A DNA stretch of 36,032 bases from Candidatus Cloacimonadota bacterium (lineage in GTDB: Bacteria > Muiribacteriota > UBA6191). Shown here in pieces: positions 1 through 36,032 of the stretch. Below the pieces are notes generated by a model. The model had not been told where the DNA came from. It did not search any database and saw only the letters and a list, made by a program, of their open reading frames with translations. Position numbers and translations under genes: made by a program. Numbering within the stretch: position 1 is the stretch's first letter; every line of letters starts with the position of its first letter. Location of the stretch: positions 1 through 36,032 of the forward strand of contig JACFNL010000030.1 in the NCBI GenBank assembly GCA_019454875.1, given 5' to 3'.

Positions 1-3000
1 CTAGTACTGTGGATGGTGGGGAGAAGTCCTTGCCGTCAAAAACAGTTAGTTCAAAAGTGTACAGGCCAGAAGTTTCAGGTATAAAGCTGGCCTGAGAACT
101 GGTGGAATTTTCCAGGGTCACAGGAAGTCCCCCGATTTGTCTCCACTGAAACGACAATCCATCTCCATCAGGATCATAACTTCCTCGACCGTCCAGAATT
201 GTCAGTTCCTTGATACCTACACTACGGCTGGAGCCCGCACTGGCAAATGGGATTCTTTGGGAATCTGAATCGATTGAGACAACTATGGGAGTTTCCAGGG
301 ACTTCTGGTTTTGGTTGGAGACAGTCAGGCCAAAACTGTAGGTACCTCCGGTTCTGGTAATGACACTGACTTCCGGTGCTCCTGTGTTTAAGAATCGGGC
401 TGGGCCTGGTCCGGAAATCTGTCTCCAGTTCCACTGAAAGATGGGGCTACATACAAACTCAAAAACATCCAGCCCAGGTTCCTGAAAAACTGTTTGCAGA
501 CTGCTACAATCCTGGGGAGTACTTTGAAAACCACTGAGCACAAATGTCCTTCCGACAAAGGTGCGTTTTAATCCAGATACTTTGGCTTCCAGCGGTGATT
601 TTAGTCTGTCTTCGATCAGAATCTGATGCAAGGCAGGTCTTGATTTTAAACCTGTGGCACTAACTACTTCCAAAGAAAATACATAAATTCCTGCATCAAT
701 GGCACGAAACTCAAGAAAAGTACTGCTAGTGCTTAGTGATAGTGGTGGACCACTGATCTGTTTCCAGAGATAACTAAGACCTGAATTGATGTTAGTCCCA
801 TCCCTAAGACGGGACTTTGAACCATTCAGACGAATCAGATCGGAGGTTTTGGCCAGGGGAATTCCGCTGATACTGGCTTCAGGAACTTTTAACAAAACAT
901 CATCGACCAGGATAGAACTTTCTGAATAGGGAGAAAGACGGCCTGAAGAATCCATGCCTCTAGCGCGAATTACTGAGACACCAGGTTCATTAAATTGCAC
1001 AAACGCCGGATTGCCAATGAAGGTTCCGGTGCTCACTAAAACTCCAGATTGGGTAAGAAATTGCGGGGCGGAACCGCTTAATCCTTCCCAGAACACAGTG
1101 GTGGTTGTGCTGGATGGTTTGGCATCAAGTGTCAGTATCACAAAGGTGGAAGTGTTTAATTCCGCTGGCAGATTGACAAATGCAGGTTCGGCCTGACTTT
1201 GAACCGTAATCCGAAACACATCTGTAGAGACCGTGCTCAGGGCCAGTCCCCCAATCTGATTGACCTTTAAGCGGTATTCACAGCTGTAGGAACCAGCTTT
1301 TAGAAACAGAGTGGGATTGGCGGCTGCTGAGTCAGTAATAGTGCAATCCTGATGGGCGGTTTCAGATATCCATTCATAGGTTACTCCCTGACCATTAGCA
1401 TCAAAACTTGGATTTTCGGCTAGTAAAAATCCGTAAAAATGCTCTGGGTTTCCATTGATTCCCAACACGGAGCGGGATGCGGGAAGTACAGGTGTTGGGA
1501 CCACATCCTGAATCACAAAGGTGGTGAATGCTCTATCAGCAGGTAGGGATACGAGTTGTCCGGTAAAATCGGTTCCACCAAGGACAGTCTGATCTACGGC
1601 AAACACATAACTTCCCGGGATACGGGCCGAAAATGTCAGGGTACGAAAAGTAGGCAAAAACTGGATCTTTGACTGGATCTGCTCTCGGTTGGCAGTGTAT
1701 TCCGAGGCTGTGATACATGGGGTAAACGACTGGTTGGGAATGGAACATATCTGCCAGAGGTTGGTTGGGGTACGACCCTTGCCTTCTCTGGCATTTAATT
1801 CATAACGGCCTGGTGGCCCTGTTGTGAGATGGGGATCGATGATAGGTTTTGGCAGATTGGCTATAATCAGGGCTGAATCGTCCAGTCTGGGATTGGAACC
1901 AATTAAAAATTCCTCAAAGTCAGAAAAACCATCCAAATCCGTATCGACAGGGTTAGTACATTCCGTGGCTTGAGGAACGGCTGGAGTTGCGATACAGGTC
2001 TGGTGAGTAGATAGTTCAAACAGATTATCGAGGCCATCCCCATCAAAATCAAAACCGGCATCATCAGGATTGTTGGCATTCAGATTGCCTCCCAGAAATG
2101 GGGAGGACTCAACAACATTAGGTATTCCATCCCCATCAACATCACTCATGCTCTGTTCAAAAGCTCCCATGTCCATTCTGCCGGGTGCAGATTTTACGGT
2201 TGGGACTGGCAGATCGGATAAAGAGGCAATGGGACCTGGATTGAGGAATTCAGGCAGGATTGCCGAGGATGGTGTGAAGGATGGATCTGCGGAATTCAGT
2301 CCGATAGAAGAACCGATGACAGGATCGTAACCAAGAAGCAGGGATGTTCTGGGATTTAACCTGAGCTGAGTAGGGGAGGTACTACGAAAAATAGGCCTAG
2401 TAGATTGACTTGTGGATGCTAGATTGCCTTCCTGAGTCACTAAAAAAGCCTCCGTGGTCAGGCCTGTTTTGTCACAGAGGTTAAATTTTGCACTCAGATT
2501 TCTGGTAATACCGGGGACGGTAAGAATACAGGTCTGGGAGGCAGAAAAAATCGAGTTTGTAACACTGGAGCTGATGGTATGAATTGTTGATATTGCATTG
2601 ATGTTATTGTCTCTGAGGGTGAGTTTATCCATTAAGATCTGATGTGAGTAGATAGGATAATTCAGATTCTGGTTTTGGGTGGCGTGGATATGAATTCCAT
2701 CCGAAGAGTTTAAAAACAGGACTGAAGAAGTAATTTTTATAGCATCTGAGGCCTGAATCAGAACCCCTGTTCTATGTCCCTGAATCAGTACGGATTCGAC
2801 ATTGATATGCCTTGAATTGCTGATATGCAGGCCAGCTTTGTCACAACTTGTGCTTATTGAACTTCCATCATTGGAGAGGCTGTCGGTTAAATAAAGATTT
2901 TTGAAGTTAAGAAAGGACCGATTTTCAACCCGGATCGCATCTTCCCCATTACAATCAATGCGGGCGGGTTCTCCTAACCCCTCAATGGTGACCGCAGCCC

Positions 3001-4576
3001 AGCCAGGGCCGGTAGACTTCAAGCGGGTTAAATCCATTTTATAGTGAGGTGGGGCAGCATTAGGAATAAAACTTCTGGTAGAGCGGATCTGAATCTTTGA
3101 TCCTCGGGGAGCCCGTTCCAGAGCCTGACTCAGACTGGAGCAGGGATTTGATTCGTTACCACAATTCAAGCCGCCTCCTTGAAGGCTTTGATCTACAAAA
3201 AACACACCAGTTGCAGGCAAGGTAACTGAAGCGGCCTGAAATGCTCCAATATTTGTGCCTCCAAACCCTTGACCAAGAAGAGGTGACCCATTGATAGGCG
3301 TAAAGTCTTTTGTTTCAGGATCTAAAATCAGGGGATCCTGGGTTCTCCAGACCGTAGTCTGGGAGACATTGGCAAATCGGGGGTCGGCTTCTGGTTCCAC
3401 ATTGGCAAAGGACAGGGAAAAATCTATGACATGGGAAAAGCGTTCGGCAAACCAGTCTTTGATGTTGTTTATGTAAAGGTTAGATAAAAAACTGTTTTGA
3501 TCCGATTGATTACCAGGCTCATGGTCCACAGAGTTATTGATGGCAGCGTGGCGGATGGGTGGGGCCCAGGTAGTACCATTTCCATAAAAGGTATTGTTTG
3601 AGATTCGGTTTCTGATTGTTGTCTTACCGGGCTCCAAAAAAATTCCATACAGTCTGTTTTTGAAAAAGGTATTCAAAGCCAGGGCACAATCTGTACTGGC
3701 TCCCATCTGGATCCCGGACTGGTTGGTTTCAAACAGATTATTGGTGATCTGTATCTGGACTACCTGATCCATAAAAATTGCTGTCTGATTTCCCGTGAAT
3801 GCCGAGGAATTCAGACGAATCTGATTTGAGCCCGTAATTTCTACAGCATGTTTCTGGGTAAATCCAAAAAATTTAAGCCCTTCCACATGTACTAATGAAG
3901 AATTAGAGATCCGTAAGGCAAATTCATCAGAGGCAGCCTGAGGCCGGATATGAATCAGTTCTGTATCCTCGCCCCTTAATGTAATGGGACGGTTATCCAA
4001 ACCGGATTTATTATTCCAGAGGACTTCTTTTAAGGCCCAGGTTGTAGGTTCTGAGGCTACTCTGCCTGGGGAATGCATTAAAAGGATTGTGTCTCCTGGC
4101 TCAGACAATTCTATGGCCCGACTCAGGTTGGCTAGTGGTGTGGTTGAAGTTACCTGAAGGCGGGTTAACAGATCATTGCCACCAAGCTGTACATAGATAT
4201 TACGATTTTCCACGGCATTGATAAGTACACTGGCACTAGCAGTATTGGCCGGATTTCCATCGGCATCATCCACAACCACCTGCAATACATAGGCTCCGGG
4301 AGTTGTGGGGACAAAACTGGCTGTGGAGGTTTCAAGGCTGACTCTATTGATGGAAAGAGCGGGAGTGGTTACCCCAGATGGAACCGAAAGCAGGTTCCAG
4401 AAAAAGGACAGAACCTGGGCATCGGGATCACTTCCCGTGGCTGAGATAAGAACTGTGTTGTTAATTTGTACATCAACCGGGCCGGAAGGGGACAGAGTTA
4501 CCACAGGGTCGGCTGAGTAGAGCCTGAAGAAGACAATGAGGAATACGAATAGATTAAGGAAAATACTGCGATTCAT
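1..4576 (-). CDS. Giant secreted multidomain protein (PKD-like, twin beta-helix, Ca-binding-type repeats), C-terminus off the window
   Basis: The frame is open from an ATG at 4576 to the left edge (1,525 codons, no stop seen in the stretches I translated), so the gene is partial. Residues 1-22 form a Sec signal peptide (MNRSIFLNLFVFLIVFF...YSA). A PKD-like domain follows (about 23-110). Two right-handed parallel beta-helix modules follow (about 120-440 and 450-805). They are rich in N/S/T turns and each closes with the typical xxGAFx signature (NIGAFQ, DMGAFE). Residues about 805-880 carry DVDGDGIPN, DFDGDGLDN and DTDLDGFSD, which resemble thrombospondin type 3 calcium-binding repeats. Several PKD/K319-like domains follow, with the WKQISGPP, WRQISGPG and WRQIGG motifs. 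It is probably a cell-surface or secreted adhesin or carbohydrate-interacting protein; no enzymatic active site is evident. It is divergent from the PspA operon. Confidence 0.88.
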   Translation of the reverse strand, partial: MNRSIFLNLFVFLIVFFRLYSADPVVTLSPSGPVDVQINNTVLISATGSDPDAQVLSFFWNLLSVPSGVTTPALSINRVSLETSTASFVPTTPGAYVLQVVVDDADGNPANTASASVLINAVENRNIYVQLGGNDLLTRLQVTSTTPLANLSRAIELSEPGDTILLMHSPGRVASEPTTWALKEVLWNNKSGLDNRPITLRGEDTELIHIRPQAASDEFALRISNSSLVHVEGLKFFGFTQKHAVEITGSNQIRLNSSAFTGNQTAIFMDQVVQIQITNNLFETNQSGIQMGASTDCALALNTFFKNRLYGIFLEPGKTTIRNRISNNTFYGNGTTWAPPIRHAAINNSVDHEPGNQSDQNSFLSNLYINNIKDWFAERFSHVIDFSLSFANVEPEADPRFANVSQTTVWRTQDPLILDPETKDFTPINGSPLLGQGFGGTNIGAFQAASVTLPATGVFFVDQSLQGGGLNCGNESNPCSSLSQALERAPRGSKIQIRSTRSFIPNAAPPHYKMDLTRLKSTGPGWAAVTIEGLGEPARIDCNGEDAIRVENRSFLNFKNLYLTDSLSNDGSSISTSCDKAGLHISNSRHINVESVLIQGHRTGVLIQASDAIKITSSVLFLNSSDGIHIHATQNQNLNYPIYSHQILMDKLTLRDNNINAISTIHTISSSVTNSIFSASQTCILTVPGITRNLSAKFNLCDKTGLTTEAFLVTQEGNLASTSQSTRPIFRSTSPTQLRLNPRTSLLLGYDPVIGSSIGLNSADPSFTPSSAILPEFLNPGPIASLSDLPVPTVKSAPGRMDMGAFEQSMSDVDGDGIPNVVESSPFLGGNLNANNPDDAGFDFDGDGLDNLFELSTHQTCIATPAVPQATECTNPVDTDLDGFSDFEEFLIGSNPRLDDSALIIANLPKPIIDPHLTTGPPGRYELNAREGKGRTPTNLWQICSIPNQSFTPCITASEYTANREQIQSKIQFLPTFRTLTFSARIPGSYVFAVDQTVLGGTDFTGQLVSLPADRAFTTFVIQDVVPTPVLPASRSVLGINGNPEHFYGFLLAENPSFDANGQGVTYEWISETAHQDCTITDSAAANPTLFLKAGSYSCEYRLKVNQIGGLALSTVSTDVFRITVQSQAEPAFVNLPAELNTSTFVILTLDAKPSSTTTTVFWEGLSGSAPQFLTQSGVLVSTGTFIGNPAFVQFNEPGVSVIRARGMDSSGRLSPYSESSILVDDVLLKVPEASISGIPLAKTSDLIRLNGSKSRLRDGTNINSGLSYLWKQISGPPLSLSTSSTFLEFRAIDAGIYVFSLEVVSATGLKSRPALHQILIEDRLKSPLEAKVSGLKRTFVGRTFVLSGFQSTPQDCSSLQTVFQEPGLDVFEFVCSPIFQWNWRQISGPGPARFLNTGAPEVSVITRTGGTYSFGLTVSNQNQKSLETPIVVSIDSDSQRIPFASAGSSRSVGIKELTILDGRGSYDPDGDGLSFQWRQIGGLPVTLENSTSSQASFIPETSGLYTFELTVFDGKDFSPPSTVL

Positions 4577-4589
4577 GGTTTCAAGTTTG

Positions 4590-4608
4590 GTATCGTCCAA
4601 TCCGATAC
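4590..4608. promoter_or_regulatory. Inverted repeat between divergent genes
   Basis: GTATCG and CGATAC form a perfect 6-bp inverted repeat with a 7-bp spacer. It lies just upstream of the start of the giant secreted gene (4576, - strand) and upstream of the PspA operon (+ strand). Its position fits a shared operator or promoter region. No convincing -35/-10 pair could be assigned, so the function is inference. Confidence 0.35.
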
Positions 4609-4680
4609 AGTTTTGTGAGGAAAAATGATAAACTGGGCAGTGTCCAGGTTGATGCCACTGTAGGCTCAGCTCAGGTAAAT

Positions 4681-5115
4681 ATGTCTACTTTAGCTTTTGC
4701 TGGTTTATTGATTGCCTTTGGCCTGATAGTGGCAGCCGGTGTCTGGTTTGTCATGATTCGTGAACCGAATGGGAATCAGGGCGGGAAGATCGAGCTGGAC
4801 AATCCTGGATTTACAGATGTTATGAGTCAGTCCGATCGGCTTATAATGCAGTTTGGGCGGGTACGGGACTACCTCGAAGAGTTGGAGTCTGCATTTGCCC
4901 ATGCTGGGTTGTTAGGTGTTCAGGAACGGGATTTTTTTCAAAATCGTAGAGAGTTATTGTCAAGAATGGAGACAAGACTGGTATCATTCCTGTCGGTGGA
5001 AGGTGAAGACCTTTCGCGCCGGACCCTGGAAAAGGTTTTGACGGATCTGGAAAGTTTACAGAAAAAGTTTATATCAGGTGAAATACATGGCGACGGGAAT
5101 TTACAAAGGAGTTGA
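4681..5115 (+). CDS. Single-pass membrane protein with cytoplasmic coiled coil, PspA-operon partner
   Basis: The product is about 144 residues from the ATG at 4681. A strongly hydrophobic N-terminal helix (AFAGLLIAFGLIVAAGVWFVM, about 4-25) is followed by a charged helical region rich in E/L/R that probably forms a coiled coil. I recognise no family. An in-frame GTG at 4615 would add 22 residues, but it has no ribosome-binding site. The ATG has a weak AGG five bases upstream and leaves room for a promoter. The stop codon overlaps the pspA start region (TGATG), so the genes are probably translationally coupled. It may anchor or recruit PspA at the membrane, a role inferred only from position. 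Confidence 0.75.
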   Translation: MSTLAFAGLLIAFGLIVAAGVWFVMIREPNGNQGGKIELDNPGFTDVMSQSDRLIMQFGRVRDYLEELESAFAHAGLLGVQERDFFQNRRELLSRMETRLVSFLSVEGEDLSRRTLEKVLTDLESLQKKFISGEIHGDGNLQRS

Positions 5116-5117
5116 TG

Positions 5118-5882
5118 ATGGGTCTGTGGGAGCGCATTAAAAGAATTTTCTCCAGTAATCTGAATAATATGCTGGACAAGGCAGAGGACCCTGAGAAAAT
5201 GCTGGATCAGGTCATTCGCGACATGAACGAGCAGTTAAAAACAACCAAAAAGCATGTTGCCTCGGCAATTGCATCTCAGAAGAAGCTGGAACGGGATTAC
5301 CAGACTGAAATGAATCTTGCCAACAATTATCTGGCCAAGGCCAAGGCAATTTTAGGTGATGATGATGAAACCAATGATCATCTGGCCAAGGAAGCTTTGC
5401 AGAAGAAAAAACATCATGAAACTCTGGCACACCAGATCAAGGCTTCTTTAGATGCTCAAAGCGACATGGTGGAAAAGTTAAAAGCAAATCTACGAAAGCT
5501 TGAGGGCAAGGTTCGTGAATCAGAATCCAAGAAAAATTTCCTGAAAGCCAAACACGCCACCGCTAAAACTCAGAAGGCTATTGCTGAACAGATTTCTGGT
5601 ATTGATGATTCCAGTCACTTTGAAGTGTTTGAAAGACTGGAAGCCAAGGTGAATCATATGGAAGATTCAGCCATGGCCCAGTTGGAGCTGAATCGAGGCA
5701 AGTTTGAAAATCAGCTCGAGGATGTAAGCTTTGATGCTGGAGTAGAACAGGAGTTTTTAGCCCTTAAGAAGGATGTGGGCTTAATTGAAGACAAGGCAAC
5801 TAGCACTCCCAAAAAAACCACTGCCAGCACGGCTGATGATGATGATGATTTTGAAAAGTTGAAGGCAGAACTGAAAAAATAA
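5118..5882 (+). CDS. pspA: PspA/IM30 family phage-shock protein
   Basis: The 254-residue protein opens with MGLWERIKRIFSSNLNNML followed by DKAEDPEKML, the hallmark of PspA/Vipp1 (IM30) proteins. An amphipathic N-terminal helix is followed by a long helical coiled-coil body. The family forms ESCRT-III-like oligomers that bind stressed inner membrane and limit proton leakage. The tail ends in a Thr/Ser/Ala and poly-Asp linker (TASTADDDDD) before a short final helix (FEKLKAELKK). The start at 5118 matches the family start and sits six bases after AAGGAG; ATG 5115 and TTG 5112 are in-frame alternatives. It overlaps the downstream ATPase start by one base. No PspF, PspB or PspC gene is visible, so regulation differs from the E. 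coli system. Confidence 0.95.
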   Translation: MGLWERIKRIFSSNLNNMLDKAEDPEKMLDQVIRDMNEQLKTTKKHVASAIASQKKLERDYQTEMNLANNYLAKAKAILGDDDETNDHLAKEALQKKKHHETLAHQIKASLDAQSDMVEKLKANLRKLEGKVRESESKKNFLKAKHATAKTQKAIAEQISGIDDSSHFEVFERLEAKVNHMEDSAMAQLELNRGKFENQLEDVSFDAGVEQEFLALKKDVGLIEDKATSTPKKTTASTADDDDDFEKLKAELKK

Positions 5883-7261
5883 TGATTTCCAGAGATTCTG
5901 TCCTTACAGTGGCCCGCGATCTGTACCATCAGATGCGGGCCACTGTTCTATCTGTCTCGGTCCAGAATCAGAAACATCCTCTTGTTTCCCAGTTGAGTTC
6001 CGGCCTGGTTGAGGATTGGGAGACGGATATTAAACTTAGGCTTCTGTGGCTTATGATTGCTGATTCCAGGATTCAGAAGGAAGAGGCTGAACTTTTGGCA
6101 TTTGTTCTGGATTCACAAAAGTCTCGTGAGGAATGGGAAGAGTTTGTATCCCGCTATAAAACCATGCTTCAGTCCATTTGTACCAGGGCCCCTGTCTGGA
6201 GCACAGCCATTGCTGGTCTGGATCAGGTCAACAAAACTGAAATCTTTCATACATTGTTGATTAATCTCTCTACTCTGTTTAAGGCTGTTGTTCTGGTGGA
6301 TGGAGAGAGGCAGGAATCTGAAATCAGAAGACAGGAAGAACTTTTAGCACCATTTCTTGAGGTATCTGAGAAACATGGGCTTTTTGTAAATCGGCTGGAC
6401 TTGCAAAACGATGATTCAAATCAGGAATTGGAAGCTCAGCCTCAAAGTAGCTATTTTTCTGTACTTTCCGAGCTAGACTCACTAATTGGCCTTGAATCTG
6501 TAAAAAAAGAAGCCCGCTCCTTGATTCATCTTGCCCGTCTCAATCAGTTAAGGCAGAAGAAAATTTTACCGGCCCTGCCACTAAATATGCACCTGGTGTT
6601 CACAGGCAATCCAGGTACAGGAAAAACAACGGTCGCGAGATTGATTTCGAGGGTGTACTCAGGTATTGGTCTGTTAAGCAAGGGTCACCTTGTTGAGGTG
6701 GATCGCAGTGCGATGGTAGCAGGCTATGTTGGACAGACGGCTTTGAAGGTTCATGAAGTTGTGAAATCGGCCCTTGGTGGCATACTTTTTTTAGACGAGG
6801 CCTATAATCTGGTTCAATCATCTGATGATTCCTTTGGCAGGGAGGCATTGGATACCTTACTGAAGCTAATGGAGGACTATCGTCGTGAGTTAGTGGTGAT
6901 TGTGGCCGGTTATAATGAGCCAATGGAGAATTTTTTGAGCTCTAACCCTGGCCTGCGTTCCCGTTTTAATCGCTATTTGCATTTTCCTGATTATTCCCTG
7001 GAGGAGCTTCTACAGATTCTTCTCTTGAATTTTCAAAGAGCATGTTTTGTTTTGGAGGAGGATACAGTTCTTAAGCTCAGAAATAAGGTGAACCAGATGT
7101 ATGAAAATCGTGAACCCCAGTTTGGAAATGGCAGGGAAATGCGCAATCTGTTTGAATCGATTGTGCAAAATCAGGCCAACCGTCTGATGTCGGCTGTAAA
7201 ATTACCGACATCCAGACAGTTAGTGACCATTCAGCCTGAGGATGTTTCCGAAACTAATTAG
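5882..7261 (+). CDS. TerB-like plus CbbX/SpoVK-type AAA+ ATPase
   Basis: This is a 459-residue, two-part protein. Residues about 20-165 are helical with two acidic motifs (IADSRIQKEEAELL; VLVDGERQESEIRRQEELL) reminiscent of TerB-like domains. Residues about 200-450 form a CbbX/SpoVK-type AAA+ module: GLESVKKE entry, Walker A GNPGTGKTT, pore-region GYVGQT, Walker B ILFLDEAYNL, a sensor/arginine segment (NPGLRSRFNR) and the C-terminal GNGREMRNLFE. The ATG overlaps the pspA stop (TAATG), which strongly suggests coupling with pspA. AAA+ proteins of this type remodel protein complexes, so I infer that it acts on PspA assemblies or another envelope-stress client. The 3' end overlaps the convergent next gene by four bases. 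Confidence 0.9.
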   Translation: MISRDSVLTVARDLYHQMRATVLSVSVQNQKHPLVSQLSSGLVEDWETDIKLRLLWLMIADSRIQKEEAELLAFVLDSQKSREEWEEFVSRYKTMLQSICTRAPVWSTAIAGLDQVNKTEIFHTLLINLSTLFKAVVLVDGERQESEIRRQEELLAPFLEVSEKHGLFVNRLDLQNDDSNQELEAQPQSSYFSVLSELDSLIGLESVKKEARSLIHLARLNQLRQKKILPALPLNMHLVFTGNPGTGKTTVARLISRVYSGIGLLSKGHLVEVDRSAMVAGYVGQTALKVHEVVKSALGGILFLDEAYNLVQSSDDSFGREALDTLLKLMEDYRRELVVIVAGYNEPMENFLSSNPGLRSRFNRYLHFPDYSLEELLQILLLNFQRACFVLEEDTVLKLRNKVNQMYENREPQFGNGREMRNLFESIVQNQANRLMSAVKLPTSRQLVTIQPEDVSETN

Positions 7262-7905
7262 CGTTCCCGGCTGATTTCAAGTTTTAAGGTAGTTCCATCA
7301 TCAGATTCCTGTAGTCCTGTGATGGTAATGGTACCTTTACCAGAAGCTTTGGAGACTGTTTCCAAAATCCTGTCCATGTCTTTTTGCATTTCGGTTGGCT
7401 GGAAGGTGAGCATACGGATCTGCTTTTGGAATTCATCAATCAGTTCCTTCATGTCTTTGATATCTTCCGGTCGCACATTTTTAACCCTAAGTCCAGACTG
7501 CTTTTCAAGTAACAAAAGATTCTGATAGGCACGGATTACAATACGGGCCGCTGGTTCTACTAGGGGAGTACTAGGGGAGTGAATGACCCTGGAATCATAG
7601 GATGAGGTAATAATGCCCTTAGCGGCCAGTCCTCGCATGATGGGGCGAAATCTTGATTTGGATGAGATTCTTTTAAATGGTTTGGAATCAAAATCAAAAC
7701 GGCGGGGCAGTACCTTTTTGGTCTCCAATGCCTTGATTTCTGCCGAAGGCTGAATTTTATGCGGCATATGGATAGTCAGGCTCAGAGATTCCTCGGCATA
7801 ATCCAGAGTGTTTGGCAGATTCAGGATCAGGTTGTTTTCCGGTTTGGTATTGTTTGCCATTGTTGCGTGGATAAATAGATATAAAAGCAATAAACTAGTT
7901 TTCAT
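7258..7905 (-). CDS. Exported protein of unknown function
   Basis: The 215-residue product has a signal peptide (MKTSLLLLYLFIHATMA) and a basic, mixed alpha/beta body with no motif I recognise. The C-terminal half is helical (IDEFQKQIRML, MQKDMDRILETVSKASG) and the last 25 residues look like a beta-hairpin ending in KLEISRER. Its start lies inside the 3' end of the upstream M16 peptidase gene (11-base overlap), so the two are very likely one operon. A role as a periplasmic partner or regulator of the peptidase is only positional inference. Confidence 0.75.
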   Translation of the reverse strand: MKTSLLLLYLFIHATMANNTKPENNLILNLPNTLDYAEESLSLTIHMPHKIQPSAEIKALETKKVLPRRFDFDSKPFKRISSKSRFRPIMRGLAAKGIITSSYDSRVIHSPSTPLVEPAARIVIRAYQNLLLLEKQSGLRVKNVRPEDIKDMKELIDEFQKQIRMLTFQPTEMQKDMDRILETVSKASGKGTITITGLQESDDGTTLKLEISRER

Positions 7906-9175
7906 TGAATAACCTCGTCATTCTGATTCTGTTTTCAAACTCGGATTCCGGCATAGGACCGACCTGAATCATGGTAGGGGGTTTTGAAAAAATGTGTTGG
8001 GCGACTCGTATGATATCGTCATTTTCTACGGCATTGACCATATCAATCAGTTCTTCTGCTGTAAAAATCTTCTGGAAGTAGAGATGCCCAACTGCAATAC
8101 GGTTCATACGAAAACTGGTTCGTTCCAGACCAAGCAACAAACTGCCTTTCAACTGGTTCTTTAATTGCAGAAGTTTATGCGCATCAATTCCGCTGGCTTT
8201 TAGGTGGTCCAAAGTTTCCCATACCTGTTCCAGAACCGGATTTGTGCTTGATTCATGATGAGCAGAATAGATTCCTATAGTTCCCGTATCCTGGTAAGCT
8301 CGCACATAGGAATAGATATTGTAGGCTAAGCCGAGCTGCTCCCTGATCTTTTGAAAAAGTATGGAGGACATGCCACCACCGAGCCAGCTTGATATCAGGT
8401 GCAGAATGTAGCGATCCTTGTGCACCATCGAATAGGCATGCCATCCCAGATTCAGGTGACATTGTTCCACTGGTTTTACCCGACATAAAATCCCATGTTT
8501 TTTTGTCTCTTTGCTTTGGTTCAGCTGGATGGATGAGTGAAAACCAGGGTCATGAGAGAAATAACGACTACCTAGTTCCTGTACTCTTGATGCCTTGATA
8601 TTGCCCACAACAGTCATAAACATCTGTGATGGCTGACACATGGCCCTGTGAAACTCCAAGGTCTGTTCACGGGTAAAACTGCGAACCTTAATTTTGTCGC
8701 CAATCACGGGATGTCCCAAGGCTCGACCATACATCTGTTTTACGATTAGGTCATGAACCAGTTCCTCAGGGCTGTCTTCGTAAGAATCAATTTCCTGAAA
8801 TATTACTTTTTTTTCCCGTTCCATCTCATCTGGCTCAAACTGGGAGCAGAAAATCAGATCGGAAAGGACATCAAAAATCAGTTCGTCATGTTCTGATATG
8901 GCCTTTGCGTAATAGCAGCAGTTTTCCCGGCTGGTGAAGGCGTTCATTTCACCACCAACAACCTCAAGGCTTTCGGCAATATCTAAAGGGCTGCGACGCT
9001 TGGTACCCTTAAAGAGCATATGCTCCAGAAAATGGGCCATTCCATGAAGCTCTCTTGATTCATGACGGGACCCGCGTCTGGTCCAGACAGCAACTAGTAC
9101 GGACTGGATATGAGAGATACTTTCGCAGATGATGGTGAGGCCGTTGGGGAGGTGAATTGTTTCGATGTTTTCCAC
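7895..9175 (-). CDS. M16 family zinc metallopeptidase (processing-protease type)
   Basis: This 426-residue protein matches the size of bacterial M16B peptidases (PqqL/MPP-beta-like). The zinc motif HxxEH is at H48-FL-E51-H52 (MAHFLEHMLFKGTKRRS), and the third ligand is in VIFQEIDSYEDSP (E128). The C-terminal half keeps the R/Y signature (SSILFQKIREQLGLAYNIYSYV). The active metal site is therefore intact. No signal peptide is evident, suggesting a cytoplasmic or periplasm-facing processing or peptide-degrading enzyme. It overlaps the downstream exported-protein gene and diverges from the DUF2225 gene with only about 30 bases between start codons. Confidence 0.93.
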   Translation of the reverse strand: MENIETIHLPNGLTIICESISHIQSVLVAVWTRRGSRHESRELHGMAHFLEHMLFKGTKRRSPLDIAESLEVVGGEMNAFTSRENCCYYAKAISEHDELIFDVLSDLIFCSQFEPDEMEREKKVIFQEIDSYEDSPEELVHDLIVKQMYGRALGHPVIGDKIKVRSFTREQTLEFHRAMCQPSQMFMTVVGNIKASRVQELGSRYFSHDPGFHSSIQLNQSKETKKHGILCRVKPVEQCHLNLGWHAYSMVHKDRYILHLISSWLGGGMSSILFQKIREQLGLAYNIYSYVRAYQDTGTIGIYSAHHESSTNPVLEQVWETLDHLKASGIDAHKLLQLKNQLKGSLLLGLERTSFRMNRIAVGHLYFQKIFTAEELIDMVNAVENDDIIRVAQHIFSKPPTMIQVGPMPESEFENRIRMTRLFNEN

Positions 9176-9205
9176 ACTTTCCCTATCGGAGTCTTGCCGG
9201 GTCCA

Positions 9206-9943
9206 ATGAACAGTGATACTCTAATTTCTATCATGAAGGAAAAGCCGATCATATGGACAAAGATGGAGAGTTGCCCTCTCTGCGAGACCAAGTTTGAGAC
9301 AGAAAATGTGTGGACAAACCGGGTGCGATTTTCAGATACCTACACGGATATGGGCAAAAAATACATTGATATCAACCCACTCTTTTATGAGATTTGGGTA
9401 TGCCCAGGCTGTCTGTATGCAGCATATCGCAAAGAAGGATTTTTAAATATCCAGGGAATTATCAAGTCGAACTTTAAAAAGGGCCTTGATATGCGCAAAA
9501 AAATTTCCCGCACCATTGACTGGAATGCTTCCCGTAGTTTTGAAATGGGTGTACTTTCCTTCAAGCTCGCGATTTTGTGCCTGCAGGAACGATCTGGTGT
9601 TTCAGCCGCCCGTTATGGAAGCTATTTTCTGAAACTGGCCTGGCTGTTTCGATTCAAAGATATGAAGGAAGAGGAACAGACTTACCTCAAACTGGCCATG
9701 GCCCGTTTTATGGAAGCTTATTCCAAGGAAACTGCCCCTGAGGTTGGTAGTATGGGTGAAACTGGTCTGGTGTACACCATAGGTGAACTAGCCCGCAGGA
9801 CAGGAGATACTAAAACTGCCTGTGAATACTATATGAAAGTCATTACCAACAAGGAAATGCAGGGGGATCCCCAGTACATCCGTTTATCCCGCGACATGCT
9901 CTCATTTGCCAAAGAGGGTTCACCAGTCGAATTTATTAAATAA
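9206..9943 (+). CDS. DUF2225 family zinc-ribbon/TPR-like protein
   Basis: Two CxxC pairs (SCPLCETKF and VCPGCLYAAY) flank the conserved block DINPLFYEIWVCPGC, which is characteristic of DUF2225. The cysteines probably bind a zinc ion. The C-terminal two thirds are helical and TPR-like (AYSKETAPEVGSMGETGLVY..IGELARRTGDTKTACEYYMKVI). The function of the family is unknown. The open frame extends upstream to 9110, but that would overlap the divergent M16 gene. I chose ATG 9206; ATG 9233 is also possible, and neither has a good ribosome-binding site. The gene is a single unit that ends just before a terminator. Confidence 0.88.
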   Translation: MNSDTLISIMKEKPIIWTKMESCPLCETKFETENVWTNRVRFSDTYTDMGKKYIDINPLFYEIWVCPGCLYAAYRKEGFLNIQGIIKSNFKKGLDMRKKISRTIDWNASRSFEMGVLSFKLAILCLQERSGVSAARYGSYFLKLAWLFRFKDMKEEEQTYLKLAMARFMEAYSKETAPEVGSMGETGLVYTIGELARRTGDTKTACEYYMKVITNKEMQGDPQYIRLSRDMLSFAKEGSPVEFIK

Positions 9944-9947
9944 AAAA

Positions 9948-9981
9948 AAGCATCTCAGACTTATTAAAATCTGAGACGCTT
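9948..9981 (-). terminator. Rho-independent terminator for the Tyr-rich/GMP-rich unit
   Basis: Read on the - strand, the stem GCGTCTCAGA / TCTGAGATGC (one G-U pair) closes an AT-rich loop and is followed by eight T residues. On the + strand the same hairpin has an A-C mismatch and no T run, so it mainly serves the - strand genes upstream (10003-12356). Confidence 0.8.
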
Positions 9982-10002
9982 CCGTTGGAGCATCTAGTTG
10001 AT

Positions 10003-10770
10003 CTAGTACTTCAGCCAGTCTACAAAAGCCGCAGCGGCTGCCAGTCCAAATACCCCGGTTGCCAGAAGATTTGTGGTCCGGTTGTAACGGGGATAATAGT
10101 AGTTCTGGTATGAATAGTAGTTATAATTGTAGGTATTGTAGTTGTAATACCCGTTTGAGTAGGTTGGAGTATAATAGTAGGGGTTCTGGTAGTAAGGATA
10201 ACTGACAGGAGCCCTGTAATTATAATTGTAGAAGTAGTTGTAGCCATAGTAGTTGTAATAACTGCCATAGGCAGGGCGCAGATATGGGGCTGATGGAGCA
10301 CCATTTTTGGTGGCATCACTAACAACATCTTCATACTGCTTTTCAGCTTCACTGCGGAAAGTGCTATCAAGTTCCAAAGTTTTTACCAGAGATGATTTTA
10401 AGGTTTCCACATCACTGGATTGAATCTGGCTGTAAATCTCGCGAGCCATTTCTTTATGTTTGGCCTGCATGGCTTTTAGAATCTTTCCTCGAACCAGGGA
10501 AGGATCCACCGGAGCACCAGGGTTTCCGATGGAATCTGCGGGGGCCATTTGACCGTAATGTTCCATAACCTTCTGGTCATCCCAGGAGTTTACAGTTGAA
10601 ACCTTCTGTTCCTGACTCAAACGGATATCTTCCAGAATCTGATCAAAAACCTGCTTTTTTAAAGCGGATTCTTCCACCTGCTGATTTAACATCAGCTTGT
10701 ATTTGTTCAGAGGACCATTGTCCGCAAAGCTAGTTGCTGCGGCCAGACAAAAAATTGCTGCTCGTATCAT
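10003..10770 (-). CDS. Secreted tyrosine-rich low-complexity protein
   Basis: This 255-residue protein has a signal peptide (MIRAAIFCLAAATSFA) and a charged helical region (about 20-160). Next comes an extreme Tyr/Asn/Pro-rich segment (163-230) in which 30 of 68 residues are tyrosine (YNYYGYNYFYNYNY, NYYYPRYN). The C-terminus is a hydrophobic helix (LLATGVFGLAAAAAFVDWL). GGAG lies six bases before the ATG. It starts 15 bases after the stop of the Gly/Met/Pro-rich gene and shares the downstream terminator, so the two form one unit. Tyr-rich segments can form aromatic, crosslinkable or adhesive material; that role is inference. I recognise no family. Confidence 0.82.
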   Translation of the reverse strand: MIRAAIFCLAAATSFADNGPLNKYKLMLNQQVEESALKKQVFDQILEDIRLSQEQKVSTVNSWDDQKVMEHYGQMAPADSIGNPGAPVDPSLVRGKILKAMQAKHKEMAREIYSQIQSSDVETLKSSLVKTLELDSTFRSEAEKQYEDVVSDATKNGAPSAPYLRPAYGSYYNYYGYNYFYNYNYRAPVSYPYYQNPYYYTPTYSNGYYNYNTYNYNYYSYQNYYYPRYNRTTNLLATGVFGLAAAAAFVDWLKY

Positions 10771-10784
10771 GAAAATCTCCTTGA

Positions 10785-12356
10785 TTACAGAGTTGTGCTC
10801 AGATAGGTATTGTCATTCTGGGTTATTACAGGAATCATGCCCGATGTTCCAGAGCTGCTAGTAGGAGCCATGGGTGCCCCAATGGGGGCAACGGAGGTTG
10901 AACCAGCAGGAGCATAAGGCTGTATGGGAGTATACCCATAATTTGGTTGCCCCATAGGTGGATTGGCCACAGGAGGCTGTTGTCCACAAAGAGGTGGGCA
11001 GGTCTGGGTCTGACCAAACTGGCCTTGACCATAGGGGTCAGCCCCTGGATATCCGCCGGGCATTGGTTGCATCGGTGGATACATAGGATTAGCTCCAGGA
11101 TAACCACCAGGCATGGGCTGAGTGTAATCAGGCCCAGGCATAGGACCCATGCCAGGATAAGAACCACCGGGCATTGTTCCAGGATAAACTCCTGGATAAT
11201 AGGGTTGCTGCATAGGAGGCATTCCGGGCATCATCCCAGGCATCATGCCTGGCATCATCCCAGGATACATTCCGGGGTACATTCCTGGATTCATGCCTGG
11301 CATTCCGCCGCCCATGATATAACCACCGCCGTAGTCCATACCCATTCCATAACCCATTCCACCGCCGTAACCCATGCCCATTCCGCCACCGTAGCCGTAG
11401 CCGGAAGACCATTCATCATCATCGTCTTTTTTGTCCTTTTTAAACATTTCCTTGAGCATGTATGCGCCCATGCCAATTTTGGCACCAAACATTACTGGTT
11501 CCATGATGGATTGCAGGATATCTGTTTTTCCTTTGGCCTTGGCTTCAACCTGATTTTCTCCATAACCGATATTGTCAGGATGGGGAGGGTTTCTTTCCCA
11601 GTCCGAATCCGGATTTCCTGCGCCACCAGGACGAGCAGGTCCTCCGGCCACAGTGTCAAACATGCCTCCGCCCAATACATCCATTGGTGTTTCAGCTTCC
11701 AGCTTGGTAGCCGGATCAATCAGACCAATATTAACGGCCCGGTCATTGATACCACCTTCTGTGATTTTGTAGCCACTCTGCAGTTTAAATCCTTTAAGAG
11801 TAAATACCCTTTCCTGCAAAGTTCTTTGTTCCCCGCCGATTTTTCCCTGGGAATTGTAGTAACACAAAAATGTGGCCCGTCCGTCTTTGGCCTCATACAC
11901 CCTGTAAATCAAAAATACCTGACGGCTTTGAAGAAACATGGCAATTACTGGTTTGCCACCATCAGCACCCATACCACCACCAGGAAGGAAGGTGACAATT
12001 CTTTGAAACATATTGTATTTGTTACTGTATTCAGTCACGCCTCTTTCACGGTAAAGGGTGACCCCATCTTTGGATCTCTGCATAAAAAGATTGTGATCGG
12101 AGCTTGGGTTGAACCCACAATCATGAGTACGGTGGAGTACTTTACCAAGATAGGGATTTGCTGTATCCGCACTGCCGTCCATTTTAGACAGGGAGCTATC
12201 GTACTCAGAAATTCTGCGTTCCGTGGATGTCATTCCACCTAGTTCAGAACCTAGATGCAACCTGTCCATCAGATTGTCAGCACTTACCGTATTGCCCATC
12301 AGGAGCATGGAAACTCCCAGGGTTGGCATCAATTTCAGTATCTTGCATGCACTCAT
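10785..12356 (-). CDS. Secreted Gly/Met/Pro/Tyr-rich low-complexity protein
   Basis: This 523-residue protein has a signal peptide (about 1-26, ending NTVSA) and an ordered N-terminal region to about 270 with two beta-rich stretches (MFQRIVTFLPGGG; VIAMFLQSRQVFLIYRVY). A short hydrophobic helix (about 287-301) is followed by KDKKDDDDEW. A long disordered tail (317-480) is built from GYGGGMGMGYGGGMGYG and repeated PGM(M/Y/N) units. A CPPLC pair lies near 453-457. The start has GGAGG seven bases upstream. The gene is first of a two-gene unit with the Tyr-rich protein. A structural or matrix role is likely, but I recognise no family. The DNA repeats could make length variation easy. Confidence 0.82.
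   Translation of the reverse strand: MSACKILKLMPTLGVSMLLMGNTVSADNLMDRLHLGSELGGMTSTERRISEYDSSLSKMDGSADTANPYLGKVLHRTHDCGFNPSSDHNLFMQRSKDGVTLYRERGVTEYSNKYNMFQRIVTFLPGGGMGADGGKPVIAMFLQSRQVFLIYRVYEAKDGRATFLCYYNSQGKIGGEQRTLQERVFTLKGFKLQSGYKITEGGINDRAVNIGLIDPATKLEAETPMDVLGGGMFDTVAGGPARPGGAGNPDSDWERNPPHPDNIGYGENQVEAKAKGKTDILQSIMEPVMFGAKIGMGAYMLKEMFKKDKKDDDDEWSSGYGYGGGMGMGYGGGMGYGMGMDYGGGYIMGGGMPGMNPGMYPGMYPGMMPGMMPGMMPGMPPMQQPYYPGVYPGTMPGGSYPGMGPMPGPDYTQPMPGGYPGANPMYPPMQPMPGGYPGADPYGQGQFGQTQTCPPLCGQQPPVANPPMGQPNYGYTPIQPYAPAGSTSVAPIGAPMAPTSSSGTSGMIPVITQNDNTYLSTTL
11211..11303 (-). repeat. Tandem Pro-Gly-Met coding repeat
   Basis: On the - strand this stretch encodes successive PGM-type units (MPGMNPGMYPGMY, PGMMPGMMPGMMPGM). 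The units are 9-12 bases long and partly identical at DNA level (catcatcccaggcatcatgc). Such an array is prone to slippage, and all whole-unit changes would stay in frame. Confidence 0.75.
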
Positions 12357-12421
12357 GTCATGTCCTCCGTTCCTAAGAGACTACGAGGAGAAGTAAAAAA
12401 AGTTGCAGGTTCTTAATGTTT

Positions 12422-13528
12422 TTATGCCACAATCTGATACCAGGTGTTGCGTTGCCTTGGTTGGAATCCGGCTTCCTGGACCAAAGAGAGGATCTCTTCA
12501 ACCTGGACTTTTTGCTGGGTTTTTGTGGATGCCTGGGAAACCACATTTTCTTCCATCATGGTACTGCCAAAATCATCGGCTCCAAATTCCAGGGCTACCT
12601 GTGCGACTTTATAACCCTGAGTAGGCCAGGAAGACTGCATATGCGTGATATTTTGCAGATAGATCCTGGAGATAGCCAGATTACGCAGATATTCGTTGGC
12701 CCCAGAGCCTAACAAGCCCCGGTTGATGGACTGTCGCCCCAAAGCCGTCTGCTCATGTTGCAGTGTCCAGGCAATAAAGGCAATAAACCCAAAATCGCCC
12801 CGTTCTTTAGCCTTCTTTTGCTGATCGCGAAGCATGGTGAGGTGTCGTACCCGGTTTTCATCTTTTTCCCCAAAACCAATTACCATGGAGGCCGAGGTTG
12901 CCAGTTTTAGTGAATGGGCAGCATCCATGATCTCAATCCACCGTTCTCCAGAAATCTTTTTGGGACTGACACGGGAGCGGATTCTATCATCTAGAAGCTC
13001 AGCCCCGCCGCCGGGCAGGCCCATCAGGCCAGCATCTTTTAAGGCAGATAAAACATAGTAGGCCGATTTGTTTTCAATCTGGCAGATATTATCGATTTCC
13101 GATGGGCTGAAGCAGTCCGTCTGAATTTTTGGATATTTCTCACGGATCCAGGTTAAAAGATCCTGATACCAGTCAAGACGCAGATCCGGGTGGTGTCCCC
13201 CTTGCATTAAAATTCTGGTTCCCCCGATTTCCAGGGTTTCCTCAATTTTTTGGGCCAGTATTTCCCGGGACAGAATATAACTTTCCTTGTGACCATAGGG
13301 CCGATAAAAGGCGCAGAACTTACAGGCGGTGTCACAGACATTGGTGTAGTTGATGTTTCTATCGATTAGATAGGTTACCGTTTCCGCAGGATTGAGCCGT
13401 TTTCGGATGGAATCTGCTGCTGAGGCTAATTGGCCTAGGCTGGCACCTCGATAGATAAAATTACATTCTTCCTCACTGATCTGTTCTCCCAAAACAGCGC
13501 GGTCCAGAATTTTTTGAGTATTGAGCAT
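12422..13528 (-). CDS. mqnC: Cyclic dehypoxanthine futalosine synthase (radical SAM)
   Basis: The 368-residue radical SAM protein has C65-x3-C69-x2-C72 (VCDTACKFCAFYRP), which binds the 4Fe-4S cluster and SAM. It also has the MqnC-type blocks ILMQGGHHPDLRLDWY, GLPGGGAELLDDR, FIAFIAWTLQ and GSTMMEENV. MqnC converts dehypoxanthine futalosine to its cyclic form in the futalosine route to menaquinone. CofH is a relative, but the QGGHHP and GGGAE blocks favour MqnC. Start: AAAGGA lies six bases before the ATG. No other mqn genes are in the window, so the pathway is dispersed. It lies 31 bases downstream of the CHASE2 cyclase gene and may be cotranscribed with it. Confidence 0.93.
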   Translation of the reverse strand: MLNTQKILDRAVLGEQISEEECNFIYRGASLGQLASAADSIRKRLNPAETVTYLIDRNINYTNVCDTACKFCAFYRPYGHKESYILSREILAQKIEETLEIGGTRILMQGGHHPDLRLDWYQDLLTWIREKYPKIQTDCFSPSEIDNICQIENKSAYYVLSALKDAGLMGLPGGGAELLDDRIRSRVSPKKISGERWIEIMDAAHSLKLATSASMVIGFGEKDENRVRHLTMLRDQQKKAKERGDFGFIAFIAWTLQHEQTALGRQSINRGLLGSGANEYLRNLAISRIYLQNITHMQSSWPTQGYKVAQVALEFGADDFGSTMMEENVVSQASTKTQQKVQVEEILSLVQEAGFQPRQRNTWYQIVA

Positions 13529-13559
13529 ATCAGGTCCTTTCAGGCGCAGGATACCATAC

Positions 13560-15500
13560 TCAATAAATAACGCGATAAGCCTGGATGATCTCGGACTTAC
13601 CTTTTACTGTAAAAGGTTCCAGTTTTTCAAATTCAAACTGATCCTTACAGTATTCATAAGTCCCGGAATCCACAATAATTTCAAAGGCCTGACTTTTCCC
13701 CTGAAGCCGGGAGGCCAGGTTGATTTTGTCACCAATTGCAGTATAGTCCTTATGTTTCTGGGCCCCGATGTTTCCCACTACAGATACACCGGTTGATATG
13801 CCAATCCCCATTTCCAGCTGTTTTAATTCGGGATTGGAACTGGCCTTTAAGGTCTCCTGCATTTCAATGGCTGTTTTTAAGGCATTCACAGCCATAACCT
13901 TGGGGGAATTATCTGGAAGCACGGGAGCCCCATAGAGAACCATGACAGCATCCCCGATGAACTTGTTGATGGTTCCATTGTATTTGGTGATTACGGAAAC
14001 CATAAGTTCAAAATAGGTGTTTAAGAGATGGACAACCTGCTCTGGGGATTTGTTCTCAGAGAGGGTTGTAAAGGAACGGATGTCGGAAAACAGGGTGGTA
14101 ATTTCCAGGGCTTTTCCACCAAGGGACAGGGAATCGGGATGGTGTAACAGCTCATCAACCACCTGATTGGAAACATACTGGTTAAAAACCCTGCGGATCA
14201 TGGACTTTTCTTTTTCCCTGGTTACCATTCTGGCTGTAATGATCAGAATGTAACTGATGGCTAAAGCCAGAAAAAACACAGGCACAGGCAGAAGAAGGTG
14301 ATTCTGAAAAAGAAGGGTGACCAGAATCCAGTAGGCTGCAAACTGCAAAAACAAAACGGAAATACTGACGGCAATGGAAAAAAAGCTGGTGCAGGTTGTA
14401 ACTATGAGAGCCAATATAAAATAGATCAGAAAATGGGGCAGACCGGAGATACTTCTGATACTTGGCTGGGAGTCGGTGAGGATTGTGTAGAGGGCGTTGG
14501 CATGAATTTCAACCCCACTGGTCTGTTTTCGGTTCCAGGAGAAAAAGGGAGTAGGGTACATATCCTGTAATCCAGGATGATTCAGACCCACAACCACAAT
14601 TTTTCCACGGATCATCTTTTGCAAAGCTTCCTGTTTCTCTGGTTCAAACAGATCCGCAAAACTGATGATGGGAAAGGTACCATCTGGGCCACGGTAGTTG
14701 ATGAGCATCTGATGATGGGAAGTATTGTCTTCAAACAGATGTATGGTTTTGGCAATACTTTGATCCGGCCTCATTAATCTGGCCTCGGCGTTTTGAATTT
14801 CTAGTGTATATGGTCCCTGGCTTTTATACAGGGGATGGGACATTAAGAGGGATAGTGCAAAAGGGTAGGCTGTTTCTTCAGGATTGACAAAGGATTGAAT
14901 CAGAATTTTTCTAAGGATTCCGTCCGTGTCCACAGGCACATTTACAAATCCTAGTCCTAAAGCGCTTTCACTTAGGGCCGGGTAAGGTTTTTTATAAATA
15001 CTTTTCCCATCAGCATTCACTTCAAACAGGGAAGCCAGAATTACATTATTGGCCTCGCTTACGGCCTGGGCTAAATCCTGATCCTCAATGGGGTTTCTTT
15101 CGTGAATAAACAGAAGATCAAGCCCAATTACCGAGGCACCCAGTGTTTTTAGCCTTCTTACGGCTTCGGCTGTAATGCGACGATCAAATGGCCAGGCATC
15201 AGCGTTCCAGTCCTTGTTGGCAAGCCAGGGCTTGTGCTTGAGGTTTTCCAGAGTATATTTGTCTATACTCACTACAATCACTGGTTCAAAACCGTGAGAA
15301 CCGATCTCTTTGGATAAAATATAATCCCCGGCAGAACTGGTTTTAGCTGGTTCATAACGATTGATAAACAGTCGGTCCAAAAAAATGGTTTCCAGGCGAT
15401 GGTAGGTTTCCCTGAATACCTGAAAGAATGCCTGAACTCCCAACCATGCCAATATAGGAACAAGCACACAGACTAATAGAATGTTTCGTTTCTGAATCAT
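13560..15500 (-). CDS. CHASE2-domain class III adenylate cyclase
   Basis: This 646-residue protein has an N-terminal membrane helix (8-28), then a large extracytoplasmic CHASE2 sensor (about 35-345; WPFDRRITAEAVRRL, VIGLDLLF, NYRGPDGTF, GKIVVVG). Three hydrophobic segments follow (about 355-425), then a class III cyclase domain (465-646). Metal-binding D473 (LFSDIRSFT) and D517 (FIGDAVM), adenine-selecting K513 and T587, and transition-state N594/R598 (INLASR) are all present, so it should be an active adenylate cyclase. The signal sensed is unknown. It lies between a histidine kinase and mqnC. A second adenylate cyclase of different architecture is at 22169-23695. Confidence 0.93.
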   Translation of the reverse strand: MIQKRNILLVCVLVPILAWLGVQAFFQVFRETYHRLETIFLDRLFINRYEPAKTSSAGDYILSKEIGSHGFEPVIVVSIDKYTLENLKHKPWLANKDWNADAWPFDRRITAEAVRRLKTLGASVIGLDLLFIHERNPIEDQDLAQAVSEANNVILASLFEVNADGKSIYKKPYPALSESALGLGFVNVPVDTDGILRKILIQSFVNPEETAYPFALSLLMSHPLYKSQGPYTLEIQNAEARLMRPDQSIAKTIHLFEDNTSHHQMLINYRGPDGTFPIISFADLFEPEKQEALQKMIRGKIVVVGLNHPGLQDMYPTPFFSWNRKQTSGVEIHANALYTILTDSQPSIRSISGLPHFLIYFILALIVTTCTSFFSIAVSISVLFLQFAAYWILVTLLFQNHLLLPVPVFFLALAISYILIITARMVTREKEKSMIRRVFNQYVSNQVVDELLHHPDSLSLGGKALEITTLFSDIRSFTTLSENKSPEQVVHLLNTYFELMVSVITKYNGTINKFIGDAVMVLYGAPVLPDNSPKVMAVNALKTAIEMQETLKASSNPELKQLEMGIGISTGVSVVGNIGAQKHKDYTAIGDKINLASRLQGKSQAFEIIVDSGTYEYCKDQFEFEKLEPFTVKGKSEIIQAYRVIY

Positions 15501-15553
15501 ATGAAACAGGAGTGTATCACTGAACCGAAAAAACTACCAATGACCGATAAATA

Positions 15554-16666
15554 TCATGGTTTCTGAACGATCACCTGAACCAGAAATTCTGTACCCAGTC
15601 CGACTTGGCTGCGGCAGGAAATCTCCCCTCGCAATGATTCCACCAGTTCTTTGACGATATAAAGCCCAAGGCCTGATCCTCCTGGATTTCCAGTTTCACG
15701 GCTATCTCCCCTGAAAAACGGGGTAAATATTCTGTTTTGTACATCTTCAGACATTCCGATTCCGGTATCACGGACTGAAAATATCAGATCCAAGCCATGA
15801 GTTCCGGGTTCACAGCTTAGAATTTCAAGGCAGATGGTTCCAAAGTCCGTGTACTTGACCGAGTTGGATAATAGGTTATTGATGATTTGAGCCAGGCGTT
15901 TAGGATAGGTTCTGACACATTCGGGTACAGGACTGTGGCTCCTCATCTCAAATCGCAGTCTCTTTTTAATGATATTGGAAAGAACCAGATTTCGAGCCGT
16001 TGCAAAAAGCTCGTTCAGATTCACCAGGCCTTCCTGATCTTCTCTGTAATTGGAAAGGGATTCGGAATATTCCAGCAGATCATCCACCATTCCAAGCAGG
16101 GCCTCTCCACTTTGCTCGATCACAGAAAGATAATCTTCGGAATCCATTGAATTGGTTTTTTGATTGTGCCGTATAATGTCAATTGAACTTAAAATCCCCA
16201 TCAGGGGATGACGCATTTCATGAATCAGCATACCCAGAAATTTCTGTTTTTTTACGGTGGGGCTTTCCATTTTAGGGGCTAAAGGGCACAAAATACAGAA
16301 ATAGTAAGATTCGTCTTCCTTGTGTACTGGTGCTGCCTTAAAATCCAGATGAATCACGGACTGTTTTTCACAAATCAGGGGTACAGGCAATTGGATGTGG
16401 GATTTTGATTTAAGGGCTGTGCTCAGTTCCTGTAAAAACCTGTGTCTGGCCTGAGGCAAAATTCGTTCTGTAAAGCTTGAGAAGGAACTGCCTGATTGTG
16501 TGGCAGGTAACCCGGTAATCTGATGATAATTTTCACAAACCCAGTCTATGTCAAAAGTCCAATCCTTGTTCACTCTAGCCTTAAAATAGAAAAACGCAGG
16601 ATAAGGCTGTTGTGAAACATAGGAATTTTCAATAGTATTATTGTTTATATACATAATATTTGACAC
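15554..16666 (-). CDS. PAS-like sensor histidine kinase, cytoplasmic
   Basis: The 370-residue kinase has no membrane segment. An N-terminal PAS-like region (about 20-130) is followed by a HisKA domain with phosphoacceptor H149 (MLIHEMRHPLMGIL) and a HATPase domain. The N box (IINNLLSNSVKYTD), G1 (RDTGIGMS), F box (FTPFFRG) and G2 (GGSGLGLYIVKEL) are all present. It should therefore be active. No response regulator is adjacent, so it is an orphan whose partner lies elsewhere. The first start is a GTG at 16666; an in-frame ATG at 16654 is also possible. Neither has a clear ribosome-binding site. Confidence 0.92.
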   Translation of the reverse strand: MSNIMYINNNTIENSYVSQQPYPAFFYFKARVNKDWTFDIDWVCENYHQITGLPATQSGSSFSSFTERILPQARHRFLQELSTALKSKSHIQLPVPLICEKQSVIHLDFKAAPVHKEDESYYFCILCPLAPKMESPTVKKQKFLGMLIHEMRHPLMGILSSIDIIRHNQKTNSMDSEDYLSVIEQSGEALLGMVDDLLEYSESLSNYREDQEGLVNLNELFATARNLVLSNIIKKRLRFEMRSHSPVPECVRTYPKRLAQIINNLLSNSVKYTDFGTICLEILSCEPGTHGLDLIFSVRDTGIGMSEDVQNRIFTPFFRGDSRETGNPGGSGLGLYIVKELVESLRGEISCRSQVGLGTEFLVQVIVQKP

Positions 16667-16668
16667 TT

Positions 16669-16691
16669 ACAGATCTCAAAATAACAGATCT
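16669..16691. promoter_or_regulatory. Two ACAGATCT direct repeats upstream of the kinase
   Basis: ACAGATCT occurs at 16669-16676 and 16684-16691, 15 bases apart, a few bases upstream of the kinase start on the - strand. AGATCT is itself palindromic. The pair could be an operator; no promoter hexamers could be assigned with confidence. Confidence 0.3.
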
Positions 16692-16729
16692 TACTAGCAA
16701 GGTCTATGCTAAATCTGGGAAAAATTATA

Positions 16730-17149
16730 CTATTTTTTTATGAGATTGATATAGTGAATTTCTATCAGTCCGCCGGGAGTTAGTTCCAGAGACGAAGAAT
16801 GATATCCATCTTTTTGAAAATGCAGATGAACTTTGTGGCCGGCAATGGCATGGGTAGTGAAGGTGCCAGCTTCCTCACTGTTGCCTAAAAGCCTGGCCTG
16901 ATGATCATACACAGATACTGATTTTGGGTTGGTGCGAATACGGATCTCAACTACTTCAGGGGCCGACTTTTTTACTACCGGAGTCGGGTCATAGGAATAG
17001 TTCTGCAAATCAAGCGAAACAACTGCTTCAACTGCTTCCGGAGCTGGAGGAGTGGGTTTGACCGGAGGTTTCTGGTCCTGACAGCCAAGTAAAAACAAAA
17101 ATGCCAGTGGGACCCACATTTGAATCCACACTGGCATTTTGAGGAACAT
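16730..17149 (-). CDS. Small lipoprotein with PEGA-like domain
   Basis: This 139-residue protein has a lipobox (FLLGC, Cys at about 24) and a Pro-rich linker (PPVKPTPPAPEAVEA). The C-terminal beta domain resembles PEGA (VEIRIRTNPKSVSVYDHQARLLGNSEEAG ... LHFQKDGYHSSSLELTPGG, quoted in part). PEGA domains are common on bacterial surface and periplasmic proteins, often near signalling genes. It starts four bases after the stop of the upstream exported-protein gene, so the two are cotranscribed. Function is unknown. Confidence 0.8.
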   Translation of the reverse strand: MFLKMPVWIQMWVPLAFLFLLGCQDQKPPVKPTPPAPEAVEAVVSLDLQNYSYDPTPVVKKSAPEVVEIRIRTNPKSVSVYDHQARLLGNSEEAGTFTTHAIAGHKVHLHFQKDGYHSSSLELTPGGLIEIHYINLIKK

Positions 17150-17153
17150 AAAT

Positions 17154-18005
17154 TTATTGTCCCTGCATCAGCACTTCAAATTGTTGTTTCATAGTATTGG
17201 CCTTGGCCCGGATAAATTCCCAGGAATGCTGAAGGTGGGGCATTGGATGATAAAGCATGATGGCATTAATTTGTCTGGACACCTCAGTGGCTTTTTTCAT
17301 GGTTTCACCCATCTGATATTTCTCGGTTACAAAAGACAGAGAATGGGTGTGAAGCTTATTGGAATACACAGAAAACTGGGAAATATAGGCAATCAGACCC
17401 TGGGCCTCAACATTGGTAACTGGCAGTCCGCTTTTGATCTGGTGCTCCAGAATACGGGACAACTCAGCCAGCTCTTTTGTTGATTCCTGAAGTGATTTTA
17501 GAGCCGGATGGTTTAAATCAAATCCCGGTGCAGGAGATACGGCCTCGCCAGTAAATGCTCTGACTGCATCCTGATAGGCGACCAGGGCTTCTTCCCATTG
17601 ATGGGAAACATGTCTAAGAACCGGAGATTGTCTGACATTCATGGATACATGCTGCAAAGGAACACTAAGCTGACGAAATGACTCCCGTCCTTCCAGTGAA
17701 TTTTGACCATAACCCTTTACCTTATCAGCCAGAAGCATGACATGGCCAAGACCCTGAAGAATACTGTGCTCCATCGGTGTGAAATAAGCGGACCAGCGAC
17801 GGGAACCGTACTCGAATTCCACCAGCAGGGTTCTGAACTTTTCCATGTGCTGCTCAAAAGGAGTCAGAACCACAGGAGGTGGCGGGGCCACGGGCTCTGA
17901 AACTGTTACTCCAAGCATCATGGAGCTGTTCATGGAATCTGTTGCAGACAGGGTGCTTAAGACACCAGCTAACAAAAGGGTTGAGGCAATTGCTATTCTT
18001 TTCAT
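17154..18005 (-). CDS. Exported helical protein of unknown function
   Basis: The 283-residue protein has a signal peptide (MKRIAIASTLLLAGVLSTLSA) and a Pro-rich segment (VAPPPPVVLTPF). An almost wholly helical body follows, with heptad-like stretches (TMKQQFEVLMQ, ELAELSRILEHQIKS). I recognise no domain. It forms an operon with the downstream PEGA-like lipoprotein (four-base gap). It diverges from the DUF1853 gene across about 67 bases. It is probably periplasmic. Confidence 0.78.
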   Translation of the reverse strand: MKRIAIASTLLLAGVLSTLSATDSMNSSMMLGVTVSEPVAPPPPVVLTPFEQHMEKFRTLLVEFEYGSRRWSAYFTPMEHSILQGLGHVMLLADKVKGYGQNSLEGRESFRQLSVPLQHVSMNVRQSPVLRHVSHQWEEALVAYQDAVRAFTGEAVSPAPGFDLNHPALKSLQESTKELAELSRILEHQIKSGLPVTNVEAQGLIAYISQFSVYSNKLHTHSLSFVTEKYQMGETMKKATEVSRQINAIMLYHPMPHLQHSWEFIRAKANTMKQQFEVLMQGQ

Positions 18006-18072
18006 GCTTATTACTACGCAGTATCTGTTTGTTTGGTTGCATTTTTTTTTGATCTTTGTTTAGGCTTGATGA

Positions 18073-19020
18073 ATGAATCCCTTCTGGCAAATTCAAAATT
18101 TTAATAACCAGCCATTTGTGGTACGGCAGATCCTGAGCGAAGTAGCCTGGATATTAAGTGCTTCGGATTTAATGCTTGATACCAAGGATGAGTTATTGAC
18201 TGATGCAAGCTGGTGCCAAAAGCTATATCAAAATATTTTGAACTCAAAGAGTCTGCAAAAGGAGCTTTTGCTGGTTATGCCCAAACTTTTGTCGGAACGG
18301 GCTAGAGCTAGACGACTGGGGCGATATTATGAGCTTGTATTGTCATTTCTGATAGCACTTCATTTCCGGGAAGGCCTGTTTCACAGTATTCAGATTGTAG
18401 ATCAGGGCAGAACCCTGGGAGAACTGGATTTTCTGATTGATACCGGCCAAGGATATGAACACTGGGAAGTATGTTTAAAATATTACTGCCGCTTTGGTAT
18501 TGGGGATCAGATGCGGCATTGGCGAGGGCCAAATGGCATTGATCGCCTGGATATCAAATGGCAGAAACTGATTGCAAGGCAACTGGCTGTACCAGAGAAT
18601 CAGGAGGCAATTTCTGTGTTGCAGAAAATGGGTCTTAGAGTTTCCCGTTCCAGACTTTTTGTTAGAGGTATTTTGTTTCATCCAATCCATCCGGGGACAT
18701 TTTCTGTGCCCTATCCGGTTCATCCCAACCACCAGGCTGAGAAGTACTGGATTGATGGGGATATGGACTGTACGGATCTGCCTTTGGAACCAGGACAACG
18801 GTTGTTTGCCCCTCACAGAACCCAATGGTTGTCCACAGTGTTTTGTGAGTCAGAAGGCAAGGATCCCAAAGCTATGGATCAGGAACTAAGACAGTGGTTT
18901 TTAAAAAACACGGAAGCCAGACAGGTTATGGTCGCACAGAAGGGACCCAATCAGGACTATCACGAGGTGGCCCGCTATTTTGTTTTGTCCAGAGATACCA
19001 CAAGGGAAGAACAAGGCTGA
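18073..19020 (+). CDS. DUF1853 family protein
   Basis: The 315-residue protein has the DUF1853 signature: GRTLGELDFLID followed by HWEVCLKYYCRFG, and RHWRGPNGIDRLDIKWQKLIARQL. The LDF...E-x3-K arrangement is loosely reminiscent of PD-(D/E)xK nuclease folds, but I cannot establish activity from sequence. It has no signal peptide and should be cytoplasmic. It is monocistronic. The start has AGG eight bases upstream. Its last 95 bases overlap the 3' end of the convergent membrane-protein gene. Confidence 0.87.
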   Translation: MNPFWQIQNFNNQPFVVRQILSEVAWILSASDLMLDTKDELLTDASWCQKLYQNILNSKSLQKELLLVMPKLLSERARARRLGRYYELVLSFLIALHFREGLFHSIQIVDQGRTLGELDFLIDTGQGYEHWEVCLKYYCRFGIGDQMRHWRGPNGIDRLDIKWQKLIARQLAVPENQEAISVLQKMGLRVSRSRLFVRGILFHPIHPGTFSVPYPVHPNHQAEKYWIDGDMDCTDLPLEPGQRLFAPHRTQWLSTVFCESEGKDPKAMDQELRQWFLKNTEARQVMVAQKGPNQDYHEVARYFVLSRDTTREEQG

Positions 19021-20182
19021 GTGGAATGTAGATTAACAATGAGATGCCAGGGTCGTTTGTAATCCAGCAGGAATAGTATCCAAGGCAGGCAACAGGCAGC
19101 CAGTTGCAATTCCAGTCCTTTTGCAAAAGCCCATAAGCCAGGGGCAGGATGAGATACCAGGGATTATTGATGGGATTGGCGAGCATCATGATACATATAA
19201 GGGTAGAGCTTTTCAGGGATGCTCGTTTCCAGTAGATTAGAAAAATCAGTAAAAGGCCCATAAATGCCCGTCCCCAGAGTGCAGTATTTTCAGGACTGAG
19301 ATGATTTTGCAGAATCATGCGAATCAGGTAGGCTATGGGACTGTTGACCTCCCACCACTTTGCAAAAATCACAAGGGAGGATCCCTGGGAAAACCTGTCA
19401 GGACTTAAAAAGTAGGCCCAGGCCATAAACCCCAGAAGGGCAAAAAGGCTTAAAACCTTTTGTCTTGGGGGCAGAAGAACCCATAAAAACAGAGCCATTC
19501 CCTTCAGGGAAAAGATCAGTCCCCAGAATAACCCGGAAAGGATCTGGAATTTCATTTTAGGGGATTGCATCAGCAAATAGGCCAGAACCAGGGGCAGAAC
19601 CAGAAGGACATCGTAATGTTTGTTGACAAACCCTTCCATGAGGACAAGGGGATGAAAGCACCATAGATAAAAAATATGATGACTGATGCGCTGAAAAATC
19701 AAAAGGACAGCCAGATCGGTAATCAGAAACAGCCATAACAGGGATGGTACAAATCCAAAAATAAAAATCAGTTCTTTGGGGTATATGGCGGGGTACTCTG
19801 GAAAGCCGGTATGGGCCAGATGATAAACAATTTCTGCCCTTTGGGGGTGGGCGTTTATTTTATCTAGATGAAAGGCCAGGACCTCAGCTGGGGTTAAGGA
19901 ATATACATTAACTCCTGTACCCAGTAACAACCCTTCGGCCCGGTATCTGTGCCAGTCATCTTCAAACACCCCATTGGTCAAGAACAGAAGAATCCTGAGT
20001 CCGAGGGCTAATACAAGGCATAAACTTATGCGCGGAGGAATGTGTGAATTTTTTAACCACACCACCCAGATTCCGGACAGAATCGTGACAGATATCAGAT
20101 TTCCTGTATAGGTTTTACCAAACTGATGGGATATGATTAGAACCAGACCCAAAATTGTCCAAAGGCAAGTCGATTTTTGCAT
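18926..20182 (-). CDS. Polytopic GT-C-like glycosyltransferase
   Basis: The product is about 418 residues with ten or more hydrophobic segments. The first extracytoplasmic loop carries FEDDWHRYRAEG (D75/D76), resembling the acidic catalytic loop of GT-C transferases that use polyprenyl-phosphate sugars. A VNKHYD motif and LANPINNPWYL also look like family features. The substrate is unknown. The frame extends upstream to 20386, but those residues are not hydrophobic and overlap the divergent cytochrome gene. The ATG at 20182 (MQKSTCLWTILGLVL) is preferred. The 3' end overlaps the DUF1853 gene by 95 bases. Confidence 0.82.
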   Translation of the reverse strand: MQKSTCLWTILGLVLIISHQFGKTYTGNLISVTILSGIWVVWLKNSHIPPRISLCLVLALGLRILLFLTNGVFEDDWHRYRAEGLLLGTGVNVYSLTPAEVLAFHLDKINAHPQRAEIVYHLAHTGFPEYPAIYPKELIFIFGFVPSLLWLFLITDLAVLLIFQRISHHIFYLWCFHPLVLMEGFVNKHYDVLLVLPLVLAYLLMQSPKMKFQILSGLFWGLIFSLKGMALFLWVLLPPRQKVLSLFALLGFMAWAYFLSPDRFSQGSSLVIFAKWWEVNSPIAYLIRMILQNHLSPENTALWGRAFMGLLLIFLIYWKRASLKSSTLICIMMLANPINNPWYLILPLAYGLLQKDWNCNWLPVACLGYYSCWITNDPGISLLIYIPLSLVLPLWYLWTKQNSGPPRDSPDWVPSVRP

Positions 20183-20207
20183 TGGTACTATTGTACACAA
20201 GGTAAAT

Positions 20208-20591
20208 ATGTTCAGGTTATATCTGTATTTAATGATTGTTACCGCTTGCCATGCTTCCGGTACTTTTATTATGCCACCTCCCCCTGTGAAGAAGGTGGTA
20301 CTTGATCCTGAACTATTACAGATGGGAAACCAGTTTGTTGTAAGGACATCTGCCAATGGAAAATTCTGTCTGTCCTGCCACGGCAAGAATAAACCTCAGG
20401 AGTTTAAACGCAGAAGTCTAGGCAGCATTTTCCCTCAGCTGACCCAGAAGGTGAATCTTTGCTGGACGGATGGGACTCGTATGGGAGAACAGGGATTCAT
20501 AGAGAGTGATACAAGGATAATGCAAGGTATCAGGACTTGGCTGGCTAAAGAGTACCGCCTTGAAGAACAGTTGGCCCGGGGAGAGAAATGA
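20208..20591 (+). CDS. Small single-haem c-type cytochrome
   Basis: The 127-residue protein has a short signal peptide (MFRLYLYLMIVTACHA) and a Pro-rich stretch (MPPPPVKK). One haem-c motif is present, C54-LS-C57-H58 (GKFCLSCHGKNK). M92 in DGTRMGEQGF is a possible axial ligand. It is expected to be exported and to carry covalent haem in the periplasm. The start has AAGG five bases before ATG 20208; an upstream in-frame extension to 20133 overlaps the divergent gene and is rejected. It heads a four-gene overlapping operon; the next gene starts in its ATGA stop. Confidence 0.85.
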   Translation: MFRLYLYLMIVTACHASGTFIMPPPPVKKVVLDPELLQMGNQFVVRTSANGKFCLSCHGKNKPQEFKRRSLGSIFPQLTQKVNLCWTDGTRMGEQGFIESDTRIMQGIRTWLAKEYRLEEQLARGEK

Positions 20592-21415
20592 ACAGGCTTA
20601 GAGTTCTTTTTGCAATGATTCCCGGTATACTCTTTGCAGATCCCTACCCAATAGGTAAAGGTACTGGTTATGTTGCCTTTTTATATTCCCAGTCCTTTTA
20701 TAACAGCATCTTTCTGGGACGAAACTTTCGCCATTTTACGGATCTGGGCCTGTCAGGCACCGGCATTCAGAACGAGGCTTTGTCTCTTTACCTGTATTAT
20801 GGGATTTCAGACAAGGATACACTGGTACTTGACAGTAAATACCACAATATATCCGATTTTCCTGAGTTTGGGGCCTCCGATTTTGAAGGCCTTTCAGATA
20901 CCTATATTGGCTGGAAACGAACCTACCGCTATGCAAGAGATTCTCAGGCAGTGGAACTAGGAGTCAGAGGCAGTCGCAATTATGATGCGGGTAAGGTCAC
21001 GGCCCCAGGCAGGGGCAGCACAGATGCAATTGTTACCTGGCATTGGGCCCGTGTTCTGGATGAGAGACAAAATCTGGGGCTGACCTTAAAACATGAGTTT
21101 CGTGATCCGGTACCAGACGGATATGGGGCGCAACTCACATTTTCAAGAACTCTGTCATCCGATGCAACTATCCGTATGTTTTTTGGGGTAGAAAAGGACC
21201 GGGATGGAGTCAATTTATTTGGCCCTGGGTTCACAGCTCTTCCCAATACAAATTTTGATTTCAAGCGGGAGATGGTTCAGGTGGCTGGTTTAGGATTTTC
21301 TCACAGAATTGGCCCGGAATGGAATATTCTTGGGTCATTGGCATTTAAGCTTGATGGGGAAAACAGTGATGCTGCTCCCCGTTCTCTGTCGTTTGGAATA
21401 GGCCGGGGCTTTTAA
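20588..21415 (+). CDS. Outer-membrane beta-barrel protein
   Basis: This 275-residue protein has a signal peptide (MNRLRVLFAMIPGILFA). An alternating amphipathic strand pattern continues to a C-terminal aromatic (IGRGF), as in outer-membrane barrels. Repeated strand/turn blocks (LSLYLYYGISDKDTLVLDSKY, YIGWKRTYRYARDSQAVELGV, quoted in part) suggest roughly 10-12 strands. A GGGGAGAG lies just upstream and the ATG overlaps the cytochrome stop (ATGA). The stop overlaps the DUF547 start (TAATG). Transport cargo is unknown; the tight coupling with a cytochrome suggests an envelope redox or metal function, but that is inference. Confidence 0.82.
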   Translation: MNRLRVLFAMIPGILFADPYPIGKGTGYVAFLYSQSFYNSIFLGRNFRHFTDLGLSGTGIQNEALSLYLYYGISDKDTLVLDSKYHNISDFPEFGASDFEGLSDTYIGWKRTYRYARDSQAVELGVRGSRNYDAGKVTAPGRGSTDAIVTWHWARVLDERQNLGLTLKHEFRDPVPDGYGAQLTFSRTLSSDATIRMFFGVEKDRDGVNLFGPGFTALPNTNFDFKREMVQVAGLGFSHRIGPEWNILGSLAFKLDGENSDAAPRSLSFGIGRGF

Positions 21416-22182
21416 TGGGATTTGGATTTAGACTTCTGGTGATAAACCTGTTTTTGGTATGTAGTGTCAATGGTAGTGATTTGGAGTTAAAAGAACTTCA
21501 GGACTATTTTCTGGCCTGGGATAAGTATCTTCTGGATCATGTCAGTGACAATGGCCTGATGCGCTACGACAAAGCCCAGGAAAAGTCATCCATGTCAGAT
21601 TTGAATCGGATGCTTGATTTTCTTAAAAACTACAGTCCTCTAAGACTAAAAGGGCTTCAGAAAAAGTCTTTCTGGATCAATACTTACAATCTGTGTGTGC
21701 ATGCAGCCGTGTTAAAATATTTGAATGGAAGGCGGCCCCAAGCCCAGGATACTGTTCAAAAAATCCCGGGAATCTGGACGGATAAAATATGTCATTTTCG
21801 TGGTTTTTCCTTAAGTCTGAACGAAATTGAGAAAACGGTTCTTTTGGAGCATTTTCAGGATCCGACAATTCATTTTGGTCTGGTTTGTGCGTCAAAAGGC
21901 TGCCCTAGGCTGTGGAGAGCATTTTTTCCTGAAACGGTGAACTCTTCTTTGCGGGATTTGGGGGCTCAATTTATCAAGAAGAGTACCGTAATCAATACCG
22001 ATCGGGAAACCATTGGCCTTTCCAGGCTCTTTGACTGGTATCAGCATCATTTTTCTGATGCAGATGGGCTTGTATCGGGCTTGAAGCACCATTTTTCTGA
22101 TGTTGATCTTTTGCAGGGACTTGACTCGGAATGGCAGATAGAATGGATTGAATATGACTGGAGTTTAAATGCAGAACCTTGA
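21415..22182 (+). CDS. Exported DUF547 protein
   Basis: The 255-residue protein has a signal peptide (MGFGFRLLVINLFLVCSVNG). It has the DUF547 core: SFWINTYNLCVHAAVLK, ICHFRGFSLSLNEIE, HFGLVCASKGCPRLW and LSRLFDWYQHHF. The conserved cysteines in VCASKGCP and histidines in the core suggest a metal or catalytic site, but no reaction is established for this family. It is translationally coupled to the barrel gene (TAATG) and overlaps the cyclase start by 14 bases. It is probably periplasmic. Confidence 0.9.
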   Translation: MGFGFRLLVINLFLVCSVNGSDLELKELQDYFLAWDKYLLDHVSDNGLMRYDKAQEKSSMSDLNRMLDFLKNYSPLRLKGLQKKSFWINTYNLCVHAAVLKYLNGRRPQAQDTVQKIPGIWTDKICHFRGFSLSLNEIEKTVLLEHFQDPTIHFGLVCASKGCPRLWRAFFPETVNSSLRDLGAQFIKKSTVINTDRETIGLSRLFDWYQHHFSDADGLVSGLKHHFSDVDLLQGLDSEWQIEWIEYDWSLNAEP

Positions 22183-23695
22183 ACTGGTTCGGGGGGAATC
22201 GCTTTATCTGAAGCTGGTAAAGTCCATTCTGACCCCGCTGGGGCTGGTATTTCTTTTGGCCATGATCCTGATCTCGGTTCTGGAGTACAGGCTGTATTCC
22301 CAGGATGCCCTGTTTCGGATGGAAAAACTCAAGGAGTCTGTAAGGGAAAGGTTATTGGCTGTGGGCAGAACAGCCGCCATTTCCATGGATATGCAAAAGC
22401 ATTCCGAAATTTTCTCCTACAATGATAAAGACCTCCCTGAATTTAAGAGCCTGAAACAATATCTGAACCAGATACGGATGAAAAATGGGATTGAAGAACA
22501 TTTGTACACACTAAGGCTTACGGATCCGGACAGGCAGCTGGCCTCTTTTGTTGTCATGACCAACCAGGAGGATTATGTAGGGACACAATATATCTATCCT
22601 GACTCCATGAATCTCACATTCTTTTTGGGACTGGAACAGACTACAGATATATATAAAAGCAAATCCCTGGAGGGCAAAAGCTGGATGAGTGCTTTTATAC
22701 CTCTAAGAGAGCCCGGTGAAGATGAATATTCCGTGCTGGAGGTGGATATTTCCGTAGAGAATCTTCTGGAAAAAAACCGGGAGATATCCAGAATGTTAAT
22801 CTTTTTTCATGTACTTAGGGGTATTGTCCTTCTGGTATTGTTTGTACTGGTATTTTATTTAATTTCCAACATTTTAAGGGGCAGACTCAACCTTCTTCTG
22901 GTGAAACCACTGTATGAGCTAATGAATGTTTTAAAGCGGGTTGGAACTGGGGATTTAAAAGTAGAAAGCTCGATTCGCAGTGGGGATGAGATAGAAGTCC
23001 TTTCCGATGCATTTAACGAAATGGTACTGGGGCTTCGCCAGAAAGAGACCATGGGTAGATTCCTTACCGGGATGGAGATGAAAGAGGTTATGGCTGTCAG
23101 TGAATCCGGCAAGGAACTTGCCCTTACTGGTGAAAAGCGGCAGATAACCATTCTGTTTAGTGATATTCGTGATTTCACCACAATTTGTGAGGATGCCGAT
23201 CCTGAAGTCATAATTCTTGCCTTAAATACCTATTTTGCAGCCATGATTTCTGAAATTGAATCCCAGCATGGGACTTTGGACAAATTGATCGGAGATGCTG
23301 TCATGGCCGTATTTGAGGAGGAGGAGGGTCTTGAGCCATCTGGATTAAGAGCTGCCCGTTGTGCCTGGGCCATGCAGCAGGTGTTGAAAGATTTACGACC
23401 ACAAATGGTTGCAAAAGGCTGGCCAGAATTCAGAATTGGTATTGGCCTTAACACAGGAATTGCCGTCGTAGGAAATGTTGGCAGTCAGAACACACTTTCC
23501 AGAACAGTGCTTGGTGACTGCGTAAACCTTGCCGCCAGAATAGAATCCCTGTCCAAAAATGGGAAACACAGCTGCATACTTTTGGCTGACAATGTGAACT
23601 CTGTAATTTCTACGCATTTCGCCACTGAATTTTTAATGGAGACAGTGGTTAAAGGAAAATCTGTACCTGTAAGAATTTTTGAAATCAGGAATTGA
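22169..23695 (+). CDS. HAMP-domain membrane adenylate cyclase
   Basis: The 508-residue protein has transmembrane helices near 20-40 and 208-233 that bracket a periplasmic sensor (about 43-207). A HAMP domain (235-290; LKRVGTGDLKVE, SGDEIEVLSDAFNEMV) and a class III cyclase domain (320-508) follow. D332 (LFSDIRDFTT), D376 (LIGDAVM), K372, T446, N453 and R457 (VNLAAR) are intact, predicting cAMP synthesis. It is last in the cytochrome/barrel/DUF547 operon, so its periplasmic domain may read out the state of that envelope system. The sensor domain itself is not one I recognise. Confidence 0.92.
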   Translation: MQNLELVRGESLYLKLVKSILTPLGLVFLLAMILISVLEYRLYSQDALFRMEKLKESVRERLLAVGRTAAISMDMQKHSEIFSYNDKDLPEFKSLKQYLNQIRMKNGIEEHLYTLRLTDPDRQLASFVVMTNQEDYVGTQYIYPDSMNLTFFLGLEQTTDIYKSKSLEGKSWMSAFIPLREPGEDEYSVLEVDISVENLLEKNREISRMLIFFHVLRGIVLLVLFVLVFYLISNILRGRLNLLLVKPLYELMNVLKRVGTGDLKVESSIRSGDEIEVLSDAFNEMVLGLRQKETMGRFLTGMEMKEVMAVSESGKELALTGEKRQITILFSDIRDFTTICEDADPEVIILALNTYFAAMISEIESQHGTLDKLIGDAVMAVFEEEEGLEPSGLRAARCAWAMQQVLKDLRPQMVAKGWPEFRIGIGLNTGIAVVGNVGSQNTLSRTVLGDCVNLAARIESLSKNGKHSCILLADNVNSVISTHFATEFLMETVVKGKSVPVRIFEIRN

Positions 23696-23719
23696 CAATT
23701 AAGATTTTCTGTTTAAACT
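23692..23719 (+). promoter_or_regulatory. Sigma-70-type promoter for the M4 protease gene
   Basis: TTGACA (23692-23697) and TAAACT (23714-23719) have a 16-base spacer. The -35 overlaps the cyclase stop codon. The predicted start of transcription near 23726 leaves a short leader containing AAGGAG six bases before the ATG at 23748. This suggests that the protease is transcribed independently of the upstream operon. Confidence 0.6.
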
Positions 23720-23747
23720 CCTAGCGTACCTAACTAAGGAGTGACCC

Positions 23748-25370
23748 ATGAATTTTCGTAAGACCCTGCTTGGCCTGATTGGTTCTCTGGCCGTGTCTTC
23801 TCAGTTGATTGCTGGAAGTTTTGAAGAAGGATATCAGTTAATGAGGCAGTCCATGCCTGAATCAGACAGAAATGCAGCGGTAGAGCAGTTTTTTGTGCCT
23901 GTCACCAAGAGGGTGGATGACAGGGGTAATGAACTGTTTTCTTATGAAAAACAGATTGGCGGGGTCAGGGTATTTGGAGAAAAGAAACTGATTGTTTTCC
24001 CTAAGGAAGAATCCGAATTCTCTCATCTTCAAAGCCTCAGAACCATGACAGCGGAAGATATAGAGTTTGTAAAGGCTCATAAAGGGTTAAGGCCAGAACC
24101 AGTTCTGACCCAGGATCAGGCAACTAATGCGGCCATTCGTGATCTCAGGCAGAAGCAGGCATATATTTCCACTCCTTTGCCAGAGCATTTAAAAAGACCT
24201 ACTGAACTGGTCATGTATAAAAATGCGAATAAAGAATATCGTCTGGTATACCACATGGTGTTACCGGGGCAGATCATGATGCAGCCTTCTGCTTTTGATT
24301 ATTTTGTAGATGCTGAAACCGGAGCCATTGTGGATAAGGCTGGGCAGCTTTATGACATCAAAGGTCAGGGGATCGATTTAACAGAAGGCAAGACACATAA
24401 CTTCCCGGTGGAGGAAGATAAGGCCGGATTCCGTATGGAGGATAAGGCTCGCAATCTGCATGTTTACAACGGCAGTGCCGGCAAGTTTTCTACAGATGAT
24501 GATAATATGTGGGATAGAACGGGCACTTTGCGTAAGGAAAATCAAAGAGCAGAGGTTGAGCTTTATGTAAACATGGCTAGGACCGTGGATTATTTTAAGG
24601 ATCGCCATAACTTTGTCTGGAAAGAGGGCAAAGCTCCTGTAAAGGCCACAGCTCATGTCAGGGATAATTTTAACAACGCTTATTATTCTTCCTGGGAAGG
24701 TGGGTTTTTCTTTGGTGATGGTTCCGGTGATGAGAATGGTTTTGATTATCTGACCAAGGGTCTGGATGTAGCCGCTCATGAATTCACTCATGGAGTGATT
24801 GATCTCTGGTGTCCCTTGACATACAACGGTGAGTCCGGTGCCTTAAATGAGCATATTGCCGACTTTTTTGGGGCCATGGTGGACTCGGATGACTGGCACA
24901 TGGGGGACAACATTACCATCGGTGATAATCCATCTTTAAGGAATATGCAGGATCCTACCCGGGGTATGGGAGATCTCATCCCAGAGGGTATGAAGTATGC
25001 TGACTGGGCCCAACTGGGTAAAAAACATGGTTTTAAGGGACGGATTTATCCTGATAGAGTCAGTAAGAAAATTATCTGTAATGGCTGGGGCGAAGACAAT
25101 GGGGGAGTTCACATCAATTCTTCCATTTTCAACAAGTTTGCCTACATGGCTACTACGGGTAATGAAGTTGCATCTGAGGGCTTAGGTCATGACCTGATGG
25201 CAGACATTTATATGCGTGTCTTAAAGAACCGTATGTTGTCTAGCAGGGCTTCCTTCACAGAGTTTAAGGAGAGATTCATGGCGGCTGCGGATCTTCATCT
25301 GCAAGGACATGCCAAACGGGATGTTTATCTGGCTACTATCAATCAGGCTTTCAAAAAAATTGACCTGTAA
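23748..25370 (+). CDS. Secreted M4 (thermolysin-like) metalloprotease
   Basis: This 540-residue preproprotein has a signal peptide (about 1-22, ending LIAG). An FTP/PepSY-type propeptide covers about 25-225. The M4 catalytic domain has zinc ligands H344 and H348 in HEFTH, E345 as general base, E368 in GALNEHIADFFGAMVD as third ligand, and H455 in GGVHINSSIFNKF as the transition-state histidine. Calcium-binding-type acidic loops (GDGSGDENG) precede the zinc motif. All catalytic residues are present, so it should be an active extracellular protease. It has its own promoter and a strong terminator. Confidence 0.95.
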   Translation: MNFRKTLLGLIGSLAVSSQLIAGSFEEGYQLMRQSMPESDRNAAVEQFFVPVTKRVDDRGNELFSYEKQIGGVRVFGEKKLIVFPKEESEFSHLQSLRTMTAEDIEFVKAHKGLRPEPVLTQDQATNAAIRDLRQKQAYISTPLPEHLKRPTELVMYKNANKEYRLVYHMVLPGQIMMQPSAFDYFVDAETGAIVDKAGQLYDIKGQGIDLTEGKTHNFPVEEDKAGFRMEDKARNLHVYNGSAGKFSTDDDNMWDRTGTLRKENQRAEVELYVNMARTVDYFKDRHNFVWKEGKAPVKATAHVRDNFNNAYYSSWEGGFFFGDGSGDENGFDYLTKGLDVAAHEFTHGVIDLWCPLTYNGESGALNEHIADFFGAMVDSDDWHMGDNITIGDNPSLRNMQDPTRGMGDLIPEGMKYADWAQLGKKHGFKGRIYPDRVSKKIICNGWGEDNGGVHINSSIFNKFAYMATTGNEVASEGLGHDLMADIYMRVLKNRMLSSRASFTEFKERFMAAADLHLQGHAKRDVYLATINQAFKKIDL

Positions 25371-25388
25371 TATTTTATCCTAGATATG

Positions 25389-25418
25389 GAGCCGGCCTTG
25401 TGCCGGCTCTTTTTTTTT
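25389..25418 (+). terminator. Rho-independent terminator after the M4 protease
   Basis: A perfect 8-bp GC-rich stem (GAGCCGGC / GCCGGCTC) with a 5-base loop is followed by nine T residues, 18 bases after the protease stop. Confidence 0.93.
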
Positions 25419-25452
25419 CCGATAGTAGGTTTTGTACAACCAGGGAGGAATT

Positions 25453-25776
25453 GTGGGTCTTGTGCAGTGGAGAGAAAATCTGAACCAGCTGGTACGACAG
25501 CTTAACAATCAGAAAAAAAGGTATCAGGATCAGTTTTCCGGCAAGGGAATTGATGAGGTTGATTTTGATGAATTTGAAGAGTATCGCCGTGAAATGTTAA
25601 GGCTTCAGGGAGAGTGGACGGCCCAACTGCGTACAGTCCAGGAGTCCATGCTTGATAAAGGGGTGGAGCAGATGCCGCCCGAAATCAGTAAAATCAATCA
25701 GATGCTGATTCGCATTCTGCAAAGAAACAAAAAATTAGCTTCGGAAATTGATAAATACAAACAATCGATCCACTAG
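25453..25776 (+). CDS. Small cytoplasmic coiled-coil protein
   Basis: The product is about 107 residues from GTG 25453, preceded by GGGAGG at 25443-25448. A TTG seven codons upstream is less likely because the ribosome-binding site would then be inside the gene. The sequence is almost all helical and highly charged (NQLVRQLNNQKKRYQDQF, EEYRREMLRLQGEW, LIRILQRNKKLASEIDKY), which predicts a coiled coil. There is no signal peptide and I recognise no family. It sits between the protease terminator and the His/Cys-rich gene. Confidence 0.75.
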   Translation: MGLVQWRENLNQLVRQLNNQKKRYQDQFSGKGIDEVDFDEFEEYRREMLRLQGEWTAQLRTVQESMLDKGVEQMPPEISKINQMLIRILQRNKKLASEIDKYKQSIH

Positions 25777-25799
25777 ATTGCCAAGAATTCCGCTTGAGC

Positions 25800-25901
25800 C
25801 TCAGATTTGGCAGAGTGGGAGTTTGTTGGTATTTGTTGGAGCTTGCATCATGAGGTAATCTGAGATGTGGTTACACAGAAAGGAAGTACCTCATGAAGCA
25901 A
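25800..25901 (+). promoter_or_regulatory. Structured leader: 15-bp inverted repeat enclosing the ribosome-binding site and burying the start codon
   Basis: TTGCATCATGAGGTA (25843-25857) pairs with TACCTCATGAAGCAA (25887-25901) with one mismatch. The second arm contains the ATG at 25893, and the 29-base loop holds the AAAGGAAG ribosome-binding site. A second inverted repeat pairs CTCAGATT (25800-25807) with AATCTGAG (25857-25864). CCTCA at 25799-25803 could compete for TGAGG in the first arm. TTTGTTGG is repeated at 25822 and 25832, ten bases apart. A translation-control role is inference. Confidence 0.55.
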
Positions 25902-26534
25902 TTGATTTCTACTATCGCACTAGTCGCCGTATTTGTATCTCAGGTTTGTTCCCACGGTCATCATCATGGATATCAGCATGATGGACGAAAGTATGTCTAT
26001 TATCAGCCTGCCTTAACTGCAAGCTCTGCTCCTCATAGCTTTGAAGAGCCAAGAGTAAAACGATATAAGGCGGATCGCTGCTGCAACGAAGTCACAAAGC
26101 GGGTTGTGTATTCCCGTCCAGCCATGACTCGTGAAATTGTTTACACACACACCAAGGCACCTGCTCACTGGAGCTGTGATCCATGTGGTAACAATCGCTG
26201 CCGTCAAAGAGTTCACTATGTGAAGGATCAGTGTGGTGGTTGCCATAAAGTGGTTCAAAGCTGCAGATGCAAGCCAGTATGCCGCACAGTGAATAATGTT
26301 GTTAAGGAAGTCAACGGCGGGTCTCCCCGTTATGTTGTGAACGGAACAATTAAAATTTGTGATGAGCCACAAAAAGGGCGCGCCACAGTGGGAAATTATC
26401 ACTGGCACTGGAATCAGGCCGATCCACACTATCGTAAACGCCCGGTTTATGTCGATGAAAAACACGGTCGCAGTACAGTTTATACTCCTGGACATCACCA
26501 TCGTGTAGCTCAGAGCCATTACTATTATTATTAA
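25893..26534 (+). CDS. Secreted His/Cys/Tyr-rich protein of unknown function
   Basis: This 213-residue protein has a signal peptide (MKQLISTIALVAVFVSQVCS) followed at once by HGHHHGYQHDG. The mature part has about 11 cysteines in clusters (RCCNEV, SCDPCGNNRC, DQCGGCHKVVQSCRC, KPVC) and many histidines and tyrosines. The C-terminus is PGHHHRVAQSHYYYY. It is basic. The clusters look like metal-binding or disulfide-bonded surface material. CGGCH formally matches a haem-c motif, but the surroundings do not look like a cytochrome. I recognise no family. The neighbour downstream is also secreted, and both end at the same terminator. Confidence 0.82.
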   Translation: MKQLISTIALVAVFVSQVCSHGHHHGYQHDGRKYVYYQPALTASSAPHSFEEPRVKRYKADRCCNEVTKRVVYSRPAMTREIVYTHTKAPAHWSCDPCGNNRCRQRVHYVKDQCGGCHKVVQSCRCKPVCRTVNNVVKEVNGGSPRYVVNGTIKICDEPQKGRATVGNYHWHWNQADPHYRKRPVYVDEKHGRSTVYTPGHHHRVAQSHYYYY

Positions 26535-26552
26535 GATTCTGGATTGATATAT

Positions 26553-27266
26553 ATGAACAAAAAATTGATTCTACTGATTATGATGCTTACAGTATCAGGG
26601 ATAAAAACCCAGGCATCCTGCGGCAGAAATCCCAATTGTTCCAAGGCGTTCTTGTATCCTGGTTATGATGTCATGTACTCACCAGAGGACTGGTGGTCTT
26701 TGGAAAAACATCCATCGGGAATTGATTCCATGTATATTGCACCAAGAAGATTTGAGGGAATGCGCAATCACTCAATGGCTGTTTCTCCTGAGCAGGTAGC
26801 AATTGTGTGGAATATGGCTGACTGTATGGCCAATGCTCCGGAGGTTGCCTATTCTCATGCAGCGGTTATTCATGACGATTTGGGAGAACCTCATCATATT
26901 CGTCTTGAGTGGGGCTCATGGTATGAGACTAAAAGTCGTGGATTAGGTTTTATCAACAAAAGGCAGCATGTTCATTATGTGAGAGCCACTATAGATAATC
27001 GTCTTCTATTTGTAGTAGATGATTATGTCGGTGATGGTCTTTATGAATATGAGGATTTTTTCAGGCTAGGAAACCGCAGCTTTCGCTTGACGGTGAACTT
27101 AAAATCCCGTCGCCACAACTTTGACTTTGCTTCGACACTTCTGGCATTTACTCCTTCAGTGACCGAAGGGAAGATGAAGGCTCCGGCTTCTCCTACCCCA
27201 AAGTCAAAAACTCCGACAGCTAAACCGAAGATGCAGGCTAAGGCTCTACCTAAACTGGAAAAATAG
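26553..27266 (+). CDS. Secreted protein of unknown function
   Basis: The product is about 237 residues from ATG 26553; a TTG three codons upstream is less likely. A signal peptide (MNKKLILLIMMLTVSGIKTQA) precedes a Cys pair (SCGRNPNCS) and a globular, aromatic-rich middle (DDLGEPHHIRLEWGSWYETK, VHYVRATIDNRLLFVVDDY). The tail is a disordered Lys/Pro/Ala/Thr-rich stretch (ASPTPKSKTPTAKPK). The middle has the alternating pattern of a beta-sandwich, but I cannot assign a family. It starts about 18 bases after the His/Cys-rich gene and is followed by a terminator, so the two are probably one unit. Confidence 0.78.
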   Translation: MNKKLILLIMMLTVSGIKTQASCGRNPNCSKAFLYPGYDVMYSPEDWWSLEKHPSGIDSMYIAPRRFEGMRNHSMAVSPEQVAIVWNMADCMANAPEVAYSHAAVIHDDLGEPHHIRLEWGSWYETKSRGLGFINKRQHVHYVRATIDNRLLFVVDDYVGDGLYEYEDFFRLGNRSFRLTVNLKSRRHNFDFASTLLAFTPSVTEGKMKAPASPTPKSKTPTAKPKMQAKALPKLEK

Positions 27267-27279
27267 TTATTGGAATTTG

Positions 27280-27312
27280 GCCCGGCTGGATTAATCTAGT
27301 CGGGCTTTTTTT
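27280..27312 (+). terminator. Rho-independent terminator after the secreted-protein pair
   Basis: An 8-bp stem (GCCCGGCT / AGTCGGGC, one G-U pair) is followed by seven T residues. The T run overlaps the stop codon of the convergent gene on the - strand. Confidence 0.85.
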
Positions 27313-27781
27313 ATTCTACCAGAATATCTGTACTCATAAGGGGTAGAAACTCTTCTCCGAATCTGCCTTTTTGTAATCTCAATCCCAGAGGGTCACTTGT
27401 TTTCTGATACACAAAATGGGATGGGATTCTGGCCCGGATTGTCATTGGCTCACCTTTTCCGGGTATGGCATCATATAGTTTGTCCCCATCAAGATGAGGG
27501 AAAAAATAGCCCTTGGTCTGGATTTTTTGCTGATCTGTATCATGCACAAATTCGACTTTGGCAGTGATCAAAAAATCCCCATCCTTAAGAACCAGTCCCA
27601 TGAACTCACATTCAACCAGAGTGATTTCTTCCTCTGGTTTTAAACCACGAATACAGTACAGAAACAGCCCAAGATCGGTAAAATAGCCATCACCTTCGGG
27701 TTTGGTCAGCATATTCTGAATCTGTCGGTGGCGAATGGCCTCCAGTGTACTAAACAGGGTATCAGCCTCGTTTTTCGACAT
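27311..27781 (-). CDS. Conserved-looking small protein downstream of MoxR
   Basis: The 156-residue protein has no signal peptide or membrane segment. It has a helical N-terminus (about 1-25) and then a beta-rich body (EEITLVECEFMGLVLKDGD, TIRARIPSHFVYQK). I recognise no domain. It overlaps the 3' end of the MoxR ATPase gene by 20 bases, so it is likely co-expressed with it. MoxR genes usually neighbour DUF58 and von Willebrand A proteins. Neither is present here, so this protein may be an unusual partner. Confidence 0.75.
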   Translation of the reverse strand: MSKNEADTLFSTLEAIRHRQIQNMLTKPEGDGYFTDLGLFLYCIRGLKPEEEITLVECEFMGLVLKDGDFLITAKVEFVHDTDQQKIQTKGYFFPHLDGDKLYDAIPGKGEPMTIRARIPSHFVYQKTSDPLGLRLQKGRFGEEFLPLMSTDILVE

Positions 27782-28724
27782 AGTCTATCACTTTATCAAT
27801 CAGCTCATCGGAACTTAACCCTTCGGCTTCTCCCTCAAAGTTAAGCAGGATACGGTGTCTGAAGGTAGGTTTGATCATTTTTAGAATATCATCTTTAGAC
27901 ACATGGCCATTAAAGTAGGCATGGGCCTTAGCAGAAAGAATCAGGCTTTGCAGACCTCTTGGTCCGACACCCCAGCCGATGTATTTTTTGGCAATGGGAG
28001 TGGCATCTGGTACAGAAGCCTGGGTTGCCCTAACCAGTTTACAGGCAAATTCAGTAAGATGGGAGGCTATGGGGACATCCCGGATATTGGTACGAATCAC
28101 CATAGTACTTTTAACATCCACTACCGGAAATACTTCAGCCTGTGCATTGGTAGTGGTTGTGTCTACAATCTGAATAAGGGTCTGTAAATCGGGGAATGGG
28201 ACATCAATTTTGAACAGGAATCGATCGAGCTGAGCTTCTGGTAGTTTGTAAGTCCCATCCATTTCCAGGGGATTTTGGGTGCCCATTACAAAAAAGGGCT
28301 GTTCCAGATGGTGGGATTTCCCGGCTATTGAAATGGAACCTTCTCCCATGGCTTCCAGCAGGGCTGACTGGGTCTTTGCTGTAGCGCGATTGATCTCATC
28401 GGCCAGAATCAGATTGGCAAACAGAGGCCCTTTTTGGAAGCGAAAGACCCGCTCCCCAGATTCAGTCTGATGAATGACTGTTGTTCCGATAATATCGGCT
28501 GGCATCAGATCGGGTGTGAACTGGATACGATTGAAGCGAATGTTAAGAATTTTCGAGATGGTTTTGACCAGAAGGGTTTTGCCAAGACCCGGCGCACCTT
28601 CGATAAGGACATGTCCACCACAAAAAAAGGCAATAATGACCTGCTCGATCATATCATCATTGCCCATGATTACTTTAGCGACTTCTTTCTTGATATTCTG
28701 AAATACAGCGGTTGGGTCGATCAT
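27762..28724 (-). CDS. MoxR-family AAA+ ATPase
   Basis: This 320-residue ATPase has Walker A GAPGLGKT (43-50), the MoxR block RIQFTPDLMPADIIGT, Walker B LILADEINRA (D109/E110) and the sensor segment MGTQNPLEMDGTYKLPEAQLDRFLFK (quoted in part). The C-terminal lid is present (VGPRGLQSLILSAKAHA). MoxR proteins act as chaperone-like ATPases in protein maturation, usually with vWA-domain clients. No vWA or DUF58 gene is adjacent. It is divergent from the HEAT-repeat lipoprotein gene. Confidence 0.95.
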   Translation of the reverse strand: MIDPTAVFQNIKKEVAKVIMGNDDMIEQVIIAFFCGGHVLIEGAPGLGKTLLVKTISKILNIRFNRIQFTPDLMPADIIGTTVIHQTESGERVFRFQKGPLFANLILADEINRATAKTQSALLEAMGEGSISIAGKSHHLEQPFFVMGTQNPLEMDGTYKLPEAQLDRFLFKIDVPFPDLQTLIQIVDTTTTNAQAEVFPVVDVKSTMVIRTNIRDVPIASHLTEFACKLVRATQASVPDATPIAKKYIGWGVGPRGLQSLILSAKAHAYFNGHVSKDDILKMIKPTFRHRILLNFEGEAEGLSSDELIDKVIDYVEKRG

Positions 28725-28754
28725 AAGGAATGCAGTATATCATTGCGGGCCAGT

Positions 28755-28782
28755 TTGATCCTCACTATGCATCTGTTATAAT
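28755..28782 (+). promoter_or_regulatory. Sigma-70-type promoter very close to the HEAT-lipoprotein start
   Basis: TTGATC (28755-28760), a 16-base spacer and a consensus TATAAT (28777-28782) are present. Transcription would begin near 28789, about five bases before the ATG at 28794. That implies a near-leaderless mRNA unless another promoter is used. Confidence 0.5.
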
Positions 28783-28793
28783 TGGGGCCGGGT

Positions 28794-29969
28794 ATGAAAA
28801 TTTCTAGGTTTATATTGCCAGTCGGGTTAAGTCTGGCCTTGTCAGGTTGCTCTGGTGGCCCATCTCCTTTTTCTGAGGAGCTGTATCAGGCTGAGGAGCA
28901 TCTGGTTCGTCTTGAGCTTGATCAGGCTCGCAAAGTACTGGCAGGTATCCGTCAGAGTTCTAATGAATTGCCGGAACGGTATTATCAGAATTCCATCCGT
29001 GTGCATCTGGCAGCTTTTGAATTTCAGCAGTCCCTGGCAGAGTTAAAACGCTGGCAACAGGCAACTGGGGTTCAAAGACCTAAGGAACGCACTAAAATTC
29101 TTTTAGCATGGCTGCGGCATTTTTCTGAATACACGGATCTTTCCATTCGCTTTGAAGCCCTGAAGGCACTTGGTGAGATGAGGGATCAGTCTTCAAAAGA
29201 CATCCTGATGCAAAATTTTGAATACCCTTCGCGCACAGTACGAATTGTCGTCTGTTATGCCATGGCCCTTTTAGGAGACAAGGAAAGGGCCCTGACTTAT
29301 CTGATGGAGCGAGCCCGATACGGTTCCCTGAAACAAAGGGCCTTATCTGCCCTTTTTCTGGCGGAACTCAAAGATGTTGCACTTATTCCCGTGTATCGCT
29401 CCTTTCTTGAGGATCCCGAAAACTCCATTCGCTCCATTGGAGCTACTGTTCTGGCTGATTTACGGGCTACAGAGGCCAAATCAGCCCTTACAAAAATCTT
29501 GAAAGAGACATTGGATCCGAGAATGAAAATGACTATGGCACATGCTCTAGTCCGTCTCGGTGATGATCAGTATATGAGAATTATTGAGGAGTTGAGAAAC
29601 AATCACCTGTTCAAACTGGATGCAGAACTTTTACTTTACGATTTAGGCAGAACGGGCCTTGAGGACTCTGTTTTGGCTCGATTGGATGAACTCGATGCGG
29701 AAAGCCGCTTTGTGTTTATGCGTTCCATGATTCGGCATGGCAGGCAGGACAAGGTCAGGGAACTTTTATCTGAAAAGCTCGGGAGTCTTACCGGTACAGC
29801 TTTTGAGAAAAAGATGGAACTTGAGCTGATGGCTCTGGTAGGCACGGCAGAAGATCTGGATAAACTTGAGGTCCATATGAGTTCCCCGTTTGAGGAAGTC
29901 AAGGTAGTTGCCGTCAAGACCTGGTGGCAGATTCAGGAAAGACTGAATTCTTCCAGGGAAGCCATCTAA
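28794..29969 (+). CDS. HEAT-repeat lipoprotein
   Basis: The product is about 391 residues. The signal peptide has a lipobox (LALSGC, Cys at 19), so it is a membrane-anchored lipoprotein. A Glu/Leu-rich helical region is followed by HEAT-like helical repeats (about 110-280: FEALKALGEMRDQSSKDIL, VRIVVCYAMALLGDKERAL, RALSALFLAELKDVALIP, IRSIGATVLADLRATEA). Such repeats act as protein-binding scaffolds in the periplasm. Start ATG 28794 is chosen because it begins the signal peptide; a TTG four codons earlier is in frame. It diverges from moxR. Confidence 0.85.
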   Translation: MKISRFILPVGLSLALSGCSGGPSPFSEELYQAEEHLVRLELDQARKVLAGIRQSSNELPERYYQNSIRVHLAAFEFQQSLAELKRWQQATGVQRPKERTKILLAWLRHFSEYTDLSIRFEALKALGEMRDQSSKDILMQNFEYPSRTVRIVVCYAMALLGDKERALTYLMERARYGSLKQRALSALFLAELKDVALIPVYRSFLEDPENSIRSIGATVLADLRATEAKSALTKILKETLDPRMKMTMAHALVRLGDDQYMRIIEELRNNHLFKLDAELLLYDLGRTGLEDSVLARLDELDAESRFVFMRSMIRHGRQDKVRELLSEKLGSLTGTAFEKKMELELMALVGTAEDLDKLEVHMSSPFEEVKVVAVKTWWQIQERLNSSREAI

Positions 29970-29995
29970 TTTTTAAACCAGACAGAACCCAACAA

Positions 29996-30184
29996 TCAGG
30001 CAAACAGGTCAATGATTTGACCCAGGTTTTCATCTACGGCCTGGATTGCCTTAGCCGAAGCCTTGGCTTCAAGACTAGCTTCCATACCAAGGGTTATACT
30101 CTGTAGGGGGTTACTGCTGGCATAGCTGGCAGCCATATTTAATTTTGAGGTGGCGGACTTTATGCCGCAATCAATTCCAGACAT
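29996..30184 (-). CDS. Small Ala-rich helical protein, weakly YjfB-like
   Basis: The open frame encodes 62 residues and starts 12 bases after the stop of the upstream Gln-rich gene, in the same direction. The sequence is helical and Ala/Ser-rich and ends AVDENLGQIIDLFA. The final NLGxxIDxxA resembles the C-terminal motif of small YjfB-like putative motility proteins (such as LGGSLDLKA). That similarity is weak and from memory. There is no clear ribosome-binding site, so it could be coupled to the gene before it or be spurious. Confidence 0.45.
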   Translation of the reverse strand: MSGIDCGIKSATSKLNMAASYASSNPLQSITLGMEASLEAKASAKAIQAVDENLGQIIDLFA

Positions 30185-30196
30185 AAAATTATGGTA

Positions 30197-31399
30197 TCAG
30201 TTGCCAGATTGAATGCCAAGTCTTTGGACCAGTTGGGGAAACTTTTTTAATACAAGCTGGTGGCGAACCTCATCAGGGTTTTGTCCTTGAAGGCTTGTTC
30301 CGTGTAAGGGGCTCCCACCGGTATACATAGTTCCAAAAGGATCACCAAACTGATTAAGTCCCTGCTGGGCCAAAAATTTATCAATCTCAAATTTCTGGGC
30401 ATTGGATATACGGTATTGGGTTATGGCAACTCCGCTTTGGCCCCCAGTAGCCTGAGTTGCCTGCTGAAGAAAGGAGCCGTTGCTGGCATAAAGAAAAACT
30501 CTTTCCTGCCCAATTCCCTGACCGGTAACTCCTGCCACAGTCTTAACCACAATCTGTAACTGTCCATTCTCTAAAGTAGTCTTGGATACAATTTCCACCT
30601 GAACCTGATTGCCCATCAGTGGGTTTTGCTGAATTTCATGGCGAAATCTCTGTACTGCATCGGTAGCAGCGTTGTTTAAGGCCTGCTGCTGAAAATTGAC
30701 CACATTTAAAGGTCTTCCCTGCTGGTAACCGCCCCCATAAGGAGGATAACTCATGCCATAGGCACCGTATCCCTGTTGCATGTGGGGATAACCGGCCTGA
30801 TAACCCATCCCCATCATGGGCCCACCCATAAATGGCTGCTGGCCAAAAGGTGGCTGCATCCAGCCATAACCGTTTTGCATGGGCTGCTGATAAAACTGGC
30901 TTCCCTGATTGGGCTGTGGATTGTAGGTGGTTTCCCATGGATTGGCCGAGGCATTGCGGGTAGGTTGTCCACCAACGGTAGGAACCTGATTGATATAAGC
31001 CTGTGGATGATTGATAGACATGACAGGCTGGCCTTCAAGAACATAGGTGTCTGTGCCATAACCTCTTTGATAGGGTGAATCAAGGTAAGGTGAGTTATTG
31101 GTGGGATTCAGAACTGGTCCACGATAAAAATAGGTATCCCTGTAGATATTAGAATTGTTTTTGTCGGCACCAGCAACTGTGTTTCCGGGGGCCTGAGATG
31201 CGGCAGACCCACTGAGCTGCGAGGTCAGCCGGTTGATTTCTTCACGGATGCGGTTTCGTTCAGCTTCAGAAGTTGCCTGAGACAGTGCCTGGGTTTTAAC
31301 CATAATCTCTCGTTCAATGTTGGCTCGATTGGTGGCAAACAGAGAGGAAGTAATTCCTAATCCCAGACAAAATGCAATTCCAGTTAAGTTGTGTTTCAT
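30197..31399 (-). CDS. Secreted Gln/Pro/Gly/Tyr/Met-rich protein
   Basis: The product is about 400 residues from ATG 31399, which has GAGG six bases upstream; the frame extends to 31444 without support. A signal peptide (about 1-22) precedes a helical segment (IEREIMVKTQALSQ, ERNRIREEINRLTSQ). A disordered Gln/Pro/Gly/Tyr-rich tract follows (about 150-232, with QQPFMGGPMMGMGYQ, YGAYGMSYPPYGGGYQQG). The C-terminal domain is ordered (about 250-340: QVQVEIVSKTTLENGQLQIVVKTVAG). The style of the low-complexity tract resembles the GMP-rich protein at 10785-12356. It is divergent from a large lipoprotein gene. Function is unknown; a surface or matrix role is inference. Confidence 0.8.
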   Translation of the reverse strand: MKHNLTGIAFCLGLGITSSLFATNRANIEREIMVKTQALSQATSEAERNRIREEINRLTSQLSGSAASQAPGNTVAGADKNNSNIYRDTYFYRGPVLNPTNNSPYLDSPYQRGYGTDTYVLEGQPVMSINHPQAYINQVPTVGGQPTRNASANPWETTYNPQPNQGSQFYQQPMQNGYGWMQPPFGQQPFMGGPMMGMGYQAGYPHMQQGYGAYGMSYPPYGGGYQQGRPLNVVNFQQQALNNAATDAVQRFRHEIQQNPLMGNQVQVEIVSKTTLENGQLQIVVKTVAGVTGQGIGQERVFLYASNGSFLQQATQATGGQSGVAITQYRISNAQKFEIDKFLAQQGLNQFGDPFGTMYTGGSPLHGTSLQGQNPDEVRHQLVLKKFPQLVQRLGIQSGN

Positions 31400-31467
31400 C
31401 AGAAGCCTCACAAGTTCGCAACGAGTAGCGTAAACAGTTCCCACTCAAAATACGATAGTCAGGATGA

Positions 31468-31485
31468 TAAGTTGCGTTCAACTTA
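31468..31485. promoter_or_regulatory. Inverted repeat in the divergent intergenic region
   Basis: TAAGTTG and CAACTTA form a perfect 7-bp inverted repeat around CGTT, nine bases upstream of the ATG at 31495 and between two divergent genes. It could bind a regulator or form a hairpin at the ribosome-binding region. Confidence 0.4.
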
Positions 31486-31494
31486 CAAAAAACT

Positions 31495-33360
31495 ATGGAA
31501 AATATGCGAATTGTCGCTGTTCTGGCACTATCAGCCATTTTAGTCTTTTTTTCCGGTTGTACCGGAGCGACTCCGCCTATCCCGGATCCTGTGCCCGGAC
31601 AAGTAACAGGCAGTATTCTTGATACTACAAACAAGGCTGTCAATCAGGCTGATGTGCGCCTGGAAAATACGATCTGTCTTAGAAATCAACGGTGCCGTTC
31701 TGCCATTACAGATACAAGTGGCAAGTTTCAGTTTCCTCTGGCTGATGTGGGATTGTTTGATTTAGTGGCCGAAAAGACCTTGAGTGGTATTCCCCATGCC
31801 GCTCGAATCCGTCATCTGAACATTCAGGGTGAATCCCTGGTGGCCCGTGATTTACAGATGCGTCCTGTGGGAAGTATTGATGGTTTTGTCAAACTGGAAG
31901 GTTATACCAATCATTCCGGAGTGCTCGTGCAGTTGATCGGTACCAACCAATCCGTAACGACCACGGCAGGAGGGTATTTTAAGTTCAACAATGTGGCCTA
32001 TACCTATCGTGATACAGCAAGAAACATCACTTATGTGTACCAGATTCAGTTTGCCCGTGATGGTTTTGGACTTAGAACCGTTGACAATATTGAGGTATTT
32101 GCCAATAACAATACAAGAATTGTAGTGAATCGTGATCCTGAGGGCATGGTGATTCCTGATTCGGATACCATGATTTTAAGAAGCCTTGATCCATCTGGCA
32201 CAGGAGACATTGAGGGTACTGTTCTTTTAGAGGCCAGAACCGGAGCGGAAGGCTCAGAGATTGAACTTTTAGGAACGGCTTTGCCTGTTATCAAAATTGT
32301 TTCGGACAATTCAACAGAAAACTCTTTCAAGTTTCAGGGTGTGCCAGTAGGTACCTACAGTGTGGAGGTTCGGCATCCGGATTATGTAACCCAAAGAGTC
32401 AATGTTGCCTTGAGCCAGGGGCAAAACAGGGTTGAAACCAGTATTTCACTGACCAATGTAACCCATTTTGCCTCGTATCAGAAGGCCTGGGATCTGGTGT
32501 TGTCCCCCGGTGGGCATCAAATTGCCTATGTCAAAGACATGCCCTCGGATACCAGAGCCAACCGTGAGATTTATCTGATGGATAATTTCGGTAACAACTA
32601 TGACAGAAGAATAACCACGGAGGCCAAGGCAGCCAATGAAGACCGTGGTATGAGCTGGTCATGGGACGGCAAATATCTGCTATTTGTAGAAAAGAACGAA
32701 AATTCCATCAACCAGTTTTATCGTCTGGTAAGTGTATCATCCAGCGGGGGGTTTATTACTCCGCTCACTCCTTATATTTCTGATGTGATGCAGCCCGCAT
32801 TTGAGCCCCGGGGGATGCGGCTGGCCTATCTGAAGTTCGATACTGTTGGGCAGATAGCCCTTGCCACTCTTGTGTCCAAACCTTCGGGTCTGGCTTTAGA
32901 AAATGAAACCCTGGTCTTGTCGGAACGCAACTCACAGATTGGTCGCAATCAGTATAGTTCCATGGAGTTTGGTTTAAACGATCGGCTTCTGTTCACCCGG
33001 GATGCTAATTTTGTGGATCTGGAGTCCGAAGTGGGCACATTTACCGTTCCGGCTTCAGCCAATGGAAACGCCTTATTGAAGTTTAAGGTGTTTGGCTCCA
33101 CCTCTGCCAATGCAGCCACCTTTAACCCGGACAATTCCAAAATTGCCTACAGTGTTTCCCCGGATCACGAAACACCCACAACCCCAAGAGGGACCTACAT
33201 GGCAAATATCGACGGCTCAGGCAAACAAAGAATATCCCTGGCCTGGGGAAGGGCCCTGCAGATCTCACCGGATATGAGCCACATCTATTACATAGATCAA
33301 AGATCCAGCTGGTTAAGACGCATCGGCACCGTAATAATTCCAGAACGATGGCGTAAATAA
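31495..33360 (+). CDS. Large lipoprotein: carboxypeptidase-regulatory domains plus TolB-like propeller
   Basis: The 621-residue protein has a lipobox (VFFSGC) after a short signal peptide. Residues about 35-120, 120-210 and 235-320 are carboxypeptidase-regulatory-like beta-sandwiches (GSILDTTNKAVNQADVRLEN, FKFQGVPVGTYSVEVRHPDY, IDGFVKLEGYTNHSGVLVQL). Residues about 325-620 are TolB/PD40-like propeller repeats (LSPGGHQIAYVKDMP, MSWSWDGKYLLFVEK, FNPDNSKIAYSVSPD, ISPDMSHIYYIDQRS). No catalytic site is visible. It is an envelope-anchored scaffold, perhaps a surface or peptidoglycan-associated binding protein. An internal ATG at 31504 is an alternative start. It stands alone downstream of an inverted repeat. 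Confidence 0.88.
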   Translation: MENMRIVAVLALSAILVFFSGCTGATPPIPDPVPGQVTGSILDTTNKAVNQADVRLENTICLRNQRCRSAITDTSGKFQFPLADVGLFDLVAEKTLSGIPHAARIRHLNIQGESLVARDLQMRPVGSIDGFVKLEGYTNHSGVLVQLIGTNQSVTTTAGGYFKFNNVAYTYRDTARNITYVYQIQFARDGFGLRTVDNIEVFANNNTRIVVNRDPEGMVIPDSDTMILRSLDPSGTGDIEGTVLLEARTGAEGSEIELLGTALPVIKIVSDNSTENSFKFQGVPVGTYSVEVRHPDYVTQRVNVALSQGQNRVETSISLTNVTHFASYQKAWDLVLSPGGHQIAYVKDMPSDTRANREIYLMDNFGNNYDRRITTEAKAANEDRGMSWSWDGKYLLFVEKNENSINQFYRLVSVSSSGGFITPLTPYISDVMQPAFEPRGMRLAYLKFDTVGQIALATLVSKPSGLALENETLVLSERNSQIGRNQYSSMEFGLNDRLLFTRDANFVDLESEVGTFTVPASANGNALLKFKVFGSTSANAATFNPDNSKIAYSVSPDHETPTTPRGTYMANIDGSGKQRISLAWGRALQISPDMSHIYYIDQRSSWLRRIGTVIIPERWRK

Positions 33361-33387
33361 CCACTTATGTTTTGACAATTTTTAGAG

Positions 33388-34323
33388 TCAACCAAGAACA
33401 GTATCAAGAATCATCATCAGGGCAAACCCAAGCATCAGCCCGATGGTAGCCACGGTCTGGTGTCCATTTCTGTGTGTCTCAGGAATCACTTCATGGGACA
33501 CCACAAAAATCATGGCCCCGGCAGCCAGGCCAAGACCGATTGGATAGGCGATAGCCAGTCCAGTACCCAGGCTCACCCCAATCAAGGCCCCCAGTGGTTC
33601 CATAGCTCCGGTCAGAAGGGCAACCAGCACGGAATTTTTTGGACTTGCTCCAATGGCTCTAAGAGTCAGGGCAACCGTCAGTCCTTCTGGAACATTCTGA
33701 ATCGCAATGGCCGATGTCAGTGGTATTCCTACGCTAAAATCCTCCTGAGACAGACTGACCCCGATAGCCATACCTTCAGGCAGATTGTGAAGGGCAATGG
33801 CAAAAACAAAAAGCCACATAGGATTTAGGTTTTGATGTCCCGGGCCGCAGGGCCCACTGAATTCATGATGGTGGGGCATAAATGTATCCAGGCCCAGCAT
33901 TAAAATTACTCCAAGTCCCATACCAAAAACCACGACCATTGAGGCCAGAGCTGGAGTGGATACAATTTTTACCGATGCCTCCAGGCCAGGCAGGATCAGG
34001 GAGAATGCCGAGGCAGCAAGCATCATGCCAGCGGCAAATCCTAGAAGGATATCTTCCAGTTTCTGAGGAATACTTTTAATAAACAGGGCTGGCAATGCCC
34101 CAAGACCAGTGCTTACAAAACCAATCAATCCACCAGTCATGCCCACTAAAAAGGCCGCAGTCACCTGATTGGTGGCAATCATATAAACAGATTGGGCCAA
34201 TAGCCAGCCAACACCTGCTGTCGATACCAGAAGAAAAAAGGCCGTCCATCGATTGTAGCGGGCGCAGTCCACGATCAGGGTTTTTATGGAACTATTTTGC
34301 TCTGCTGGTTGCATTTCGCTCAC
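33388..34323 (-). CDS. ZIP family divalent metal transporter
   Basis: The 311-residue polytopic protein has the two ZIP metal-site helices: HNLPEGMAIGVSLSQ and SAIAIQNVPEGLTVAL, and a His-rich loop (FMPHHHEFSGPCGPGHQ). The family imports Zn, Fe or Mn across the inner membrane; the exact metal cannot be read. The first start is GTG at 34323, overlapping the pyrophosphatase stop (TAGTG). An ATG at 34314 is an alternative. It is third in a DUF423-ppa-ZIP operon. Confidence 0.9.
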   Translation of the reverse strand: MSEMQPAEQNSSIKTLIVDCARYNRWTAFFLLVSTAGVGWLLAQSVYMIATNQVTAAFLVGMTGGLIGFVSTGLGALPALFIKSIPQKLEDILLGFAAGMMLAASAFSLILPGLEASVKIVSTPALASMVVVFGMGLGVILMLGLDTFMPHHHEFSGPCGPGHQNLNPMWLFVFAIALHNLPEGMAIGVSLSQEDFSVGIPLTSAIAIQNVPEGLTVALTLRAIGASPKNSVLVALLTGAMEPLGALIGVSLGTGLAIAYPIGLGLAAGAMIFVVSHEVIPETHRNGHQTVATIGLMLGFALMMILDTVLG

Positions 34324-34868
34324 TATTTCAATTTAAGGCTCTGCTTTGGCATTTTCTGATAAAGAAGCAGACTTTCTTCCAGTGCATTTTTGGCAGATTC
34401 CCGGCCCTTCATTTCCATGACGGTCACCTTTTTGCCCTGTAGTTCCTTGTAGGTTTCCAGAAAGTGCCTTAACTCCCGTAAGGTGTGCGCTGGAATGTCC
34501 TCAAGGTCACGGTATTCATCAAAACGGGGATCCCCTGTGTACACGGAAAGAAGTTTGTCATCACCTTCAAAATTATCTTCCATGCGGATGATTCCAATAA
34601 TTCTGGTCTGCACAATGGTCATTGGGACAATTGGAAAGGAGCCGAGTATAAAGATATCCATTGGGTCATTATCATGCCAGAGCGTTTTAGGAATAAACCC
34701 ATAGTCGGCCGGATAGTGAACAGCGGAATACAAAACCCGATCCATTTTAAGAAGTCCCGTTTCCTTGTCAATTTCATATTTGACTTGAGAACCCTTGGAA
34801 ATTTCAATAATTGCCTTGGATTCTCCCGCTTGATTCACTTCAGGATCTATGTCGTGCCATGGATGCAT
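34323..34868 (-). CDS. ppa: Soluble inorganic pyrophosphatase (family I)
   Basis: The 181-residue enzyme has the family I core: IIEISKGSQVKYEIDKETG, DRVLYSAVHYPADYGFIPKT, the metal-binding HDNDPMDIFIL, VYTGDPRFDEYRDLEDIP and a C-terminal helical segment. It hydrolyses pyrophosphate to two phosphates in the cytoplasm and so drives biosynthetic reactions. The start at 34868 has GGAGG eight bases upstream; an upstream extension to 34919 overlaps the DUF423 gene and lacks support. It lies in an operon with DUF423 and the ZIP transporter. Confidence 0.95.
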   Translation of the reverse strand: MHPWHDIDPEVNQAGESKAIIEISKGSQVKYEIDKETGLLKMDRVLYSAVHYPADYGFIPKTLWHDNDPMDIFILGSFPIVPMTIVQTRIIGIIRMEDNFEGDDKLLSVYTGDPRFDEYRDLEDIPAHTLRELRHFLETYKELQGKKVTVMEMKGRESAKNALEESLLLYQKMPKQSLKLK

Positions 34869-34885
34869 ATACCTAACCTCCAAAT

Positions 34886-35251
34886 TTAGCGAATCCCATA
34901 CCAGGCAATTAGTCCCCATCCCACCAGAAACAGGGTTCCGCCCAGAGGAGTGACAGGGCCCAGCCAGCGAGGACCGCCATTGGCCAGCCAGTACAGACTG
35001 CCAGAGAAAAACAGAATGCCAGCAATAAAACAGTACCCGGCAATCTTAAGCAGGGGATCTGATATTCCCAGCCGTGAGGCAAATCCCAGAATCAAAAGGC
35101 CCAGACTATGTAAAAACTGATACTGCACTCCGGTTTGAAATACAGCCAGAGAAGCCTCACTGAGTCGCCCTTTCAGACCATGAGCAGCAAATGCCCCCAA
35201 AGCCACCCCGATTAACATTCCAAGCGATCCAGCAAACAAAAACCATTTCAT
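34886..35251 (-). CDS. DUF423 membrane protein (YgdD-like)
   Basis: The 121-residue protein has four hydrophobic segments and the DUF423 signature GAFAAHGLKGRLS followed by FQTGVQYQFLHSLGLL. FSGSLYWLANGGPRWLGPVTPLGG (quoted in part) is the other conserved block. The function of this inner-membrane family is not established. It is the first gene of the DUF423-ppa-ZIP operon; the gap to ppa is 17 bases. Confidence 0.92.
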   Translation of the reverse strand: MKWFLFAGSLGMLIGVALGAFAAHGLKGRLSEASLAVFQTGVQYQFLHSLGLLILGFASRLGISDPLLKIAGYCFIAGILFFSGSLYWLANGGPRWLGPVTPLGGTLFLVGWGLIAWYGIR

Positions 35252-35298
35252 AATGCGCTAGCATATCATGAAAGCTATTTTGATTTTTAAAGTGTCCA

Positions 35299-35442
35299 AT
35301 CTGTCACGGGAATGCCGGTTTGATTTCTAAGATCTTGACCAGGTTTCATTGGGGGGCGGCAAAATGTCATCTGTCACGAGGATATTCCTATTGAGCCTTG
35401 GTGATATGGTCCGTACAAGCCGGGTAAATTTCATCTGTCACG
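35299..35442. repeat. Three spaced ATCTGTCACG direct repeats
   Basis: ATCTGTCACG occurs at 35299-35308, 35369-35378 and 35433-35442, spaced 70 and 64 bases. The last two share TCATCTGTCACG. No open frame covers the stretch 35252-35650. Regularly spaced repeats of this kind resemble transposase- or regulator-binding arrays (for example the multiple end sites of IS21-type elements). No transposase gene is visible here. Confidence 0.65.
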
Positions 35443-35480
35443 GCCATTTTATTGAAAATTTTTCTTGACAGATTTTTTGA

Positions 35481-35640
35481 CACTCTTTTCGTGGCAACCC
35501 CAACCCCTCAAAAATCATTTATTTTAACGCCTCAGTCCACTCATTTTTTACCTGATCTTAGCCACTCTGACCAAAAAACTCAAAATTGCAAAAATCACTC
35601 GCTTTTGCATACTCCAAACAAGCCCAAAAACCCCGTGGTA
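35481..35640 (+). other. C-rich, G-poor non-coding leader tract
   Basis: Counting this 160-base stretch gives about 15 G against 51 C on the + strand, unlike the flanking genes. An open frame of 64 codons (35452-35646) crosses it but lacks a credible start and has an unlikely composition. C-rich, G-poor RNA is typical of Rho-loading sites. The tract precedes the HNH-type gene. Confidence 0.5.
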
Positions 35641-35654
35641 GCATAAATTTATGC
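35641..35654. promoter_or_regulatory. Perfect 14-bp palindrome over the HNH-type gene start
   Basis: GCATAAATTTATGC is self-complementary and contains the ATG at 35651. TTTTGCAT (35603-35610) also pairs with ATGCAAAA (35651-35658). The location suits an operator or translation-blocking hairpin; this is inference. Confidence 0.5.
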
Positions 35655-36032
35655 AAAACCTACATCAAAAAATCACAGAAACCGTCAAAGAGTACAGAAA
35701 TCAGGAGGCAATCTTGATTGAACTCACACAGGAGGCCGATTTCACCAAACTTTATCTGGAGCTTGGTTATTCATCCCTGTTTGAGTACTTAAATCTTGGT
35801 CAGGGAATCAGTGCTGCCACCGTAAGTAATTTGATTACCGTAGCTCGAAAATCGGTCAAAATTCCAGAAATGAAAGAAGCTATTGCCTCGGGGGAAGTAG
35901 GCCTGGCCAAACTAAGAAAAGTATCCTCGGTGATTACTTCTGAGAACAAATCGGAGTGGATTGAAAAATCCAAAAAACTCTCCTGCCGGGAACTGGAAAA
36001 AGAAGTTGCCAAGGTATCTACCTACAAACCCA
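35651..36032 (+). CDS. HNH-endonuclease-type protein, N-terminal part only
   Basis: The frame is open to the right edge (127 codons). The sequence is helical with LYLELGYSSLFEYLNLGQGIS, the (R/K)LY..LGYxSLFEY block typical of the N-terminal domain of HNH endonuclease-like proteins common in Bdellovibrio-type genomes. SAATVSNLITVARKSVKIPEM and the segment ending SCRELEKEVAKVST (quoted in part) fit the same domain. The HNH nuclease motif itself lies beyond the window. There is no clear ribosome-binding site, and the ATG lies inside a palindrome. Confidence 0.6.
   Translation, partial: MQNLHQKITETVKEYRNQEAILIELTQEADFTKLYLELGYSSLFEYLNLGQGISAATVSNLITVARKSVKIPEMKEAIASGEVGLAKLRKVSSVITSENKSEWIEKSKKLSCRELEKEVAKVSTYKP

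Follow-up and report, generated by a model that had tools for sequence, protein, structure and literature searches.

A conserved pair of apparently exported tyrosine-rich and glycine/methionine/proline-rich proteins found so far in a single bacterial family

In a stretch of 36,032 nucleotides analysed here (the window; contig JACFNL010000030.1 of assembly GCA_019454875.1, labelled Candidatus Cloacimonadota bacterium), we identified two adjacent genes on the minus strand, denoted G and Y, with G upstream of Y, which encode proteins carrying tails of extreme composition. The two genes are linked and strongly constrained, and the unusual composition of their tails is conserved in four genomes that represent two genera of one family. 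As the best explanation, which we regard as possible rather than probable, we propose that G and Y are co-produced, exported envelope proteins that would form a two-component sticker-and-spacer material.

Organization and conservation of the G-Y gene pair

Gene G (10785..12356, minus strand) encodes 523 amino acids (aa) comprising a signal peptide, a folded N-terminal domain, a conserved helix and a Gly/Pro/Met/Tyr tail, and gene Y (10003..10770, minus strand) encodes 255 aa with a short signal peptide, a helical domain, a Tyr-rich stretch and a C-terminal hydrophobic helix. Both open reading frames (ORFs) lie where a preliminary description of this DNA had placed them. The close spacing it reported holds, although the gap (10771..10784, minus strand), which contains a Shine-Dalgarno-like AAGGAG ahead of Y, is 14 rather than 15 bases long. 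The common terminator it proposed was recovered as a 17-pair hairpin followed by a T run (9946..9983, minus strand), which closes the G-Y unit and, read from 9983 to 9946, folds at -22.8 kcal/mol (z -6.5). Hairpin terminators are present at the same place 3' of Y in all four genomes of the family, with stems that are unrelated between the two genera. In the sister genus, terminator-like hairpins are also found between MqnC and G, so that G-Y is probably a separate unit there.

The pair is present in each of the four genomes, adjacent and with order and surroundings kept: CHASE2-cyclase, MqnC, G, Y, DUF2225 (convergent), M16 peptidase, a small exported protein, PspA and a PKD-type surface protein. 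Purifying selection on both genes is strong and extends to the tails. Compared with its congener, the window gives dN/dS values of 0.026 for G and 0.042 for Y, and the comparison inside the sister genus gives 0.13 for either gene, all these ratios being approximate because synonymous sites are near saturation. Given the conserved frames, co-occurrence, synteny and very low dN/dS, G and Y are real genes; co-occurrence in relatives and conserved reading frames, on which the preliminary description had made its proposal depend, are both found. Spurious or antisense ORFs are ruled out by dN/dS and synteny, and a 431-aa plus-strand ORF (10947-12242) was rejected as a gene, being the mirror image of the repetitive G gene.

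Several features of the neighborhood were recorded in passing. The DUF2225 gene (window 9110-9943, plus strand) is represented by two diverged copies per genome in the family, and in each of the four genomes the small conserved exported protein (window 7258-7905, minus strand), which has no Pfam match, adjoins the M16 peptidase. In the congener, the sole local break in gene order is a trypsin-like protease gene (PF13365; L011:9128-9886, minus strand) inserted between DUF2225 and Y. In the sister genus, an exported phospholipase D-like protein is encoded between DUF2225 and the M16 peptidase (L012:12293-14110 and L013:13282-15117, both plus strand; PLDc_2 match tested in L012), and this gene is absent from the window.

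Domain architecture of G and Y

All features described in this section are on the minus strand. The signal peptides previously assigned to both proteins are supported by cleavage-like sites, judged by eye: between VSA and DN in G (residues 1-26, 12279..12356; SPase I-like, with a hydrophobic peak of 1.37 on the Kyte-Doolittle (KD) scale) and between SFA and DN in Y. We infer that both proteins are exported.

The N-terminal domain of G (residues 27-220, 11697..12278) is its most constrained segment, with a dN/dS of 0.009 against the congener. Structure prediction, which the preliminary description had suggested for this part, indicates helices followed by a beta meander, at low confidence (pLDDT 34), and gave no reliable fold match; several NTF2-like and VirB8 matches (E at least 0.019, TM about 0.15, from the query model with pLDDT 34) are a lead only. 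The domain is followed by a conserved helix (residues 279-310, 11427..11522), in which SIMEPVMFGAKIGMGAYMLK is identical in all four genomes, and by a charged linker with a Lys-rich stretch immediately C-terminal of the helix. The hydrophobic helix before a linker reported earlier stands in its arrangement, although its hydrophobicity is only moderate (KD 1.01, with an internal Lys), so that it can be considered at most a putative transmembrane segment. Beyond the helix and linker lies the low-complexity tail (residues 319-523, 10788..11402), 205 residues with 10% Tyr and not a single Lys or Arg. The PGM tandem repeats noted before are real: G contains eight copies of PGM, of which seven recur with a strict period of 4 residues. 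Conservation along G is highest in the N-terminal domain and the SIMEPVMFGAKIGMGAYMLK helix, whereas the tail is heavily changed between genera.

Protein Y begins, after its signal peptide, with a helical domain (residues 17-158, 10297..10722) predicted to consist of four to five helices, with pLDDT of about 70-90 across much of it. The Tyr-rich stretch (residues 163-230, 10081..10284) contains 30 Tyr among 68 residues, exactly as originally counted, and no Lys, Asp or Glu. The C-terminal hydrophobic helix also noted at that time (residues 235-253, 10012..10068) is conserved, with a mean KD value of 1.79 over 19 residues. Y ends in DWLKY, DWLFD or DWLFE and is not basic there. Among the four Y sequences, PEP-CTERM/exosortase features were sought, and neither a PEP motif nor a basic cluster after the helix was found.

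Composition of the tails across the two genera

Over its 205-226 residues, the G tail lacks Lys and Arg in all four genomes and contains 23-28% Gly and 10-13% Tyr. Between genera, it tolerates indels and heavy substitution: Met residues number 28 and 27 in the two genomes of the window's genus versus 10 and 13 in the sister genus, where the repeat motif is largely lost. Mostly Asn, Ser and Gly have taken the place of the lost Met, and the Tyr and Gly content is maintained. The Tyr-rich stretch of Y likewise consists of 35-41% Tyr in all four genomes, with 4-7 Arg and no Lys, Asp or Glu; 19 Tyr columns are invariant across the four, and 21 of the 30 Tyr positions agree across genera, compared to 11 expected from shuffling. 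With these tails, Y is net positive and G slightly negative. In the sister genus, aromatic residues are spaced more evenly than in shuffled sequences (P 0.02-0.03 for Y and at most 0.0005 for G, with the four sequences being related), whereas in the window's genus only a weaker trend towards evenness is seen; the even Tyr spacing in G is partly due to its tandem repeats.

The drift of the tail sequence and its Met, while the physical character stays, points to composition and aromatic content as the target of selection and speaks against metal binding by Met. There is good evidence that the tails have been selected for composition rather than for exact sequence.

A scan of the 3.8 Mb genome found no second place with the TAYAAYTAYTAYNNNTAY or PGMxPGM codon pattern. 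A general habit of the proteome was rejected on the basis of 519 kb, or about 14% of the genome, made up of the 36 kb window and 40 stretches with 414 ORFs in all: both tails are clear outliers there, with a Tyr density per 60 residues of 0.47 in Y versus 0.17 in the next-highest ORF. The window encodes a third apparently exported protein (30197-31444, minus strand) with a low-complexity middle rich in Gln, Gly, Met, Pro and Tyr and a likely folded C-terminal part; it has no Pfam or NCBIfam match, and no homologue was seen on the two sister-genus contigs (235 kb and 66 kb) that carry the pair.

Distribution and homology searches

The closest named record is bacterium UBP17_UBA6191, and UBP17 is reported to rank among the phyla richest in uncharacterized gene families, with a very high count of novel families for each genome (PMC10849945). 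The other 36 genomes of the phylum that were searched, all from outside the family, yielded nothing convincing, and profiles of G and Y produced no convincing match against 382 relatives. Marginal profile matches in other genomes were dismissed as chance: those in G253, G050 and G237 contain internal stops, and that in G024 lies in a Lys/Glu-rich ORF of 134 aa, cut by the contig end, without a Tyr-rich part; an alphaproteobacterial match (L010) aligns to the PGM repeat alone. At the curated cut-offs of Pfam and NCBIfam, G belongs to no family and Y yields sub-threshold noise only (E 0.12 and above). Searches of PDB chains with sequence profiles returned no match for G and one chance match for Y (E 1.9), and fold searches with the models, of which that of Y is fair only in its helical part, gave no reliable match. 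Phage origin was discarded, with no relative of either protein among viral contigs. Taken together, the G-Y pair is conserved, lineage-restricted and so far found in one family only, always together there, and, on present sequence comparisons, without relatives of known function. At the level of sequence families, these searches support the earlier view that the pair is undescribed.

A putative two-component material and its alternatives

Under the sticker-and-spacer reading, each protein would combine a folded part, the N-terminal domain of G or the helical bundle of Y, with a conserved hydrophobic helix, a possible means of anchoring or oligomerization. The tails would be disordered and nearly uncharged, with Tyr as the sticker and Gly, Pro, Asn and Ser as spacers; Y would contribute a dense Tyr tail with Arg, and G a long tail with sparse Tyr and without Lys or Arg. 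Such tails might associate with themselves and with each other via Tyr-Tyr and Tyr-Arg contacts and thereby give the envelope a cohesive layer or an adhesive. In reasoning from composition to self-association, we draw on work on prion-like domains, in which Tyr and Arg act as stickers (PMC9748015, PMC12677899, PMC11163273).

The obligate pairing, synteny, constraint on the tails, kept composition, retained Tyr positions, even aromatic spacing in the sister genus and the outlier status of the tails all support the material reading, and the weak evenness of spacing in the window's genus, the share of the repeats in the spacing of G, the relatedness of the four sequences and the poor structure models speak against it. 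The conserved composition also fits the surface or matrix material suggested in the preliminary description and makes it plausible; self-association, location at the envelope and a role in such a material are what we infer for G and Y. The more ambitious proposition, namely, a previously undescribed two-protein envelope biomaterial, confined to one candidate-phylum family, in which Tyr/Arg-rich tails and Lys/Arg-free Gly/Pro/Tyr tails would come together outside the cytoplasm to build a cohesive matrix or an adhesive, we consider rather unlikely. If the tails do co-assemble, UBP17 would have supplied a bacterial structural material of a new type; if they do not, the pair is still removed from the list of spurious ORFs.

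Among the alternatives, the tails could be passive flexible tethers that give reach, while function would reside in the folded G domain and the Y helical bundle, which would bind each other or another envelope component. The dN/dS of 0.009 that the G domain shows between congeners, along with the indels and heavy substitution in the G tail between genera, is consistent with this possibility, which we nevertheless find doubtful: it leaves unexplained the 35-41% Tyr and the 19 invariant Tyr columns of Y, as well as the lack of Lys and Arg throughout the G tail in all four genomes.

The main doubt about the sticker-and-spacer material concerns topology, the G helix being weak as a transmembrane segment and followed by Lys. 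If this helix spans the inner membrane, the Lys-rich side behind it would, by the positive-inside logic, make the G tail cytoplasmic. G would then expose its folded domain outside, with Y anchored by its C-terminal helix, in a membrane assembly scaffolded by tails on two sides. The conserved helices of both proteins and the Lys-rich stretch right behind that of G favor such an arrangement, but the KD of 1.01 and the internal Lys of the G helix, together with the non-basic end of Y, make the topology ambiguous, and we judge the two-sided scaffold unlikely.

It is also quite improbable, in our assessment, that G and Y are precursors from which a coat is built by oxidative (dityrosine) cross-linking, in the manner of Tyr-rich proteins of cuticles, oocyst walls or spore coats. 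The very high Tyr content beside flexible repeats would suit this role, and each of the two genomes of the window's genus encodes one multicopper oxidase, but this enzyme was not found in the second genus, and no cross-linking enzyme was recognized among the neighboring genes tested. None of the four genomes has a tyrosinase or animal-type peroxidase (An_peroxidase) match, an absence that weighs little because in the control genomes the controls for these two enzymes, out of three controls, were silent too; with the same proviso, no conserved candidate for a cross-linking enzyme emerged across the four genomes. Covalent cross-linking of the tails is possible, and the earlier suggestion of a possibly crosslinkable material gained no positive support. 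Finally, binding of copper or another soft metal by the G tail, to which its 28 Met and MPGM/MMPGM motifs might point, is highly improbable, given that neither Met (10-13 in the sister genus) nor the motifs are conserved between genera while Tyr and Gly are retained, and that no copper gene is seen among the annotated neighbors.

Comparison with known systems

CotC and GerQ of Bacillus are Tyr-rich spore-coat proteins; if the material reading is correct, they have in common with G and Y that they are small, rich in Tyr and serve as structural components of an outer layer. In contrast to these, G and Y have apparent signal peptides and hydrophobic helices, and come from an uncultured bacterium with no sporulation evidence seen here. 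Elastin, with its PGxx repeats, and resilin, with its Tyr/Gly/Pro repeats, share with G and Y a flexible chain without charge that combines Tyr with PG turns in repeats; unlike in these proteins, the tandem part of G is short (7 PGM at period 4) and eroded in the sister genus, and there is no sequence homology.

Prion-like sticker-and-spacer domains of the FUS and hnRNPA1 type resemble the G and Y tails in their low charge, abundance of Tyr, Gly/Ser/Asn/Gln/Pro spacers and some Arg. This composition is found in the tails in all four genomes, whereas even aromatic spacing is significant in the sister genus only. Unlike the FUS and hnRNPA1 domains, to which they bear no sequence relation, the G and Y tails are bacterial and are borne on unrelated folded domains with hydrophobic helices. 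The pair offers a compact example of obligately paired low-complexity proteins that are apparently exported rather than cytoplasmic.

Follow-up and report, generated by a model that had tools for sequence, protein, structure and literature searches.

A leader hairpin burying the start codon of a His/Cys-rich protein gene in one genus of the phylum UBP17: a probable translational control element

Does the inverted repeat that encloses the start codon of a His/Cys-rich protein gene control translation of that gene and, if so, what opens it? An earlier note had singled out the repeat as a translation switch or thermometer-like element; we followed it through the window (the whole 36,032-base stretch of DNA analyzed) and through related genomes. 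The repeat is present, its hairpin is very stable, and it is conserved in one sister species. It is probably a translational control element, a start-codon-burying leader hairpin restricted to one genus, and is as such a fresh instance of an already known type of element.

An inverted repeat around a start codon

The gene and the parts of the repeat are located as follows.

25843..25857, plus strand: 5' arm of the hairpin, TTGCATCATGAGGTA; identical at L022:1993-2007 (same-genus contig)
25858..25886, plus strand: 29-base loop; encloses the inner hairpin TGTG-GTTA-CACA as well as AAAGGAAG; identical in L022
25879-25886, plus strand: Shine-Dalgarno sequence AAAGGAAG, within the hairpin loop
25887..25901, plus strand: 3' arm of the hairpin, TACCTCATGAAGCAA; contains the start codon (25893-25895), 14/15 bases identical in L022
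25893..26534, plus strand: His/Cys-rich gene, the gene under putative control; 213 aa with 12 Cys and 18 His

The arms are complementary at 14 of 15 positions, and the 29-base loop, the AAAGGAAG within it, and the ATG in the 3' arm are all as the earlier note had read them. Searching the window for repeats with at least 14/15 pairs at spacings of 3 to 60 recovers this repeat and no other; across 30 first-order Markov shuffles of the full window a single such repeat arose, a chance expectation of 0.03 per window. Each arm carries the self-complementary sequence TCATGA. The 59-nt hairpin has a predicted stability of −26.2 kcal/mol (shuffle mean −9.7, SD 2.5; z = −6.6) that none of 1,000 dinucleotide shuffles matches; its interior is predicted to form the four-pair UGUG-GUUA-CACA hairpin and three further pairs that take in part of the Shine-Dalgarno sequence.

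The start context MK is common to all four orthologues of the protein, which speaks against a misassigned start codon. Freeing bases −18 to +15 at this start costs 20.3 kcal/mol, ranking 1 of 27 starts (median 9.9), these being our own uncurated pick of likely genes from the list of open reading frames in the window; the corresponding start in the same-genus sister species costs about 21.8 to 21.9 kcal/mol. The runner-up, at 34919 on the minus strand, costs 19.4 kcal/mol (the start there may be wrong), so a high opening cost alone is not unique. At 37 °C the ATG is predicted to be unpaired 0.1% of the time, both in the window and in the sister species.

The predicted fold places the start codon in a stable stem in both species, and this location within a leader hairpin is what would favor an RNA thermometer; fourU and ROSE thermometers, in the partial descriptions available to us, likewise have a leader hairpin covering the translation start. 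The hairpin here, however, is far too stable, its Shine-Dalgarno sequence is not paired with a UUUU stretch, and Rfam gives no thermometer match. A folding series from 10 to 65 °C leaves the ATG paired (0.8% unpaired at 65 °C), and GGAAG, unpaired ~45% at 37 °C, shifts little with temperature. Because the ATG is predicted to remain paired up to 65 °C, we consider the thermometer-like behavior once suggested for the element very improbable. The accompanying suggestion that it belongs to no recognized riboswitch class agrees with the Rfam search, which returned no match above the gathering score in the window; the two sub-threshold matches lie on the other strand and are to a human lncRNA and an miRNA family.

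Conservation and setting of the hairpin

The class comprises eight genomes, and the His/Cys-rich gene is found in four of them: the window's own, one of the same genus, and two of a sister genus. Protein identity to the window's copy is 92% in the same-genus genome (contig DITF01000384.1, bacterium UBP17_UBA6191) and 42 to 43% in the two sister-genus genomes. A scan of genome contigs for further relatives returned one locus, on the DITF01000384.1 contig again. Both same-genus genomes are draft assemblies.

The window and the same-genus contig are 80% identical across 10,390 aligned bases. Third codon positions of the His/Cys-rich gene agree at 128/213 (60%) and short spacers at 12/18 and 30/44 (67 to 68%), whereas the 116-nt spacer that bears the hairpin agrees at 110/116. 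From 25843 to 25900, the repeat minus its final base, 58/58 bases are identical; the run is bounded by differences at 25842, just before it, and at the last base of the repeat, just after. Windows of 58 bases with zero differences number 22 of 10,219 and fall in three blocks (25843-25900, 28732-28789, and 31465-31541). The latter two are divergent intergenic regions running into gene starts, without such a repeat; their equal conservation means that constraint on the leader is established, not that it acts on RNA.

Other features of these regions were noted in passing. In 31465-31541, 77 bases are identical in the same-genus contig; 47 of them belong to the coding part of the gene that starts at 31495, although variation at third positions would be expected there. 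The conserved divergent region 28732-28794 contains a good promoter (TTGATC-16-TATAAT at 28755-28782), and for the adjoining HEAT-repeat gene ATG 28794 is the probable start, not TTG 28782. The sister contig encodes on its minus strand a 409-aa gene (L007:3468-4697) for which the window has nothing equivalent in the interval from 27266 to 27311.

How far does the pairing itself extend? Its conservation in relatives, on which the earlier note had made its proposal depend, is split: the pairing is kept within the genus and absent from the sister genus, where the starts are ordinary. The two sister-genus orthologues (G002 and G003) lack the hairpin, with opening costs of 9.8 and 7.8 kcal/mol, and the hairpin is therefore genus-limited. 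A covariance model (R1) run on 56 genomes matched only in the two same-genus genomes; a partial match of 31 nt in a further genome (G019; E = 0.35) was taken as chance. Viral contigs gave no match to one exact 31-base hairpin pattern. Between the window and the sister species, the pairs of the leader hairpins are invariant at 17/19, 16/17, and 4/4, with one one-sided change and two broken pairs. No compensatory change occurs among these 40 leader pairs in a comparison of two sequences that are identical over the element bar its terminal pair, so covariation cannot be claimed. In the sister-genus leaders (L009:3520-3536 and L010:4084-4110), a common stretch ending GGAGGGCAA...CTTCAAGGAGAA stands before the start, unlike that of the window.

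That the repeat is a functionless accident gains something from its having turned up in a scan of the whole window and from its absence in the sister genus. The 0.03 expected per window speaks against such an accident, as does the retention of 58/58 bases in the sister species where third codon positions agree at 60%, and we regard it as improbable.

The surroundings of the repeat hold the following features.

25388..25418, plus strand: intrinsic terminator-like site closing an M4-peptidase gene (peptidase by Pfam)
25453..25776, plus strand: 107-aa gene, present in two of the eight class genomes, the same-genus pair G000 and G001
25779..25831, plus strand: upstream hairpin predicted in the leaders of both species; z = −3.4 (window) and −2.6 (sister)
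25800-25807 and 25857-25864, plus strand: second repeat, CTCAGATT / AATCTGAG; not kept in the sister species
25807..25835, plus strand: promoter-like TTGGCA-N17-TATTTG, its second hexamer preceded by TG; weak, found under looser rules

The 116-nt spacer lies between the 107-aa gene and the His/Cys-rich gene. No terminator was found between the two, so the 107-aa gene is probably on the transcript with the His/Cys-rich gene; downstream, another gene begins at 26553, followed by a terminator-like site at 27279. The His/Cys-rich protein is probably secreted and has no match in Pfam (E 0.1), NCBIfam, or the PDB. It has 12 and 11 Cys in the two genomes of this genus vs. 2 and 2 in the sister genus, and 18 and 19 His vs. 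4 and 5. The Cys/His-rich stretch of the 25893-26534 product is apparently a genus-specific insertion. As the 107-aa gene and the Cys/His-rich form of the protein are both confined to the genus, the hairpin accompanies a lineage-specific gene and protein form.

Further upstream in the leader, the pairs of the upstream hairpin are invariant at 17/19, with one C-G changed to U-G and one terminal pair lost. The second repeat and a competing CCTCA (25799-25803), which had been thought able to form an alternative fold, both exist in this genome, but neither is kept in the sister species: the repeat loses 2/8 pairs and CCTCA becomes CCAGA. No conserved alternative stem that would free the start was found, CTCAGATT/AATCTGAG being the pairing so broken, and with the 3' arm blocked the predicted folds differ between the window and the sister species. 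Of the translation switch originally envisaged, what stands is a start-burying hairpin strongly kept in one close relative and without an Rfam match; the thermometer and the alternative fold fall away.

A simple scan for a sigma-70-type site in 25350-26000 found none, and the looser rules that yield the promoter-like site give six plus-strand sites of this kind across the window. Transcription from the site at 25807-25835 would start near 25842-25843, at the foot of the hairpin; depending on whether this site is real, the hairpin is either 5'-terminal or intercistronic.

What might open the stem

The reading that we favor, tentatively and as nearly as apt to be right as to be wrong, is that the leader hairpin limits translation and that the start is freed when the 5' arm is otherwise occupied, likeliest by a ribosome in the leader. 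The stem would pair the start codon and its flanks with sequence 44 bases upstream, leaving the Shine-Dalgarno sequence in a structured loop. By default the folded mRNA would initiate translation poorly; capture of the 5' arm by another agent would permit it. The likeliest such agent may be a ribosome on a mini-ORF within the 5' arm, or on a short frame ending in that arm, and a protein or a small RNA could equally take up the arm. We infer that one RNA spans the region, that the hairpin represses, and what the opener is.

25850..25858, plus strand: two-codon mini-ORF ATG AGG TAA in the 5' arm; a candidate ribosome landing site, recognized from sequence only

The mini-ORF is preceded by GGAG at 25838-25841 (GGAGG in the sister species). 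With a ribosome footprint modeled on it, the main start costs 5.2 instead of 20.3 kcal/mol to open (5.9 instead of 21.9 in the sister species); with a ribosome modeled at the end of the frame that begins at GTG 25815, the figure is 6.0 (6.1 in the sister species). The mini-ORF's own start is also buried by the stem, with opening costs of 22.0 and 23.5 kcal/mol, so a ribosome would need to load while the 3' arm is still unsynthesized. In both species every short leader frame is open, and coding therefore cannot be told from this comparison. Since the palindrome TCATGA places an ATG in both arms, the mini-ORF is partly a by-product of the repeat. A frame from ATG 25865 (AGGT as its Shine-Dalgarno sequence, 38 codons in both species) was set aside as not a gene, its peptide differing widely beyond the hairpin.

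By analogy, and as far as the available part of the account goes, the closest documented logic to the proposed opening is that of mgtQ-mgtB in Salmonella, where a start that is otherwise buried becomes free once an intergenic short ORF is translated (PMC8092293). The likeness lies in an intergenic spacer within a probable operon, a stem that takes in the ribosome-binding region of the second gene, and upstream short frames that could open it (PMC8092293). In contrast, mgtQ has eight codons and a strong AGGAGG, and its control runs through three alternative stems (PMC8092293); the mini-ORF has two codons and GGAG, and the sister species does not keep the alternative stem suggested for the present leader. 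A two-codon minigene in the axe-txe leader, according to the portion of its description at hand, frees a downstream start and resembles the mini-ORF in consisting of ATG, one codon, and TAA, and in lying ahead of a gene with a Shine-Dalgarno sequence of its own (PMC8708949). It lies 15 nt from the next start and, per its authors, in no strong structure, whereas the mini-ORF is 34 nt from the next start and inside a strong stem (PMC8708949). The translational attenuation of erm genes, in the excerpted account, shares a stem that hides the main start and is opened by an upstream ribosome (PMC5118997); the present leader, by contrast, yielded no leader peptide having a strong Shine-Dalgarno sequence or a recognized stalling motif.

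A bolder version of the favored reading, which we consider unlikely, is a self-facing start-codon switch, in which both arms hold an ATG within TCATGA and a ribosome landing on a decoy two-codon minigene in the 5' arm, equipped with its own Shine-Dalgarno sequence, would open the real start. Such a compact, genus-limited device might match output of the exported His/Cys-rich protein to the supply of ribosomes or of the AGG-reading arginine tRNA.

Competing readings and meaning

The conservation of the repeat may instead reflect a DNA operator of two half-sites, 44 bp center to center, with a promoter just upstream; we regard this as unlikely, though likelier than the other rivals. The leader is conserved as strongly as the two divergent intergenic regions, each arm contains the self-complementary TCATGA, and TTGGCA-N17-TATTTG ends just before the repeat, with none of the six leader differences falling in its hexamers. 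An operator would, however, sit oddly here, its downstream arm spanning the start codon with a 14/15 match to the other, and with at most one mismatch the 13-base arm occurs at only two other genome sites, while this locus alone in the genome carries the paired core CATGAGGTA...TACCTCATG. Allowing up to two mismatches, the 13-base arm has 102 genome matches vs. 46 for a reversed control that differs in make-up. Fifteen of the 102 were taken up, two being the repeat itself, and at the 13 other loci inspected there was no partner arm with fewer than four mismatches. These results make an operator private to this gene less likely, though they leave it some probability.

Two further possibilities keep the element in RNA. 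A 5'-terminal hairpin might protect the mRNA or set its processing by RNase III or E, with effects on translation secondary; the great stability of the structure and the +1 that the promoter-like site would place at the foot of the stem are consistent with this. Such a hairpin need not include a start codon, and the one here is the most occluded of those examined, which leaves protection or processing a rather doubtful explanation. An RNA-binding repressor such as CsrA might act on two GGA motifs, at 25838-25840 and at 25882-25884, which would be candidate CsrA sites by its consensus. A CsrA is encoded in the genome (C110:1874-2032; E = 1.8e-24), and both motifs are located within or next to loops and recur in the sister species; GGA, on the other hand, occurs in nearly every Shine-Dalgarno sequence, and we judge this repressor quite unlikely.

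The phylum UBP17 is listed as Candidatus Sogexiota, and in the part of that source available its genomes, other than the present one, come from marine and freshwater sites (PMC11382960); another UBP17 genome, again distinct from the present one, is described in a partly available source as coming from abyssal sinking particles (PMC9426571). The literature searched on UBP17 and Sogexiota, in the portions available, contained nothing on the hairpin locus. If a start-burying leader hairpin opened through its 5' arm is the correct reading, it would be the first candidate translational control element for this uncultured phylum, and its two arms would provide a simple way to test whether a decoy start gives access to the true one. 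It would also tie the emergence of the hairpin to that of the protein's Cys/His-rich segment, each being seen in this genus but not in the sister genus.
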